A stretch of DNA of 64,000 nucleotides, from positions 1,612,001 through 1,676,000 of the forward strand of contig NZ_CP018911.1 in NCBI RefSeq assembly GCF_004000605.1, given 5' to 3'. The notes below the pieces were generated by a model. The model ran no database searches, had not been told where the DNA came from, and worked only from the letters and a program-made list of their open reading frames with translations. This document shows positions 1-64,000 of this stretch, piece by piece. Position 1 is the first letter of the stretch; the number at the start of each line of letters is the position of its first letter. Source of the DNA: Glycocaulis alkaliphilus. Lineage in GTDB: Bacteria; Pseudomonadota; Alphaproteobacteria; Caulobacterales; Maricaulaceae. The translations under genes were made by a program, and so were the position numbers.

Positions 1-1
1 G

Positions 2-406
2 ACTTCGGCCAACTATATCGAGCATTATGGCTTGCTGCGCGAAAAACTGCCCAACGGCAAGTATGAGCATCAGAAGCCGCACCATTCGTGGAACTCGAAC
101 CATATCATGTCCAACCTGATCCTGTTCCACCTGCAGCGGCACTCGGACCACCACGCGCACCCGACGCGGTCCTATCAATCCCTGCGGGACTTCAAGGATC
201 TGCCTGCGCTTCCTTCGGGCTATCCCGGGATGTTCTTTGCCGCGCTGATCCCCTCCTGGTTCCGGTCGATCATGGATCATCGTGTCCTGGACTGGGCCAA
301 AGGCGATCTGAACAAGATCCAGATCGAACCCGGTATGCGCGACTACTATGACCGCAAATTCGGGTCGGTCGCACCTGCGCAGCCTGCCGCAATGCCCGCC
401 GAATAA
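2..406 (+). CDS. alkB: Alkane 1-monooxygenase AlkB, C-terminal part (cut by window edge)
   Basis: Only the last 134 codons lie in the window; the reading frame is open to the left edge. AlkB is the membrane di-iron hydroxylase that oxidises the terminal carbon of medium-chain alkanes to 1-alkanols. The signature NYIEHYGL is present near the edge, followed by the last histidine box LQRHSDHHAHPTRSYQ, which supplies di-iron ligands. The tail after RDYYDRKFG is short and Pro/Ala-rich. The rubredoxin that donates electrons to it is encoded downstream. Family assignment is firm; chain-length range cannot be read from this fragment. Confidence 0.95.
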   Translation, partial: TSANYIEHYGLLREKLPNGKYEHQKPHHSWNSNHIMSNLILFHLQRHSDHHAHPTRSYQSLRDFKDLPALPSGYPGMFFAALIPSWFRSIMDHRVLDWAKGDLNKIQIEPGMRDYYDRKFGSVAPAQPAAMPAE

Positions 407-436
407 AACCCAAGGCTTGGCATCTCAGACAAAGGC

Positions 437-457
437 GTTGGCCCCGATGGGGCCAAC
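437..457. other. Perfect hairpin between alkB and alkG
   Basis: GTTGGCCCC and GGGGCCAAC form a perfect 9-bp stem around the loop GAT, 31 bases after the alkB stop. No T-run follows on the + strand, so it is more likely an mRNA-processing or 3'-end-stabilising structure, allowing different alkB and alkG levels, than a full terminator. This is inference from sequence only. Confidence 0.5.
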
Positions 458-580
458 CCTGACCTGACAAACAGCCCCTTGCTCGCACTCGAAGACGGGG
501 CCGCAGACACAACCGACAGAAAATCTGGGACGACGCATGTGCTTGCCTGTCAACTCATGTGTGTAAGGGAGGAATGAACA

Positions 581-1054
581 ATGGCCAAATATCAATGCCC
601 GGATTGCGGATACACCTACGATGAAATCCAGGGCCACCCGCATGAAGGTTTCCCGCCGGGAACGCCGTGGTCGCAAGTGCCCGAAGACTTTGCGTGCCCC
701 GATTGCGCGGTCCGCGACAAAGAGGACTTTTTGCTGATCGGAGAAGCCGCAGCGCCTACACCAACCCCGGCACCGGCACCGACATCCGCTCCGGCCCCGG
801 CACCCGCACCCGTGGCGGTTGCCGCTCCTGCCGCCGCACCGCCGCCTGCTCCGGTGGCACAGGCGGCCCCCGCCGCCGGAACCGCCTACCGGAAATGGCT
901 TTGCATCACATGCGGTCATATCTACGACGAAGCCCTTGGCGACGAACACGAAGGTTTTCCGCCGGGAACTTTGTTCAGCCAGATCCCCGATGATTGGTGC
1001 TGCCCGGACTGTGGTGCCACGAAAGAGGACTATGTCCTCTACGAAGAAAAATAA
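581..1054 (+). CDS. alkG: Two-domain rubredoxin AlkG (157 aa)
   Basis: Electron carrier that passes electrons from rubredoxin reductase to AlkB. Two complete rubredoxin domains are visible: Fe ligands Cys6, Cys9, Cys39, Cys42 in the first and Cys108, Cys111, Cys141, Cys144 in the second. They are joined by a flexible linker of about 45 residues made almost only of Ala, Pro, Thr and Val. This is the architecture of P. putida GPo1 AlkG, as opposed to single-domain rubredoxins. The ATG is preceded by AAGGGAGGA, a strong ribosome site. The rubredoxin reductase gene (alkT) is not in the window. Confidence 0.95.
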
Positions 1055-1064
1055 GAGCGTGAAC

Positions 1065-2510
1065 ATGAATCAGGTTGCCTCATTTCCCGCCAAAACAGCC
1101 GGTGCCGATGACATCCGAGCGGCGTTTGACACCCAGATTCGAGCACAACTTGCCCGGCGGGCGGTCTTTGACCGCAAGGCACGTATCGCACAGCTGGACC
1201 GCCTGGCAGAGGCCGTCAAACGGAACGAGGACAAAATCATCGCGGCTTGCGCGGCTGATTTTCGCAAACCCGCCGAAGAAGTGAAACTGACCGAGATCTT
1301 TCCTGTGCTTCAGGAAATCCGGCACACCAAACACCATCTGAAGTCGTGGATGCGCCCCAAACGGGCGCGCGCCACTTTGGGGGTGTTTGGCACCAAGGCA
1401 CGGGTTCGCCCCGAGGCCAAGGGTGTATGCCTGATCATCGCGCCCTGGAATTATCCGGTGAATCTTTCGCTCGGGCCGCTGGTTTCGGCAATCGCGGCCG
1501 GCAACAGCGCCATTATCAAGCCGTCCGAAATGACACCGAATGCGGCCCAGGTCATCACCGACATCGTGGAAGAGGCGTTCACACCGGATCTGGTCAAGGT
1601 CATCGAAGGCGATGCCTTGGTTTCCCAGGAGCTTCTGTCACTGCCCTTCGACCACATATTCTTCACGGGCAGCCCGGCGATCGGCAAGGTCGTGATGGAG
1701 GCGGCGGCAAAAAGCCTGACATCGGTCACTCTGGAACTTGGTGGCAAGTCGCCCACTATCGTCGGGCCCAACGCCAATATCAAAAAGGCCGCGCGAAACA
1801 TCGTCTGGGGCAAGTTCTCAAACAACGGTCAGACCTGTATCGCCCCCGATCATGTGTATGTGCACCGCGATGTATCGGCCGCGTTCAAGACCGCGCTTCA
1901 GGCCGAGATCGGTCGGGTCTATGGGAAAACGCCCGAGGCACAAAAAGCAACGCCCGACTATTGCCGGATCGTGAACGATAGGCATTTTGACCGGCTGCGC
2001 AACCTGATCGAGGATGCCCGTGCCAAAGGCGCAAGTATCCTTCAGGGCGGTCAGACCGATGCGGGCCAGAACTTCGTTGCCCCGACGCTGATTTCCGAGG
2101 TTTCGGATGATATGGAAATCACTCAGGAAGAGCTGTTCGGGCCAATTTTGCCGATCATCGAATATGTTGATCTGGACAAAGTTATCGACAAGATCAACGC
2201 AAACCCCAAGCCCCTTGCTCTTTATATCTTCGACAAAAGCAAGGACTTCGCTGACCAGATTATCACGCGCACCTCTTCGGGCGCGGTGGGCGTAAACCTT
2301 ACTGTTGTGCATTTCCTGCACCCGAACCTGCCATTTGGCGGCGTCAACAACTCCGGCATCGGGGCGGCCCATGGGGAATATGGCTTCAAGGCATTTTCGC
2401 ATGAAAAAGCTGTGCTGGAGGAAAAGCATTCGATTACGCACATGCTTTTCCCGCCTTACACGGGCTTTGTACGCCGCCTCATAAACATCGTGGTCCGGGT
2501 GCTTGGATAA
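1065..2510 (+). CDS. alkH: NAD(P)-dependent aldehyde dehydrogenase, AlkH type (481 aa)
   Basis: Oxidises the fatty aldehyde made by AlkJ to the fatty acid. The aldehyde dehydrogenase fold is recognisable from [11 protein letters not shown] near the N-terminus, the general-base motif LELGGKSP and the nucleophile motif [10 protein letters not shown], with Cys in the expected place. The hydrophobic tail ([14 protein letters not shown]) is typical of membrane-associated fatty aldehyde dehydrogenases. The start ATG at 1065 lies 10 bases after the alkG stop; an in-frame GTG at 1059 is the alternative. Longer upstream extensions would run through alkG and are rejected. Position in the operon matches alkH of GPo1. 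Confidence 0.93.
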
Positions 2511-2541
2511 CAGCCGCCCGGAACCAATAGGGAGATAAGAA

Positions 2542-4170
2542 ATGTACGACTATATCATCGTCGGCGCCGGATCCGCCGGTTGCGTTCTGGCCAACCGGTT
2601 GTCTGCAAACCCGGCAAAACGCGTCGCGCTTATCGAAGCGGGCCCAAAGGATAAGAACCCCCTGATTCACATGCCAGTGGGGATCGCATTGTTGGCCAAT
2701 AGCAAAAAGCTGAACTGGGCATTCGATACCGAACCACAAGAACATTTGAATGGCCGTAGACTGTTCTGGCCTCGTGGCAAAACACTGGGCGGGTCGTCGT
2801 CCATCAACGCCATGGTCTATATCCGCGGGCACAAGGCCGATTACGACTACTGGGCGTCCGAGGCAGGCACGGATGTCTGGGGCTGGGACCGCATGACAGA
2901 CCTGTTCAAGCGGATCGAAGACAACCATCGGTTCGGAGCATCCGATAGTCATGGTAAGGGCGGCGAGCTTTCCGTGAGCGAGCTGAAAACCGTGAACCCT
3001 TTGAGCCGCGATTTCGTACAGGCTGGGCGTGAATTGCAGATTCCTCACAACGGCGATTTTAATAGCGGTTCGCAAGAGGGGCTGGGCATGTACCAGGTCA
3101 CGCAAAAGGACGGAAGGCGCTGGAGTTCGGCGCAAGCCTTTCTGCGGGGGGCTGAGTCCCGTTCCAATCTTGAAGTCATCACCGACGCCCGTGTGACCCG
3201 CGTCGTCATGGAAGAAAAGTCCGCAACGGGTGTCACCTTGCGGCAGGGCGGCGAATATCGCCAACTGCGTCTCAATGCCGGCGGCGAGGTGATCCTGTCT
3301 GGCGGGGCCGTGAATTCGCCTCAACTTCTCCTTCTGTCAGGTATCGGGGATGCCCAAGAAATTAAACGGCATGGTCTAGCCGTCGTTCACGACCTTCCCG
3401 AGGTGGGCAAGAACATGGCCGACCACCTCGATGTAACGATTATGCATGCTGCTAGCTCACGGCGCCCGATCGGTGTCGCGCCCAGCTTTCTGCCGCGTGG
3501 CATTGGTGGTTTGTTTTCCTACATCTTCAGACGTAAAGGGTTTCTCACGTCAAATGTTGCGGAAAGCGGTGGGTTCATTAAGTCGTCCCCTGACCGCGAT
3601 AGGCCGAATGTTCAGTTTCACTTCCTGCCCACATATCTGAAAGATCATGGCCGCAAGATCGCTTTTGGTTATGGCTATACGCTTCACATCTGCGATCTTT
3701 TGCCAAAGAGCCGCGGCTATATTGGCCTCAAAAGCCCGGATCCGATGGACGATCCTCTGATTCAGCCGAATTATCTTGGGGATCCGGAAGATATGAAAAC
3801 GATGATTGCGGCCTTTAAAGCCGGGCGCAGGATCCTCGAAGCTCCGGCAATGTCTGCGCACAGCAAATACGAAGTGCACCCCGGCAAATCCGTACAGACC
3901 GACGATGAGATTGCGGCATTCATTCGGGAAAGCGCAGAAACAATCTATCACCCGGTTGGCACATGCCGAATGGGTGCGGACGAGGCTTCAGTTGTAGATC
4001 CGGAACTAAAAGTTCGCGGTGTATCTGGGCTGCGAGTGGTGGACGCATCCATCATGCCAAGCCTTGTCGCCGGCAACACAAACGCCCCGACCATGGTCAT
4101 CGCTGAGAATGCGGCCGAGATCATTCTGGGGCAGGTGCGTATTTTTGACAGGAGTCGTTCAGTTGCCTGA
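2542..4170 (+). CDS. alkJ: GMC-family alcohol dehydrogenase AlkJ (542 aa)
   Basis: FAD-dependent membrane-associated oxidation of 1-alkanols to aldehydes, with electrons passing to the respiratory chain. The N-terminus holds the dinucleotide-binding motif [16 protein letters not shown], followed by GMC signature 1 ([19 protein letters not shown]) and signature 2 ([16 protein letters not shown]). Near the C-terminus are [10 protein letters not shown], with the catalytic His, and the [18 protein letters not shown] segment. A Shine-Dalgarno-like GGGAGAT precedes the ATG. It resembles choline dehydrogenase too; the operon decides for AlkJ. Confidence 0.92.
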
Positions 4171-4296
4171 ACTTTATGATGAAAAGCGAAAAACAGTCCG
4201 GTGTCAGGGGGCGATGGGGTTTATTGTAAGAAGCTTCGAGCAGTTTCAGAACGGCACGATTCCAACCCAAAATTCAAGTTCTGAAGAGGAAGCCAA

Positions 4297-5919
4297 ATGC
4301 GCGGACAGATGATGGCTATGCCACTGACCATTCATTCACTGATCGACCACGGAGCTCGCTACCACGGCGACACCGAGATTGTGTCGGTGGAAACAGATGG
4401 CACAAAGACTAAGACGAACTGGAAAGGTATTTCTGACAGATCCCGGCAGCTCGGCTCGGCGCTGACAAAGATGGGGCTCTTCAAAGGGGATCGCGTGGCG
4501 ACGATCGCGTGGAACAATGCGCGGCATCTAGAATGCTACTTTGGCATTTCCTGCTGTGGAATGGTATGTCACACGATCAATCCGCGCCTTTTCCCGGAAC
4601 AGCTTGTCTATATCATCAACCACGCGAAAGATCGGGTCATCTTTTTTGACAAGACGTTCCTGCCGATCATTGAGGGGATCAAGGAGAAGCTGACGACTGT
4701 CGATACCTTCGTTCTTATGTCCGTGCGTGATGAAAAAGCAGCAAGAAAAATCCCCGGACTTGTGTTCTACGAGGACTTCCTGGCCTCGGGCGACGAAAAC
4801 GCCGATTGGGTGGATGTCGATGAGAATGATGCATCCAGCCTTTGCTATACTTCCGGGACTACAGGAAACCCCAAGGGCGTTCTGTATTCGCACCGCTCTA
4901 CGGTGTTACATTCGTTGGGCGCGGCCCTTCCCGATACGCTGAACATTTCAGCACGCGAAGTGATGATGCCCGTGGTTCCGATGTTCCACGTCAATGCCTG
5001 GGGCATCCCATATGCTGCTGCGATGGTCGGCGCAAAGCTGGTCCTGCCTGGTCCGGGACTTGATGGTGACAGCCTTACACGGCTCATCGACGACGAAGGC
5101 GTGACGGTCGCGCTTGGTGTTCCTACAATCTGGCAGGGGCTTCTCGCATCGCTCGACAAACTCGGCTCCAAAGCCGAAACCCTCACACGGACAGTGGTCG
5201 GTGGGTCGGCTTGTCCCCCGTCGATGATCGCCGAATTCCGCGACAAATATGGCACCGAAGTCGTGCACGCCTGGGGCATGACCGAAACCTCGCCTCTCGG
5301 GACCGCGAATGCCTTGCTGGAACGCCATGCAGGCATGACCGAGGAAGAGCAGGCGAAAGTGCGAGAAAGCCAGGGCCGCCCGCCCTATGGCGTGGAACTC
5401 AAGATCGTTGACGATGAAGGCAGCACACTTCCCGAGGATGGGGCGGCGCAAGGCAATCTTCGCATTCGCGGCCATTGGGTCGTAGACAGCTATTTTGGTG
5501 CGGAGCCAGGCACGACTTTGGCATCCGATGGATGGTTTGAAACCGGCGATGTGGCCTCGATTGATGCCGATGGGTTCATGACGATCCGGGATCGCTCCAA
5601 GGACATCATAAAATCTGGCGGCGAATGGATTTCCACCGTCGAACTTGAGGGCATCGCGGTCGGTCATCCCGGTATCGTGTATGCCGCCGCAATCGCGGCA
5701 AAACATGAAAAATGGGACGAACGGCCGGTCCTTGTCGCGGTCAAGGCACCAGGAGCAAAAGTGTCAGAGAAGGATTTGATTGCCTTCTTTTCTGACAAAG
5801 TCGCCAAATGGCAGATCCCGGATACGGTCGTTTTTGTGGATGAACTTCCACGAAACGCAACCGGTAAGGTGCTGAAGAACAAGCTGCGGGAAGCCTATGG
5901 GGACGTGCTTCTGGCATAG
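4297..5919 (+). CDS. alkK: Medium-chain fatty acyl-CoA synthetase AlkK (540 aa)
   Basis: Activates the fatty acid made from the alkane to its CoA thioester, for beta-oxidation. The AMP-binding motif [20 protein letters not shown] is complete. Further motifs are [30 protein letters not shown] and the C-terminal [13 protein letters not shown] with the catalytic Lys. I chose the first ATG because the N-terminus MRGQMM parallels the MLGQMM start I recall for GPo1 AlkK, and GAAGAGGAAG precedes it at good spacing. The similarity to GPo1 AlkK seems to run end to end. Confidence 0.95.
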
Positions 5920-6013
5920 CCTGAAATCAGGCAAGCGGGTTTGCGGATCGCATGTTCCGCCTGTTTGCGACCGCGCATAGGGCGCGAAAAAAACGACCAA
6001 AAGGGAGGAATAA

Positions 6014-6700
6014 ATGAAACAATCTAATGTAAAATCCAAGGGGCCTTTTGCCTCGAAGTTTGTGTTAATCACGATGATCGGTGGCTTTTCGTCGTTCAGC
6101 GTCGCAAATGCGGAACCGCTTTACTCCAAGGGCGACTGGCTTTTTGGCCTGAATGCGGCGAAAGTATTCACGAACGAAACGTTGGATTCAATCAGCGCGG
6201 GCGGTGCGCCAATACCCGGGGCTGGTGTCAATATCACCGATGACACCACGCTGAGTTTCGACGTTTCCTATTTTTTGAATTCATCTGTAGCGTTGAACTT
6301 CTTTGGTGGTTTGCCTGCCAGCGCTAATCTTGCAGGGAGCGGCAGTTTGGCAGGACTGCCTGTTGGAGAGACGGAATATGGCCCTGCTGTTTTGTCGCTT
6401 CAATATCACTTTTCGACTAATTCATCCGTTAGCCCTTATGTTGGTGCCGGTATCGCTCGAATCTTGTTTCTGGAAGAACAAGGGGATGCACTCGCGGACT
6501 TCGACTTGAAAGACGCCTGGGCGCCCGCTGTCCAAGTTGGAATGCGCTATCAAATGAGCGATAATTGGTTTGCCAATGCCGATATACGTTACACGCCATT
6601 CGAAACAGATATCTCTGGGACACTCGGCGGGGCGCCAGTCAGAGGCAAGATTTCGGTGGACCCAACAATTCTCAATATCGGTATTGCCTACCGGTTTTAA
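6014..6700 (+). CDS. alkL: Outer-membrane alkane uptake protein AlkL, OmpW family (228 aa)
   Basis: Eight-stranded OmpW-type beta-barrel that lets hydrophobic substrates cross the outer membrane. A signal peptide ends near residue 34 (SFSSFSVANA-EP). Conserved OmpW/AlkL stretches follow: GDWLFGLNAAKVF, ITDDTTLSFDVSYF, GPAVLSLQYHF, SPYVGAGIARILF, KDAWAPAVQVGMRY and the C-terminal GIAYRF ending in Phe. AGGGAGGAA precedes the ATG. It is the last gene of the alk cluster. Base composition is clearly less GC-rich than the later chromosome (31 of 60 bases are G or C in 6061-6120), consistent with transfer. Confidence 0.93.
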   Translation: MKQSNVKSKGPFASKFVLITMIGGFSSFSVANAEPLYSKGDWLFGLNAAKVFTNETLDSISAGGAPIPGAGVNITDDTTLSFDVSYFLNSSVALNFFGGLPASANLAGSGSLAGLPVGETEYGPAVLSLQYHFSTNSSVSPYVGAGIARILFLEEQGDALADFDLKDAWAPAVQVGMRYQMSDNWFANADIRYTPFETDISGTLGGAPVRGKISVDPTILNIGIAYRF

Positions 6701-7314
6701 GCTATTATTGCTAGAAGAGCTGGCAAGGAAAGTGAGTAACAAAAACTCGAAAAGCAAGCTCTTGGAGATGTGAGGAAACGGGCCCGACCTCAGAACGAAG
6801 CGGACACGTATTGCGTGACTGACCTGAGCTCCACGCGGCAGAGTTTATTCTGGGAGTCTCACCTTATTTTTTGGCCGCCCCTAAAAGTGCCCTCATTCAG
6901 GGCTGGAGTATTTGGCGCTTCCTTACCTCTACGGGCTGGCTCTAACGAGGCGATCCATCAGTGCTGGTTCAGGCATTTTGCCCTGAGCCGGCCATTGAAT
7001 GACTCGATGAAAAGTCATTGTCTGTCGTAAGCGCCACACTGCTCCCCTCGTGCGGCGCATGAGGTGAATGTGGCAAGAGTCCGCCGATCGTTAGAGTCGG
7101 ACGGTCCAATTGGGAGCAGACGGCAAAATGGACGTCCTGAGGCGCCCCCAATGGGTTCCGAGATTATTGGGAGAGTCCGTTGGTTGAATAGCTCAAAGCG
7201 TGTTGGTTGGCGAGCGCGCCGAGCCCGGAGCCATCCCAAAGCTCAGGCGCTCGGCGCGCGCCTGTCGGCGTGAGGCCGCGGGTGCAGCAGGTCATCTAGC
7301 CCGAGCGCGCGTTG
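6701..7314. other. Gene-free stretch after alkL
   Basis: No convincing coding frame, RNA or terminator was found. Short open frames here have no recognisable motif and no ribosome site. The DNA lies between the alk cluster and an insertion-sequence relic, so it is probably decayed mobile-element or recombination debris. Confidence 0.5.
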
Positions 7315-7943
7315 TGCCCGTGCGGCTGCGGCGAGATGGCCAGGATTGGCCAGGACGTCAGCGAACGGCTGACGCGCCTGGAATGACCGCAAGGACCGTG
7401 GAAGCTCGTCCAATGCTGGGTCCATCTGCGCCGAAGGTTCGTGAAGCTGGCGCGCAACACCAAGTCCCCGATCGCCGAGGCCGCCGTGCGCCAGTTCACT
7501 AAGCTATACGCCATTGAGGCGACGGTGCGAGGAATGACGCCACAAACTCGGATCGCCGCGCGACAACGGCACTCCTCCCCGATCATAGCCGCCTTGAAGC
7601 CCTGGTTTGAAAAGCAATTGTCAAGGGTCTCCTCCGGCTCTAAGCTGGCCGAAGACATTCTCTAAGGTCTTGCCCATTGGGAAGGGCTCACCCGCTTCCT
7701 GGCGATGGCCGGCTCGAGTTCGATACCAACCCGGTCGAAAACGCCATCCGGCCGATATGCCTAATCAGAAAAAATGCCCTGTTTTCTGGACACGAGATCG
7801 CGGCCGAAAACTGAGCGCTGCTCTCATCCGTCGTGGCCACCTGCAAGCTCAACGACGTTAATCCCATTGCCTACCGCGCAGATACCTTCGACGCCATCAT
7901 CAACGGCCATCCGCAGAGCCAGATCGAGGAACTCATGCCCTGA
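7315..7943 (+). pseudogene. IS66-family transposase (TnpC) relic
   Basis: Three frames together give recognisable IS66 TnpC pieces. First is a zinc-ribbon segment, PCGCGEMARIGQDVSERL (7318-7371). A stop at 7384 and then DGPWKLVQCWVHLRRRF follow almost at once, so the DDE catalytic core between them is deleted. Next is SPIAEAAVRQFTKLYAIEA through RVSSGSKLAEDI, a stop at the expected Arg-Tyr, and GLAHWEGLTRFL. After a frameshift near 7700 comes RLEFDTNPVENAIRPICLIR. The expected Trp in AAENWALLSS is a TGA at 7812, and the frame ends at the natural terminus HPQSQIEELMP. It cannot encode an active transposase. Confidence 0.85.
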
Positions 7944-7992
7944 CGATTCCGGAAAATGTCATGCCTAAATCCGTAGGCGATCGGCGAGGCGC

Positions 7993-8274
7993 TTACTGTC
8001 TGTCGGTTTTCCGGGCCGTGAGGCGTCCAGCGTCACATTGTTTGGATGTGCCTATAGGTCGAAGTTCACGGGAGATGAACTCAGAGCCTTGGTCGACCCG
8101 GATCGTCTTCGGATAGTCAATCTTGCCGCACACAAGGTCGAGTTCATCTGACTTTAATCCGGTCTTTACAACGAACACCCACGCGGATTCTTTCGGAACT
8201 GTCGTCCAAAAATCGATGCCAGCTTTCCAGGCAACCTCAAACTGCTCCGGCCCGAGCGAGGAGTACGCAAGCAC
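7993..8274 (-). pseudogene. IS3-family transposase (OrfB) relic
   Basis: On the minus strand the segment YPKTIRVDQGSEFISREL matches the integrase-core region of IS3-family OrfB proteins. An extra base then shifts the frame near 8061. In the shifted frame the sequence continues DL-stop-AHPNNVTLDASRPGKPTDS, where the family has DLWA, so a TAG at 8052-8054 replaces Trp. The protein ends without the final catalytic Glu region and abuts the IS66 relic. The element is truncated at both ends, and no terminal repeats are visible. Confidence 0.8.
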
Positions 8275-8824
8275 GTCCCGCTTTCTTGACTAAAAACCGA
8301 TCGGCGCACCAGCACTTTTCATCGTCGAGACGCTTTTGGCGCCGAGAGGTGACCAGACGTCGGGTGTCACCTTTCCCCTGCAATACACCTTTTTAAGTCC
8401 TCAAAGCTTGTGGCCAGCCTCGATTCCATTGGGCACCCCCGTCAAGCGTCCTGCATCAGGTCAATTCATCAGTAATGGTGATACGCGATGAAGCCGCAGC
8501 CGGCCAGTAGAAGTTCTTTCCATTTCCAAATGAAGTGCCTCGCCCCTTGTTCCCGGCTAACGCCGGGTGACTTGGACGACACCTGCCGGACCTTGAAACC
8601 GTCCTTCCGAAGAATTTTTCCCGCCTCTGCGCGGCTCCTCCTGGATCATGTGTGGACACCCTGCGACCTCCGTATCAAATGGCTTCCATTCCAGCCAACA
8701 ACCGAAAATGTTAATGTCATCATAGTGCTATCGCGTAGCAATAGTGCCCACCTTCATCCCGCACGGCCCGCCATTTTCTTCTAAAAAGCACTTATATTTC
8801 ATATCAATAATTGTTTTCAATATT
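8275..8824. other. Gene-free stretch before the integrated element
   Basis: The part near 8280-8350 can be read on the minus strand as ...GAKSVSTMKSAGAPIGF, which may be a further faint IS3 OrfB remnant. The rest, including an AT-rich piece at 8780-8824, holds no supportable gene. No tRNA cloverleaf was seen at the element boundary. Confidence 0.4.
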
Positions 8825-8835
8825 TTCCAGTATAC
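8825..8835. repeat. Candidate left attachment repeat (attL core)
   Basis: TTCCAGTATAC is repeated exactly at 17503-17513, just upstream of the integrase start. The right copy continues GTTTTGGC; the left copy continues GTTAGGC after an extra 12 bases. Attachment upstream of an outward-facing int start fits P4-type integrases. The repeat is short and could instead be a regulator half-site. Confidence 0.4.
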
Positions 8836-8905
8836 ATTTCGATATACGTTAGGCAGTCTGGCCGGGCTGATCCCCCTCACTTTGGGATAAAAAGGAGAAC
8901 CCGCC

Positions 8906-9283
8906 ATGACCGCCGCGAATCTGTTTATCGACCGCCAGCCTCAAGCCTTCGCCAACGCGCATGCCGACTATCTGGACGCCCAGGCAGCGTTCGTTCGTGT
9001 CCATGCGGGGCCGCATACCCCTGAGGCGAGTGACGCCAGCGTAGAGCGCAAGCTGGACGCCCAGCGGGCCATGTACACCGCCCCGGCGCGCTCGCTCGAT
9101 CAGGTGCTTGTGAAGATCCGGGACTTTCTGGCCACTGAGGCGCCCGGCTCGCTCGATGAATGCCAGCGCCGGTTGCTTGGCGCCATTGCCGACGATGTAG
9201 AGGACTTGGCGACCGGCCGCCGCTATGTCGGCCCGGACACACCGGAGGTTGTCGCGTTGCGAGGCGTTCAACGGATCGCGTAA
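8906..9283 (+). CDS. Hypothetical protein at left end of the element (125 aa)
   Basis: No family recognised. The protein is soluble, mostly helical in appearance and rich in Ala, Asp and Arg, with no signal peptide or membrane segment. The start is well supported by AAAAGGAGAAC 6 to 8 bases before the ATG. It faces the tape-measure gene tail to tail, 50 bases apart, and is the only + strand gene of the element. That end position is often used by cargo or accessory genes in satellites, so defence or interference roles are possible but unproven. Confidence 0.6.
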   Translation: MTAANLFIDRQPQAFANAHADYLDAQAAFVRVHAGPHTPEASDASVERKLDAQRAMYTAPARSLDQVLVKIRDFLATEAPGSLDECQRRLLGAIADDVEDLATGRRYVGPDTPEVVALRGVQRIA

Positions 9284-9332
9284 CCCGGCACCTGCCAGAA
9301 AGTCGAAAGGGCGCTCCGCTGGAGCGCCCTGT

Positions 9333-11561
9333 TCACCGTCCAAGCCGCCCGTGCTGCCGCTTCTGCATATCAGCGGAAACTGCGGATCGGCTAACTTCCA
9401 CAGCTTGGTTCCCTGCCGCTTGCGCCATAGGTGCAGCCCTCTCATCAACAGCGGTGTCAAAATACGGGCTGGCATCTACCTTAACCACTACCACGCGCTC
9501 TACCACGCGCTCGCGCGAAGCAGCGGCCCCGCTCACCTGCCCCGCAGGGATAATGTTGCCGGGCACAGATGGGGCGAATATCTCTCTTCCTCGCTCGCCT
9601 ACTGCATAAGCCATGCCGGGTCGAACTGCCCCGCCAGTAGCCTTCCCACCGCCGAATCCCAGCATCTTTCCAACGCCGCTGAAAATTCCGCCTGCGCCGC
9701 CACCGCCACCGCCTGCGCCGGCAAACAATCCGAACAGTTGATCTGCGAGGGCGTCCAGCGCGCGACTCAGACCTCGCGTGGCGGCATCGCGCATCCAGTT
9801 GGAGAAAGCCTCTTTCGCATTCCCATCCAGAGCGCCCAGCAAGCCGTCTCTGAATGCGGTGCGGAAAGCGTCTCTAAACTGACCTTGATCGATAGCGGCC
9901 CGCATCGCGTCCACCTCTCCCGTGGCGACATCTGTAGCCTCTCCCGTGGAGAAGCCGGCGGCCGTGAGTTGCGCTATCCGGGTCCGGATTTCCAGCTCGC
10001 GTTCCAGCGAACGAACAAGTCCTTCATCACCGCGCGCACGGGCCAACGCCAGGTCAATTTCCAGCTGGCGAGCCGAAAGCTCTAGCCTTGCTTCAATCAG
10101 CTGGTTCGCACGTTCCTGCGCCCTAGCGTCGTCTTCCAACCCGTGCAGGCGAGCCTGATCAGCCCGGGCGGTCGCTTCGGCGTCTGATATCTGTGCGCGC
10201 CTGTACGTTTCGATCCGGGATAGCGTGTCGAGTTCACGCTGAGCGCGCCTTGCGGCATCGCTGTCCCCACGCGCTTCTGCCTCGGCCAATTGCAGTTGTA
10301 GCGCTAGCTGCTGGCGGGTAACGGCCAGAGCACGGCCCCGTTCTGCTTCGAGGTCAGTCTGGCCTGCACCTGCACCGGACCCTTCAGCCGCGCCGGAGTT
10401 TTGCTGCGGCGGTGCGCGCCTGATGGTCGCGGCCAACACCAGAAGCCGCTCGGCAACCGCGTCATCAATCGTGCGTCCGTAGTCAATACCGCGCGCCTCA
10501 CCTGCTCGCATGTGCGTTATGATCTCACCGATGCGTTCGCTCTCTTGTTGCGCACGCTCGCCACCCAGCGAGTAACGCAGGGTGGCGCGTATCTGGGCTT
10601 CGCCGCCGCGATCAGTCGCGCTGATATTGCGGTTCAAAAGCTGGGCTGCCCGGCCTTCCAGAAGATCCGCTGCCTGCATCGAGTCTGACTGTGCGATACC
10701 CCCACCCATACCGAAGGCACGCGCCAGAGCTGCCCCGACATTAATGGCGGCGGCCTGAACTTCACCCAGCATCCGCGCCATATTCTCAAGCTCGCTGACA
10801 TTGCTCAGAATGGCCCCGTTGAGCTGTGTCTCAATAATCTGGCGCATCTCTCGTAAACGGGCGTTCGCGTCGGCGCCCTGCCTAACCATGTCGTTGCCCA
10901 GCACACCCCCAGCCTCCCGCAGCCGTTCTGCGAACTGAGCAACGCCCTCCGAGCCGCGACGGAATAGGCCCACCAGGCGGGTGCCTTCCGTGTCAAATGC
11001 GCGATTTGCCAGCAGCAGCGCTTCCTGATTTGACTCCGCGTTGGCGATCGCGTCCGCGTAATCCATCAAGACATCGTAGCTCGCCCGCAAATTGCCGTTG
11101 GAATCCCTCAGTTCAATATTGTGCCTTTGCAGCATGTCGCGCAGCACGCCAGTGCCCTCAGCGGCCTCTGCGGTTCGCCGGGCGAAGCGCTGGAGCGCCA
11201 TGTCCATCGTCGCTGCACTGGCGCCTGTCTGATCCGCGCCGTAGCGAAGCTCCTGCAGCTGCTCAACGGTCACGCCAACCCTATCGGCAGTATCCTGCAA
11301 GGTCTCTGCAAGGTCGAGCGCGCCATTCGTTGCCTCAGTGAATGCCCTCACAGAGAGCCCTACCCCGAGCGCGCCAAGCGCAACGGTCGCCCCGCGCTGC
11401 AGGCGCTGGAAACCCCGGTCAAGATTGGCGTTCATTGATTGAAACCGGCGTTCGATTCGCCGCGCCCCGGCGTTTGAAGCGCCCACGGCCTTGTTCAGAG
11501 CCGCATCTAGCCGGTTCATGCGCGCGTCGATCTGGGCGAGCAAAATGGCGTCATCACTCAT
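9333..11561 (-). CDS. Phage tail tape-measure protein (742 aa)
   Basis: Tape-measure proteins set tail length and line the tail tube. Seen here: an N-terminal region with ALNKAVGASNAGARRIERRF and the hydrophobic stretch GATVALGALGVGLSV; long Ala/Arg/Glu-rich coiled-coil blocks in the middle (about residues 380-560); a glycine run (GAGGGGGGAGG) near 640; and the C-terminal GGAVRPGMAYAVGERGREIF, a common tape-measure ending. It lies 138 bases after the capsid gene with none of the usual connector or tail-tube genes between. The length is modest for the family and suits a short or remodelled tail. Confidence 0.8.
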   Translation of the reverse strand: MSDDAILLAQIDARMNRLDAALNKAVGASNAGARRIERRFQSMNANLDRGFQRLQRGATVALGALGVGLSVRAFTEATNGALDLAETLQDTADRVGVTVEQLQELRYGADQTGASAATMDMALQRFARRTAEAAEGTGVLRDMLQRHNIELRDSNGNLRASYDVLMDYADAIANAESNQEALLLANRAFDTEGTRLVGLFRRGSEGVAQFAERLREAGGVLGNDMVRQGADANARLREMRQIIETQLNGAILSNVSELENMARMLGEVQAAAINVGAALARAFGMGGGIAQSDSMQAADLLEGRAAQLLNRNISATDRGGEAQIRATLRYSLGGERAQQESERIGEIITHMRAGEARGIDYGRTIDDAVAERLLVLAATIRRAPPQQNSGAAEGSGAGAGQTDLEAERGRALAVTRQQLALQLQLAEAEARGDSDAARRAQRELDTLSRIETYRRAQISDAEATARADQARLHGLEDDARAQERANQLIEARLELSARQLEIDLALARARGDEGLVRSLERELEIRTRIAQLTAAGFSTGEATDVATGEVDAMRAAIDQGQFRDAFRTAFRDGLLGALDGNAKEAFSNWMRDAATRGLSRALDALADQLFGLFAGAGGGGGGAGGIFSGVGKMLGFGGGKATGGAVRPGMAYAVGERGREIFAPSVPGNIIPAGQVSGAAASRERVVERVVVVKVDASPYFDTAVDERAAPMAQAAGNQAVEVSRSAVSADMQKRQHGRLGR

Positions 11562-11699
11562 TTTCGGCCCTTTCCTGAAAAAGCGGCGGTCCAGAGACTT
11601 TCGCGACCTCTGAACCGCCTGTCTTGCGCGGACAAGCTGGAAGCTAGGAGAAGAGCCTCAGCCACTCGCGGCGACTAACCCGCCATCCGCGCAAACTGG

Positions 11700-12917
11700 T
11701 TATGCCGCGCTGAACTTCATCACCTTGATGGCGCGGGAATCGACTACCCCGCCACCGGTGCGCTTGGTGGTGTAGAACTTCACCCAGCCTTTAAGGGTGT
11801 AGGCATCGCGGAGAACGTTCAGTCCCGTGCGGTCCACGATGCAGTAGCCGCGCTGGAAATCGCCAAACGCGATGGCCTTGGAACCGGATGCGATATCCGG
11901 CATGTGTTCGTCGATCTCGACCGGATAGCCCAGAAGCGTCGAAGGCTGGCCCGCCGCAGTCGATTGCTGCCAGAGGTAGTTCCCCTCGCCGTCCTTCATT
12001 TTGCGGACAGTGCCGGCCGTTTTCGAGTTCATGAGCCAGGACGCGTTGACCCGGTATTCGGCATTGAGGCTGTAGACCATATCCGCCAACCGGTCGGCAG
12101 GCAGAACGCCGGTCGACACAGCCTCGAACGCTCCGTCATTGCCAGAAAGGACATGCTGGAGCGTGCCCAGAGGACGTTCGGCATCGATATCCGCGCTTGT
12201 GTCGTAGGTCAGGAAGCCCTTGGGCTTCGCCACCCCGTTTCCGTTGACATAGGCGGCGTCTTCCAGCTCCCCGAGCGTGCCCTGAATGTCGTCACTGACA
12301 AACACCTCGATGTCGAAAGAGGAGTCGTCGAGAAGACGTTGCGTGACCTTCGGCTCGGCATAGGTTTCGAAAAGCGGGATGGTGATTTTCGACATGCCCG
12401 CGCTTTCCGTGCCACCGCGCTCCTGTGTTTCACCGACCCAGCCCCCGGCCTCGGCGCGTTTGCTGGTGAACAGGATTTCAAACTCGCTGCCCGCGTTTTC
12501 CATCAGCACCGTGCGAGACAGCCGGCGCATCGCGGAACCGTTGCGCGCGAATTCAAAGATCACCCGGTCAATCTCTGGCGTGACAGTGAAGCCGCCTTTG
12601 CTGTCCTGCCCGACGCTCATGGAGTTTTCCGGCGCATGGCCGGTGATGTAAGCCGCCAGCGGCTTGAGCGTTTCGGCGTGGGGTGTGCCGGTGCCGCCAG
12701 AGGCGATCCGGGCACGGGCAGACATCTTGAAGGACCGGTCAAGTTCGGCCTTCACTGCATCAAGTTCGGCCTTCTGTGCCTTGATGTCGGAGGCGAGGGC
12801 CTGAATGGCCTTGAGCGCCTTTTCCGGGCCATCGCCCGCGGCGGCCGCTGCTCCGTTCGCCATTACCGGCGAAACCGCCAGAAAGCGGGATGCAGTCGAT
12901 TTGAGTGCGTTTTTCAT
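11700..12917 (-). CDS. Major capsid protein, HK97 family (405 aa)
   Basis: Forms the icosahedral head shell. The first 75 residues are helical and rich in Lys, Glu and Ala (KALKAIQALASDIKAQKAEL), like the delta/scaffolding domain that the prohead protease removes. The HK97 core follows from about residue 100, with GGFTVTPEIDRVIFE, ETYAEPKVTQRLLDDSSFDIE, FVSDDIQGTLGELEDAAYVN, LLGYPVEIDEHMPD and FGDFQRGYCIVDR. It starts 3 bases after the protease stop, the usual protease-capsid pairing. The gene appears intact. Confidence 0.92.
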   Translation of the reverse strand: MKNALKSTASRFLAVSPVMANGAAAAAGDGPEKALKAIQALASDIKAQKAELDAVKAELDRSFKMSARARIASGGTGTPHAETLKPLAAYITGHAPENSMSVGQDSKGGFTVTPEIDRVIFEFARNGSAMRRLSRTVLMENAGSEFEILFTSKRAEAGGWVGETQERGGTESAGMSKITIPLFETYAEPKVTQRLLDDSSFDIEVFVSDDIQGTLGELEDAAYVNGNGVAKPKGFLTYDTSADIDAERPLGTLQHVLSGNDGAFEAVSTGVLPADRLADMVYSLNAEYRVNASWLMNSKTAGTVRKMKDGEGNYLWQQSTAAGQPSTLLGYPVEIDEHMPDIASGSKAIAFGDFQRGYCIVDRTGLNVLRDAYTLKGWVKFYTTKRTGGGVVDSRAIKVMKFSAA

Positions 12918-12920
12918 CGT

Positions 12921-13751
12921 CTAACCTTTCAGGATCTCGGCCCGGATCGTCTCGATCTCGCGGGCCAGTTGGTGCCATTCTTCGTCTTGTGGAGTACCGC
13001 TCAGCGCCGCATATCCGCCCGCCGCAATCGCGGTTGCCGCAGCCTTGGCGAAGCCCAGCTCGCGCAGGGAGCGCTCAAGATCACGCTTTGACTGAGGCGT
13101 GCACGTTGCCCGGTTTGCCGGGACCGGCTCCGGGTCAGCTTCCCGGTCAAGAAGCCGGTCAGCAAAGCCGAGTTCGACCGCCTGGTCGGCGCTCATCCAC
13201 GTCTCTGCCTTCATCATCGCCATGACAGGATCAACGCCCTGCCCGGAGCGTTCGGCGTAGGTGCGGGCTAGATCCCCGTCGATTTGCTCAAGAAGGTCCG
13301 CCGCCTCCCGCAATCCATCCGCATTGCCCAGGGCGATAATCCACGCGCAGTGGATCATCAGGCGGGCATTGCGGGCGATGCGGATATCTTCCGCCGCCAT
13401 GATGAGGACCGACGCTGCCGACGCCGCCACGCTCATCACTTCGACCCTCACGGGCTGACGGTGCTCGCGCAGCAGATTGTACATCGCCACACCTTCCCAG
13501 ACCTCGCCGCCAGGCGAGTTCACCTGAAGCGTGACGGGCAGGCTTCCGGCCTCCGCCAGCATCCCGGCGAGGGCCTTGGCGGTAACGCCGCCGTGGCCGA
13601 TTTCCTCGAAGATCCGGATCACGGCCCGGCCGTTCTCGTTGCTCAGCGAGAAAACGGGATTGGCGACACCGGCAAGGCTCATCTGCTGCGAAAGCCCTTT
13701 CGGCTTCGGCGGCAAGGCGATGGCAGACGGACGATTGAAGGGGAGTTTCAT
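12921..13751 (-). CDS. ClpP-type (S14) prohead protease (276 aa)
   Basis: Head-maturation protease expected to trim the capsid protein N-terminus. The ClpP fold shows in LQVNSPGGEVWEGVAMYNLL, the nucleophile region VMSVAASAASVLIMAAEDI with the catalytic Ser, and ARLMIHCAW with the catalytic His. The C-terminal third (after DRLLDREADPEP) is variable and may act in scaffolding. Its ATG overlaps the stop of a preceding 65-codon frame as ATGA, and the capsid gene follows directly. Length and position fit ClpP-type prohead proteases of siphophages. Confidence 0.88.
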   Translation of the reverse strand: MKLPFNRPSAIALPPKPKGLSQQMSLAGVANPVFSLSNENGRAVIRIFEEIGHGGVTAKALAGMLAEAGSLPVTLQVNSPGGEVWEGVAMYNLLREHRQPVRVEVMSVAASAASVLIMAAEDIRIARNARLMIHCAWIIALGNADGLREAADLLEQIDGDLARTYAERSGQGVDPVMAMMKAETWMSADQAVELGFADRLLDREADPEPVPANRATCTPQSKRDLERSLRELGFAKAAATAIAAGGYAALSGTPQDEEWHQLAREIETIRAEILKG

Positions 13752-13945
13752 GGCGTCACCGTGGTTGAGGTCAAAGACGGGTGACGGCGCAAGGTGCGCC
13801 GCCGCTCTGCGTCCAAGGCCCCAGCATCGCGCCGGTGACTCTGGTGGTTTGTGGCGGACCCAGCATCGCGCCGGTATCCGCCCACCCGAATCACCTGCAC
13901 TGATCCGGGTTTCTGCGTCAAGCGTGGTTTGTGTTTATGTTCCAT
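13748..13945 (-). CDS. Possible small protein upstream of the protease (65 aa)
   Basis: The frame ends in an ATGA overlap with the protease start, which suggests translational coupling. It is very basic and contains the block RRDAG twice, 13 residues apart, from a 17-bp direct DNA repeat. Only a weak AGG ribosome-site candidate precedes the ATG, and no family is recognised. It may be a real small regulator or only a leader. Confidence 0.35.
   Translation of the reverse strand: MEHKHKPRLTQKPGSVQVIRVGGYRRDAGSATNHQSHRRDAGALDAERRRTLRRHPSLTSTTVTP
13820..13875. repeat. Pair of 17-bp direct repeats
   Basis: CCCAGCATCGCGCCGGT occurs at 13820-13836 and 13859-13875, a 39-base period that keeps the reading frame of the overlapping small gene. 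Two copies only, so not a CRISPR. Confidence 0.7.
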
Positions 13946-14046
13946 TGGTGAACCTAAGTGGTGAAAATCATTTCAATTGCTGACTTGCGCGAGAAGTGTT
14001 CCCCCGCCGGTCCCGCGCGCCTCGCCGCCAGAGATTTGACCCCCCC

Positions 14047-15084
14047 CTACCCACCGTCATTGCCCCGCAGTGGGACCGGCGGCGCGCCCTCCGGGGTGAT
14101 TGCGTGGAAGAACTCAGCCAGGTGCGTGCCGTATCGTTCGGCCAGGTGGCGGGCATGGAATGGGCACTGGCAGGTCAGCACCCTGCCATCCTTGGAAACG
14201 CCGCAACGGTTGAGGTCACGCACTCGCGCCTCGCGCCCGATTTTGGCGTCCATTGACGCGCGCCACTGACCGTTGAGGGCAAGCGGATGCGCTTCCCGCT
14301 TGTCGCCCGTATCGCTCCCGCCCTCTGGCCTTCCTGCCAAGCCCTTTGCGATGTTTCCGCCAGCACTGGCCGGTCCGGGCTGGCGAGACAGTCCCGCCAT
14401 CGCCTGTTGGCTGAGAGGTGCAGCTTTGCCGTTTCCGCTGGCAGGCTCGGCGCCGCGTGTAGCGCCTGCCTCATCCGGCTGCCCGCCCCGCCCCGTTTCG
14501 GTCAAAAGGGGATCAGGGGATTTATCGTAAGAAAGACTCGTAACTGCATCGACATCAGTGATCGATGGCCCATCGACCGTATGAGGGTCGATAGCCCTAT
14601 CGACTGCACGGTCGATAGGGTATGGCGAGACTTCACCTTGCAGGACAGTGGATGCTGGCGGAATATCGAAAGCACCCCGAGTGCGCTTGCGTTCGGCCTT
14701 GAACTCATCAAACGATTTGGCAGGTGTCTCGCCTGCCTCGCGTTCATCCCCTACATCAAGGCGAACCCTGTAAGCGCATGGTTTATCGCTTCTATCGGGC
14801 CTGCGCACCTGTACCCATCCCAGCCACTCCAGCCGAGCGAGCGCGCGGTTCACACCGTCATGGCTCATCTGCACCACTGACGCGATGCGCGACTGGCGTA
14901 TGGGGTAGGTCCAGCCCTTGTTATCGGTGTAGGTGCCAATGGCCGACAGCACCAGGTAATCGCCGTGCGTCATCAGCTTGGCCACTACATCGGCAATCGC
15001 CCCCGCTGGCGTTATCGCCATGCGGGGGCCGCCCCGGCCCTTTGGCCGGCTTTCGCTATTGGTGCTGGACGATCTATCCGCCAT
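14047..15084 (-). CDS. Winged-helix replication-initiator-like protein (345 aa)
   Basis: The N-terminal 110 residues look like the winged-helix domain of phage and plasmid replication proteins: MTHGDYLVLSAIGTYTDNKG, then YPIRQSRIASVVQMSHDGVN and RALARLEWLGWVQVRRPD. The middle is low-complexity and is encoded by the iteron-like array at 14547-14620. The C-terminal part ends with a Cys-containing stretch (VLTCQCPFHARHLAERYGTHL). The start shares a base with the stop of the upstream gene (TGATG). The role as element-specific initiator is inferred from domain, neighbours and embedded repeats; a pure regulator is the alternative. Confidence 0.65.
   Translation of the reverse strand: MADRSSSTNSESRPKGRGGPRMAITPAGAIADVVAKLMTHGDYLVLSAIGTYTDNKGWTYPIRQSRIASVVQMSHDGVNRALARLEWLGWVQVRRPDRSDKPCAYRVRLDVGDEREAGETPAKSFDEFKAERKRTRGAFDIPPASTVLQGEVSPYPIDRAVDRAIDPHTVDGPSITDVDAVTSLSYDKSPDPLLTETGRGGQPDEAGATRGAEPASGNGKAAPLSQQAMAGLSRQPGPASAGGNIAKGLAGRPEGGSDTGDKREAHPLALNGQWRASMDAKIGREARVRDLNRCGVSKDGRVLTCQCPFHARHLAERYGTHLAEFFHAITPEGAPPVPLRGNDGG
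14547..14620. repeat. Iteron-like cluster of TCGA motifs inside the rep-like gene
   Basis: Six related blocks lie within 74 bp: CATCGAC (14547), ATCGAT (14561), CATCGACC (14571), GGGTCGATAG (14585), CCCTATCGAC (14595) and GTCGATAGGG (14611). The last two form a perfect 10-bp inverted repeat around TGCACG. Iterons inside or next to an initiator gene are common origin architecture, so this is the best origin candidate of the element. Confidence 0.55.
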
Positions 15085-15455
15085 CAGTGCAACGGCGTCT
15101 CCGGCCTGCTCTCGAATGCCGTGATGGCCATCTTGAGCTGGTCTAGTGCGCCGGGATGCATCTGCCCCTTTTCAACGAGGCTGGCCGCTATCCCCAGCAC
15201 CGCCTGGGCTTCGATCAACACCCGCATCCCCTCGCTGTTTTCCGAGAGGTGAGCGGTCGCTTGCAGACCCTCTGCCACTTCGAGGGCCATCACCACGCCC
15301 CGCGCCTGGGCGCCCAGCATGGCAAGGGCGTTTATCGAGACGAAGGTCTTGCCTCCCGCCTTACACATTGTGCGGCTGGCGAACTGTTCTGCCAGCATGG
15401 CCAGAACTTCCGGTGGGGCACCGCGCGTGATCCGTTCCAGAAACGGCCCCATCAC
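15084..15455 (-). CDS. Hypothetical protein of the element's early operon (123 aa)
   Basis: Not recognised. It is a compact helical protein, rich in Ala, Leu and Met, without membrane segments. Its start overlaps the alpA stop (ATGA) and its stop overlaps the rep-like start, so it is translated as part of the alpA-rep unit. That position suggests a role in replication or regulation of the element, but nothing in the sequence shows a mechanism. Confidence 0.65.
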   Translation of the reverse strand: MMGPFLERITRGAPPEVLAMLAEQFASRTMCKAGGKTFVSINALAMLGAQARGVVMALEVAEGLQATAHLSENSEGMRVLIEAQAVLGIAASLVEKGQMHPGALDQLKMAITAFESRPETPLH

Positions 15456-15643
15456 GCCGCCTCCGCATCGCGTTCAGCGATACGCTCGCTTGCCCACGTC
15501 TCTATCTCCGCCTCTGGCCAGCGCACGCAGCTAGGCCCGATTTTGACCGGCCTTGGGAAGCGGCCTTCACCAATCCAGCGGTAGAGGGTTGCGGTTGAAA
15601 TACCGACGCGGCGTTCAACATCGCGGCGTTTCAGAAAAGCCAT
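15452..15643 (-). CDS. alpA: AlpA-family excisionase/transcriptional regulator (63 aa)
   Basis: Small MerR-like winged-helix DNA-binding protein. The whole length fits the family: FLKRRDVERRVGISTATLYR, then WIGEGRFPRPVKIGPSCVRW and a helical tail (EAEIETWASERIAERD). AlpA proteins of P4-like islands activate integrase expression and act in excision. It sits two genes downstream of int and heads the overlapping unit with the next two genes, as in many satellites. Whether it acts on int, on excision or on the rep unit cannot be told here. Confidence 0.88.
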   Translation of the reverse strand: MAFLKRRDVERRVGISTATLYRWIGEGRFPRPVKIGPSCVRWPEAEIETWASERIAERDAEAA

Positions 15644-15699
15644 GACCGGCCCCTTTCATGCGTAAAAAACTACGTATGAGAGGGTGGCGGAATGCGGCG

Positions 15700-16239
15700 C
15701 TATGTATTCCCCGGAGTTTCGTGGTTTTCAGAGGATAAGGCGGTTGCGAGTTTCGCATGTTCGTTTTTGGCTTCGTAATACCAACGCTCTGCCACCGATG
15801 CCGAGACCGCGAATTTCTCACCTACCGCAGCAAACAGCGCTTCTCCGATAGGGTCGCCATCTTCGCTGCGCCGCCGGATTTCCAGATACACAGCGAGCGC
15901 CTTCTCGCGCCGCATACGCAGGCTATGGAGTTGCTTTCCTTTGCCGATCACAGGTCCGAAAACGTCATCCAAGCTCTTTTCGCGGCGCGTTAGAAGTTTG
16001 TCATAACGCGTTATGAATGCTAGGGATAACCACTCTGGCGCAGGCATTTCATGGGCACAGCATATCCGCAATGCTGCGAGTATTGCGATGTTGTCGCCAG
16101 CTTCGAAGGCACCGCGCTCGGCTTCTACCCGCGCCGCCGCATGAAACTGGTACAGTGGGCCAGACCATGACGGGTTTCCCCCCAGCTCCCATTGGCGCTG
16201 AGCTGCCAGAAGCCCTGCCATTTCGGGATCATGCTCCAT
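15700..16239 (-). CDS. Hypothetical protein between int and alpA (179 aa)
   Basis: No confident family. It is charged and helical, with ITRYDKLLTRREKSLDDVFG and a C-terminal AVGEKFAVSASVAERWYYEAK that looks like a helix-turn-helix used for DNA recognition. It overlaps the integrase stop by 11 bases, so it is co-transcribed with int. A regulator or primase-accessory role would fit the position but is speculative. Confidence 0.6.
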   Translation of the reverse strand: MEHDPEMAGLLAAQRQWELGGNPSWSGPLYQFHAAARVEAERGAFEAGDNIAILAALRICCAHEMPAPEWLSLAFITRYDKLLTRREKSLDDVFGPVIGKGKQLHSLRMRREKALAVYLEIRRRSEDGDPIGEALFAAVGEKFAVSASVAERWYYEAKNEHAKLATALSSENHETPGNT

Positions 16240-17491
16240 TGCGTCCCCCGATCTCGATCACGTTGCCCGGCCGGACTTGTGGCGGTGTCAGGGCGAACCG
16301 CGCCCATGCGTCCATCAGGTCGCGGCGGCGTTTCAGCGCGTCCATGCGCCGGTAAGCCTTCTCGGCCTTGTTTCGAATGGTATGCGCCAGAGAAAATTCT
16401 ATCAGGTCGCGCGGAAAAGCGGTCTCCTCGCCTGCCCAGTCGCGGAACGTGCTCCGGAAGCCGTGAACAGTGGCCACCCTGCCGCTTATCCCCATGCGCC
16501 GCAAAACGGCGCTCAGCGTCATGTCAGACAGGGGCGCCTTGTCCCGGTTCGGGCTGGGAAATATCAACCCTTCGCCGCCCATCGTTTCGGCCATCGCTTT
16601 CACGATTTCCACCGCGCGAGCGGTTAAGGGAACCGAGTGCGTCTTGCCTGCCTTCATCCGCTCGCCGGGAATGGTCCAGACGGCGTTCTCAAGGTCGATT
16701 TCATCATGGCGGGCGCCGCGCACCTCGCCAGATCGCGCCGCCGTCAGGATCACGAATTCCAGCGCCAGGGCGGCAACGCCGGTGCGTTCTTTCAGCTTCT
16801 CCATGAAAGCAGGCAGGTCATCATAGGCCATCGCAGCGTGGTGGCGCTTCTCCGCCTTGGCTTTAAGGCCGTCGCTAGGCAACAGGTTCCTAAGGTGGCC
16901 TCTCCAGCGCGCCGGATTCGGTCCCTCGCGCTGGCCCATGGCCGCTGCCCAATCAAGAATGTTCTCGATCCGGCCACGCACCCGCCGGGCCGTCTCGCGC
17001 TTTTTGTTCCACACCGGTTCTAGCGCCTTGAGAACGTGGTTTGTCTCGATCTGGTCAACGGGCAGGTCACCAAAGTGCGGCCATGCGTAGTCGCGAAGGC
17101 TGGCCGTCCATTGCGCCGGGCTTTTTGGATTGGCCCATTTCGGCGTCTGGGCAGATATGAACCGCTTGCTGGCATCGCGAAAGGTCAGGATGGCCCGCAA
17201 ACGCGCTTCCTGCGCTGCCTGAGCTTCGCGCCGGGCGTCAAGAGGGTCTATCCCCTCGTGGAGCTGCTTTCGCGCTTTCACGGCCTCATCACGGGCGTCT
17301 GAGAGCGAAACGAGGTCCACCGGACCCAGCCCCATCATTCGCGCCTTGCCGCGCAGCGTGTAGCGTAGCACCCAGCTCTTGCCGCCAGTCGGGCCGATCT
17401 TGAGATACAGGCCGCCGCCGTCCGGATAGAATCCGGACTTACCCGCCTTCTCGACGCCCTTGGCGCTCAGCCTGTGTTGCGCTCTGACCAT
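16229..17491 (-). CDS. int: P4-type tyrosine recombinase (integrase, 420 aa)
   Basis: Integrates and excises the element. The N-terminal DUF4102 arm-binding domain is clear (FYPDGGGLYLKIGPTGGKSW). The catalytic domain shows TAARSGEVRGARHDEIDL with the first Arg, RMKAGKTHSVPL with the Lys, VHGFRSTFRDWA (His-x-x-Arg), and LAHTIRNKAEKAYRRMD with His and the Tyr nucleophile. The full catalytic set is present, so it is probably active. The ATG lies 12 bases from the candidate attachment repeat, with int reading into the element as usual for P4-like islands. Confidence 0.95.
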   Translation of the reverse strand: MVRAQHRLSAKGVEKAGKSGFYPDGGGLYLKIGPTGGKSWVLRYTLRGKARMMGLGPVDLVSLSDARDEAVKARKQLHEGIDPLDARREAQAAQEARLRAILTFRDASKRFISAQTPKWANPKSPAQWTASLRDYAWPHFGDLPVDQIETNHVLKALEPVWNKKRETARRVRGRIENILDWAAAMGQREGPNPARWRGHLRNLLPSDGLKAKAEKRHHAAMAYDDLPAFMEKLKERTGVAALALEFVILTAARSGEVRGARHDEIDLENAVWTIPGERMKAGKTHSVPLTARAVEIVKAMAETMGGEGLIFPSPNRDKAPLSDMTLSAVLRRMGISGRVATVHGFRSTFRDWAGEETAFPRDLIEFSLAHTIRNKAEKAYRRMDALKRRRDLMDAWARFALTPPQVRPGNVIEIGGRNGA

Positions 17492-17502
17492 GCCGGTATG
17501 CG

Positions 17503-17513
17503 TTCCAGTATAC
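17503..17513. repeat. Candidate right attachment repeat (attR core)
   Basis: Exact copy of the 11-bp TTCCAGTATAC at the left border, with a palindromic GTATAC core. No tRNA gene was seen adjoining it, so the insertion target is unknown. Confidence 0.4.
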
Positions 17514-18224
17514 GTTTTGGCCTAGGAATTGATGGTTATTCGCGAGAAGCGTCAAGAACCGTTCAGCGGCGAATCACACGGTTTCATGCGGCGTTTGAGG
17601 CAATATGAGACGAGGGGAGAACCCCCAAGTTCGGACACCCCCTCCGCCATTTCCTTATTGCTATCAATGTATTAGGGTAATTATTGGCTTCCCGGCCAAC
17701 ATGGCGGCCATCATGGCCGGGGCACCGCACACCCGTGGAAGTTCGCATTAACAAGAGGCTTGGTAAGTTTTCCCGTGGCGAGGAACGGCATAATCACGGG
17801 AGTTAGTGCTCAACCCGGCTGTTGCCTTTGCCGGCCAAGCCGGAGTTGTAAGTGGATCGGTGAACGGCCTTGATGGTGTTGGGGTATTTCGCGGCTGCTT
17901 TCTCAAGCTCCATTTAACCGGCAAAGCAGCCCGCCCCTTCCGGGCAGTGCTTTTTGATGAAGCCGCCCGCAATCGATGGGTGCGCAGCCTCTGGGACCAG
18001 CGCTCCACCGATGCTGAAGCACGCCTGCCCGAGGCGGGCATATCATCACCACGCCAGCCCCGGACCCGGTCGCCGCGCCCGTGGCGGCGGCCCGGAAAGC
18101 GGCATATGACACCGGTTGCACCGGACCGGGAACCAAGGCACTCTTTGCTTGCCGGTCCTGAATTCCCATCAGGTATGCCGGACACCCGGTTTTAAACTCC
18201 GCACACAGGGACCGCCGACGGCAC
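17514..18224. other. Intergenic region between the element and zwf
   Basis: No supportable gene. Long open frames on both strands at 17750-18200 have no motifs and carry codon patterns typical of noncoding GC-rich DNA. The only clear signal is the TGACACCGGT operator at 18107. The left part may be remnant host DNA displaced by the integration. Confidence 0.5.
18102..18121. promoter_or_regulatory. LacI-type operator before zwf (site 1 of 6)
   Basis: TGACACCGGT at 18107-18116, followed by TGCAC, lies 109 bases before the zwf ATG. It is the same 10-mer found before all the uronate operons in this window, with the central CG typical of LacI-family operators. Confidence 0.7.
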
Positions 18225-19688
18225 ATGGCAGAACTCGTTCCGGTTGAAGCCTTTGACATGGTCATTTTCGGCGCGACCGGCGATCTGGCGCGGCGCAAGA
18301 TCCTGCCTGCACTGTTCCATCGCTGGTGTGACGGACAGATACCGGAAAATTCCCGGATTATCGCGGCGGCCCGCGAGGATATGAGCACGGGCGAGTATCT
18401 GGAGCGCGCCAGCGAATTCGTGAACGGCGACAAGAAGGCGAAAGCCTGGGCCGCGTTTTCAGACCGCGTCACGTATACCGCCATCGATGCCCACGGCGAC
18501 GGACCCGGCTGGCAAACGGTCAGAGACGCTCTGGACGATGATCCGGCGAAGGTACGTCTCTTCTACCTTGCCCTGCCGCCCTCGGTTTACGGGCCTGTAT
18601 GCACCGCGATCGGGCGGCACGGCCTGAACACGAAAGCCAGCCGCATCGTACTGGAAAAGCCGATTGGCCACGACTTTCATTCGGCCCGCCAGATCAACGA
18701 GGCGGTCGGCGCGGTGTTTGACGAAAGCGCGATCTTCCGCATCGACCATTATCTCGGCAAGGAGACCGTCCAGAACCTTCTGGTGCTGCGCTTTGCTAAC
18801 ATGCTGCTGGAGCCGGTGTGGAACGCAAACGGCATTGACCACGTCCAGATAACGGTGGCCGAGACGCTGGGGGCAGGCGAGCGCGCGGAGTATTACGACC
18901 GGGCCGGCGCCGTGCGCGACATGGTGCAAAATCATCTGCTCCAGCTATTGTGCCTTGTGGCCATGGAGCCGCCGGTGAGTCTGGACGGCGATGCGGTGCG
19001 CACTGAAAAACTGAAAGTGTTGCACGCACTGCGCCTGATCCGCGCCGAAGATGCCGGCAAATGTCTGGTGCGCGGGCAATATGGCGCGGGCTTGATCGAT
19101 GGCTCGAAAGTGCCCGGCTATGTTGAAGAGGTGGGCCGGTCATCAAAGATCGAGACCTTCGCCGCGATCCGGGCGAGTATCGACAACTGGCGATGGGCGG
19201 GAGTGCCCTTCTATCTGCGCACCGGCAAGCGCATGGCAACGCGCCGCTCCGAGATCATTGTCCAGTTCAAGCCCGTGCCGCACGACATCATCCGAGCCGA
19301 TGCCGGTGTTCTGCAGCCTAACCGGCTCGTCATCCGCCTGCAGCCCGATGAAGGCGTTAAACTGATGATGATGACGAAGGACCCCGGTCCCGGCGGCATG
19401 CGTCTGCGCTATGTGCCGCTGAATCTGAGCTATGCGGACGCATTCGAGGCTGACTACCCGGACGCCTATGAGCGCCTGCTGATGGCGGTGGTGCGCGGAA
19501 ATCTCGCCCTGTTCATGCGCCGCGACGAGGTTGAGGTGGCGTGGCGATGGACCGATGCGGTGATCCGCGCCTGGCAGGATGGCGCATGCCCCTTGCACAC
19601 CTACGCTGCCGGGACTGACGGCCCGTCGCAAGGATCGCTGCTGCTCAGCCGGGAAGGACGCGAATGGTTCGATGGCGACCATGCCTGA
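18225..19688 (+). CDS. zwf: Glucose-6-phosphate 1-dehydrogenase (487 aa)
   Basis: First enzyme of the Entner-Doudoroff and oxidative pentose phosphate routes: glucose-6-phosphate to 6-phosphogluconolactone with NAD(P)+. Motifs: the N-terminal nucleotide site IFGATGDLARRKILPALF, the substrate-binding and catalytic signature FRIDHYLGKETVQNLLVLRF, and VPFYLRTGKRM. Length is typical. It is the first gene of zwf-pgl-edd-eda and has a LacI-type operator upstream, so control may follow sugar-acid supply. Confidence 0.96.
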   Translation: MAELVPVEAFDMVIFGATGDLARRKILPALFHRWCDGQIPENSRIIAAAREDMSTGEYLERASEFVNGDKKAKAWAAFSDRVTYTAIDAHGDGPGWQTVRDALDDDPAKVRLFYLALPPSVYGPVCTAIGRHGLNTKASRIVLEKPIGHDFHSARQINEAVGAVFDESAIFRIDHYLGKETVQNLLVLRFANMLLEPVWNANGIDHVQITVAETLGAGERAEYYDRAGAVRDMVQNHLLQLLCLVAMEPPVSLDGDAVRTEKLKVLHALRLIRAEDAGKCLVRGQYGAGLIDGSKVPGYVEEVGRSSKIETFAAIRASIDNWRWAGVPFYLRTGKRMATRRSEIIVQFKPVPHDIIRADAGVLQPNRLVIRLQPDEGVKLMMMTKDPGPGGMRLRYVPLNLSYADAFEADYPDAYERLLMAVVRGNLALFMRRDEVEVAWRWTDAVIRAWQDGACPLHTYAAGTDGPSQGSLLLSREGREWFDGDHA

Positions 19689-20391
19689 AACCTTCAGCCC
19701 GTTCGAGAATAGCGATGCCGCCTCCGCGGCGCTGGCAGATGCGCTAGCCCACACCCTGCAGGATGCGCTGGCCGCCCGCGCACGCGCCACCCTGATCGTG
19801 TCGGGGGGCTCTACACCTGAACCCGTCTACCGCCGCCTTTCGGTCACGGACCTGGACTGGGCACGCATTGATGTGGTGCTCGCCGACGAACGCTGGGTGG
19901 AGCCAGGCGAAGAGGGATCAAACGCAGATTTCATCCGCCGTACGCTGCTCACGGGCAAGGCTGCGCAGGCACGCTTTACCGAACTGAAAAGCGCTGGCGC
20001 GCGCCCGTCTGACGGATTGCAGACTACCGGGGCCCGGCTTGCGGCACTAAACTGGCCTGCCGACTGCGCCGTTCTCGGTATGGGCGATGACGGCCACACC
20101 CTGTCATGGTTTCCCCATGCTGACGGGCTGGACGGCGCACTGTCTGCCGATGGCGCACGCGTCACAGCCATCACGGCCCGGCCGAGCGCGGTGACCGGCC
20201 CGTGGACCGGCCGGATCACGCTGACCTTGCGCGCGCTGGAGGGTGTAAAACTCTGCGCCCTTCTCATCCGGGGAGATGCCAAGCGCGCTGCACTGGAAGA
20301 AGCGCTGCTGCCCGGTCCGGTTGAAGACATGCCGGTGCGCGCGCTGCTGAACCACGCTTCGCTTGATCCGAAGATATTCTGGTCGCCCTGA
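19672..20391 (+). CDS. pgl: 6-Phosphogluconolactonase (239 aa)
   Basis: Hydrolyses 6-phosphogluconolactone to 6-phosphogluconate. DevB/Pgl family features: [50 protein letters not shown] and [12 protein letters not shown] prefer the ATG at 19672, which overlaps the end of zwf and has GGAAGGA 13 bases ahead; the ATG at 19681 is equally possible. Longer extensions into zwf are unlikely. Overlap with zwf implies translational coupling. Confidence 0.92.
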
Positions 20392-20420
20392 CGCGACGCA
20401 AACTCCGAAAGCCAAAGCCG

Positions 20421-22280
20421 ATGTCCGCCCCGCTCAATCCCGTTCTTGAAGAGGTGACCGCCCGCATCGCCGCGCGCAGCGGCCAGACCCGCGCCACCTA
20501 TCTGGACCTCATCGCCCGCGCCAAAGCCGATGGCGTGCAGCGCAAAATCCTCTCCTGCGGCAATCTCGCTCACGGCTTTGCGGCGTCGGGCGAGGACAAG
20601 AACGCCCTGAAAGACCTTGTCTGGCCGAATGTGGGCCTCGTCACCTCGTTCAATGACATGCTGTCGGCCCACCAGCCGCTGGAGAGCTATCCGGCCCTTA
20701 TCAAGCAGGCCTTGCGCGAGGCTGGCGCGACGGCGCAGGTAGCGGGCGGCGTGCCCGCCATGTGCGACGGTGTCACGCAGGGCCAGCCCGGCATGGAGCT
20801 GTCGCTCTTCTCGCGCGATGTGATCGCGATGGCGACGGCCGTCTCCCTCTCCCACAACATGTTCGATGCCGCGATCTGCCTTGGCGTGTGCGACAAGATC
20901 GTGCCGGGGCTTCTCATCGGCGCGCTGCGCTTTGGCCATCTGCCCGTGCTGTTCCTGCCCGCCGGGCCGATGCCTTCAGGGCTTCCCAATGACAGAAAAG
21001 CGCAAGTCCGCCAGCTCTTCGCTGAAGGCAAGGTGGGACGCGACCAGCTGCTGGACGCGGAAAGCGCGAGCTATCACAGCCCCGGCACCTGCACTTTCTA
21101 TGGTACGGCCAACTCCAACCAGATGATGATGGAGATCATGGGCCTGCACGTGCCGGGCTCGGCCTTCATCAATCCCGGTACGCCTTTGCGCGAGGCGATG
21201 GTGAAAGCAACCGCGAAGCGCGCAGCAAAGATCACCGCTCTGGGCAAAGACTATCGCCCGCTTGGCGAGGCGATAGATGCCCGCGCCATCGTCAACGCGA
21301 TTGTGGGGCTGCACGCGACCGGCGGATCGACCAACCACACCCTCCACCTCGTCGCGATTGCGCGCGCCGCCGGGCTCATCATCAACTGGGATGATTTTGA
21401 CGATCTCTCGCGCGTCACCCCGCTGCTGACGCGCATCTATCCCAATGGCAGGGCGGACGTGAACCATTTCCACGCGGCGGGCGGCATGGCCTTCCTCGTG
21501 CGCGAACTGCTGGAGGCCGGTCTTTTGCACGGCGATGTGCTGACCCTGGGCGCAGACAGCCTTGCCGATTTTGCCACCGAACCCTTCCTCGAAGGCGACA
21601 CACTCGCCTTCCGCCCGGCAGCATCAGAGAGCCTCGATATGGACGTGCTGCGCCCGGCTTCCGATCCGGTGGCCAAGGATGGCGGTTTGCGCGTACTCGA
21701 CGGGCCACTTGGACGCGCCGTGATCAAGGTGTCCGCCGTAAAGCCCGAACACCGCGTCGTTGAAGCCCCTGCCCTCGTCTTTGACAGTCAGGACGCCATG
21801 CTGGCCGCATTCAGGGAAGGTAAGCTGGAGCGCGACTGCGTGGTCGTGGTGCGCTTTCAAGGGCCCATGGCCAATGGCATGCCGGAGCTGCACAAGCTGA
21901 CTCCGGCGCTCGGCGTGTTGCAGGACAGGGGCTTCAAGGTCGCGCTTGTCACCGATGGGCGCATGTCCGGCGCGAGCGGCAAGGTGCCCGCCGCCATCCA
22001 TTTAAGCCCCGAGGCGCTGGCGGGCGGCATGATCGCCAGGCTACGTGACGGCGATGTGATCCGCATTGACGCTGATCACTGCCGCCTTGATGTGCGGGTG
22101 GAGCTAAGCGAACTTGCCGCACGCGAAACCGCAACCTGCGATCTCACCGCCAGCCATTCCGGCCTTGGCCGGGAGCTGTTTGCGGGCATGCGCTCACAAG
22201 TCTCCACCGCAGAGGAAGGGGCCATGACCCTGCCCGGCCTTTACGAACCCGCCAGACAGAATGAGAAGGTGCGCGCATGA
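20421..22280 (+). CDS. edd: Phosphogluconate dehydratase (619 aa)
   Basis: Key Entner-Doudoroff enzyme: 6-phosphogluconate to 2-keto-3-deoxy-6-phosphogluconate (KDPG), using an iron-sulfur cluster. IlvD/Edd family motifs are clear: [73 protein letters not shown] and [20 protein letters not shown]. The cluster-binding cysteines occur in the CDG, CDK and GTC segments. Length equals that of usual Edd proteins. It overlaps eda by ATGA. Confidence 0.96.
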
Positions 22281-22909
22281 CCCGGCCCAACCTGCCAGCC
22301 ATCATTGATGCGGCGAGCGTCATTCCCGTCCTCACCGTCGAAGACATGGAGACGGCAGCCCCGCTGGCACGCGCGCTCGCCGCAGGCGGGCTGAAGGTGA
22401 TCGAGCTGACCTTGCGCACCCCCATCGCCCTGGATGCGATGAAGGGCATGCAGGATGCGGCGCCAGAGCTGATGGTCGGCATGGGCACGGTGCGCACGCC
22501 CGAGGATGCAGCCAGGTCCGCGCGCGAAGGCGCGGCCTTTCTCGTCAGCCCCGGCCTGACGCCGGCGCTGGGAGAGGCGATGCTGGCGACGGGCCTTGCC
22601 TGCCTGCCGGGCGTTGCCACCGCTGGCGAAGCGATGGCCGCGCGTGAACAGGGCTTTGAGGTGCTCAAATTCTTCCCCGCAGAGCCCGCAGGCGGGATCG
22701 CCTATCTCAAAGCCCTCGCGGGGCCGTTGCCTGATGTCCGCTTCTGCCCCACCGGCTCGATCAGCCGCGAGCGCGCGCCAGACTATCTCGGCCTGAAGAA
22801 TGTCGTATGCGTCGGCGGGTCATGGATCGCGGAAGCAAAGGACATTGCCAGCGGCAACTGGGCGGCCATCACCGCCAATGCCCGTGCCGCGCAAGCGATG
22901 AAGCGCTAG
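22277..22909 (+). CDS. eda: KDPG aldolase (210 aa)
   Basis: Cleaves KDPG to pyruvate and glyceraldehyde-3-phosphate, the shared last step of glucose and uronate breakdown. Family motifs: [15 protein letters not shown] with the general-base Glu, [22 protein letters not shown], and the Schiff-base Lys region [21 protein letters not shown]. The start overlaps the edd stop. The TAG stop codon lies inside the CTAG target duplication of the inserted repeat element that follows. Confidence 0.95.
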
Positions 22910-23168
22910 GGTCTGTATTCAAAAAAGGCGCGTAGCGGATTTGATGTCTGACAAGGAGAGACGGCTACCGTGGAGCCTCCCTCCACAAGGACGGCTCGAC
23001 GCTGTCAGACGGTAAATCCGCCGCGTCCCTAAAGGGATATGGGCCAGATCACCCGTTTCATCGTCGCGAAACCTTGAAAGGGGACGGCCCTTCCGGCGGT
23101 TTCGCTCCTTGAACCGGACAATCTGGCCGCATACCGCGCTCCAAACCCTGTCTGAATACAGACCCTAG
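22906..23168. mobile_element. MITE-like inserted element with 12-bp terminal inverted repeats
   Basis: A 255-bp noncoding element (22910-23164) starts GGTCTGTATTCA and ends TGAATACAGACC, a perfect terminal inverted repeat. It is flanked by CTAG on both sides, which fits the 4-bp YTAR target duplication of IS5-type elements. Inside are two further dyads: GCGGATTT/AAATCCGC with GTCTGACA/TGTCAGAC in the left half, and GGCCAGAT/ATCTGGCC with GCGAAACC/GGTTTCGC in the right half. It carries no gene, so it would need a transposase in trans. IS5 kinship is inferred from ends and target only. Confidence 0.8.
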
Positions 23169-23992
23169 GCGCTGGCTTTCTGCGCCAAAACGGAAGAGGC
23201 CGCGACAAGACGCAGCGCAATCGTGCCAAACGGCCCGAAATCAGCAACGGATTCAGCCCCTACCGGCGCTTCATGGACGCCCGTTGCTGCGCCGGTGGAC
23301 ACATAGTCGCCAGCCTTCAGCTCCACACCGCGCGCCCGGCACAGCTCGATGAGAAAACACAACGCCGCCAGCGGACCGCCGGGGATTGCGGCAGCGCTGG
23401 CTTCGCCGACCCTCTCGCCATTGATTTCCACCCGCGCGGGCAGCGCATCCAGCGCCCGGCCCTGCCAGCCGCCGATCTGCGGGCCGACAATAAGTCCGTT
23501 ATTATTGCCAAAATCACTGACCACCGACATCGGTCCCAGATCGTTGATTCCGGCAAACGGGCTTGACGCGATCTCTACACCGACATGAAGGCTGTCAACG
23601 ATACCCGCCGCCGAATCCGCGGTGACCGGGACGTTCTCTGCCAAACCCGATTTAAGGCGAAAAACGAACTCGGCCTCGACCGCAGCAAAACCGCCTTCAA
23701 ACACGGGCATTTCGTGGACCGATCCCGGCTCGTGCGTGAATATCTGGCGGGCGAAGATCGGCCCGGCGAGGCGCTCAGAGCCTGCCTGCTTGCGAAATCC
23801 GGGCGGGATCATGCCAATCTTCCAGCCCGCGACATTATCCGCCCACAAGGAGATCGCGCGGGCCTGGACCGCATAGGCGTCATCCAGAGTTGCGGGCAGC
23901 ACGCCGGGAAAATTCTTTATGGCCCCGCCCTGCACACGCGCTGAGATGAAGGCGTCCGAGACGGCCCTGATATTGTCTGAAACTGCTGCCAC
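23165..23992 (-). CDS. 2-Keto-4-pentenoate hydratase-like protein, FAH superfamily (275 aa)
   Basis: Related to MhpD-type hydratases that act on 2-keto-enoic acids. Visible family stretches: AGWKIGMIPPGFRK, AAVEAEFVFRLKSGL, VDSLHVGVEIASSPF, NNGLIVGPQI and the C-terminal DYVSTGAATGVHEAPVGA. I chose the GTG at 23992 because AAGGA stands 6 bases before it; longer starts lack a ribosome site. It diverges from the pectate lyase gene and could share its operator. The substrate is unknown; a unit in sugar-acid or aromatic-acid breakdown is possible. Its TAG stop also lies in the CTAG flanking the MITE. Confidence 0.8.
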   Translation of the reverse strand: MAAVSDNIRAVSDAFISARVQGGAIKNFPGVLPATLDDAYAVQARAISLWADNVAGWKIGMIPPGFRKQAGSERLAGPIFARQIFTHEPGSVHEMPVFEGGFAAVEAEFVFRLKSGLAENVPVTADSAAGIVDSLHVGVEIASSPFAGINDLGPMSVVSDFGNNNGLIVGPQIGGWQGRALDALPARVEINGERVGEASAAAIPGGPLAALCFLIELCRARGVELKAGDYVSTGAATGVHEAPVGAESVADFGPFGTIALRLVAASSVLAQKASA

Positions 23993-24122
23993 GTCGCGTC
24001 CTTTTATTCTTTTCTTCTTGACTGCACCGGTGCGTGGCGACCCGCGCACCCTCCCCCTGCTGGCCGGATCATCTTTTGCGGCAGGGGGCTTTCGCGCTGG
24101 CGGATATACCGCTAACCTGTCT

Positions 24123-24142
24123 AATGGTAACCGGTGTCATTA
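24123..24142. promoter_or_regulatory. LacI-type operator before the pectate lyase (site 2 of 6)
   Basis: AATGGTAACCGGTGTCATTA, the most symmetric of the set, contains the 10-mer on the minus strand. It lies 128 bases before the lyase start and 131 bases before the divergent hydratase start, so it could control both. Confidence 0.75.
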
Positions 24143-24269
24143 GTTTCCATAGTTACGAACACCGGGCCAGATGGCAAGCCTGTTTTTGCAAGCGCACTTC
24201 GCATGGGCAGGCCCTACGGGAAATAACGGCTTCGATCGGGTTCACGATGAGAAGCGGGGAGGAAATGCA

Positions 24270-25907
24270 ATGCGCACGATAATCGCGGCCCTGGCCGCCA
24301 TGGCCCTTATGGCTGCCTGCTCACCCGATCCCGCCGCCAGCGGGACCGAAGAGAGCGCCGCTCCCTCCCCTGCCCCGGCCAGCGAACGCGCTGACCGCGC
24401 CCGAACCTCCGACGAGCAGGCTGCTGCTGCCCTGGCCGCTGCCGCCGCACGCCCGGACCGGGTACCGGCCGCGCCCGACATTCACCCCTTGAGCGATGAA
24501 CCGGCTCCGTGGTTCGTGGAGCCGGGTGACATTCCCGCATTTCCGGGGGCGGAAGGTTTTGGGCGCTATGCGATTGGCGGGCGCGGGGGACAGGTCTTCA
24601 AGGTAACCAATCTGAACGATTCCGGTCCTGGCTCATTGCGCGAGGCGGTCGACGCCGAGGGCCCGCGCATCGTTGTGTTTGATGTGGACGGGATCATCCA
24701 GCTGGAAAGCCCGCTTATCATCCGCAATGACTTCATCACCATTGCAGGCCAGAGCGCGCCGGGCGGTGGCATCACGCTGCGCGACTATGATCTCACCGTG
24801 AATGCCAATCACGTCATCATCCGCCATATCCGCTCGCGCATGGGCAATGAGGCCGGCCATGAGGACGATTCCATTTCGATCCGTGGTGGCCACCACATCA
24901 TCCTCGATCACGTCTCCACGAGCTGGGCTATCGATGAGAACCTCTCTGCCTCGCAGAGTTTTGATCCGGAGCGCGGCGGCAACCACCTCTCCAACGTCAC
25001 GGTGCAATGGTCGATCATCTCTGAAGGGCTCTATGACGCTGGCCATGAAAAGGGCGACCGGGGCTATGGCAGCCTGATCCGGGGCAGCCACGGTGCGCGC
25101 TACTCCTGGATCAATAATCTGTGGGCGCACAACCATTCGCGTATGCCGCGTGTCGGCAATTACGCGACGCCCTACATGGACCCGGAAGGCGTACTCTTCG
25201 ATTTCCGCAACAATGTCTTCTACAACTGGGGCCACGGCGCGGAGACCGATTTCTGGAACTGGACGCCTGCGCGCGACACGTTCGACTACACCGCCGCGCA
25301 AGGCCTCGTCAGCGACATGCTCTATGGCCGCGAGGGCTTTGACTATCATCATGCCGCCGGCACCGACCTCGATCCCGCGTCGGTCGCGCGCTACAACTTC
25401 GTCAATAACGCCTATGTGCAAGGCCCTCAGACGCTGGGGCCGGTCATTTTCTATATGCGCAATGTGACAGGCCGGGCCTTCTTTGAAGGCAACACCATTG
25501 ATGGCCAGCTTCTGCCCCAGCTTAATATCGTGCGTTCGGCCGCGCCCGACCGCACCTTTGTGGACCGCGCTTTCCCCGCTGGCGAGGTGACAACCGTTTC
25601 AGCGGAAGAGGCCTATGAGCGTGTGCTGGCGCGTGCCGGTGCCTCCTTCTACCGAGATGCGATTGATACGCGTGTGATCGAGGAAGTGCGTACCCGCACC
25701 GGCTTCATCCCCGACAGTGCAGACGATGTCGGCGGCTGGGTGGATGTGACGCATGGTGATCCCCGAACCGACTCCAACGGCGACGGCATTCCCGACGAAT
25801 GGCTGCTCTCCCAGGGCATTGACCCGACGGGCGAGAGCCGCGCCAATGAGACCGATGAGAGCGGCTACACGCTCATCGAGCGCTGGCTCAACAGCCTCGC
25901 GGACTAG
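24270..25907 (+). CDS. Pectate lyase-like polysaccharide lyase, lipoprotein (545 aa)
   Basis: Likely cleaves polygalacturonate by beta-elimination at the cell surface or in the periplasm. The N-terminus is a lipoprotein signal (AALAAMALMAAC, Cys as lipid site) followed by an Ala/Pro/Glu-rich spacer. The parallel beta-helix starts near residue 90 with AFPGAEGFGRYAIGGRGG. Pectate lyase features include GSLREAVDAEGPRIVVFDV, ITIAGQSAPGGGITLRDY, DDSISIRGGHHIILDHVSTS and HNHSRMPRVGNYATPY. A terminal DSNGDGIPDEWLL segment looks like a Ca-binding loop. Start chosen for GGGAGGA before the ATG. Exact substrate is inferred from neighbours. Confidence 0.88.
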   Translation: MRTIIAALAAMALMAACSPDPAASGTEESAAPSPAPASERADRARTSDEQAAAALAAAAARPDRVPAAPDIHPLSDEPAPWFVEPGDIPAFPGAEGFGRYAIGGRGGQVFKVTNLNDSGPGSLREAVDAEGPRIVVFDVDGIIQLESPLIIRNDFITIAGQSAPGGGITLRDYDLTVNANHVIIRHIRSRMGNEAGHEDDSISIRGGHHIILDHVSTSWAIDENLSASQSFDPERGGNHLSNVTVQWSIISEGLYDAGHEKGDRGYGSLIRGSHGARYSWINNLWAHNHSRMPRVGNYATPYMDPEGVLFDFRNNVFYNWGHGAETDFWNWTPARDTFDYTAAQGLVSDMLYGREGFDYHHAAGTDLDPASVARYNFVNNAYVQGPQTLGPVIFYMRNVTGRAFFEGNTIDGQLLPQLNIVRSAAPDRTFVDRAFPAGEVTTVSAEEAYERVLARAGASFYRDAIDTRVIEEVRTRTGFIPDSADDVGGWVDVTHGDPRTDSNGDGIPDEWLLSQGIDPTGESRANETDESGYTLIERWLNSLAD

Positions 25908-25916
25908 GAGGCCGTC

Positions 25917-26924
25917 ATGGTAAGGCTGACACGCCGGGCATTGACGGGCGGACTCATGGCGGGTGGCGCGCTGGGCCTCGGAGCCTGCGGGGATGTGCTC
26001 TCCCGCCCGTTCTTCTCGTCCGACACCCATTCTGCCGATTATCCCACTGTCGAAGCGGTGCGGATGATGAGCCGTCTGCTGGACGAACGTTCCGGCGGGC
26101 GGCTGTCCATCCGCATCTATTCCGGCGGACAGCTAGGCTCGGAGCGTGACACGCTGGAATTGACCGTATTTGGCGGGCTGGACATGAACCGGGTCAATCT
26201 GGCCCCGCTCAACGCCTTTGCGCCCGAGACCGTCATCCTGTCCTTGCCCTTCGTATTTGAATCCGAACCGCACATGCGCGCGGCGCTCGATGGTGCGCCC
26301 GGCCGGGCCGTGCTGGACGCGCTGGAGCCGCACGGGCTTATCGGACTGTGCTTTTATGATTCCGGCGCGCGTAGCTTCTACAATATCCGCCGGCCCATCC
26401 GCACGCCCGATGACATGCGCGGCCTGAAAATACGCGTCCAGAACTCGGATCTGTATGTGTCGATGGTGGAGGCGCTCGGCGCCAACGCGACACCGATGGA
26501 CCTGTCGGAAGTCTATCAGGGCCTGATGCAGGGCGTGATAGACGGCGCCGAGAACAACTGGCCGTCATACGAATCCACCCGTCATTTCGAGACGGCACCC
26601 TTCTATAGCCTGACCGGCCATGTCATGGCACCAGAAGTACTGGTGATGAGCGCGCGGCGCTGGCATGCGCTGTCCGACACTGACAAGGCGCTAGTGAGCA
26701 CCTGCGCGCGCGAATCTGTCCCCTATATGCGCGATCTCTGGGATGCCCGGGTATCCGCCGCGCGCGAGCGCATCACCGCGTCGGGCGTGGAAGTCAACGA
26801 GGTCGATGATGTCAGCGACTTTGCCGATCTGATGCGTCCCGTTTGGGAGCGCTTTGTGCGCACCCCCTCCCAGCAACGCCTGCTGGAAGACATCCGCAAT
26901 ATGGCAGGAGGAGCCGATGCTTGA
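25917..26924 (+). CDS. dctP: TRAP transporter solute-binding protein, DctP family (335 aa)
   Basis: Periplasmic receptor that hands substrate to the DctQM permease. The N-terminus has a Tat-like twin arginine (LTRRALTGG) and a possible lipobox (LGLGACG). Family motifs: RSFYNIRRPIRTPDDMRGLK with the carboxylate-binding Arg, IRVQNSDLYVSMVEALGAN, and GVIDGAENNWPSYES. It is preceded by AGGAGG, 9 bases after the lyase stop, so it shares the lyase transcript. Substrate is most likely a uronate or unsaturated uronate released from pectin. Confidence 0.93.
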   Translation: MVRLTRRALTGGLMAGGALGLGACGDVLSRPFFSSDTHSADYPTVEAVRMMSRLLDERSGGRLSIRIYSGGQLGSERDTLELTVFGGLDMNRVNLAPLNAFAPETVILSLPFVFESEPHMRAALDGAPGRAVLDALEPHGLIGLCFYDSGARSFYNIRRPIRTPDDMRGLKIRVQNSDLYVSMVEALGANATPMDLSEVYQGLMQGVIDGAENNWPSYESTRHFETAPFYSLTGHVMAPEVLVMSARRWHALSDTDKALVSTCARESVPYMRDLWDARVSAARERITASGVEVNEVDDVSDFADLMRPVWERFVRTPSQQRLLEDIRNMAGGADA

Positions 26925-27420
26925 CCGCTTCGCGGCCGTTACACGCTGGCTGTCCCGCCTGCTCATGTTCGCCGGCGCGGCCGGTATTGCCGTAATGACA
27001 GCCATCATCGGCTGGCAGGTCTTTGGCCGCTATGTGCTCAATGCCAGCCCTGCCTGGACCGAACAGGCCGCGCTCGTCCTGATGGTCTGGTTCGTCATGT
27101 TCGGGGCGGCGGCCGGCGTGCATGAAGGCTTCCACATCCGCATCGGCGTGTTCGTCGAAGCGCTGCCTTTACGCATCCGCACCGCCTGCCGGGCACTGGC
27201 TCTTCTGATCATCGCCGCATGCGGGGTAGCGCTCGTCATCTGGGGCACGCAGCTGGTACTGGCGGTCTGGAGCCATGTCATCCCGACCCTCGGTATCTCG
27301 CGCGGATTTGCCTACATGCCACTGCCCGTCAGCGGCGGGCTGATCACGCTATTTGCAATAGAACGCCTGGCCGAGCTGGCCGCGGGCCGCGAGCGCGGCC
27401 GCATGGAAGGACGTGTCTGA
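26917..27420 (+). CDS. dctQ: TRAP transporter small permease, DctQ family (167 aa)
   Basis: Four-helix membrane subunit of the tripartite carrier. It shows four hydrophobic segments and the family pattern AVMTAIIGWQVFGRYVLNASPAWTEQ followed by HEGFHIRIGVFVEALP. I chose the internal ATG with GGAGGAG ahead; it overlaps the end of dctP by 8 bases. The C-terminus is basic (RERGRMEGRV). It works only with DctM and the DctP receptor encoded on either side. Confidence 0.92.
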   Translation: MLDRFAAVTRWLSRLLMFAGAAGIAVMTAIIGWQVFGRYVLNASPAWTEQAALVLMVWFVMFGAAAGVHEGFHIRIGVFVEALPLRIRTACRALALLIIAACGVALVIWGTQLVLAVWSHVIPTLGISRGFAYMPLPVSGGLITLFAIERLAELAAGRERGRMEGRV

Positions 27421-28703
27421 TGGAACTCGCCATTCTCCTTGGCACATTGCTCCTTCTGCTGGCCATTGGCGTGCCAGTTGCCTTTGCGCTTCTGGGCGCA
27501 ACGCTGGTCGCCTTCGTCGTGCTCGACCTGCCCGCCATTGTCGCCGTGCAGCGCATGGCATCGGGCATGAGCGTGTTCTCGCTCATGGCGATACCCTTCT
27601 TCATCTTTGCCGGTGAGCTGATGCACCGGGCGGGCATCGCCGCGCGTCTGGTACGCATCGCCGAAGCGGCTTTCGGGCGCTCGCGCGGCGGGCTGGGACA
27701 GGTCGATGTCGGCGCGTCCATGCTGTTTGGCGCAGTATCCGGCTCGGCGGTGGCCAGCGTCTCCGCACTCGGCTCCACCCTGATGCCGATGATGAAGGAA
27801 AAGGGCTATGACACTGATTATGCGGTGAATGTCACCTCGACCTCCGCCGTGGTGGGCCTGCTCATTCCGCCCTCGCACAACATGATCATCTACGCTGCCG
27901 CAGCAGGTGTTGGTGTCAGCGTCGGCGAGCTGTTCATCGGCGGCATAGTTCCCGGCCTGCTGACCGGCGCGCTGCTAATGTTCGTCGCCTGGCTGGTCGC
28001 CGTGAAGCGCAATTATCCGCGCGGCGAGTTTCCCGGCTGGCCGGCTTTCGTGGCCGCGCTCGCCGCTGCCCTGCCCGGCCTGATGACCGCGGTCATTATC
28101 GTGGGCGGCATACTGGGCGGCTTCTTTACCGCTACCGAATCCTCGTCCATCGCGGTGATCTACACCCTCGCCGTGGCGGTGCTGGTCTACCGCTCGCTCA
28201 GCTTCAGGGCATTTCTTGATGCCACGCTGGCAGCGGCACGGACCACGGCCATGGTGCTCTTTATTATTGGCGCTGCCTCGGCCTTCGGCTGGGTGCTGGC
28301 AATCCTTGAAACACCCTCCCAGCTCGCCGCGCTGATCCTCTCGGTCACCGACAACCCCATCCTCATCCTGCTCATCATCAACCTGATACTGCTCGTGCTG
28401 GGCACGTTCATGGACATGTCGCCACTGATCGTGATCACGACGCCCATCTTCCTGCCCATTGCGGTGGGGCTGGGCATCGATCCGGTACATTTCGGGGTGA
28501 TCATGATGCTCAATCTGGGGATCGGGCTGGTCACGCCGCCCGTCGGCTCTGTCCTGTTCGTCGGCGCTGCCGTCGGCGGGATGCGCATGGAAGAGACCGT
28601 AAAGACAATCTGGCCCTTCTACGGGGCACTGGTGGCCGCCCTGATGGCGATCACCTATTTGCCCTTCCTGTCGATGGGGCTGGTGGACATGATGCGCGGC
28701 TAA
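27420..28703 (+). CDS. dctM: TRAP transporter large permease, DctM family (427 aa)
   Basis: Sodium-driven translocation subunit with about 12 membrane segments. Clear motifs: FSLMAIPFFIFAGELMHRAG, GASMLFGAVSGSAVASVSAL, TSTSAVVGLLIPPSHNMIIY, and the second-half repeat GTFMDMSPLIVITTPIFLPI with PVGSVLFVGAAVGG. The start shares a base with the dctQ stop (TGATG). The gene ends in a 4-base overlap with the convergent mgsA. It completes the lyase-DctPQM operon. Confidence 0.95.
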   Translation: MELAILLGTLLLLLAIGVPVAFALLGATLVAFVVLDLPAIVAVQRMASGMSVFSLMAIPFFIFAGELMHRAGIAARLVRIAEAAFGRSRGGLGQVDVGASMLFGAVSGSAVASVSALGSTLMPMMKEKGYDTDYAVNVTSTSAVVGLLIPPSHNMIIYAAAAGVGVSVGELFIGGIVPGLLTGALLMFVAWLVAVKRNYPRGEFPGWPAFVAALAAALPGLMTAVIIVGGILGGFFTATESSSIAVIYTLAVAVLVYRSLSFRAFLDATLAAARTTAMVLFIIGAASAFGWVLAILETPSQLAALILSVTDNPILILLIINLILLVLGTFMDMSPLIVITTPIFLPIAVGLGIDPVHFGVIMMLNLGIGLVTPPVGSVLFVGAAVGGMRMEETVKTIWPFYGALVAALMAITYLPFLSMGLVDMMRG

Positions 28704-29062
28704 CGGCCGATAATGACTTCCGCGCTCGCCCGGTTGAGCGCGAGGGGAATGTCGTAAAGCACGGCAAGGCGCGTGAGCGCCTTCACGTCGACATCGTGTG
28801 GCTGCGGGCTCAGCGGATCGGTGAAGAAGATCAGCGCGTCCAGGCGTCCTTCGGCAATCATCGCGCCCAGCTGCTGGTCTCCGCCCAGAGGCCCGCTCTT
28901 CAGGGCAGTCACCTTCAGCTCCGGATAGGCTTCCATGAGCCGCCGCCCCGTCGTGCCGGTGGCGTAAAGCTCCAGCCCCCCAATCTGCTCGAGATGCTCC
29001 CCCACCCAGTCGAGCAGGACCGGTTTGCACGCATCGTGGGCAACAAGACCGAGTGATTTCAT
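28700..29062 (-). CDS. mgsA: Methylglyoxal synthase (120 aa)
   Basis: Converts dihydroxyacetone phosphate to methylglyoxal plus phosphate, a bypass used when triose phosphates pile up. Family features: LVAHDACKPVLLDWV, ATGTTGRRLMEA with the phosphate site, and KSGPLGGDQQLGAMIAEGRL, whose Asp is the catalytic base, then IFFTDPLSPQPHDVDVKAL. It is a little shorter than the 150-residue E. coli enzyme but has all core motifs. It converges on dctM with overlapping stops and may balance the triose phosphate delivered by the Entner-Doudoroff route. Confidence 0.93.
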   Translation of the reverse strand: MKSLGLVAHDACKPVLLDWVGEHLEQIGGLELYATGTTGRRLMEAYPELKVTALKSGPLGGDQQLGAMIAEGRLDALIFFTDPLSPQPHDVDVKALTRLAVLYDIPLALNRASAEVIIGR

Positions 29063-29081
29063 CGCCGTTTAGTACTCCAGG

Positions 29082-29117
29082 CAAAGAAAACCCCGGACCA
29101 GTACAACCAGTCCGGGG
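29082..29117 (-). terminator. Rho-independent terminator after the TonB receptor gene
   Basis: CCCCGGAC (29091-29098) and GTCCGGGG (29110-29117) form an 8-bp stem. Read on the minus strand it is followed by TTTTCTTTG, so it ends transcription leaving the receptor gene before mgsA. Confidence 0.8.
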
Positions 29118-29142
29118 CCAAAGAAGCTACTATCGGGAGAGA

Positions 29143-31878
29143 TCAGTAGCGATAGCGGACACCGAACAGGTATTCACGGCCGGTATGGTGATAGACCGAC
29201 ACCCTGTTGGTGCTGTCGGCGTACTGGTCGTTGAATTCGTCGGTCAGGTTGATCCCGTCGAAGGTCAGCGTCACGTTGTCGGTGAGCTGGTAGCGCACCG
29301 CTGCATCGACGTTGAACGTGCGGTTCTTGCCTTCCTCGTCATTCCCGTTCCGGCCCGGGAACTGGGTGAGATAGGGGTCACGCCCGTTGAAGGACACACG
29401 CGCGCTCAGGCGGTCATCCTCATAGTAGAGCGTGGCGTTGTAGGAACTGCGGGACAGGCCGGTCAGCTGGTTGGTGCCAGCCGCGCCGTAATTCACCTCG
29501 GAGTCCACCCAGGTGTAGTTCATCACCGCGCCGAACCGGTCGAACGGTGCGGGCAGGAAGTTGAACGGGCGCACCCACTGCACTTCGAAGCCGCGCAGAT
29601 CACCGCCCTCACCGTTCACGTTCCGGCTGACATCGACCAGCGGGTCAAGCCCGGCTGCAAGGTCCGCTGCCAGCGGCGTGCCGCCCGCCACGGCCGAATT
29701 CGGCAGGCCGGTTGCGCTGTAGGGCATGGTGTCAGTGGCGCGGGCCACAAACGAGCCGATATCCTTGTAGAACAGGGCGACGGCGAACATTGAATCGTCT
29801 TCAAAATACCATTCAGCGCTGAGGTCGTAATTGTTCGCACGGAAAGGCTCGAGGAACGGGTTGCCGTAGTTCACAGTGTAGGCCGTGCCCGACACCGAAC
29901 CGCCCGGGGTGAGTGCGCCCAGCGACGGCCGGCTCATCACCTGGGCTGCACCAAAGCGCAGGACCATGTTGCTGGTCGGCTCGATGGCGAGGTTGAGGCT
30001 CGGCAGGGTGTCAGTGTATTCATTATCCACCGTCACCTCGACGTTGGAGATGATGCCGGTCGAGCTGGTCTCGGTGCGCACGACGCGGACGCCGAAATCA
30101 CCGCGAACCGGCATACCTGCCCAGTCGGTGCTGAAAGCGGCCTGTACGTAGCCGCCAAGGTTTTGTTCCTCAACGTTACGGATATTGCCGACGAACGGCA
30201 CCAACGGACGCTGGTAGAGGCCGACCATGCTGGCAACCGCGTTCACGTCCGGAATGAGCCAGCTCGTCACATTGCCAGATGGCATGCCGAGGCCACTGCC
30301 AAAGCCGGTAACCTGCGTGGACATGGCCGCCGTCACCGGCATCCACTGGGCTTCCGGCAGCAGAAGGTCGCGGCGCGCCTCCCAGCTGTCAAACTCATAG
30401 CTCTTCCAGTTGAGGCCGCCGCGCAGAGTGAACACCTCGTTCAGATCGAACTCGGCATTGAACTGGGCGGTCGTATAGGTGTTGTCCACATAGTTCGGGC
30501 GGTCACGCGTTTCGGTCAGCAGATAATTGCTGGGATCGTTGACGTCGAAACCCCATTCGATGAGCGGCGTGCGATCATTCTGACGGTAGTCATACATGAA
30601 TCCCGGAGCGTCGAAATTGGTGAACAGGATGGTCGCCTGAACCGGGTTGGAGAAGTTCGACTCTGCCCGACCAAGTACGCCGTCCACCCGGAAGCGGTTG
30701 GAGAAGTCGTGGCTCAGGGACAGCGTGTACTGCGTGAACTCCGTTGTCAGCTCGTCATACCGGTGTTCGGCGTAGATGTCGTTATTGTCGAACCGGCCGT
30801 AGATCAGGTTGTTATTGCTGTCGATCGCGTAGTCGGTGACGATTTGTGCCGGCTTGCCGATAAGGGCGGGCGTGCCGCTGCCGCCGCGAGAGAAGGAGAA
30901 GTTCTCCAGAAACTGCTCGCTACGCGTCGCATCAAAGCGCGAATAGAGCGCATCGAACGTGATCTCGGTCGCTGCGCCCGGACGCCATTGCAGCGAGCCG
31001 GTCAGGCCCAGGCGCTCCTGGTCATGCACCAGACGGCCGTAGCGGGGGATGCGCGGATGAAAGGCGTTATTGACCGCATCCACTTCACCCGCGTTAGCGC
31101 ACGCGGTACACGCCGCAAAGCTGTTGGCGTTCTGCCAGCGGACGGTCGAGTGACCTTCTTCAAGCTGTGAACGGTTGGAGTAGGCGACCGACAGCAGCCA
31201 GCCAAACGTGCCGTCGGCGTTCTGGTCCGCAATAAGGCCAGTCAGGCGCGGATTGAACTCCTCGGACAGATCATTGTAGCCGATCTGGGCCCCACCAGCG
31301 AAGGTAAAGCCGTTATAGTCGAAGGGACGGGCCGTGCGCAGATCGACCGTGGCACCAAGTGAGCCTTCATCCACCGACGCCGATTGCGTCTTGCGGATCA
31401 CCACCGACTGGAAAAGCTCCGAGGCGAAGGTATTGAAGTCGAAGGAGCGCGAGCGGTTGCCGCCGCCCGATGAGTCCGTACCGCCCGTCACACTCAGGGC
31501 TTCCATACCGTTGATCCGCACGCGCGAGAAATCAGGGCTGAGCCCGCGCACCGTGATCTGCCGGCCCTCACCGGCATCGCGGTCAATCGCCACGCCGGGA
31601 AGGCGCTGAATGGCTTCGGCCAGATTGAGATCCGGAAAAGCAGCAATGTCGTCGGCGACGATGGCATCGACAACGCCCGTCTCTTCGCGTTTCAGGGCTG
31701 CGGCGGCCTGCAGGCCGGCCCGGTAGCCCGTGACAGTAATGGTTTCGGTGGGACCGCTCGCGGCCTGTTCGGCCTCCTGAGCGTTTGCCGGTACCGTGGC
31801 GAGCGCCGTAGCCAGTCCGATGGCGGAAACGCCGGTCAGCCAATAGCGCGCACGCGCCATTCCAATGGTCGTGGACAT
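29143..31878 (-). CDS. TonB-dependent outer-membrane receptor, uronate cluster (911 aa)
   Basis: Energy-coupled import of large substrates, here probably pectin oligosaccharides. A signal peptide ends near residue 33 (VPANAQ-E). The TonB box region is ETITVTGYRAGLQ. The plug follows (FPDLNLAEAIQRLPGVAID, RQITVRGLSPDFSRVRINGM), then a 22-strand-type barrel ending in REYLFGVRYRY with a terminal aromatic residue. GGGGAGGAA precedes the ATG. Two operator copies lie within 200 bases upstream, the strongest tie to the LacI regulon. No FecA-type signalling domain is seen. The specific ligand is inferred. Confidence 0.92.
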   Translation of the reverse strand: MSTTIGMARARYWLTGVSAIGLATALATVPANAQEAEQAASGPTETITVTGYRAGLQAAAALKREETGVVDAIVADDIAAFPDLNLAEAIQRLPGVAIDRDAGEGRQITVRGLSPDFSRVRINGMEALSVTGGTDSSGGGNRSRSFDFNTFASELFQSVVIRKTQSASVDEGSLGATVDLRTARPFDYNGFTFAGGAQIGYNDLSEEFNPRLTGLIADQNADGTFGWLLSVAYSNRSQLEEGHSTVRWQNANSFAACTACANAGEVDAVNNAFHPRIPRYGRLVHDQERLGLTGSLQWRPGAATEITFDALYSRFDATRSEQFLENFSFSRGGSGTPALIGKPAQIVTDYAIDSNNNLIYGRFDNNDIYAEHRYDELTTEFTQYTLSLSHDFSNRFRVDGVLGRAESNFSNPVQATILFTNFDAPGFMYDYRQNDRTPLIEWGFDVNDPSNYLLTETRDRPNYVDNTYTTAQFNAEFDLNEVFTLRGGLNWKSYEFDSWEARRDLLLPEAQWMPVTAAMSTQVTGFGSGLGMPSGNVTSWLIPDVNAVASMVGLYQRPLVPFVGNIRNVEEQNLGGYVQAAFSTDWAGMPVRGDFGVRVVRTETSSTGIISNVEVTVDNEYTDTLPSLNLAIEPTSNMVLRFGAAQVMSRPSLGALTPGGSVSGTAYTVNYGNPFLEPFRANNYDLSAEWYFEDDSMFAVALFYKDIGSFVARATDTMPYSATGLPNSAVAGGTPLAADLAAGLDPLVDVSRNVNGEGGDLRGFEVQWVRPFNFLPAPFDRFGAVMNYTWVDSEVNYGAAGTNQLTGLSRSSYNATLYYEDDRLSARVSFNGRDPYLTQFPGRNGNDEEGKNRTFNVDAAVRYQLTDNVTLTFDGINLTDEFNDQYADSTNRVSVYHHTGREYLFGVRYRY

Positions 31879-31948
31879 TCTTCTTCCTCCCCTTTGGCCG
31901 CTGTTTTCAGCTTGCCTTGATTTTGGTTTCGAGCCCTAGCGATTTGCC

Positions 31949-31968
31949 TATGACACCGGTAGCAATTT
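31949..31968. promoter_or_regulatory. LacI-type operator, proximal, before the TonB receptor (site 3 of 6)
   Basis: TATGACACCGGTAGCAATTT holds the shared 10-mer at 31951-31960, about 75 bases upstream of the receptor ATG, a position that would block or overlap a promoter. Confidence 0.7.
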
Positions 31969-32048
31969 TGCGGCCAAAGAGAGGCTGGCTCGTATGCTTC
32001 CTGCGATCAGGGCGTCACGCATCAGAATCCCAGCTGACTATGCCGGAA

Positions 32049-32068
32049 AATGACACCGGTAACAATAA
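32049..32068. promoter_or_regulatory. LacI-type operator, distal, before the TonB receptor (site 4 of 6)
   Basis: AATGACACCGGTAACAATAA holds the 10-mer at 32051-32060, exactly 100 bases from the proximal copy, between the kduD stop and the receptor. Paired operators of this kind can support looping. Confidence 0.7.
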
Positions 32069-32109
32069 TCGTTAGAAATTTTCTTTTTCGCCAATTAAAT
32101 TGCTTTAGA

Positions 32110-32868
32110 TCAACGGGATAGCCATCCACCGTCGACAGCCAGAACGGTTCCGTGGACATAATCTGCCGCAGGTGAGGACAGGAATACGGCGGCTCCGCCA
32201 AGGTCTTCTGGCGCCCCCCAGCGGCCCGCCGGAATGCGCGCGAGAATCTCACGGTTCCGGGTCTCGTCCGCACGTAGGGCATCGGTATTGTTGGTGGCGA
32301 AATAGCCGGGCGCGATGGCGTTCACATTGATGCCTTTTGACGCCCACTCATTGGCGAGAAGTTTCGTCAGCCCTGCAACCCCGCTCTTGGACGAGGTGTA
32401 GGAAGCAACGCGTATCCCGCCCTGGAAGGAGAGCATCGAGGCGATGTTGATGATCTTTCCACCCTTGCCCTTCTCCACCATGTGGCGGGCCACGGCCTGT
32501 GACAGGAAGAAGACCGATTTCAGGTTGACGTTCATCACCTGATCCCAGTCCTCTTCAGTAAATTCCAGCGCATCATTGCGGCGGATGATCCCGGCATTGT
32601 TGACGAGGATATCAACCCCGCCGAGCGCGGCGGCCGCTTCGTCCACGACATCGCCGACAATCGACGGATCGCCAAGATCAGCCCTGATCTCGACGAAGCG
32701 CCGCCCGGCCGCTTCGACCATTCTGCCGGTGTCGGCAGCACTGGACCGGCCCACGGCAGCGATGTCCGCACCGGCTTCGGCCAGCGCCACGGCAATCGCC
32801 TGACCAAGCCCCGTATTGGCACCGGTAACCAGTGCGGTCTTGCCCGCAAGCGAAAAGGAAGCAGCCAT
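32110..32868 (-). CDS. kduD: 2-Deoxy-D-gluconate 3-dehydrogenase / DKI reductase KduD (252 aa)
   Basis: NAD(H)-linked SDR enzyme that reduces 2,5-diketo-3-deoxygluconate to 2-keto-3-deoxygluconate in pectin breakdown. SDR motifs: TGANTGLGQAIAVALAEAG (cofactor), NNAGIIRRNDALEF, the catalytic Ser and Tyr-x-x-x-Lys in SMLSFQGGIRVASYTSSKSG, and APGYFATNNTDALR, which is typical of KduD. It starts 9 bases after kduI in the same operon. Family and partner together make the call strong. Confidence 0.93.
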   Translation of the reverse strand: MAASFSLAGKTALVTGANTGLGQAIAVALAEAGADIAAVGRSSAADTGRMVEAAGRRFVEIRADLGDPSIVGDVVDEAAAALGGVDILVNNAGIIRRNDALEFTEEDWDQVMNVNLKSVFFLSQAVARHMVEKGKGGKIINIASMLSFQGGIRVASYTSSKSGVAGLTKLLANEWASKGINVNAIAPGYFATNNTDALRADETRNREILARIPAGRWGAPEDLGGAAVFLSSPAADYVHGTVLAVDGGWLSR

Positions 32869-32877
32869 GGTCAGACC

Positions 32878-33726
32878 CTATTTCAGCTGGCAAATATCAA
32901 GGACGTTCATGTCGGTATAGTCGAGATTCTCGCCCGCCATCGCCCAGATGAAGATGTAGTTGGACACGCCCGAGCCCATATGGATCGACCAGGGTGGCGA
33001 GATCACCGCTTCCTTGTCGGAGACCACGATGTGGCGGGCATTGTCCGCCTCACCCATGAAGTGGAAGACGCGGCCCTTCTCGCCCAGCCCGAAGTAGAAA
33101 TAGATTTCCGAGCGCCGGTCATGCAGGTGCGGCGGCATGGTGTTCCATACGCTGCCGGGTTTCAGGATGGTCATGCCCATCAGAAGCTGAGCAGACTGGC
33201 ACACGCCCGGCACCACGAACTGGTAGATCGTGCGCTGATTGCTCTCTTCCATCGTGCCGCGCTCCAGGGGCGTGGCCTGCGCAATGGATATTTTCTTCAC
33301 TTCGTAGGCCGCATGGGCCGGACAGGAGACCAGATAGAACTGCGCGGGCTTGTCCGTGGACGCGGTCTCGAACACCACCTCCTTGCAGCCCATGGGCAGG
33401 TAGAGCGCGTCCTTTTCGGCGAGCTCATGGCGCGTGCCATCGACAATGATAGCGCCGGGCCCCTCGCCCACATTGACCGCCGCCATTTCGCGGCGTTCCA
33501 GGAAGGGATGGCCCTTGGCCGATTCCGGCTCGGTCTGCGCCGGCAGCGCAAGTGGCTTGCCATCCGGGGAGGCGCCGCCGATCACAAAGCGCTCGTTGTG
33601 GGAATAGACCAGGGTGATCTTGCCCGGCGCGAACAGGCCATCGGCCAGATAGCGCTCGCGCAGCGCGTCATTGGAGGCACCGTCCATCATGTCCGGATGG
33701 GTGGCTTGCAGGGTCTTCTTGAACAT
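32878..33726 (-). CDS. kduI: 5-Keto-4-deoxyuronate isomerase (282 aa)
   Basis: Isomerises 5-keto-4-deoxyuronate, the product of unsaturated galacturonate, to 2,5-diketo-3-deoxygluconate. Motifs: [19 protein letters not shown] near the start, and the metal site [18 protein letters not shown] (His, His, Glu), then [20 protein letters not shown] and the ending [10 protein letters not shown], all standard for KduI. The start at 33726 gives the usual 280-residue length. It sits between uxaC and kduD in one transcript. Confidence 0.96.
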
Positions 33727-33769
33727 GGTGGAGGTCCTTTTTTTTGCGGGAAATGGGCTGTGAAAGGAG

Positions 33770-35224
33770 TCAGGCGTGCTGGCGCGCAGGGTCGGCCATG
33801 GGCGGCGCATCCAGCCTGTAGGCGCGTTTGGCAAGTGTGTAAGCGAGCTCCACGGCGAGCTCTGCAGCTTCGTCCATCTCCATGCGGTGCTCGGCAACAA
33901 GCCGCGCGAGGAAGCTGCAATCGACGCGCCGCGCCACATCATGGCGGGCGGGGATGGAGAGGAAGGCACGAGTATCGTCGTTAAAACCGACCGTGTTGTA
34001 GAAGCCGGCTGTCTCGGTGGTCTGCTCGCGGAAGCGTCGCATGCCTTCCGGACTGTCATGGAACCACCAGGCGGGCCCCAGCTTCAGTGCCGGATAGTGC
34101 CCGGCCAGCGGTGCCAGCTCGCGCGCATAGGCGCTTTCATCCAGCGTGAAGACGATGATGGAGAGCGCCGGATCATTGCCAAACCGGTTCAGCAGCGGCT
34201 TGAGCGCGCGCACGTAATCGGTGCGGGTGGGAATATCCGCCCCCTTGTCACGGCCATGGCTGTCAAACAGCGGGCCATTATGGTTGCGGAATGATCCGGG
34301 ATGTATCTGAAGGACCAGACCGTCATCCAGGCTCATCTTGGCCATCTCGGTCAGCATCTGGGCGCGGAAAAGCTCATTGTCTTCCACCGAGGACTGGCCT
34401 TTCACTACCCGCGAAAACAGTGCCTGTGCCTCTGCGCCGGAAAGGTCCGCCGTTAGCGCGGTCGGGTGGCCATGATCGCTGGACGTGGCTCCGGCAGCGA
34501 TGAAGTCAGCCCGGCGCACGCGATGGGCCTCCAGATACCCCTTCCACGAATAGACATCGAGATTGGTGATGTCGCCAAAGGCTTCCAGCGCACCTTCAAA
34601 CGCTTCGTGATCGGCGTCGATGACCGGATCGGGCCGGTAGGCCGTGATCACGCGCCCGCCCCAGCCAGAGCGTGCAATGGCATGGTGATGGTCCAGCGTG
34701 TCGGTCGGCCCTTCAGTGGTCGCCAGCACCTCGATATTGAACCGGTCAAAAAGGGCGCGCGGGCGGAACGCCTTCGTCTTCAGCGCCGCGTCGATGACGT
34801 CATAATAGTGATCTGCCGTCTGCGCGCTCAGGCGCACATCCAGCCCGAAAACCTCAACGAACACATGGTTCAGCCACATCGCGGACGGCGTGCCCCGGAA
34901 AAGGTGGAAATGCGCCGCAAATGTTCGCCACGCCTCGCGCGTATCCGTGTCCGGTGCGCCCGCCCTTGACGGTACTCCCAGCGCCTCCAGCGGCACGCCC
35001 TGACTGTACAGCAGGCGGTAGAGATAATGATCCGGGGCCAGCAGGAGCGTGGCAGGGTCTGAGAAAGACTCGTTGAGGGAGAACCACGACGGATCGGTAT
35101 GGCCGTGCGGACTGATGATCGGCAAGGCACGGACGGCCGCATATAGCTCGCGCGCAATCCCTCGCGTCGTCCGGTCTGCCGGAAACAGACGGTCAGGGCT
35201 CAGCGTCAGCGGCTGATCGGACAT
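33770..35224 (-). CDS. uxaC: Uronate isomerase UxaC (484 aa)
   Basis: Converts D-galacturonate to tagaturonate and D-glucuronate to fructuronate in the cytoplasm. Amidohydrolase-type features: [15 protein letters not shown] with metal-ligand histidines, [46 protein letters not shown], and [13 protein letters not shown]. The gene has GGGGAGGAAGG right before the ATG and a LacI-type operator 55 bases upstream. It is the first gene of uxaC-kduI-kduD. Confidence 0.96.
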
Positions 35225-35273
35225 GGCCTTCCTCCCCGGTCTCGTATCATCGCGCCGGTATTTTCCGCCTCTT

Positions 35274-35292
35274 TGGTAACCGGTGTCATGCT
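35274..35292. promoter_or_regulatory. LacI-type operator before uxaC-kduI-kduD (site 5 of 6)
   Basis: TTGGTAACCGGTGTCATGC carries the 10-mer on the minus strand (35279-35288), in the 107-base gap between the regulator gene and uxaC. Confidence 0.75.
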
Positions 35293-35331
35293 ATATTTCA
35301 AGGCTGCCCACAGGTCAGTGAGCGTGCGGCC

Positions 35332-36411
35332 TCAGCGCGGTCCGGCCGTCGATTCCCTTACCGCGAGACCAGGCCGCACGTCCGGTTGGCTCGCGCTGCG
35401 ATTACCCTCCGCGCTTGCCAGTTCGATCAGTTTTTCAGCCGCGAAACGCCCCATATCACGGATCGGCAGGCGCACCGATGTCAGCGGGGGCCAGAGACGC
35501 GCGGCCATCGGGCTGTCGTCATAGCCGATAACCGAAAGATCACCGGGTATGGAAACTCCGGCATCGCGTGCGGCGGTGTAGACACCTGCCGCCATCTCGT
35601 CATTGCCGGTGAAGATGGCCGTCGGCGGCGTGTCCATGGCAAGGAGCTGGCGTGCGCAGGCGACGCCGGAATCGTATGTGTAGGCACCTTCAACCACATA
35701 ACGGTCTTCAAGCGACAGCCCGCACTCTTCCAGGCCTTCGGCAAACCCGCGGCGGCGTTCATGGGACGAGCGGAAACTTGGCAGGCCACTGATGAAGGCG
35801 ACATGGCGGTGTCCGAGATCGGCGAGATGACGGGCCGCCTCCGCCGCCCCTGCCGCGTCATGCGTGACAATCATGCGTTCAGCCTCGTCCAGCGAAACCG
35901 AGGCGACGCGCACATAGGGGCAGTCCAGATCACGCAGCATCGCCACAAGCTCGTCATCTTCGGACACCGAAGGTGTCAGCACGACACCAAAGAGTTTGAG
36001 TTGTTCCACAAAAGTCTGGACCTGATCGAGAAAGCCCGGATCGGCCCTGTTGCAGGGATGAACGACAAGCTCCAGTCCGGAATCGCGTACCGCATCCAGA
36101 ATGCCCTGCTGGACATTGACCACATATTGCGGGTTCGGATTGTCATAGATCATCCCGATCAGGAATGAGCGGCGGAAAGCCAGCCCCCTCGCCTGCGGGT
36201 CGGGCCGGTAACCCAGCTCCTTGATGATCGCATTGACCTTGTCACGCGTTTCTACCTTTACGAAAGGCGAACGGTTGATGACCCGGCTGACGGTTTTTTT
36301 CGATACGCCGGCCAGGCGCGCAATATCGTTGATCGTGGCGCGTCTGCGTACGGTTGCGTTGCCACCGGCGCTGTCGGAAGCGGTCTGTGAACGCAGAGGT
36401 TTGCTGTTCAT
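35332..36411 (-). CDS. LacI-family transcriptional regulator of the uronate regulon (359 aa)
   Basis: Probable repressor controlled by a uronate-derived ligand. The N-terminal helix-turn-helix is ATINDIARLAGVSKKTVSRV, followed by the hinge helix and the periplasmic-binding-protein-like domain (GMIYDNPNPQYVVNVQQGIL, HRHVAFISGLPSFRSSHER, AIFTGNDEMAAGVYTA, DLSVIGYDD). The ATG at 36411 gives an N-terminal lead of 25 residues; an ATG at 36461 is an alternative. It lies amid the operators and diverges from uxaA, with one operator in the shared promoter region, which suggests autoregulation. Repressor versus activator cannot be read directly. Confidence 0.92.
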   Translation of the reverse strand: MNSKPLRSQTASDSAGGNATVRRRATINDIARLAGVSKKTVSRVINRSPFVKVETRDKVNAIIKELGYRPDPQARGLAFRRSFLIGMIYDNPNPQYVVNVQQGILDAVRDSGLELVVHPCNRADPGFLDQVQTFVEQLKLFGVVLTPSVSEDDELVAMLRDLDCPYVRVASVSLDEAERMIVTHDAAGAAEAARHLADLGHRHVAFISGLPSFRSSHERRRGFAEGLEECGLSLEDRYVVEGAYTYDSGVACARQLLAMDTPPTAIFTGNDEMAAGVYTAARDAGVSIPGDLSVIGYDDSPMAARLWPPLTSVRLPIRDMGRFAAEKLIELASAEGNRSASQPDVRPGLAVRESTAGPR

Positions 36412-36543
36412 TGGTGTGCCCTGGGCGAATCCCGACGGTACGGACCCGAATATCGACATAGCATGGCGCGCAGGCATTGTGGCAAATCCCTGTACACGTC
36501 CGCCCGAGCCGCGTGACTGGCGCTGCGTTATTGCTTGACCTCG

Positions 36544-36562
36544 GCTGACACCGGTTTCCATA
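36544..36562. promoter_or_regulatory. LacI-type operator before uxaA-uxuB-kdgK (site 6 of 6)
   Basis: GCTGACACCGGTTTCCATA has the 10-mer at 36546-36555, between the divergent regulator gene and uxaA, only 15 bases before the uxaA ATG. Binding here would cover the start region of the message. Confidence 0.75.
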
Positions 36563-36570
36563 TTGCCGCC

Positions 36571-38103
36571 ATGCAGGAGGCAGCGCAATTTACCAAGGCT
36601 GACGGCCGGGCGGCCCTGGACGCGTTTCGCGTGACCGGGGTGGACAGCGTCGCCGTGGCGCTGCGTGATCTGAACGAGGGCGAGTCTGTCAGCATTGACG
36701 GGCAGGTCTTCATGCTGGCTGGCCCGGCCGGGCGCGGTCACAAGCTGGCAGTAAAAGCCATCAAGGCAGGTGAGCCGGTGCTCCGGTATGGCTGGCCGAT
36801 TGGTCTTGCGCGCCGCGACATTGCGCCCGGCGACACGGTCCACACGCACAACCTGGCCACCGCCCTGACACCTGATACCTCTCTGGCCTACACGCCCTTG
36901 GCTGAGGTGATACTGCCAGGCTCGCGTCCCCTTCCCCGCACTTTTGAGGGTTATCACCGCCCGGACGGCCGGGTGGGTATCCGCAATGAAATCTGGGTCA
37001 TCGCCACCGTGGGGTGCGTAGCGCGGACCGCCCAGCGCATCGCGGCCGAGGCAGCCGCTCGTCATCACGGCGAAGTTGATGGCGTCCACGCCATTACGCA
37101 TCCGTTCGGCTGCTCACAGCTTGGCGCAGACCTTGCCGATACCCGCGCCATACTCGCCGCGCTCGCCTCCCATCCCAATGCAGGCGGTGTGCTGGTGGTG
37201 GGGCTGGGGTGTGAATCCAACCAGATGGATTCGCTTCTGGCCGCCGCGCCCGGCCTTGATCCCGCCCGCTTGCGCACGCTAAAGGCGCAGGCCGCCGGCG
37301 ACGAGCAGGAGGAGGGCCTGGCGCTGATCGCGCAGCTGGTCCAGGCTGCGCGCCACGATATACGCACACCCCAGCCCGTCAGCACACTGACCCTTGGGGT
37401 GAAATGCGGCGGCTCGGACGGGTTTTCAGGCCTCACCGCCAACCCGCTCGCAGGACGCATGACGGATATGATCACCGGCGCAGGCGGCACCAGCATCATC
37501 ACCGAGATTCCGGAAATCTTCGGGGCCGAACAGCTCTTGCTCAACCGCGCGGCTGACCGAACGGTGTTTGAGGCCGGCGTCAGAGTGGTTGAGCGATTCA
37601 AACGCTATTTCACCGAAAACCATCAGCCCGTGCATGAGAACCCCTCGCCAGGCAATATCGCTGGCGGCATCACCACGCTGGAAGAAAAGTCGCTCGGCGC
37701 GGTGCAAAAGGCCGGGCGGGCCAGCCTCACCGAGGTCATAGATTATGGCCAGCGAGCCACGAGACCGGGCCTGACGCTGCTCGAGGCACCAGGAAATGAC
37801 GCCGTATCATCTACGGCGCTGGCAGCAGCGGGCGCGCACATCATCCTGTTCACGACCGGGCGGGGAACGCCGCTCGGCTTTCCGGTTCCCACGATCAAAA
37901 TGGCCTCCAACAGCGACCTTGCGGCCCGCAAGGCGCACTGGATCGACTTTGACGCGGGCACGATCATGGACGGCGAGGCGATGGAGGCAGCGAGTAACCG
38001 CCTGCTGGATCTCGTCCTCAACACGGCCTCTGGCGCGCGCACCTGTAATGAACGCAATGACGAACGCGAAATCGCAATCTGGAAGCGGGGGGTCACGCTG
38101 TGA
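36571..38103 (+). CDS. uxaA: Altronate dehydratase UxaA (510 aa)
   Basis: Dehydrates D-altronate to 2-keto-3-deoxygluconate. Both halves of the family are fused here: the N-terminal SAF-like domain (VAVALRDLNEGESV) and the long catalytic domain with GYHRPDGRVGIRNEIWVI, HPFGCSQLG, LTLGVKCGGSDGFSGLTANP and GRGTPLGFPVPTIKMASN. I chose the ATG at 36571 because an upstream TTG at 36535 would put the operator inside the gene. No clear ribosome site precedes the ATG, so the message may be nearly leaderless. It overlaps uxuB by GTGA. Confidence 0.93.
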   Translation: MQEAAQFTKADGRAALDAFRVTGVDSVAVALRDLNEGESVSIDGQVFMLAGPAGRGHKLAVKAIKAGEPVLRYGWPIGLARRDIAPGDTVHTHNLATALTPDTSLAYTPLAEVILPGSRPLPRTFEGYHRPDGRVGIRNEIWVIATVGCVARTAQRIAAEAAARHHGEVDGVHAITHPFGCSQLGADLADTRAILAALASHPNAGGVLVVGLGCESNQMDSLLAAAPGLDPARLRTLKAQAAGDEQEEGLALIAQLVQAARHDIRTPQPVSTLTLGVKCGGSDGFSGLTANPLAGRMTDMITGAGGTSIITEIPEIFGAEQLLLNRAADRTVFEAGVRVVERFKRYFTENHQPVHENPSPGNIAGGITTLEEKSLGAVQKAGRASLTEVIDYGQRATRPGLTLLEAPGNDAVSSTALAAAGAHIILFTTGRGTPLGFPVPTIKMASNSDLAARKAHWIDFDAGTIMDGEAMEAASNRLLDLVLNTASGARTCNERNDEREIAIWKRGVTL

Positions 38104-39548
38104 GCGCGCGTCTGACCGCCGCCACGCTTGAGACCGTGCCCGCTGATTTGGTACGCCCGGCCTATGACCGCACGCGCCTTCAACCGGGCATCGTGCATAT
38201 TGGACCGGGCGCGTTTCATCGCGCGCATCAGGCGGCGCTGGTCGACACGCTGCTGCACACAGACCCGCGCTGGGCGATCACAGCCATCGCCCTTCGCAGC
38301 CGGGAAACGACAGACGCGCTCAATGTCCAGGATGGGCTATTCACGCTGAAAACGGTGGGCCTCGGGGGGCAAACCCGCGTCATCGGTGCAATCCGCCGTG
38401 CTTTCAGTGCGCAGAACGATCCGTCTGGCACCCTGGAAGCACTGAGCGCCGCGGCGACACGATTGATTACGCTGACCATAACCGAAAAAGGGTATTGCCT
38501 GGGCACAGACGGCGGGCTGGAGTTTGACCATCCCGACATTCTGCACGATCTGGCTCGGCCGGACACGCCGCGCAGCGCAATCGGCTGGCTGGTGGCAGGC
38601 CTGGCCCGGCGCAAGGCCGATGGAGCACTGCCCCCTGTCATCATGAGTTGTGACAATCTGACCGATAACGGGATCAGGCTGGGCGAGGCCGTCACCCGGC
38701 TGGCGCACCACAATGATCCCGCACTGGCCGGCTGGATCGAGCGCCACGTCCTGTTTCCACGCACCATGGTGGATGCCATCACTCCGGCCAGCGATCCGGC
38801 TTTCCTGGATGCGCTGGAGGGTGAACTTGGGGTGCGCGACGAGGTGGCCGTGAAGCGGGAAGTCTTCACCTCTTGGGTCATTGAAGCTGCTGACGCCGAA
38901 GCGATAGCCGTCCTGGGCGAGGCCGGAGCGGTGCTGACACGCGATGTCGAGGGCCATGCGCTGGCCAAGCTGCGCGTGCTCAATGGCGCCCATTCCGCAC
39001 TTGCCTGGTTGGGCCTTGCTCTTGGCCACCAGCGGGTTAGCGATGCCGTTACCGATGAATGGCTGGGCCGCGAGACCGGACAACTGATCCGCGAAGAGAT
39101 ACTGCCTGGCCTGTCTGCGCCGGACGGGCTGGATCTCGATGCCTATGCGAACGGTGTGCTTGCGCGCTTTGCCAATCCGGCGATCAGTCATCTGCTCTCG
39201 CAGATCGCCTGGGACAGCTCGCAGAAACTGCCTGTTCGCCTCCTTGGCACAGCCGAAGGCAATCTGGCGGCGGGGCGGCCGGTTTCGCGCCTTGGGCGCG
39301 CCATCGCCGCATGGATGCGGTTTGTCGTGCGCAGCGCGCGCAGCGGCACACCGCTCACCGACCCGCTCGCAGCCGAACTGGATGTCGCCGGGCGCGCGGC
39401 AAATGACGACCCCGATAGCGACACCGCACGCTTTCTCTCCCTTCGCGCCGTGTTTCCATCCGCGTTGATACTTAACCCGCTCTTTCGCGATGCCGTCGCC
39501 TGCGGCTATCGTGAGGTGATCGCGCTGGAACGCGGAGCGCGGCCCTGA
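38100..39548 (+). CDS. uxuB: Fructuronate/tagaturonate reductase, mannitol dehydrogenase family (482 aa)
   Basis: NADH-dependent reduction of a keto-uronate to mannonate or altronate. Family motifs: IVHIGPGAFHRAHQA, PVIMSCDNLTDNG, VAVKREVFTSWVIE, EGHALAKLRVLNGAHSALAW (with the catalytic Lys and the Asn-x-x-His). The sequence looks like UxuB, but its partner is altronate dehydratase and no mannonate dehydratase is in the window. It may therefore act as tagaturonate reductase in vivo, or on both. Start is a GTG overlapping the uxaA stop; this is the only start that keeps the N-terminus. Confidence 0.88.
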   Translation: MSARLTAATLETVPADLVRPAYDRTRLQPGIVHIGPGAFHRAHQAALVDTLLHTDPRWAITAIALRSRETTDALNVQDGLFTLKTVGLGGQTRVIGAIRRAFSAQNDPSGTLEALSAAATRLITLTITEKGYCLGTDGGLEFDHPDILHDLARPDTPRSAIGWLVAGLARRKADGALPPVIMSCDNLTDNGIRLGEAVTRLAHHNDPALAGWIERHVLFPRTMVDAITPASDPAFLDALEGELGVRDEVAVKREVFTSWVIEAADAEAIAVLGEAGAVLTRDVEGHALAKLRVLNGAHSALAWLGLALGHQRVSDAVTDEWLGRETGQLIREEILPGLSAPDGLDLDAYANGVLARFANPAISHLLSQIAWDSSQKLPVRLLGTAEGNLAAGRPVSRLGRAIAAWMRFVVRSARSGTPLTDPLAAELDVAGRAANDDPDSDTARFLSLRAVFPSALILNPLFRDAVACGYREVIALERGARP

Positions 39549-39571
39549 CCCCTTCCCATGGAGTGTCCGAC

Positions 39572-40585
39572 ATGAAGACTCGTCTCAACGCCGCCGTGTT
39601 CGGCGAGGTCATGCTGCGCCTGAGTGCGCCGGGACGTGAACCGCTCCTGCGCTCGGCGAGGCTGGAGACCTGGTTCGGGGGCGCAGAAGCCAATGTGGCG
39701 GCGGGCCTGGCCGCCCTCGGCCACAGCGCGCGGGTCATTACCGCCCTGCCCGACAACGCGATTGGCGATGCCTGCCTTGGCGAACTGCGCCGGTCCGGCC
39801 TCGACACCACACACGTCGTTCGCAGCAACGGCCGTATGGGGCTTTACTTTCACGCCAGCGGAGCGATGCAACGCCCGGCCGAAATTGTCTATGACCGCGC
39901 CCATTCAGCATTCAGCCTGATGCCTCATGAAGGCTGGAACTGGGACGCGGCACTGGACGGGGTGGACTGGTTGCATCTCTCAGGCATTACGCCTGCTCTT
40001 GGCGCGGCCCCGGCACGCGCCGCCCTTGATGCCGCGCAGCGAGCCCGCGAGCAGGGTGCAAAGGTATCCTTCGATTTCAATTTCCGGCCCATGCTCTGGC
40101 AGGGGCGCGAGGCCGAGGCGGGCGCGATACTGGGCGAACTGGTGGCGCAAGCGACCCTGCTCTTTTCCAGCGCCGGCGATCTGGCCCGCATCATGCCCCT
40201 TGAACTGACCGGAAGACGCGAGGCCGATTTCGACAGCAGCGCAAAGGCCGCTTTCGCCCGCTTTGCCGGCCTTGAGTGTATCGTCACGACCTTCCGCCAG
40301 TCGCGCGGCACGCTTGAACAGACGCTGGAAGCCCGGCTTGCCAGCCGGGACGGTGTGATCGCTGCCGGTCCAGAGACATTGGCTGGAATCGTCGAACGCA
40401 TTGGCGGCGGCGATGCGTTTGCAGCCGGCCTGATAGACGCTCTGGCAAGCGGTACAGACCATCAGACAGCACTCACCGATGCGCTGACGATAATGGCGGT
40501 CAAACACTCCATTCCCGGCGATCAGTGTACAGTGCGGCACAGTGACATCGCCGCATGGCGTGAGGGTAGCGACCTGAAACGCTAA
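39572..40585 (+). CDS. kdgK: 2-Keto-3-deoxygluconate kinase (337 aa)
   Basis: Phosphorylates 2-keto-3-deoxygluconate to KDPG, linking uronate breakdown to KDPG aldolase. PfkB/ribokinase motifs: FGEVMLRLSAPGREPLL at the start, the substrate site FGGAEANVAAGLAALGH, VSFDFNFRPMLW, and the C-terminal GGGDAFAAGLIDALASG with the catalytic Asp. The ATG at 39572 has GGAG 8 bases ahead; the GTG at 39563 is less likely. Last gene of the uxaA operon. Confidence 0.93.
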   Translation: MKTRLNAAVFGEVMLRLSAPGREPLLRSARLETWFGGAEANVAAGLAALGHSARVITALPDNAIGDACLGELRRSGLDTTHVVRSNGRMGLYFHASGAMQRPAEIVYDRAHSAFSLMPHEGWNWDAALDGVDWLHLSGITPALGAAPARAALDAAQRAREQGAKVSFDFNFRPMLWQGREAEAGAILGELVAQATLLFSSAGDLARIMPLELTGRREADFDSSAKAAFARFAGLECIVTTFRQSRGTLEQTLEARLASRDGVIAAGPETLAGIVERIGGGDAFAAGLIDALASGTDHQTALTDALTIMAVKHSIPGDQCTVRHSDIAAWREGSDLKR

Positions 40586-40608
40586 GGCTGCGCGGGCGCC
40601 TTTTTTTT
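40584..40608 (+). terminator. Probable terminator after kdgK
   Basis: AAGGC and GCCTT bracket a GC-rich loop and are followed by a run of eight T. The stem is short, but the T-run and the position at the end of the uronate operon support it. Confidence 0.6.
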
Positions 40609-40733
40609 GCGGCTGAATGAAAGCAGCTGCGTTCCGCGACGACCCCGGCCACGCGTCGACCCACTCCGGCAGCAGGTCATTTGCCTTCGCGTGCGGCGCA
40701 ATATTTACTTATCCCAACCGCCACCAGTCAGGG

Positions 40734-41252
40734 ATGACGCTGCCCGCCGTGTCCACTTCGCTCCTGCTTTCCGCGCTCAAGCGCGCTGCGCTGCTGGGCC
40801 TTGCCTGGCTGGTCCTGACCGGCGGCCAGCTTGGCGCGCTTCCGTATCTTCTCATCACCGTTCCGGCTGCTACGGCGTTGAGCCTTGTCCTCCTGCCGCC
40901 GGGACCGCGCCCTTTGCGGCTTCTGGCCCTGTTTGCGCTGTTTCCAGGCTTTCTGGTGCGCTCGGTCATGGGCGGGGTGGATGTCGCCTGGCGGGCCTTC
41001 CATCCGCGCCTGCCCGTGAAGCCGGGCTGGATAGAGCTTGAAACCCGGATGCAGGACGGCCCCGCCCGCGCGCTCTACGGCGCCGAGACGAGCCTTCTGC
41101 CCGGTACGCTGTCTGCCGGATGTGATGCGCAAGGCATGAAAATCCACTGCCTTGAGGTGACGGATCGCGCGCGTGAGCGCCTGATCATCGAGGAAGAGCG
41201 CCTTGCGCGCGCCTTTTCACAGGATGAGGCGCAGGGCCGCGATGATGGCTGA
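40734..41252 (+). CDS. mrpE: Mrp-type antiporter subunit E (172 aa)
   Basis: Small membrane subunit of the multisubunit cation/proton antiporter. Two hydrophobic hairpins at the N-terminus are followed by the family stretch FPGFLVRSVMGGVDVAWRAF and a soluble domain containing YGAETSLLPGTLSAG and IHCLEVTD. I chose the ATG at 40734, which gives the family's usual length; the upstream extension has no membrane or family features. First gene of the eight-gene cluster. It also corresponds to MbhA of archaeal membrane-bound hydrogenases. Confidence 0.9.
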   Translation: MTLPAVSTSLLLSALKRAALLGLAWLVLTGGQLGALPYLLITVPAATALSLVLLPPGPRPLRLLALFALFPGFLVRSVMGGVDVAWRAFHPRLPVKPGWIELETRMQDGPARALYGAETSLLPGTLSAGCDAQGMKIHCLEVTDRARERLIIEEERLARAFSQDEAQGRDDG

Positions 41253-41538
41253 CCTCTTCATGCTCGCCGCCCTGTGCGTACTGATCTCGGTTGCCGGAGC
41301 GCTGATCCGCGCCTGGCGGGGGCCGGGCCGGGCCGACCGTATGATGAGCGCGCAGCTGATCGGTTCAGGGGGCGTGGGGATTGCCGTGCTGATTGCGGCA
41401 GCGCGCAGCGAGCCCGCCATTCTGGACGTGGCGCTGGTACTGGCGCTGCTCGCCGCCTTCGCGGCTCTGGCCTTCGTCAAGACCGTCACGCCCAAAGGGG
41501 CGGGCGATCCGGAAGCCGACGAGGCCGAAACCCCATGA
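41242..41538 (+). CDS. mrpF: Mrp-type antiporter subunit F (98 aa)
   Basis: Three-helix membrane protein of the MnhF/MrpF family: AGALIRAWRGPGRADRMMSA is the conserved loop after the first helix, then helices around GVGIAVLIAA and ALVLALLAAFAALAFV. The start overlaps mrpE by 11 bases; the second Met at 41245 is equally possible. Counterpart of MbhB. Confidence 0.9.
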   Translation: MMADLFMLAALCVLISVAGALIRAWRGPGRADRMMSAQLIGSGGVGIAVLIAAARSEPAILDVALVLALLAAFAALAFVKTVTPKGAGDPEADEAETP

Positions 41539-41825
41539 ACGCGATGGAGTGGTTCATAGCCGGCCTTCTGGCGCTGGGCGTGTTCTTCTATGTCGCCGGA
41601 ACGGTGGGGCTGTTGCGCTTTCCCGATACCCATTCGCGCCTGCATGCGCTGACCAAGGCGGACAATCTGGGCCTCGGCTTCATTGCCATTGCAGCAGGCC
41701 TGCACTGGGGCGATGGCTGGATTGCGGGCAAGCTCGCCCTTGTCTGGCTGCTCACCCTGTTTGCAGCCGGCATGGCGGCCCAGCTCGTCGCGCGCGCGGC
41801 CCTGAAGGCGGAGGGTGGCGAGTGA
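41535..41825 (+). CDS. mrpG: Mrp-type antiporter subunit G (96 aa)
   Basis: MnhG/MrpG family: a first helix, then the diagnostic GLLRFPDTHSRLHALTKADN, then two helices (LGLGFIAIAAGL, ALVWLLTLFAAGMAAQLVAR). It overlaps mrpF by ATGA and the next gene by GTGA. Counterpart of MbhC. Family match is unambiguous. Confidence 0.93.
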   Translation: MNAMEWFIAGLLALGVFFYVAGTVGLLRFPDTHSRLHALTKADNLGLGFIAIAAGLHWGDGWIAGKLALVWLLTLFAAGMAAQLVARAALKAEGGE

Positions 41826-42751
41826 GCCTGGCCTTCGATCTTGCCCTGTGTGCCCTGATCCTTGGCGCGGCCGGTCTGGCTGTGGCGGGGCGCAATCTCT
41901 TTGGCTCTGTCGTCTTCTACATCGTCTATGGCGTGCTGATCGCGCTCGCCTGGGTCAGTCTTGGCGCGGCAGATGTCGCGCTTGCCGAAGCGGCCATCGG
42001 CGCAGGCGTGACCGGCGTCCTGCTGATTGGGGCATGGCAGGGCATGAAGGATGCAGGCGGGCTGGAAGCCGAGATCACAAAAAGCCTGCCTGTGCGCGTC
42101 CTGGCGGGGCTGGGCGCCGCCGCGCTCGGCGCTCTGATCGGGTTTGCGGTCCTCTCCCTGCCCGGCCATGACGGGCTGACCGGCCCGGTCGCGGAAAACC
42201 AGCCTGCACTGGATCTCGGCAATCCGGTAACCGCCGTACTGCTCAGTTTCAGGGCCTATGACACGCTGCTGGAAACGCTGGTGCTGACGGCCGCGCTGGC
42301 GGCCGTCTGGTCGCTCACCCCGGCGCGCTTCTGGGGCGGGATACCGGGGCCAAAGCATACCACCCGGCCTGATGGCGTAATGGCGAGCTTTGGCCGCCTC
42401 CTGCCCCCTCTGGGCGTGCTGGTCGCGGTCTATCTGGTCTGGGCAGGCGCGGACCAGCCGGGCGGCGCGTTTCAGGCGGGCACCGTGCTGGCGGCGGTTT
42501 GGATACTCATCGTGCTGGCGGGCCTGCGCGATGAGCCGCGCCTTTCCAGCCTCATTTTGCGCCTCATCGTCATTGCCGGGCCGCTGGTCTTTCTGGGCGC
42601 GGGGCTGGCAGGCGCACTGGCAGGCCTCGCACTCGGCTATCCCGAAGGCCATGCCCGAACGCTGATCCTCATCATCGAATATGCACTCACCCTTTCCATC
42701 GCGGCGACACTCGCCCTGCTGATCGCCGGTCCGGCAAGGCGGGCGCCATGA
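41822..42751 (+). CDS. Mrp-type subunit combining MrpA C-terminal-like (DUF4040) and MrpB-like parts (309 aa)
   Basis: Multi-helix membrane protein. The first 90 residues resemble the DUF4040/MbhD piece found at the end of MrpA (VFYIVYGVLIALAWVSLGAA, DVALAEAAIGAGVTGVLL). The rest resembles MbhE and MrpB: YDTLLETLVLTAALAAVWSL, then ADQPGGAFQAGTVLAAVWIL. In canonical Mrp systems the first part belongs to MrpA; here it is joined to MrpB, and no large MrpA gene exists. GTG start overlapping the mrpG stop is the only reasonable one. Confidence 0.85.
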   Translation: MSLAFDLALCALILGAAGLAVAGRNLFGSVVFYIVYGVLIALAWVSLGAADVALAEAAIGAGVTGVLLIGAWQGMKDAGGLEAEITKSLPVRVLAGLGAAALGALIGFAVLSLPGHDGLTGPVAENQPALDLGNPVTAVLLSFRAYDTLLETLVLTAALAAVWSLTPARFWGGIPGPKHTTRPDGVMASFGRLLPPLGVLVAVYLVWAGADQPGGAFQAGTVLAAVWILIVLAGLRDEPRLSSLILRLIVIAGPLVFLGAGLAGALAGLALGYPEGHARTLILIIEYALTLSIAATLALLIAGPARRAP

Positions 42752-43062
42752 TGGAGCTTCTGGCAGAGCGCGGCAGCCTGTTCGCGCTGACCGGCGCCGC
42801 TTTGATCGCACTGGGGTTTTACGGCTTCATCATGCGCCGCGCGCTGATCCGCCGCCTGATCGCCTTCAATGTGATCGGCAGCGGGATATTCCTGCTTTTC
42901 GGCGGCACGGGCTATTTCGGGGGCGGTGTCGATCCGGTCCCGCGAGCCCTGATCATTACCGGCATCGTGGTTGCCCTTGCACTGACCGCCTTCGCCGCTG
43001 CGCTTGCCGTCAGGCTCGCCCGGAGCGGTGACGACGATGAGAATCCGGAGGCAGGCCGGTGA
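42748..43062 (+). CDS. mrpC: Mrp-type antiporter subunit C, NuoK-like (104 aa)
   Basis: Three-helix NuoK/MrpC homologue: LFALTGAALIALGFYGFIMR, RRLIAFNVIGSGIFLLFGG and VPRALIITGIVVALALTAFA with the conserved ALIITGIVV pattern. The C-terminal tail is acidic (SGDDDENPE). ATGA overlap on both sides ties it into the cluster. Counterpart of MbhG. Confidence 0.92.
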   Translation: MMELLAERGSLFALTGAALIALGFYGFIMRRALIRRLIAFNVIGSGIFLLFGGTGYFGGGVDPVPRALIITGIVVALALTAFAAALAVRLARSGDDDENPEAGR

Positions 43063-44534
43063 ACCTGCTGTTTGCGCTCGTCGCCCTGCCCCTCCTCTTC
43101 ATGCTGGCCAGCCTTGTGGCCGGGCGCCATGGTCCCCGCCTGATCTGGCTGGCAGCGCCGCTTATGACCGGCCTTGCCGTATGGCTGGCGATGGCGGTCC
43201 ACACTGCGCCGGAAGGTGGCGCGCTGGGTGGCTGGCCTGTCCCGCTCGGCATCATGCTGGAGGCTGACGGGCTGGCAGCTGCGCTCATGCTGGCAAGCGC
43301 CATTACCGCCGCCATTACAGGGCTCTTCGCGCTTGGCAGCTATGGCACTACGCGGGCCGAAACCACGCGCAGCTACACCTTCTGGCCGCTCTTCTATGGG
43401 CTATGGGCTGCGGTCAATGCGGTGCTGGTCAGCCGCGACCTGTTCAATCTTTACGTCGCCATCGAGCTATTATCGATCTGTGCGGTGGCACTGGCCGCGT
43501 TCGGCTCGCGCAAGGCCGCGATGGACTATCTGATGATCGCACTGGCGGGCTCTCTGGCCTATCTGCTCGGCGTAGTATTGATCTTTGCCGCCGTCGGCAC
43601 GCTGGACCTTTCCCTCATCGCGGAGCGCGCGCCAGAAGCCCGTACAAGCGTCCTCATCGGCGCTGCCCTCATCTCGGCAGGGCTGATCGCCAAGACCGCG
43701 CTCTTCCCCTTGCATGGCTGGTTGCCGCCCGCCCATGGCGCGGCCCCGCCTGCGGTCAGCGCGCTCCTCTCCGCACTGGTGGTGAAAGCCTCCTTCGTCA
43801 TCCTGCTGCGGGTCTGGTTCGAGGCCCTGCCGGGGCTGACGCAACCTGCCATCATCACCGGGTTCGGGGTGCTGGGTGCCGCCGCGATACTTTATGGCTC
43901 CGCACTGGCCCTGAGGCAGGAGGGGCTCAAGGCGCTCATCGCCTATTCCACCGTCGCCCAGCTTGGCTATCTCTTCCTCGTCTTTCCGCTGGCAGGCGGC
44001 GGAGAAGCCATCACGCCCTGGGCGGCGGGCGCATGGGGCGCGATGGGCTTTCATGCCAGCGCCCACATGCTCGCGAAGGCCGGGCTCTTCCTCGCTGCTG
44101 GGCTGATGATCCACGCCAGCGGCAATGGACGGATGGACGGACTGACCGGCCTTGCCAGAGCCATGCCTGTCACCACGTTCGCCTTTGCCCTGTGCGCCGT
44201 GTCGCTGATGGGCCTGCCACCCAGCGGCGGCTTCATGGCGAAATATCTCATGCTGATCTCATCACTGGCGTCCGGACAATGGCCCTATGCGCTGGTCATC
44301 ATCGCAGGCGGGCTGATGGCGGCAGCCTATCTCTTCCGCCCGCTGGCGCGCATGTTCGCCGGAACGGAAACGCCCGCAATTACGCCGCTGCCTCATAACT
44401 GGCTGCCGCTGGCACCGCTGGCGCTGGCGATAGCGGCGATGGCACTGGGCCTGCTTTCAGCGGCTCCCTATGAGCTGATGGTGTCCGGCCTGCCAGAGGC
44501 CGGTGAAGCCGGGCTGGAGGAGGTGGAGCCATGA
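43059..44534 (+). CDS. mrpD: Antiporter-like (MrpD/NuoN) subunit 1 of 3 (491 aa)
   Basis: About 14 membrane helices of the complex I antiporter family, the ion-translocating part. The functional residues of the family are present: the TM5 glutamate Glu136 in LFNLYVAIELLSIC, the TM7 Lys in AKTALFPLHGWLPPAHGAAP, the TM8 Lys in LLSALVVKASFVI, and the TM12 Lys in SGGFMAKYLML. Also IAYSTVAQLGYLF. It takes the MrpD/MbhH place right after mrpC. Confidence 0.92.
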   Translation: MNLLFALVALPLLFMLASLVAGRHGPRLIWLAAPLMTGLAVWLAMAVHTAPEGGALGGWPVPLGIMLEADGLAAALMLASAITAAITGLFALGSYGTTRAETTRSYTFWPLFYGLWAAVNAVLVSRDLFNLYVAIELLSICAVALAAFGSRKAAMDYLMIALAGSLAYLLGVVLIFAAVGTLDLSLIAERAPEARTSVLIGAALISAGLIAKTALFPLHGWLPPAHGAAPPAVSALLSALVVKASFVILLRVWFEALPGLTQPAIITGFGVLGAAAILYGSALALRQEGLKALIAYSTVAQLGYLFLVFPLAGGGEAITPWAAGAWGAMGFHASAHMLAKAGLFLAAGLMIHASGNGRMDGLTGLARAMPVTTFAFALCAVSLMGLPPSGGFMAKYLMLISSLASGQWPYALVIIAGGLMAAAYLFRPLARMFAGTETPAITPLPHNWLPLAPLALAIAAMALGLLSAAPYELMVSGLPEAGEAGLEEVEP

Positions 44535-46012
44535 ACACGGCCATTCTCATCCCGGTCCTGCTGGTGCTGACACCGCTCATTCCGGCTGTGGCAAGCGCGC
44601 TTCTGTCCGGTCATGCGGGCTGGCGCAATGGCGTGAATATCGGCTTTGCCGCGCTGAAGCTGGCGCTTGTCACCTATGCGCTGGCAGGTGTGGCGGCAGG
44701 GGCGGAATATGAATGGCGGATCGCCTTCGTGCCCGGCCTTGATCTGGTACTGCGCCTGGATGCGCTGGCGCTCCTGTTCGTCACGCTCTCTGCCGTTTTG
44801 TGGGTGGCAACGACGCTCTACGCCATCGCCTATCTGAAGGGCACGCCCCATCAGGCGCGCTTCTTTGCCTTCTTCAATCTGTGCGTCGTCGCCGCGAGCG
44901 GGATCGCCATGTCCGGATCGCTCATCACCTTCTTCGTGTTCTACGAGATACTTACCCTCGCCACCTGGCCGCTGGTCGTCCACACCGGCAGCGCCAAGGC
45001 CATGGCGGCAGGGCGCACCTATCTCGCCTACACGCTGGCGGGCAGCGCGGCCTTGCTGGCCGGGATTGTCTGGCTGGAAAGCGGATCGGGCCCTGTGGAG
45101 TTCGCCGACGGGGCGGACCTTTCCGGCTTCTCCACGCTGAGCGCCAGCGTGATCTTCGTCCTGCTGATCGGCGGGCTGGGCGCGAAGACAGCCCTGATAC
45201 CGCTCCATCCCTGGCTACCAGCCGCCATGGCCGCGCCAGCCCCGGTAAGCGCCCTGCTTCATGCCGTCGCCGTAGTGAAGGCAGGCGCGTTCGGCGTGGT
45301 GCGGGTGATCTATGATGTCTATGGCATCGAGACGGTCGCGGCGCTGGGCCTCGGCATACCGCTTGCGGCCCTCGCCTCTGCCACCATCATATACGGATCG
45401 CTGCAGGCCCTGCGCCAGAGCGACATCAAGAAGCGCCTTGCCTACTCCACCGTGAGCCAGGTCAGCTATATCGTGCTGGGCGCAAGCCTTGCCGGGCCGT
45501 TCGCGGTCATTGGCGGTCTGGTTCATCTCGTCCATCAGGGCCTGATGAAGATCACGCTTTTCTTCGGGGCGGGCGTGCTGGCCGAGCGCGCCGGGATTAC
45601 CGGCATCGCGCAGATGGACGGGATCGGGCGGCGCATGCCCATCACCATGGCCGCATTCAGCGTGGCAGCGCTCGGCATGATCGGGGTGCCGCCCGTCGCG
45701 GGCTTCGTCTCCAAATGGTATCTCGCCCTTGGCGGCTACCAGTCGGGGGCCAGCTGGGTGGTGGGCGTGCTCATCGCCTCCAGCCTGCTCAATGCCGCCT
45801 ATTTCCTGCCCATGCTCTACCGCGCCTGGCTGAAACCCTCGGCAGACACCTTGCCCAGCCGGGAGGCGCTGGCCAGCACAAGGACATGGCTCCTCATCCT
45901 GCCCGGCGCCTTCACGGCTATGGCCGCGCTGGGCGCGGGGCTGTTTGCCGGGTTCGAGCTGAGCCCGCTGGGCTGGGCGACGCTGATCGTTGAACGGATC
46001 TATCTGCCATGA
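44531..46012 (+). CDS. Antiporter-like (NuoM/MrpD) subunit 2 of 3 (493 aa)
   Basis: Second antiporter-like subunit, likewise with about 14 helices. Key residues are kept: TM5 Glu139 in TFFVFYEILTLATWPLV, TM7 Lys in GAKTALIPLHPWLPAAM, TM8 Lys in LLHAVAVVKAGAF, and TM12 Lys in AGFVSKWYLALGG. Also RLAYSTVSQVSYIVLGA. It overlaps both neighbours by 4 bases. It may replace the N-terminal antiporter domain of MrpA, which is missing from this cluster. Confidence 0.9.
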   Translation: MNTAILIPVLLVLTPLIPAVASALLSGHAGWRNGVNIGFAALKLALVTYALAGVAAGAEYEWRIAFVPGLDLVLRLDALALLFVTLSAVLWVATTLYAIAYLKGTPHQARFFAFFNLCVVAASGIAMSGSLITFFVFYEILTLATWPLVVHTGSAKAMAAGRTYLAYTLAGSAALLAGIVWLESGSGPVEFADGADLSGFSTLSASVIFVLLIGGLGAKTALIPLHPWLPAAMAAPAPVSALLHAVAVVKAGAFGVVRVIYDVYGIETVAALGLGIPLAALASATIIYGSLQALRQSDIKKRLAYSTVSQVSYIVLGASLAGPFAVIGGLVHLVHQGLMKITLFFGAGVLAERAGITGIAQMDGIGRRMPITMAAFSVAALGMIGVPPVAGFVSKWYLALGGYQSGASWVVGVLIASSLLNAAYFLPMLYRAWLKPSADTLPSREALASTRTWLLILPGAFTAMAALGAGLFAGFELSPLGWATLIVERIYLP

Positions 46013-47679
46013 GCGCGCTCTGGCTCCTTCCTCTCGCCCTTGCCCTGCCCCTTTTGCTGGCGGCGGGCAGCGCGCTGCCGCTCATTCGCGACCGCAGCCT
46101 GACGCTGGCCATCTTCGCGCCGCTTCCGGGGCTTGCCGCAGCCCTGTTCGCGCCGCGCGGCGAGGTGCTGGTATTGCCTGAGCTGGTGCTCGGCGTGACG
46201 CTCTCTTTGAGCGAGACCGGCGCGCTCTTCCTCGGCGGAGCGAGCCTTCTCTGGCTGACCGCCGGGCTCTATTCGCGTTTCTACATGGCCGGCAAGGACC
46301 GGGGCGGCAATTTCGCCCTGTTCTGGAATCTCTGCCTTGCGGGCAATCTGGGCGTCTTCATCGCCGCTGACGCGATCAGCTTCTATGTCGCCTTCGCGCT
46401 CGTCTCACTGATGGCCTTCCCGCTGGTCATCCATGACCGCAGCCAGAAAGCCCTCAAGGCAGGGGTCGGCTATATCGTACTGGCCGTGATCGGGGAGGCC
46501 GCCCTGCTGGCCGGGCTGGTCCTCGCTTCGGGGGCTGCAGGCGGGGTGGCCGGCATCGAGGCGCTGGTCGATGCGGTCTGGCTGTCGCCTGACCGCCCGC
46601 TCATCCTCGCCCTCCTGATCACCGGGTTTGGCATCAAGGCCGGTCTTGTGCCGCTCCATGTCTGGCTGCCGGTGGCTCATCCTGCGGCACCGGTGCCAGC
46701 CTCCGCCGTCCTTTCCGGCGCGATCGTGAAGGCAGGTATTTTCGGCCTGCTGGTCTTCCTGCCGCTGGGTGAAACCCTTCTTCATACCGGCGCCATCCTC
46801 GCCGCGCTGGGCTTTGCCGGCGCGTTCGGCGCAGCGCTTTACGGGCTGACCCAGGACGACCCCAAGGCGATCCTCGCCTACTCCACTGTCAGCCAGATGG
46901 GGCTGATGCTGGCCGCTATCGGCGCAGGGCTGGCGACAGGACTGGAAGCGGCTGGTATCACGAGCGCCATCGCAATCTACGCCCTCCATCACGGCCTCGC
47001 CAAGGGCGCGCTCTTCCTCGGCGTGGGCGCAATGAGTGCCAGCGCGGGCAAGGCCGCACACCGCCAGCGCGCCGTGCTCGCGATCATCGCCCTGTCGGTC
47101 GCCGGATTGCCGCTGACCGGCGGCGCGCTTGCCAAGCTCGCCCTGAAAGCGCCTCTGGGGCCATTGAGCGAGCTTCTCATCACAGCCTCGGCCTTCACCA
47201 CCGCCCTGTTGCTGACGCGCTTTCTGGCGAGCGTAAGGCCCGGCAGCGCTGGCGAGGCCCGCGCGCCGTTGGTGCGCTCCGTCCCCGTGATGGTTCTGGG
47301 CGCAGGCGCGCTGATCCTGCCCTGGATGGTGTGGAATATGAGCGGTCTGCCGATGAGCTATGTCTGGCAGTGGAGCAATCTTCTGAACGGCGCCCTGCCG
47401 CTGGCGCTCGCCGTTCTGGCCGTATGGGCCGCACAGCGGACGCGCCTTTCCCTGCCAGCCGCCCCGCAAGGCGATCTGCTGGCGCTAGCCGAACCAGCTC
47501 TTACAAAGCTTGTCACCGCCTTGCAGACGCTTGGACGCCGCCTGCCCTCGGTCCCGCGCCTGCCCGCCCGGAAGGCCCTCTCCGGGCGCTTGCTGGACCG
47601 GGTAGAGGCAGGGCTCGCGCGTGCCCTGCCTGCCCTGCTGCTGGGCCTGGTCCTTGTGCTCGCGCTGCTCGCAGCGTGA
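46009..47679 (+). CDS. Antiporter-like (NuoL/N) subunit 3 of 3, lacking the TM5 glutamate (556 aa)
   Basis: Third antiporter-like membrane subunit, longest of the three, with an extra C-terminal stretch ending in a helix (LLLGLVLVLALLAA). The TM7 and TM8 lysines remain (GIKAGLVPLHVWLPVAHPAA; LSGAIVKAGIFGLL), but the TM5 position aligned with Glu139 of subunit 2 is Ala130 (SFYVAFALVSLMAFPLV). A Glu occurs later at 163 (LAVIGEAALLAG). It may be a structural or regulatory unit, or use a moved acidic residue. Last gene of the cluster. Confidence 0.88.
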   Translation: MSALWLLPLALALPLLLAAGSALPLIRDRSLTLAIFAPLPGLAAALFAPRGEVLVLPELVLGVTLSLSETGALFLGGASLLWLTAGLYSRFYMAGKDRGGNFALFWNLCLAGNLGVFIAADAISFYVAFALVSLMAFPLVIHDRSQKALKAGVGYIVLAVIGEAALLAGLVLASGAAGGVAGIEALVDAVWLSPDRPLILALLITGFGIKAGLVPLHVWLPVAHPAAPVPASAVLSGAIVKAGIFGLLVFLPLGETLLHTGAILAALGFAGAFGAALYGLTQDDPKAILAYSTVSQMGLMLAAIGAGLATGLEAAGITSAIAIYALHHGLAKGALFLGVGAMSASAGKAAHRQRAVLAIIALSVAGLPLTGGALAKLALKAPLGPLSELLITASAFTTALLLTRFLASVRPGSAGEARAPLVRSVPVMVLGAGALILPWMVWNMSGLPMSYVWQWSNLLNGALPLALAVLAVWAAQRTRLSLPAAPQGDLLALAEPALTKLVTALQTLGRRLPSVPRLPARKALSGRLLDRVEAGLARALPALLLGLVLVLALLAA

Positions 47680-48006
47680 TGTAAACCCGGCGTTGCGGTC
47701 CTTCTCGACGCTCTGCCAACCGCTGGCGGGCGCAGCTGGATATATGAAGGCCTTAGAGCGTTGCAGGCACAATCAGCAGTCCGCGACTATCGTGTCCGCC
47801 GGAACCGTCACGCTGCCGCCTCGAAACTGCCCCCTCGATTTTGAGCGAGCTTAATGGCGCGCAGAGGAAGAGCATGGTGAGAACTTCACTATCGAATCTG
47901 CCCTGACGCCCACTTCCCCAAATTCCTCCAAGAACGCGACTCGACCTTAGGCCCCGCAGGCGGCATTCTGCTTGATCAACACCTTTGCCGGACAGGGCCA
48001 GAACAG
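47680..48006. other. Gap between the antiporter cluster and the FNR-type regulator
   Basis: No gene or clear terminator was found in these 327 bases. TTGATCAA at 47972-47979 recalls an FNR box but lacks the 4-base spacer, so I do not call it one. Confidence 0.5.
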
Positions 48007-48738
48007 GTGATAAAGCAGTCGATACTCCTGCTCGCCGAGGATAGCCGCTGCGTGGGCTGTGAGGTCCGCGAGCGCGGCGTATGTGCCACGCTGGACATCA
48101 GCCAGATCGGCGACATGGAGGCGGCCGTTTCGGTAAAGCGCCTCAGCGAGGGCCAGTTGCTGATGCTGGAAGGCGATCCCAGCGATCACGTGGCCAACGT
48201 CACACGCGGCCGGCTGAAGGTCTACAAATCCCTGCCTGATGGCCGCACCCAGCTTTTGCGCGTGCTTAGACCCGGCGATTTCATTGGCGCGCCCTTTCGC
48301 GACAGGACGGCCTGTACGGTCGCGGCAATTACCGAGTGCGAGCTGTGCCTCCTCCCCCGCAAGGCGCTGGAACACCTTTTCGAGCGCCATCGCGAGATCG
48401 AACACGCCGTGATGCGCCAGCTGGAAGACGAACTGGCTGAGGCCCAGTCGCGAATTCTCACGCTCGGACGCAAGACGGCCATGGAGCGCGTGGCCGGCTT
48501 CCTCGTAGATGAGCAGGAGCACGCCCGCTCATGCGGCGAACAGATAGACGAGTTGGTCCTGCCACTGGGCCGCGCGGAAATTGGTGATCTTCTCGGCCTG
48601 ACCATAGAAACCGTCAGCCGCTGCATGACCCGGCTGAAAAAGGCCGGGATCATTGCGCTGGAGGGCGGCAAGTCGGAGCGGGTGTCGGTGCTGGATGCCG
48701 GCCGGCTGCAGGAGCTGGCAAGCGCTGAGGCGTATTGA
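48007..48738 (+). CDS. fnrL: Crp/Fnr-family oxygen-responsive regulator, FnrL type (243 aa)
   Basis: Oxygen sensor that binds an iron-sulfur cluster and, when reduced, activates genes with TTGAT-N4-ATCAA boxes. Cluster ligand candidates are Cys15, Cys18, Cys26 (C-x2-C-x7-C, the alphaproteobacterial FnrL spacing) and Cys114. The cyclic-nucleotide-like barrel covers about residues 35-120 and the helix-turn-helix is IGDLLGLTIETVSRCMTRLK. The start is GTG with AGGG upstream. A perfect FNR box overlaps its stop codon and faces the next gene. Confidence 0.9.
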   Translation: MIKQSILLLAEDSRCVGCEVRERGVCATLDISQIGDMEAAVSVKRLSEGQLLMLEGDPSDHVANVTRGRLKVYKSLPDGRTQLLRVLRPGDFIGAPFRDRTACTVAAITECELCLLPRKALEHLFERHREIEHAVMRQLEDELAEAQSRILTLGRKTAMERVAGFLVDEQEHARSCGEQIDELVLPLGRAEIGDLLGLTIETVSRCMTRLKKAGIIALEGGKSERVSVLDAGRLQELASAEAY

Positions 48739-48748
48739 TCCTGATCAA
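48735..48748. promoter_or_regulatory. FNR box, perfect match
   Basis: TTGATCCTGATCAA matches the consensus TTGAT-N4-ATCAA in all ten positions. It lies 57 bases before the DUF2267 gene start, so a class II position (-41.5) leaves a short leader. It probably drives the DUF2267-USP-ATPase genes. Confidence 0.85.
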
Positions 48749-48805
48749 TGCCGCGCATTTCATGAAGGAAGAAGGTCTGCCCCGTAGCAACGGAGCGCGA
48801 CCCCC

Positions 48806-49255
48806 ATGCGTCAACCGCCTGCAGTCCTGCGTGATGCTGTTTCGGAAACCTGCGACCTGCTGGACACGGTACAGGCCCGGCTGGGCCTGTCTAACCGGAT
48901 GCACGCCTATGCGGCCTTGCAGGCAGTGCTGCACGCCGCACGCGAGGGCCTGCCCGCCAGCTCCACCCTGCGCATGGCTGCTGGCATGCCGCTCTTCATA
49001 GGCGGTCTGACGGTCCGCGACTGGTATCCGGCAGCACCTCAGAGCGGTCCATATACGTTCGAGCGCCGGGTTGCAGAGCGCCTGCCCTTAAGTTTTCCTC
49101 TGTCGGCGCCCGAGACCGCCTCAGGCGTTCTCTTCGTGCTGTCCAGACGGATGGACCCCAGCGCCCTTGCCTGCCTGCAGGCTAGCGCAAACGGCTTCAT
49201 GCCTCATCCTGCCGCATCTAACAGGCCGCAATCCGGCCAGCCACAAGGAGACTAA
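48806..49255 (+). CDS. DUF2267 domain protein (149 aa)
   Basis: Small soluble helical protein. The stretch AYAALQAVLHAAREGLPASS followed by AAGMPLFIGGLTVRDWYPA is the DUF2267 pattern. The family is often encoded next to universal stress proteins and FNR-controlled genes, but its activity is unknown. The last 20 residues are Pro/Ser/Gln-rich and probably disordered. It ends one base before the USP gene begins and sits directly behind the perfect FNR box. Confidence 0.8.
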   Translation: MRQPPAVLRDAVSETCDLLDTVQARLGLSNRMHAYAALQAVLHAAREGLPASSTLRMAAGMPLFIGGLTVRDWYPAAPQSGPYTFERRVAERLPLSFPLSAPETASGVLFVLSRRMDPSALACLQASANGFMPHPAASNRPQSGQPQGD

Positions 49256-49256
49256 A

Positions 49257-50060
49257 ATGGCTCCCAAGACACTCATGGTTCACGTCTCGCCCGACGGCTT
49301 CAAGAACGGGCGGATCGACGCTGCACTTGCACTGGCCAAAGCCTTCGGCGCCAGGCTGATCGGTGTGGGCGCGATGGCCCGGCCTGAAGCGATCGTGACC
49401 CCTGAAGGCGTCATGTATCCTGATCCTGACAATGTCACGATGCTGGAAAAGGATCTGAAGGCCCTCGCCGCACGCTTTTCCAAGAAGGCGGCGGCTCTGG
49501 GCAAGGACAAGGCCAGCTGGCGCAGCGCCCTCACCGCGCCTGCGCCATTCCTTGCCGAGAATGCCCGCGCTGCTGACATGCTGATCGTCAGCTCACGTGC
49601 AGACAGCGATTTTCCCGTTATCGGTGTGGATCCGTCTGATGTGATCATGGCGGCGGGCCGTCCCGTGCTGACAGTGCCGCGCGGCAAGGGGGACATGGAT
49701 TTCTCCACCGTCCTGGTCGCTTGGAAGGATACGCCCCAGGCCCGCCGGGCCGTCGCTGCCGCCCTGCCCGTGCTGGCTGGCGCAAAGCGCGTCGTGATTA
49801 CCGGCGTGGGTGATGAGACTGCAGGCGAAGCGCTCGGGGAGGTGGCCGTCTGGCTCGCTAGCCACGGCATCAAGGCCGAAACGGTACACGTGAAGGAAAG
49901 GAACGCCGGCAAGGCGATCATCAAGGCCGCCGAGCTGCAAGGGGCGGGCCTGATCGTGGCTGGCGCCTATGGCCGCAGCCGCCTGCGCGAATTCATCCTT
50001 GGCGGGGTGACGCGCGATCTATTGTTCAAAAGCAAGACGCCCTGCCTGTTCAGCCACTGA
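49257..50060 (+). CDS. Universal stress protein, tandem UspA domains (267 aa)
   Basis: Two UspA folds in one chain. The second ends with the nucleotide-binding pattern GAYGRSRLREFILGGVTRDL (G-x2-G-x9-G-x-T type); the first is degenerate (SSRADSDFPVIGVDPSDVI). Such proteins are commonly induced on oxygen or energy limitation. AAGGAG precedes the ATG. It belongs to the FNR-box transcript with the DUF2267 gene. Confidence 0.9.
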   Translation: MAPKTLMVHVSPDGFKNGRIDAALALAKAFGARLIGVGAMARPEAIVTPEGVMYPDPDNVTMLEKDLKALAARFSKKAAALGKDKASWRSALTAPAPFLAENARAADMLIVSSRADSDFPVIGVDPSDVIMAAGRPVLTVPRGKGDMDFSTVLVAWKDTPQARRAVAAALPVLAGAKRVVITGVGDETAGEALGEVAVWLASHGIKAETVHVKERNAGKAIIKAAELQGAGLIVAGAYGRSRLREFILGGVTRDLLFKSKTPCLFSH

Positions 50061-50176
50061 CCAGCCCCGTTTGCGCTTGCAGCAAACGCAAGCCGCGCCA
50101 AGACTGTTATGCGCCCGCAAGGCCAGCTTGAGCCTTGCGGGCGCTGATATGCCACGATTTGCCAGCGGAACTGTCC

Positions 50177-52915
50177 ATGCCCGACACCCCTTCCCTCCCC
50201 GATACCGCTGCGGCCGGCGCCCGCTGGCACGCCATGACGCCGGATACCGTGCTGGAACAGCTTGATGCGGGACGCGAGGGCCTCAGCCGTGAGGACGCTG
50301 CAGCCCGGCTGGAGCAGTACGGGCCTAACCGGCTGGAGACCGCCCGCAGGCGCAGCCGGCTCGCAAGGCTGGTCGCCCAGCTGCATAACCTCCTGATCTA
50401 TGCGCTGATCGCCGCGGCGTTTCTCGCCGCCGCCATTGGGCACGTCATCGATGCGGTGGTGATTGCGGCCGTGGTGATCGTCAATGCGGCGATAGGCTAT
50501 ATCCAGGAAGGACGGGCCGAGCGCGCCCTGGACGCCATACGCGGCATGATCGACCCACACGCTGCGGTTCTGCGCGATGGCAAACGGGTCACGATACCCG
50601 CCTGTGAAGTCGTACCCGGCGACATCGTGCTGCTGGAAGCGGGTGACCGGGTGCCCGCCGACATGCGCCTCGTCAAGGCGCGCAGCCTGAGGGCAGATGA
50701 AGCCATTCTTACGGGGGAATCCGTTCCCGTGGACAAGACCTGCGCAAAAACGGTACCAGATGACGCCCCGCTCGGCGACCGGCACACCATGGCATTCTCC
50801 GGCACGCTGATCACGGCCGGGCAGGCCACAGGCGTCGTCGTGGCCACTGGCAAAGCCAGCGAGCTTGGCCGCATCAGCGCCATGCTGGGTGAGGTGGAAC
50901 GGCTCACGACGCCCCTCCTGCGTCAGATGAACCTGTTTGCGCGCCAGCTAACCATCATCATTCTGGGCATGGCCGGGCTTGTATTCGTTTACGCCGCCTT
51001 CAGCCAGCACTACGCGTTCGACGATGCGTTCATGGCCATGATCGGCCTTATCGTGGCGGCGATCCCCGAGGGCCTGCCTGCGGTGATGACGATCACGCTG
51101 GCCATTGGCGTGCAACGCATGGCTGGGCGTAACGCCATTATACGCCGCCTGCCAGCCGTAGAGACCCTCGGCGCAGTATCGGTGATCTGCTCGGACAAGA
51201 CAGGCACACTCACCCGAAACGAAATGATGGTGGCCGCCGCCGCAACCGGCGACGCGCTGTGGCAGGTCAGCGGCACGGGCTACGCGCCCGACGGAGAATT
51301 CACCCGCGATGGTAGCCCGGTAACCGCGCTTGACGATCCGGTGCTGGCCGAGCTCTGCCGGGCTGCCCTTCTGTGCAACGATGCGGGCCTGCGCGTGGTC
51401 GACGGAACGCACGCCGTCGATGGCGACCCTATGGAAGGCGCGCTTATGGCCATGGCGCTGAAGGCCGGGCTGGAGGAAGCCGAACGCGAACGCCTTGCCC
51501 GTATTGATGCCATCCCCTTTGATCCGCGCCACCGCTACATGGCGACGCTTCATAAGGGAGAAGAGAACGGACCTGTCGCCTATGTGAAAGGCGCGCCGGA
51601 GCGCATTCTGGATATGTGCGCCGCGCAGGCCACCGCCGAAGGCGAAACCGGCCTCGACCCCGCCGTCTGGCAGGAAAAGGCCGAGCAGCTTGCCCTTCAG
51701 GGCCAGCGTGTCCTGGCTTTCGCCCGCAAAGGGCTGCCCGCAGGCACCACCGAGCTTAACGAGGCAGACGTCGAAACCGGACTGGTCCTTCTCGGCATTA
51801 CCGGCCTTATCGACCCGCCGCGCCCGGAAGCGATTGAGGCGGTCGCCGAATGCCGCCGCGCGGGGATCGCCGTGAAGATGATCACCGGCGACCATGCCGG
51901 AACGGCGCGCGCCATCGCCATCCAGCTTGGCCTTGCCGAGGCCCCGGACGTGATGACCGGGCAGGATCTGGACAAGCTTGATGCCGATGGGCTGGCAATG
52001 GCAGCCCGCAAGACAGAGGTGTTCGCCCGTACCAGCCCGGAGCACAAGCTGCGCCTCGTCGAAGCCATGCAAGCGGATGGCTCAGTCATCGCCATGACCG
52101 GCGACGGGGTGAACGATGCGCCAGCGCTGAAACGCGCCGATGTCGGCATTGCCATGGGCAAGAAAGGCACAGAAGCGGCCAAGGAAGCCAGCGAAATGGT
52201 GCTCGCTGACGACAATTTCGCCTCCATCGTCGCCGCCGTGCGCGAAGGCCGCACTGTCTATGACAATCTCACCAAGGTGATCGCCTGGACCCTGCCGACC
52301 AATGGCGGCGAGGCGCTGACCATCATCCTCGCCATCGCGTTCGGCCTGACACTGCCAATCTCGCCCGTCCAGATACTCTGGATCAACATGGTAACAGCGG
52401 TCGCACTCGGCCTGACACTGGCTTTCGAGCCCACAGAGCCCAACGCCATGCGCCGTCCGCCGCGCGCCACCGGCACCCACATCCTCTCGGGCCGCCTGTT
52501 GTGGCGTGTCGTGTTCGTTTCGATCCTCATGGTGATCGGCACGTTCGGGGTCTATTTCTGGGCGGTGGATAACGGCCTGCCACTGGAGGCGGCGCGCACC
52601 CTGGCGGTAAACGCCATCGTGGTGATGGAGATATTCTACCTGTTCTCGGTCCGCTTCGCCCACGGTACGTCCATGACATGGCGCGGCGCGCTGGGTACCC
52701 GGCCCGTTCTCATAGGGGTGGGGCTTGTCGTACTGGCCCAGATGGCCTTTACGTACCTGCCCTTCATGAACGCGATATTTGGCACCGCCCCTGTCGGGCT
52801 GGCGGGTGGAGCGCTGGTCCTCGCTGCGGGCGTCGGGCTTCTGGTGGTTGTAGAAGCGGAGAAAGCCATAGCGTCCGCGCTCGCGCGCCGCAGGGACGGC
52901 AGGGCTCAGGCCTGA
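50177..52915 (+). CDS. P-type cation-transporting ATPase, P2 type (912 aa)
   Basis: ATP-driven cation pump of the inner membrane. Domain order: N-terminal cation ATPase domain (GLSREDAAARLEQYGPN), helices M1-M2, actuator loop LTGESVPVDK, M4 with IPEGLPAVMTITLAIGVQRM, phosphorylation site CSDKTGTLTRNEM, nucleotide domain (YVKGAPERIL), hinge MTGDGVNDAPALKRADVGIA, then C-terminal helices. The PEGLP pattern points to Ca2+- or Na+/K+-like P2 pumps; the ion is unresolved. I chose the ATG at 50177 over 50135 because the family homology begins soon after it. It converges on the next gene with a 10-base overlap. Confidence 0.92.
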   Translation: MPDTPSLPDTAAAGARWHAMTPDTVLEQLDAGREGLSREDAAARLEQYGPNRLETARRRSRLARLVAQLHNLLIYALIAAAFLAAAIGHVIDAVVIAAVVIVNAAIGYIQEGRAERALDAIRGMIDPHAAVLRDGKRVTIPACEVVPGDIVLLEAGDRVPADMRLVKARSLRADEAILTGESVPVDKTCAKTVPDDAPLGDRHTMAFSGTLITAGQATGVVVATGKASELGRISAMLGEVERLTTPLLRQMNLFARQLTIIILGMAGLVFVYAAFSQHYAFDDAFMAMIGLIVAAIPEGLPAVMTITLAIGVQRMAGRNAIIRRLPAVETLGAVSVICSDKTGTLTRNEMMVAAAATGDALWQVSGTGYAPDGEFTRDGSPVTALDDPVLAELCRAALLCNDAGLRVVDGTHAVDGDPMEGALMAMALKAGLEEAERERLARIDAIPFDPRHRYMATLHKGEENGPVAYVKGAPERILDMCAAQATAEGETGLDPAVWQEKAEQLALQGQRVLAFARKGLPAGTTELNEADVETGLVLLGITGLIDPPRPEAIEAVAECRRAGIAVKMITGDHAGTARAIAIQLGLAEAPDVMTGQDLDKLDADGLAMAARKTEVFARTSPEHKLRLVEAMQADGSVIAMTGDGVNDAPALKRADVGIAMGKKGTEAAKEASEMVLADDNFASIVAAVREGRTVYDNLTKVIAWTLPTNGGEALTIILAIAFGLTLPISPVQILWINMVTAVALGLTLAFEPTEPNAMRRPPRATGTHILSGRLLWRVVFVSILMVIGTFGVYFWAVDNGLPLEAARTLAVNAIVVMEIFYLFSVRFAHGTSMTWRGALGTRPVLIGVGLVVLAQMAFTYLPFMNAIFGTAPVGLAGGALVLAAGVGLLVVVEAEKAIASALARRRDGRAQA

Positions 52916-54315
52916 TGATCGGCCACCAGCCGGGCCAGCGCACAGGCTGCGATGCGCGACATGGCTTCTTCTGAGCGGCTCGGCAGGACGATCGGCACTT
53001 TCGCGCCCATCACCACACCGGCAGCGACCGCGCCCGCGAGGTAATCCAGCTGCTTGGCGAGCATGTTGGCTGCGCCAAGGTCGGGCGCGAGCAATATGTC
53101 CGGATCGCCGGCCACCTGCGACACAATCCCCTTCGCTTTCGCCGCGCGGGGTGAAATCGCATTGTCGAACGCCAGCGGCCCGTCCAGCAGCCCGCCCTTG
53201 ATCTGACCCCGCTCTGCCATCTTGCACAGGGCGGCCGCATCCAGCGTCGCCTGCATGCGCGGGCTCACTTCTTCGACCGCAGCGAGTATGGCGAGCTTCG
53301 GGGTGTCGATACCCATGGCACGGGCGAGATTGATCGCGTTCTGCGCCATGTCAGCCTTACACATCAGATCGGGCGTGATGTTCAGGGCGGCATCCGTGAC
53401 CAGCAGGAGTTTGGGATAGGCCGGCACGTCCATCACATAGACATGGCTCATGCGTTCCTCGCGCCGCAACCCGCCCTGACGGGCAACGACGGGCTCAAGA
53501 AATTCGTGGGTGTGGATCGCCCCCTTGATCAGCATATGCGCCCCGCCCTCATTGATGAGGGCCACCGCACGCGCGGCGGAGGCGTGGCTATGCGGCGTAT
53601 CGATGATCTCGATGCCGGAAAGGTCCGCGCCTAGCTCTGCGGCCGCCTTGTCGATACGGTGTTTCGGGCCGACCAGTACCGGCACGATCAGGCCCGCCTC
53701 GGCCGCACCCAGCACGCCGGAAAGCGACAGCGTGTCCACCGGATGGGTCACTGCCGCTCTCAGAGGCGCCAGGGCCGCGGCGCGCGCGATCAGCTTCTTC
53801 AGCCTGTCGCCCTGCTCATGGATGAAGGCTTCCGGGCGCTGTCCGCGCGCGATGTGAAGCTTTTCCGACGGCGGGCGCACTTCCACCCGGCCTTCTGCCG
53901 CGACATTGCCCGCCTCGTCCGCGCAGACGCAATCCAGTACGATGGACCGGTCATCGGCGCGCTTCTGTGCCACGCTGACGCGCACATGGCTCGCCTCCCC
54001 GATGGCGACCGGGCGGACAAAGCGCAATTCCTGGCGCAGATAGGCGGTGCCGGGGCCAGGCAGTCGGGTGCCGATCACCGAGGAGATCAAAGCTGCCGCC
54101 CACATGCCCGGCGCAATCACGTCCTTGAAAGGCACGCTTTCGGCCACGGAGCGGTTGAGATGTAGCGGGTCCATCTCGCCAGACACCGCCGCGAACAAAA
54201 GCGCGTCCTCTTCACGGAAAACCCGGCGCAGCTCCGCGCTCATGCCCGGTTCGATCTCGTCAAAGGTCAGGCTCTGCAGCGGGCCATCATCAGGCAGAAT
54301 TTCAGCGTCGGCCAT
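52906..54315 (-). CDS. Fused MaoC-like hydratase and phosphate acetyl/butyryltransferase (469 aa)
   Basis: Residues 1-160 form a MaoC hot-dog domain (SGEMDPLHLNRSVAESVPFK, APGMWAAALISSVIGTRLPG) of the (R)-enoyl-CoA hydratase type. Residues 165-469 form a phosphate acyltransferase domain (TLSLSGVLGAAEAGLIVPVL, MLIKGAIHTHEFLEPVV, ILLAPDLGAANMLAKQLDYL). It could make (R)-3-hydroxyacyl-CoA for PHA and convert acyl-CoA to acyl phosphate. The acetate kinase at 57528 is the natural partner for ATP formation. It starts 11 bases after phaC in the same operon. Confidence 0.9.
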   Translation of the reverse strand: MADAEILPDDGPLQSLTFDEIEPGMSAELRRVFREEDALLFAAVSGEMDPLHLNRSVAESVPFKDVIAPGMWAAALISSVIGTRLPGPGTAYLRQELRFVRPVAIGEASHVRVSVAQKRADDRSIVLDCVCADEAGNVAAEGRVEVRPPSEKLHIARGQRPEAFIHEQGDRLKKLIARAAALAPLRAAVTHPVDTLSLSGVLGAAEAGLIVPVLVGPKHRIDKAAAELGADLSGIEIIDTPHSHASAARAVALINEGGAHMLIKGAIHTHEFLEPVVARQGGLRREERMSHVYVMDVPAYPKLLLVTDAALNITPDLMCKADMAQNAINLARAMGIDTPKLAILAAVEEVSPRMQATLDAAALCKMAERGQIKGGLLDGPLAFDNAISPRAAKAKGIVSQVAGDPDILLAPDLGAANMLAKQLDYLAGAVAAGVVMGAKVPIVLPSRSEEAMSRIAACALARLVADHQA

Positions 54316-54326
54316 GTATGCTCCTG

Positions 54327-56081
54327 TCAGCGCATCAGCACGTACTGGCCTGGCGCGTCCTCCAGCCGGGCTTTCTTGTCCGGCCTGAACTTTGTGTCGA
54401 GGAAAGCCATGGCAGGCGGTGTAACGCGTTCGCTGGAAAAGCGCTCCAGCCAGTCAAACCATTGCGGCCACCACGAGCCGGTCTCTGCCGTCGCCTTCTC
54501 CAGCCAGCTATCCGGGTCGGCATAGTGCCGGTTACCCGGGCTGAGGCAAACCCTGTAGCGGCGGCCCTCCCTGCCGGGCTCGCTGATGATACCGGCATTG
54601 TGCCCGCCACTGGTCAGAAGGAAGGTGACATCGCAATGCGGCAGCAGAAGGTGGGTCTTGTAGACCGAGCGCCAGGGCGCGACATGATCGCGCTCCGTAC
54701 CCACCGCAAAGACCGGCAGGCGGATGTCGGGCAAGGCAAGGGTCTGACCGTCTGCCTCAAACTGCCCGCGCGCCAGCCGGTTCTCGAGGAAAAGCTGGCG
54801 CAGATACTCGGAATGCATGCGGTAGGGTAGCCGGGTGCCGTCCGCATTCCAGGCAATCAGGTCATTGGGCGGGCGGCGCTGGCCCATGAGATAGTCGCGC
54901 TCCATGCGCGACCAGAGCAGGTCTGATGAGCGCAGCATGGTGAAGGCACCGGCCATCTGATGGCTGTCGAGATAACCCTGCGCCCACATCAGACTTTCAA
55001 GGAAGGCCACCTGGCTTTCTGTGGTGAAAAGCGTGAGTTCGCCAGCCTCCACGAAATCCATCTGTGCGGCCAGCAGCGTCATGGAGGCCAGCCGGTCATC
55101 GCCCTCACGCGCCATCAGGGCGGCCTGTATCGCCAGCAGCGTGCCGCCAAGGCAGTACCCGGCCGCGTGAACCCGCCTGGCACCCGTGATCTGGCAGACC
55201 GCCTCTATCGCCGCGGCCGGGCCGAGCTTGCGGTAGTCTTCCATGCCGAGATCGCGGTCATCCGGGCCGGGATTGCGCCATGAAATCATGAATACTGTAT
55301 GCCCCCTCTCAACGAGGTGGCGCACCAGCGAGTTCTCCGGAGACAGGTCCAGAATATAATATTTCATGATCCAGGCCGGCACGATCAGAACGGGTGTGGC
55401 ATGTACATCCGGGGTCTGCGGCGCATACTGGATCAGTTCCATCAGATGGTTGCGGTAGACGATTTTGCCTGGCGTCACCGCCACGGCTTCACCAGGCTGG
55501 AAAGCTTCAGCGCCTGCAGGCGGTTCATGGCGCAGGGTCCGCCCGGCATCGTCCAGCGCGTGCAGGAAGCCGCGCACCAGATTGGCGCCGCCCTCCTCCA
55601 TCGTTGCGTTGAGCGCCTCCGGATTGGTCAGCAGAAAGTTGGATGGCGACACCGTGTCGAGCCATTGGCGTGCGCCGAACTCGGCCATTTCCTCGTGGCG
55701 CCGCGCAACACCATGCACATTCGTCGTGGCCTGCTGCCACCAATCCTGCACGCTCAGGAACGACTGGGCCAACACGTTATAGGGATAGGCCTGCCAGGCC
55801 TCGCCATCAAAACGCCGGTCCTGCGGCAGTGCCTCGACACAAGGCTCGCAACTGCCCCCTGACGCCGCGTAGCGGGTCAGATTCCACCAGCCTTCCATCG
55901 CCGATTTGGCGAGTTCTGCCTGCTTGCCGGGCGATGCGGCCAGATGGATCGCCCAGTCCGACCAGGCATCGAGCATCGCAGCAGGCGACAGGCCGCCAGT
56001 GAAGCCGGAAAGCGCCGCGCGGAAGGCATGGTCAGAGCCTGCGGCGGGAGCGGTGTCGGGTCGGGGGCTGGTGTTGGCCAT
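54327..56081 (-). CDS. phaC: Poly(3-hydroxyalkanoate) synthase, class I-like (584 aa)
   Basis: Polymerises hydroxyacyl-CoA into storage granules. Motifs: PWIMKYYILDLSPENSLVRH, MISWRNPGPDDRDLGMEDY, and the lipase-like box AAGYCLGGTLLAI with the catalytic Cys. The catalytic Asp region is FAVGTERDHVAPWRSVYK and the catalytic His is in TSGGHNAGIISEPG. The start at 56081 has GAAGG ahead; the longer frame to 56156 would cross the FNR box. The box lies 75 bases upstream, in the region shared with the divergent phasin gene. Confidence 0.94.
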   Translation of the reverse strand: MANTSPRPDTAPAAGSDHAFRAALSGFTGGLSPAAMLDAWSDWAIHLAASPGKQAELAKSAMEGWWNLTRYAASGGSCEPCVEALPQDRRFDGEAWQAYPYNVLAQSFLSVQDWWQQATTNVHGVARRHEEMAEFGARQWLDTVSPSNFLLTNPEALNATMEEGGANLVRGFLHALDDAGRTLRHEPPAGAEAFQPGEAVAVTPGKIVYRNHLMELIQYAPQTPDVHATPVLIVPAWIMKYYILDLSPENSLVRHLVERGHTVFMISWRNPGPDDRDLGMEDYRKLGPAAAIEAVCQITGARRVHAAGYCLGGTLLAIQAALMAREGDDRLASMTLLAAQMDFVEAGELTLFTTESQVAFLESLMWAQGYLDSHQMAGAFTMLRSSDLLWSRMERDYLMGQRRPPNDLIAWNADGTRLPYRMHSEYLRQLFLENRLARGQFEADGQTLALPDIRLPVFAVGTERDHVAPWRSVYKTHLLLPHCDVTFLLTSGGHNAGIISEPGREGRRYRVCLSPGNRHYADPDSWLEKATAETGSWWPQWFDWLERFSSERVTPPAMAFLDTKFRPDKKARLEDAPGQYVLMR

Positions 56082-56155
56082 GAGACCTTCAAGGATGCGG
56101 GCGGACCGGCTGCAAACGATAATGCCCAACCTTCCCCGTAAGAGCGCAAGGCGCA

Positions 56156-56169
56156 TTGACCTGAATCAA
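56156..56169. promoter_or_regulatory. FNR box between phaC and phasin genes
   Basis: TTGACCTGAATCAA differs from TTGAT-N4-ATCAA in one position. Its centre is about 81 bases from the phaC start and 77 bases from the phasin start, so it is placed for a class II activator site on either side. Confidence 0.75.
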
Positions 56170-56239
56170 TGCGCAGGCCGCATCCAATGCCCATCATTGG
56201 AACTGTTACGCCCCCTCGTAACGCTGGAAGGAGCCCGAC

Positions 56240-56671
56240 ATGCCCGCCAAGCAGAAAGCCAATAACGCCGATAACATGCTGCCCCAGATGAACGCCATCA
56301 TGGAGATGGGCAGCCGCAATATGGAAATGCTCGCCGAAGCCGGTCAGGAAATGACGTCCGGCATGCGCGAAGCCAGCCAGGCCATGCAGGAATTTCTCGG
56401 CACACGCCTGAAAAAGGACGTTGAGGCCGCACGCCTCTTCGCTGATTGCCGAACGCCTGACGAGTTCTGGCGCGCCCAATTCACCTTCTTTGAAGATGCC
56501 GTGAAGGACTATTCGAAAGAAGCCGCACGGATGATCGACATCGCCAGTTCCGCGACGCTCGGCTTTGCCCAGCCGGTGGAAAAGGCGGCCGAAGAGGCGC
56601 TGAAATCCATTAGCGAAGCCAACGAGAAAGCCCGGGAAACCGTGCAGAAAGCCGTCAAGCAAGACAGCTGA
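56240..56671 (+). CDS. Phasin family protein (143 aa)
   Basis: Coats PHA granules. It is a helical, Ala/Glu/Lys-rich protein with a phasin core: MGSRNMEMLAEAGQEMTSGM, RTPDEFWRAQFTFFEDAVKD and a C-terminal amphipathic helix AAEEALKSISEANEKARETV. GGAAGGAG precedes the ATG. Divergent from phaC with the FNR box between, and followed by a hairpin. Confidence 0.9.
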   Translation: MPAKQKANNADNMLPQMNAIMEMGSRNMEMLAEAGQEMTSGMREASQAMQEFLGTRLKKDVEAARLFADCRTPDEFWRAQFTFFEDAVKDYSKEAARMIDIASSATLGFAQPVEKAAEEALKSISEANEKARETVQKAVKQDS

Positions 56672-56696
56672 CGCGGCGCACCCCGCCCGTCTTTAC

Positions 56697-56720
56697 AGGA
56701 GGCCGTTCACTCGGCCTCCT
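56697..56720 (+). terminator. Hairpin after the phasin gene
   Basis: AGGAGGCCG (56697-56705) and CGGCCTCCT (56712-56720) make a perfect 9-bp stem, followed by only a weak T-rich stretch. It probably partly separates the highly expressed phasin from the next gene. Confidence 0.6.
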
Positions 56721-56763
56721 ACGCCTTCCTATTGTCAAAACCATCGATCAGGAGACCTCCCCC

Positions 56764-57531
56764 ATGGCGGAAACGATGAAGTTCGATTTTGCTGGCAAGA
56801 CAGCCATCGTCACCGGTGCGGCCTCCGGTATCGGCGCGGCCATTGCGCTTGAGCTTGGAAAGTCCGGTGCGTGCGTCATCGTGTCTGATCTTGATGATGG
56901 CGGCGCGCAGAATGTCGCCGACGCCATCAAGGCAGCCGGCGGCACCGCCCATGGCTTTGAAGCCGACGTGTCCGACGATGACGAAATGGCCGCTCTGGTG
57001 GATTTCGCCGTCAAGAAGGGCGGCGGGCTGCATATGGCCGTCAACAATGCCGGGATTGCCGGACCGATGGCACTTCTGGCCGATTATCCGGTCGATGGCT
57101 GGCGCCACGTGATCGACGTCAATCTGCACGGCGTGTTCTACGGCATGCGCCGCCAGATCCCGGCCATGTTGAAATCGGGCGGCGGCTCCATCGTAAACAT
57201 GAGCTCGATCCTGGGCAGTGTCGGCTTCCTCAATGCCAGTGCCTACACCGCCTCCAAGCACGCCGTGGTCGGCATGACCAAGGCCGCCGCGATGGAATAC
57301 GCCCCGCAAGGCATCCGCATCAATTCCGTCGGCCCGGCCTTTATCGACACGCCCTTGCTAACCAATAATCTCGAGGCCGAATTGCTCTCACAGGTCTCCA
57401 GTCTTCATCCTGTGGGCCGGATGGGGACGTCTGAAGAAGTCTCCGCCCTGACCTGCTTCCTCCTGTCAGACCGGGCCGGTTTCATCACGGGCAGCTATCA
57501 CCTCGTCGATGGCGGATACACAGCGCAGTGA
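56764..57531 (+). CDS. SDR-family oxidoreductase (255 aa)
   Basis: NAD(P)-dependent dehydrogenase. Motifs: IVTGAASGIGAAIALELGKS (cofactor), NNAGIAGPMALLADYP, SILGSVGFLNASAYTASKHA with the Ser and Tyr-x-x-x-Lys, and RMGTSEEVSALTCFLLSDRA. The neighbours suggest a role with 3-hydroxybutyrate or another hydroxyacid, but SDR substrate cannot be told from sequence, and a general alcohol dehydrogenase is possible. GGAGAC precedes the ATG. Its stop overlaps the acetate kinase start (GTGA). Confidence 0.85.
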   Translation: MAETMKFDFAGKTAIVTGAASGIGAAIALELGKSGACVIVSDLDDGGAQNVADAIKAAGGTAHGFEADVSDDDEMAALVDFAVKKGGGLHMAVNNAGIAGPMALLADYPVDGWRHVIDVNLHGVFYGMRRQIPAMLKSGGGSIVNMSSILGSVGFLNASAYTASKHAVVGMTKAAAMEYAPQGIRINSVGPAFIDTPLLTNNLEAELLSQVSSLHPVGRMGTSEEVSALTCFLLSDRAGFITGSYHLVDGGYTAQ

Positions 57532-58715
57532 GGATCCTGGTTTTCAACGCCGGCAGTTCCAGCCTGAAGTTCGGCGTCTTCGAAATCGGCACTGGCGAGG
57601 CGCACCTGCTAAAGGGCGGGTTTGACCGCTTCCAGAACGGCTATTGCAAGCTGAAGCTCGTGCATGGCGCTGAGGCCATTGAGCGGCATATGGCATGCGG
57701 CGATATAGGCGCGGCAGGCGGTGTGGTGCCGGCCCTGCTGAGCGAGTTCGGCCTGTCGCGTATCGATGCGGTGGGACACCGCATAGCCCATGGCGGGCCG
57801 GACTTTACCGAACCCGCTTTGCTGGACGATGCGGCCATCACCGCCATTGAGGCGATCACGCCGCTCGCCCCGCTGCATAACCCGGCCAATCTCGAAGCGG
57901 TGCGGCTCGCTCGTGCGCTCTGGCCCGCCCTGCCTCAAATAGGGGTGTTCGACACCGCCTTCCACCAGACCAACCCGGCGGCGGCCACAACCTACGCCGT
58001 GCCGCTCGCCTGGCGTCAGGCAGGTCTGAGACGTTATGGCTTTCACGGCACCTCGCACAAATACGTGGCCCAGCGCGCCGCAGACGCACTCGGCCAGCCT
58101 CTGGCCGCGCTGAAAATCGTCAGCTGCCATCTCGGCAACGGGGCGAGCGCCTGCGCGATTGATGGCGGGGTATCGCTGGACAGCTCCATGGGCATCACCC
58201 CGCTGGAAGGGCTCGTCATGGGCACGCGCTCTGGCGACGTGGACCCCGGCGCGTTCGGCTTCCTTAGCCGCCAGCTGGGCCTCTCGATCGAGGAGATCGA
58301 AGACGCGCTCTACCGTGAAAGCGGCCTTCTGGCACTCGGCGGCGTGGCCGATATGCGCGATATAGAGGCACGGGCAAGTAATGGCGATCCGGATGCCCGC
58401 CTGGCCATCGATGTCTACGCCTGGCGGGCGCGCAAATATGTAGGGGCCTATGCCGCCATCATGGGCGGGATCGACGCGCTGGTCTTCACCGGCGGGATTG
58501 GCGAGAATTCCCCTGCGATGCGCGCGCGTATCTGCGAGGGGCTGGAATTTCTGGGCCTAGCCCTCGACCCGGTCCGAAATCACAATGTGATGCTGGACGA
58601 TTATGCCGCGCCGCGTATCGAGAAGGATGGCTCACGCGCTGCCGTGATCGTGACGGAAACGGCTGAACAGCTCATGATAGCGCGTGAGACGGCGCAGGCG
58701 CTTAAAGGCAAGTGA
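57528..58715 (+). CDS. ackA: Acetate kinase family protein (395 aa)
   Basis: Transfers phosphate from acyl phosphate to ADP. Motifs: LVFNAGSSSLKFGVFEI, AVGHRIAHGGPDF, GFHGTSHKYVAQRAA, CHLGNGASACAIDGGVSLDS, and VFTGGIGENSPAMR. The full family length is present. GTG start overlaps the SDR stop. With the MaoC-phosphotransacylase fusion encoded nearby it gives a path from acyl-CoA to ATP. Acetate versus butyrate or propionate is undecided. Confidence 0.94.
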   Translation: MRILVFNAGSSSLKFGVFEIGTGEAHLLKGGFDRFQNGYCKLKLVHGAEAIERHMACGDIGAAGGVVPALLSEFGLSRIDAVGHRIAHGGPDFTEPALLDDAAITAIEAITPLAPLHNPANLEAVRLARALWPALPQIGVFDTAFHQTNPAAATTYAVPLAWRQAGLRRYGFHGTSHKYVAQRAADALGQPLAALKIVSCHLGNGASACAIDGGVSLDSSMGITPLEGLVMGTRSGDVDPGAFGFLSRQLGLSIEEIEDALYRESGLLALGGVADMRDIEARASNGDPDARLAIDVYAWRARKYVGAYAAIMGGIDALVFTGGIGENSPAMRARICEGLEFLGLALDPVRNHNVMLDDYAAPRIEKDGSRAAVIVTETAEQLMIARETAQALKGK

Positions 58716-59217
58716 TGGCCAGACAATCCTCCCCTCCCCCGGCCCGGCGACGGCATGTGCTTCAGCACGCGCGGCGTGAACAGGGTGTATGGTTCGGCCC
58801 GGCTCTCCGGCGGGGAGCAGCTGCGCGCCGCCAGTGCCCGCGCGGTCGCCAACCGGCTCATCCATTCCGACCTGGTCTGCCGCCGGGCACCGCAAATTTC
58901 GCGAACGCGTTCCCGTCAGCGTTTCACGGGAATTCTGCGCGCAACATCGTATGCTCACCAGGCTTTCGGGAGGCCAGCAATCGCCGCACAAGCCGGATAT
59001 GACGGATTTGCCGTCTGATTCCCGTCAAGATGCGTAATTCCGAGACCAGTTCGCGTTCGTCTGACAGCACCGTCATTTTCCGGAAACTTTCCTTCCAGCC
59101 CCGCCCCGCGGCGTTTTGTCAGCGCATAAGTCTCTTTACCCCGCCTTGCGGCGCCGTGATCCGCTATACACATGGGTGAAGACCATTCTCCCTCGAACCA
59201 ATGCAAGGAAATACTGA
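58716..59217. pseudogene. Gap with a possible ABC ATPase fragment
   Basis: No intact gene. One frame reads YGSARLSGGEQLRAASARAV at about 58788-58847, very like the signature helix of LolD/FtsE-type ABC ATPases, but Walker A and B are absent and the frame continues into unrelated sequence. A second LSGGQQ-like stretch is at about 58956. Either a decayed fragment or chance in GC-rich DNA. Confidence 0.25.
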
Positions 59218-60339
59218 ATGCTCCACGTCGATCTGCCCACCCGCGCCGACATCGCTGCGCTCAATGGCGTCCGGAATGACGCATGTGTCTCGATTTATCT
59301 TGAGACCACACCGCTGACGCAGGATAGCGGCGCGTCGCTCATCAAGCTCGGCAATCTGGCAAAGAAGGCGCGCGATCAGCTGGAGGCAGCCGGGTTCGAC
59401 AAGCGGCGTCTGGCCGCGCTGATGGAGCGGATCGAAGCGGTGGAGGCCGATGAGGAGTTCTGGCGCCTGCAGGCCAACAGCCTTGCCATTCTGGCCACGC
59501 CCGACCAGCTGCAGACCTTCCGGCTGCCAAGCCATCTGACCTCCATGGTGGAGGTGTCTGACCGTTTCCATCTCAAGCCCTTGCTGCGCGCGGTCACCTT
59601 CCCCCATTCGGCCTATATCCTGGCGCTGTCGGAGAATGCGGTGCGTCTGGTGGAAGTGCATGCTGACCTGCCGCCGGCAACGATCAAAATCGATAATCTG
59701 CCGAAGGACGCGGCGAGCTCTGCTGGCAAGTCGACACTCAATGACCGCTCGGCGAGCGGACGCATTCAGGGCTCTGAAGGACAAAATGTCCGCTTCCAGC
59801 AATACGCCCGCAAGGTCGATGCCGCGCTGCGCCCCTTCCTCTCCGGGCGTGAAACACCGCTGATCCTGGCCGCAACCGGGCGGCTGGCTTCGGTATTCCG
59901 CTCGATCTGCAGCTATCCGCACCTGCTGTCCGACGGCATTGAGGACAGCCCCGACCGCATCACGGATGGTGAGCTTGCCCAGTCAGCACGCAGCGTTCTG
60001 GACGCCGAATATGCGCGGGAGATCAAGGACATCAAAGCGCTCTATGAACAGCGTGCCGGGGATGGCCGGGCGACGGCAGATGTGTCGGACGCGGCCCGCG
60101 CAGCCACGTTTGGTGCGGTTCACACGCTGCTGGTCGACATCGATTCCGTGATTGCCGGCTCCGTTGATGACGAGACCGGCGCGGTGAGCTTTGCCAAGGC
60201 GGCAAGCACGCAGACCTATGGCGTTGTCGACGAAATTGCCGGACGGGCGCTCGCCAGCGGCGCACGGGTTCTGGGTGTTCGCAGGAGCGACCTGCCCGGT
60301 GGCGGCGACATGGCCGCAATACTGCGCTTCGCCGTGTAG
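59218..60339 (+). CDS. baeRF-family (archaeo-eukaryotic release factor-like) protein (373 aa)
   Basis: Resembles bacterial homologues of the eRF1/Dom34 core, proteins thought to act on ribosomes under stress. N-terminal region: DLPTRADIAALNGVRNDACV and SIYLETTPLTQ. Middle domain: TPLILAATGRLASVFRSICS. C-terminal L7Ae-like domain: VDIDSVIAGSVDDETG and the ending SDLPGGGDMAAILRFAV. No classical GGQ tip is visible, so peptide-release activity is doubtful. ATG follows AAGGAAA closely. Placement at the end of a stress and storage cluster fits an FNR-linked stress role, but no FNR box stands directly before it. Confidence 0.75.
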   Translation: MLHVDLPTRADIAALNGVRNDACVSIYLETTPLTQDSGASLIKLGNLAKKARDQLEAAGFDKRRLAALMERIEAVEADEEFWRLQANSLAILATPDQLQTFRLPSHLTSMVEVSDRFHLKPLLRAVTFPHSAYILALSENAVRLVEVHADLPPATIKIDNLPKDAASSAGKSTLNDRSASGRIQGSEGQNVRFQQYARKVDAALRPFLSGRETPLILAATGRLASVFRSICSYPHLLSDGIEDSPDRITDGELAQSARSVLDAEYAREIKDIKALYEQRAGDGRATADVSDAARAATFGAVHTLLVDIDSVIAGSVDDETGAVSFAKAASTQTYGVVDEIAGRALASGARVLGVRRSDLPGGGDMAAILRFAV

Positions 60340-60362
60340 TCTGCTGCGGTCTGATCGCAACC

Positions 60363-60398
60363 AAAAAAAGGCCTGCACGGCGACGTGCAGGCCTTTTT
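60363..60398. terminator. Strong bidirectional terminator
   Basis: GGCCTGCAC (60370-60378) pairs with GTGCAGGCC (60385-60393) around a 6-base loop. The stem is flanked by AAAAAAA and TTTTT, so it works on both strands: after the baeRF gene and after the convergent TonB receptor. Confidence 0.9.
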
Positions 60399-60438
60399 CC
60401 GTTCTGCCTTGACCCGAAGGGGAACAGGTCAGTTCAGG

Positions 60439-60504
60439 AACAAGCCGTTTGTGAACCGGCGCTTTGGGTCCGTCGGGATGGACGCCGGCCGCAAACGGCT
60501 TGTT
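60439..60504. repeat. Long inverted repeat downstream of TonB receptor 2
   Basis: AACAAGCCGTTTG (60439-60451) is the exact reverse complement of CAAACGGCTTGTT (60492-60504), and inner ACCGGCG/CGCCGG segments extend the fold. It resembles a REP-type or mRNA-end structure lying between two convergent genes, in addition to the terminator next to it. Confidence 0.7.
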
Positions 60505-60560
60505 GCCAGACGGCAGGACCAGCCTTGCGGCTCGCCCTGCCCCCTGATTACGCACGCATT

Positions 60561-63014
60561 CTAGAAATCGTAGCTGAGGCCGAGATAGTAATAGCCGCCA
60601 CTGGTTCCGAATACGGAGTGGTTGTCATAGATCATGCCCATGGAATCCAGGGCTGCCGAACGGCCGGGCGGGTAGGTATTGCCCAGATTACGTCCGCCGA
60701 GCGTGACCGTGACGTTTTCAAAGCCGCGATAGCGCACTTCAGCGTCGTAGAGCACTTCAGCATCACGCGGCAGGAAGTTCGTCGCGCCATCCAGGCGGCG
60801 CCACGTGCCGTAATACACCGCACGGCCCATCAGCTCGAAGTCGGCCACGGTGTGGGTGAGCGTGATATTGGAGCGCCAACGCGGCGTGCCACGTTCAAAC
60901 TCCTGCACTTTCGCCGGTGAGAACACACCCGCCGGGTCTGAACGCAGGCTCTGCTCGTTATAGTTGGTCGCCAGGCTCAGATTGGTCGTCTGGCCGTTGT
61001 CCCAGTCGAACAGGTAGGACGCGACGAGGTCGAAGCCACGCACCCGCGTGTCCAGACGGTTCTGGAAGTAGCGCACGGTCTGCACGCTGCCGCCATTGGG
61101 GTAACCCAGAGCGGCCAGCTGGGCGCGCTGGGTTGCATTGGTGGTGATGGAGTCGTTCAGCAGGAGGCGGTCATCCACGTCGATCTGGTAGAAGTCGAGC
61201 GTGGCGGACAGCGCGCCGGCCGTCAGGACAAAGCCGCCGGAAATGCTGGTGGAGGTTTCCGGGACCAGCGGGGTGGAGCCGAAGATCTGGGCTTCAGCCG
61301 AACCCGGCACCAGAACGGCGTCGAGTACGAAATCACCCATGTTCAGCTGCGAGGTCTGGCTCTGGCCGAAGAGCTGGCCGGCAGCCGGAGCCCGGAAGCC
61401 CGTGCTGACCGCGCCGCGAATGGCGAAATTGTCGGTCAGGTCGTAACGGGTCGCCAGTTTGTAGCTGAGATTGTCACCGAACGCTTCATAGTCTTCAAAG
61501 CGCAAGGCAGCCGCAAAGCTCCAGCGGTTCGTGATATCGGCTTCCACCTCCAGATAGGCGGCGATGGAGTCGGTCTCGAACTCACCGGCAGCGTCCGGGC
61601 TGAAGCCCTGGAAGCCGTTGGCGCCCACGGGAAGATCGCGAAGCGGCCCGATGCGGTAGGACGCCGGATCGCCCACGCCGATCGTGTAGGCCTCGTTGCG
61701 GTAGCTCAGGCCGCCGAAGAAGAACAGATCGCTGGCAAAGGCCGCAACGCCGAAGGATTTGTAGAAGTCGGCATTCAGCTGGTATTCGCGCTGACGCAGG
61801 CTGCCCGGACGGAAGCTGGTCGGCGAATCCACGCCCATGGAGGCGTTGATGGTGTTGGAGATGCGGTAATCGATCTCGTTCTGACCCCAGCGGGCCGAGA
61901 CATCCCAGCCGAAGCTGTCAGACTCTTCACGGCGCACACCGATCACGGTCGAGAAATCGGTCTGCTCACCGCCAAACATCGGCACATAGCCGCCCGGATA
62001 GATCGCCGCGAGGTCGAAAGCTTCCGGGTGGGCCGGCGTGCCCTGAAAGGCAGACGGCGCGTAGGTGGCGTGCTGGCCAAGGCCGCCCGCAGCCTGGGAC
62101 TGGCGGTAAACGAAGCCGACCTCACTGTCCGTGAACGCCGCGTTGCCGAACAGATAGGCGTCCATGCCATTGCCCAGATCCAGACCGGCATTCCACGATG
62201 TCTTGATCGCGCTGTAGGCCGGGTCGCCCAGATTGATGGGGTGCAGCGGGACATTCTGTACGCCTTGCGCGCGCAGCGCCTCGGCACCGGCATGCGGGCC
62301 GTGACGATAGGTGCCGCTTTCTTCCGTTGCCTGGAAGGACAGGTTGAGGAAGCCATTGGCCGTAAGCGGCAGGCCGATATTGCCCTGCAGGTCCAGCACG
62401 TCGCCGCCATCATAGAACCGGCCGGCATGGGCGCTGATGGTAGCGCCCTCATTGCTGTCACGCAGATTCATGTTGATGACGCCCGCAATGGCGTCCGAAC
62501 CATATTGCGCCGAGGCGCCGTCACGCAGCACTTCGATCGAGCCCAGCGCGATCGGCGGGATCATGTTGAAGTCCTGGCCTTGCGAGCCGGACGTGGTGGC
62601 GTGGCCGGTACCGATCTGCACCACCGACGAGCGGTGACGGCGCTGGCCGTTCAGCAGAAGCAGAACGTGGTCAGCCGGCGATGCACGCAGCGTCGCCGGA
62701 CGTACGAAGGACGAGCCATCGTTCAGCGGCAGGCGCTGGACGTTAAAGGCCGGGACGGACGTGCGCAGCGCGTCGTTGACGTCGACATACCCCGTCGAGA
62801 CAAGCTCGTCCGGCGAGATGACGTCGATGGGCACAAGGCTCTGGGTGTCGGTGCGGCCCTGACGGCGGGTACCCGTCGTCACGGTGATGACTTCGACCTG
62901 TGAGCGTGCAGATGCGTCGTTGGGCGCCTGGGCCATGACGGCCGGAGCCAGCCCTGTAACGCTCGCGGTGGCCAGCGCCACCATCCCCGCCTGGGCGAGC
63001 AATGTTTTTTTCAT
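60561..63014 (-). CDS. TonB-dependent outer-membrane receptor 2 (817 aa)
   Basis: Signal peptide ends near residue 28 (GLAPAVMAQ-A). Plug domain: EVITVTTGTRRQGRTDTQSL, PIDVISPDELVSTGYVDVND, LLLLNGQRRHRSSVVQIG and the typical GSIEVLRDGASAQYGSDAIA. The barrel ends YYYLGLSYDF with a terminal Phe. I chose the ATG at 63014 (MKKTLLAQAG) because GGGGAA precedes it and the signal peptide then begins normally; 63035 is the alternative. The ligand is unknown. It is unlike receptor 1, and a peptidase gene lies upstream. Confidence 0.92.
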   Translation of the reverse strand: MKKTLLAQAGMVALATASVTGLAPAVMAQAPNDASARSQVEVITVTTGTRRQGRTDTQSLVPIDVISPDELVSTGYVDVNDALRTSVPAFNVQRLPLNDGSSFVRPATLRASPADHVLLLLNGQRRHRSSVVQIGTGHATTSGSQGQDFNMIPPIALGSIEVLRDGASAQYGSDAIAGVINMNLRDSNEGATISAHAGRFYDGGDVLDLQGNIGLPLTANGFLNLSFQATEESGTYRHGPHAGAEALRAQGVQNVPLHPINLGDPAYSAIKTSWNAGLDLGNGMDAYLFGNAAFTDSEVGFVYRQSQAAGGLGQHATYAPSAFQGTPAHPEAFDLAAIYPGGYVPMFGGEQTDFSTVIGVRREESDSFGWDVSARWGQNEIDYRISNTINASMGVDSPTSFRPGSLRQREYQLNADFYKSFGVAAFASDLFFFGGLSYRNEAYTIGVGDPASYRIGPLRDLPVGANGFQGFSPDAAGEFETDSIAAYLEVEADITNRWSFAAALRFEDYEAFGDNLSYKLATRYDLTDNFAIRGAVSTGFRAPAAGQLFGQSQTSQLNMGDFVLDAVLVPGSAEAQIFGSTPLVPETSTSISGGFVLTAGALSATLDFYQIDVDDRLLLNDSITTNATQRAQLAALGYPNGGSVQTVRYFQNRLDTRVRGFDLVASYLFDWDNGQTTNLSLATNYNEQSLRSDPAGVFSPAKVQEFERGTPRWRSNITLTHTVADFELMGRAVYYGTWRRLDGATNFLPRDAEVLYDAEVRYRGFENVTVTLGGRNLGNTYPPGRSAALDSMGMIYDNHSVFGTSGGYYYLGLSYDF

Positions 63015-63064
63015 GATATTCCCCGATTCATTCATCGACAGTGATGTCGGATGGGTTGTCAGCC

Positions 63065-63106
63065 GATCATCTAAAAAATTTCCTATCGTAAATATTTTAG
63101 ATGATC
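63065..63106. promoter_or_regulatory. Perfect 12-bp dyad upstream of TonB receptor 2
   Basis: GATCATCTAAAA (63065-63076) and TTTTAGATGATC (63095-63106) are exact inverse repeats with an 18-base AT-rich spacer. The dyad lies 51 to 92 bases before the receptor start and 26 bases after the dipeptidase stop. An operator for a dimeric regulator, or a terminator, are both possible. Confidence 0.55.
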
Positions 63107-63131
63107 AAGCCCGGTGTCATCAAATCGTCAA

Positions 63132-64000
63132 TCAACCGATGACATCGCGATAAAGGCGCAACAGATTGGCGCCCATGATCTTGTCGGTGTCGCCCTGGCT
63201 ATAGCCCCGCGCCCGCAGCCCGTCCCGGATCACATTCATGCGTGCCGGCCCGTTCAACTGATCGATAAACAAGGGCCAGTCGGCATCATTGAAGGCCGCG
63301 CCCATCTCCCGGCGCAGCGATTCGAGATACTCCTCGCTCATCTCGATAACGCGGTGATCGCGGTCGCTGCCAATGGCTACATGCTCGATGCCGCACACAT
63401 TCACAGCATGGTCGATATGAGCGAAGTACGCCTCTAACGCGCCTTCGCGCCGGTCGGTGAGAAACGGGCGGATCTGGCAGATTCCCGTTACACCGCCGCG
63501 TTCGGCCACGGCCCGCAGATTCTCGTCGGTCGTGCTGCGGATATGCGGATGAACGGACCGGCACGATGCGTGGGAGTTGATGATCGGCACCGCTGAAGCC
63601 GCCACCGTTTCGGCCAGGGTCCGCATGCCCGCATGGGATACATCGATCAGCATGCTAACTTCGTTCATGCGCTCGACAAGCGCGTGGCCGAACAGGCTGA
63701 GACCGCCATCATTGGGCTCCCAGCATCCTGAACCGGCCCAGTTCTGGTCGTTATAGGTCATCTGTGCAGAGCGGACGCCCCGCTCATAAAAGGCATTGAC
63801 CCTGTCGAGATCGCGGCCGAACTGCGTGGTGTTCTGGAACAGGTAGAACACAGCGATACGGCTGTCACGGTGGGCCTGAAGGGCGTCGTCCGCCCGCGTC
63901 GCCTTGATGAACCAGTGCGGATTATCGGCGATGTGGGCATCGTATTCGTCCAACGCCTGAAGGGCGTCCTGGTAGGCGTCCTCTTCGTATTTGCGCGGAT
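63132..64000 (-). CDS. Membrane dipeptidase, peptidase M19 family (cut by window edge)
   Basis: The C-terminal 289 codons are in the window; the frame is open to the right edge, so the N-terminal metal site is missing. M19 features: RSAQMTYNDQNWAGSG, GHALVERMNEVSMLIDVSHA, VPIINSHASCRSVHPHIRST, and GIEHVAIGSDRDH, with metal-ligand histidines and an Asp. The family cleaves dipeptides using zinc. It is followed by the dyad and TonB receptor 2, possibly for uptake and use of peptides. Confidence 0.92.
   Translation of the reverse strand, partial: PRKYEEDAYQDALQALDEYDAHIADNPHWFIKATRADDALQAHRDSRIAVFYLFQNTTQFGRDLDRVNAFYERGVRSAQMTYNDQNWAGSGCWEPNDGGLSLFGHALVERMNEVSMLIDVSHAGMRTLAETVAASAVPIINSHASCRSVHPHIRSTTDENLRAVAERGGVTGICQIRPFLTDRREGALEAYFAHIDHAVNVCGIEHVAIGSDRDHRVIEMSEEYLESLRREMGAAFNDADWPLFIDQLNGPARMNVIRDGLRARGYSQGDTDKIMGANLLRLYRDVIG

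Follow-up and report, generated by a model that had tools for sequence, protein, structure and literature searches.

The element at positions 8768-17653 of the Glycocaulis alkaliphilus window, the whole 64,000-nt stretch analysed here (1,612,001-1,676,000 of a complete 3.02-Mb genome), is likely an integrated phage satellite of a recurring family. In this family, a chassis of integrase (int), alpA and replication (rep) genes carries a shell protein and a tail ruler as its load. The 8.9-kb element encodes a major capsid protein (MCP) and a tape measure protein (TMP). The same unusual combination of genes, cleanly bounded at tRNA genes, is found in diverged relatives, which indicates a recurring element type and not a broken virus. 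Judged from sequence, the element appears to fit best as a member of a satellite variant, not described before, that encodes a shell and a tail ruler, and a hybrid-virion mechanism is plausible. A broader reading is that such elements form a widespread undescribed class, at least alphaproteobacterial and with MCP-only relatives in other groups, which replaces two parts that set virion size, the shell and the tail ruler, and forms hybrid particles with the portal, motor, tube and tip of a helper phage. We put this forward tentatively, as a real possibility that falls somewhat short of probable.

Gene content of the element

Genes were called with a codon-usage caller, given the high-GC DNA, and the element genes were screened against Pfam, PHROGs, NCBIfam and custom profiles (Table 1). 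The minus-strand order is int, 179-aa gene, alpA, 123-aa gene, rep-like gene, non-coding gap, head protease gene, MCP gene, hairpin and TMP gene; one small plus-strand gene lies beside these at the left end of the element. A first-pass annotation made from the sequence had listed int, alpA, a rep-like gene, a prohead protease, a capsid and a TMP, and the profile matches bear this out, with the replication gene assigned on weak matches (1e-4 to 4e-5). The integrase, AlpA and replication genes lie in one compact island bounded by att repeats.

The same annotation had noted no recognised terminase, portal, connector or lysis gene, and this absence held: searches of the element with Pfam, PHROGs, NCBIfam and custom profiles gave no match to a portal, large terminase (TerL), small terminase (TerS), connector, tail-tube or lysis protein. 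The unassigned genes all encode 179 aa or less and are therefore too small to encode a portal or TerL. For TerS, a profile built from four relatives gave a best E-value of 0.14 in the window. Structure models made without an alignment reached a pLDDT of 54 for the 125-aa gene (all-helical, at low confidence) and 53 for the 123-aa gene, which is too low for a fold search.

Table 1. Features of the satellite-like element, from right to left in window coordinates.
Feature	Position	Strand	Evidence or remarks
attR, right end	17636-17653	+	18-bp copy of the tRNA-Ser(tga) 3' end, CACCCCCTCCGCCATTTC
17-bp GTATAC site, right copy	17503-17519	+	12 bp upstream of int
Tyrosine integrase, 420 aa	17491-16229	-	PF22022 (Phage_int_M) 3.5e-28, PF13356 (Arm-DNA-bind_3) 4.4e-22, PF00589 1.7e-13
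179-aa gene	15700-16239	-	overlaps int 3' end by 11 nt, like PICMI 'iolg'
AlpA-type excisionase/regulator, 63 aa	15643-15452	-	PF05930 3.5e-15
123-aa protein (u123)	15084-15455	-	placed as PICMI up1, between alpA and rep
Replication-initiator-like protein, 345 aa, winged-helix HTH_36	15084-14047	-	phrog_270 4.3e-5, HTH_36 1.1e-4 (weak)
Non-coding gap, about 300 bp	13752-14046	-	20-nt direct repeat pair, 13817-13836 and 13856-13875
ClpP-type head maturation protease, 276 aa	13751-12921	-	phrog_1684 3.7e-58, NF045542 1.1e-51
HK97-type MCP, 405 aa	12917-11700	-	PF05065 2.1e-79, TIGR01554 6.4e-94
Strong terminator-like hairpin	11619-11585	-	14 pairs + T run; between MCP and TMP genes
TMP, 742 aa	11561-9333	-	phrog_9483 1.5e-25
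125-aa gene	8906-9283	+	no family match; located and oriented like the L108 150-aa gene
17-bp site, left copy	8825-8841	+	TTCCAGTATACATTTCG; direct repeat
attL, left end	8768-8776	+	matches attR core only over 9 bp, CCGCCATTT; no intact tRNA

Iterons had been described as embedded in rep, where we found only scattered two-copy repeat families; one 20-nt pair lies in the gap between the rep and protease genes. This gap is a candidate origin or packaging site. The hairpin between the MCP and TMP genes is possibly an attenuator and would suit very unequal copy numbers of the two proteins. An alternative start at 13682 is possible for the head protease.

Borders and flanking DNA

The att core is the 3' end of tRNA-Ser and is present in attL and, at 17644-17652, in attR, giving an att-to-att distance of 8876 bp. 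An intact tRNA-Ser(tga) gene is located at 1,578,089-1,578,178 of the same genome. In attL the match covers the 9-bp core only, and a 9-mer is shared by background in 34 of 6371 overlapping 90-bp windows of the sequence; attL may be a secondary or decayed site. Given this short match and the lack of an intact tRNA, the window copy may be stuck.

The 17-bp direct repeats had been taken for the borders of the element in the first-pass annotation, a placement that the tRNA-derived core displaces outwards. The repeats are non-random, as none of 100 shuffles yielded two. We read them as internal because the same-genus relative L108 has the same type of site inside its tRNA-defined ends: TGTATAC...CATACGTT in the same place as the left copy and TTCCTGTATACGTTGCG just upstream of int. 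The spacing is also comparable, with attL 56 bp before the GTATAC site in the window element and 52 bp from the tRNA-Ser end to the site in L108. The 17-bp sites are more likely putative internal operators or integrase/AlpA arm-type sites than borders.

To the right of attR, 17705-17993 is 91% identical to part of a same-genus tRNA-Ser island (L165) and is also related to an island of the element's own genome (L167), and this segment appears to be left over from an earlier insertion. The same-genus genome G008 becomes collinear only from 18090 onwards and has no match to the left flank, which prevented the reading of a clean empty site. Just left of the element, a short minus-strand ORF at window positions 7993-8274 resembles, by eye, part of an IS3-type transposase.

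Elements of the same design in other genomes

A TMP search of 398 genomes of the order gave matches in 25 genomes. Most of these matches belong to complete siphophage regions in which portal, protease and capsid are present, and a set of short loci differs. Recurrence of the block with conserved borders in related genomes had been named in the first-pass annotation as a check on its proposal, and four diverged elements of the same design (L108, L118, L125 and L039; 8.7-10.1 kb) were found with att repeats at tRNA genes. A search for the finding that would have pointed the other way, a full-length prophage containing this gene set, gave none; full phages have only single genes in common with the element, whose nearest relatives are short units with att sites at their ends.

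The nearest relative is L108, of the same genus, with 57% identity in int, 48% in alpA and 42% over the full length of TMP. It is bounded by 14-bp tRNA-Ser repeats (9.57 kb), its int-overlapping gene overlaps by 4 nt versus 11 nt in the window element, and its capsid protein is unrelated (333 aa, with no protease); it also has a small terminase. L118, of the same order, encodes int, alpA, primase, capsid, a phrog_8985 protein, TMP and Neck1 between tRNA-Lys repeats of about 50 bp (9.93 kb). The phrog_8985 protein is listed as a tail tube protein; by inspection only, its place and sequence suggest a tail-assembly chaperone. L125, also of the same order, has int, alpA, capsid, TMP and small terminase between tRNA-Asn repeats of 45-49 bp (8.74 kb). 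L039, from Stakelama pacifica, has int, alpA, rep, small terminase, capsid, tail protein, Neck1 and TMP between 46-bp tRNA-Lys repeats (10.1 kb). The small terminases match phrog_83 at 5.7e-12 (L108), 6.9e-11 (L039) and 5.3e-7 (L125).

Further loci have parts of this design. Three of them, L034 (Ancylobacter; the contig stops within TMP), L296 and L308, have rep or primase, capsid and TMP, with the portal absent. In L041, a deltaproteobacterial MAG, positions 4677-13782 hold int, alpA, primase, helicase, MCP and a weak TerS match without TMP, between perfect 45-bp tRNA-Pro repeats (9.06 kb). The ends of the 9329-bp contig L168 share an overlap of about 87 bp, giving a circle of about 9.24 kb; L168 encodes MCP, TerS, Neck1, int and rep without TMP, portal or TerL, and its MCP is 67% identical to that of L118 over the N-terminal 300 residues. 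Scans of viral contigs with single sequences (rep, TMP, L108 MCP and L118 MCP) gave no match.

Two other genes were considered as guides to relatives. Integrases at about 50% identity sit on mostly non-phage islands in 116 of the 398 genomes of the order, so the integrase is not diagnostic and was rejected as a family marker. Relatives of the 345-aa rep protein (L072-L077) were set aside, as they lie in larger, different loci lacking the capsid module.

Two additional islands were observed. L114:4308-16228 encodes int, an overlapping gene, alpA, primase, helicase, HNH, TMP, a Neck1-like protein and a tail-chaperone-like protein, and no capsid gene was found before the contig end; it is possibly a tail-ruler-only variant. 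In L163 (G092:C30:574600-589600), alpA, TerL and MCP genes are clustered near an integrase belonging to the same clade, forming another capsid-carrying island.

Module exchange and MCP-TMP spacing

Phage remnants are common in genomes generally, and the element might have arisen from a temperate siphophage by deletion of portal, terminase, connectors, tube, tip and lysis genes, with int, alpA, rep, protease, MCP and TMP left behind. The imperfect attL of the window copy would fit this origin, as would the fact that its single parts are phage genes: TMP is about 50% identical to contig L170 at both ends, and the protease is 45% identical to L172. We consider a deletion remnant unlikely because diverged elements with different MCP families have the same layout, size and precise tRNA att repeats, and because their length is confined to a narrow range though their capsids belong to several unrelated lineages.

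The composition of the elements also argues against a remnant. The window element and L108 have int, alpA and TMP in common and differ in their capsid modules, while L118 and L039 have integrases that are 62% identical and differ in their capsids and replication genes. These comparisons establish, at the level of sequence, that integrase, rep and MCP modules have been exchanged between elements. Satellite MCPs occupy several separate tree positions, suggesting repeated capsid capture. By sequence comparison, the MCP and TMP of the window element do not derive from the same phage. Both reading frames are open at about 42% identity, with dN/dS of 0.34 for TMP and a range of 0.34-0.40 for TMP and MCP together, in a comparison where synonymous sites are near saturation; these values mark both genes as being under purifying selection and count against decay.

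MCP-TMP spacing is cleanly bimodal, which likewise counts against a remnant. The two genes lie 45-1203 bp apart in eight portal-less loci versus at least 2995 bp in all other loci compared. Because the searches were seeded with the window element's own genes, similar elements are favoured in the sample; neither the att repeats nor the bimodal spacing rests on this bias. A shortened tail was also considered and rejected, since the TMPs of satellites, 554-808 in length, share the range of those in full phages (roughly 550-950, some longer).

Comparison with known satellites

Satellites described so far fall into two types: some modify the shell of the helper, and others encode an entire head module and take tails from the helper. 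The first-pass annotation had proposed a satellite that supplies its own shell and ruler and obtains the rest from a helper, on the model of capsid-forming PICIs (cf-PICIs). The satellite part of this proposal gained support from relatives of the same architecture with tRNA att sites, and the placement among cf-PICIs was lost. The definition of cf-PICIs comprises MCP, protease, portal, connectors, TerS, TerL and HNH (PMC10690885), and their average length is 14 kb (PMC10803314). The window element resembles them as a small integrated satellite with int, an HK97-type MCP and a head protease, which would need a helper for at least the tail. In contrast to them, it has no portal, connectors, TerS, TerL or HNH, is only 8.9 kb long and has a TMP. 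Membership of the cf-PICIs is not supported.

PICMIs are similar in their small size and in the order int, overlapping gene (iolg), alpA, one gene, replication gene (PMC10803314). They have no capsid or tail gene, encode a DUF3987-type primase and are located at fis (PMC10803314), whereas the window element has an HTH_36 rep-like gene, a capsid module and a tRNA att site; neither the fis site nor a DUF3987/DUF5906 primase was found. PICIs and P4-like satellites have int, alpA, a replication gene and a tRNA or genic att site in about 10 kb, and a phage-like TerS is present in some members of the family described here, as in SaPIs. Unlike the window element, which encodes the shell protein itself, these satellites use small scaffold or redirector proteins to resize or redirect the helper capsid. 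The Mulch and Flayer satellites of Streptomyces also encode their own capsid, but they have TerL, portal and scaffold genes, co-infect with virulent helpers and have no replication genes (PMC10690885). No paper on a satellite with a tape measure gene was found among the open-access papers searched, which makes priority provisional.

A possible route to hybrid particles

Dependence on a helper, the hybrid nature of the particles, their capsid size and the route of packaging are inferred. The element is probably mobile. Its chassis would consist of an integrase recombining at tRNA 3' ends, the int-overlapping gene, AlpA as the excision trigger and a replication initiator. The load would be the shell protein, with its own maturation protease in the window element, and TMP; in relatives this load also includes a small terminase, a protein resembling a tail chaperone, or a Neck1/tail-completion protein. 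A siphophage infecting the cell or induced within it would be the trigger, upon which AlpA and Int would excise the element and rep would replicate it using host or helper machinery. A siphophage-like helper is suggested by the ends of TMP, which match the TMP ends of full siphophages (contig L170 and prophage L109) at 49-57% identity.

The element MCP, trimmed by its own protease, would then assemble on the helper portal. Hijacking of the helper's packaging machinery is proposed because TerL and the portal are absent: helper TerL would drive the satellite DNA in, recognised via the satellite TerS in some relatives and via a helper-like site in the window element. That no TerS was recognised in the window element counts against this scheme. 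Satellite TMP would substitute for helper TMP in tail assembly, joined in some relatives by the chaperone-like or completion protein. The outcome would be a hybrid particle holding satellite DNA, with lysis, tube and tip provided by the helper.

A different use of the same proteins would be defence, with MCP and TMP as dominant-negative parts that poison phage assembly and little or no packaging of the element's own DNA. PICIs and prophages carry tail-assembly blockers (Tai, PMC11364771), helper interference is usual among satellites, and the missing portal and motor would agree with such a device. We think this quite improbable, as the protease retained beside MCP and the TerS of relatives point to productive head assembly and packaging, the integrase, AlpA and att sites point to a mobile lifestyle, and the element gave no match to defence families in PADLOC.

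If the hybrid-particle reading is true, satellites can insert individual components into the assembly pathway of another virus. The docking of a foreign shell on a helper portal, and the effect of a foreign TMP on tail length or DNA delivery, would become testable. The tape measure of siphophage HK97 reportedly acts in genome injection (Cumby et al. 2015); a satellite with its own ruler could thus affect which cells its DNA enters. The MCP-TMP adjacency signature would serve as a simple rule for finding further members.

Portal loci and a second satellite-like element in the same genome

The genome search turned up no resident full prophage bearing an HK97-type portal, which counts against the satellite reading. 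Two HK97-type portals are present, one in a second satellite-like element and one in a gene transfer agent-like (GTA-like) locus. The second element is located at G000:C1:524246-533140 (L273 from 12247, L274 up to 3139) and encodes an HTH_36 rep-like protein, a 120-aa protein, HK97-type TerL, MCP, ClpP-type protease, portal and integrase. Its att repeat is 16 bp (TGGTGGGCCCGGAGGG).

The two elements might form a split system, in which the second supplies portal and motor and a phage supplies the tails. Consistent with this, the second element has a portal and TerL and no tail genes, and its att-to-att distance is 8878 bp versus 8876 bp in the window element. It has, however, its own MCP and protease of a different type, L108, L118 and L125 occur without such a partner bearing an HK97-type portal, and the matching lengths may be chance; we give this arrangement very little credence.

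The GTA-like locus contains MCP and portal genes and is located at G000:C1:2158346-2161656. A gene transfer agent would show a run of portal, protease, MCP, connector and tail genes and lack an integrase and att sites; such a reading of the window element itself was rejected on the presence of int, alpA and att sites.
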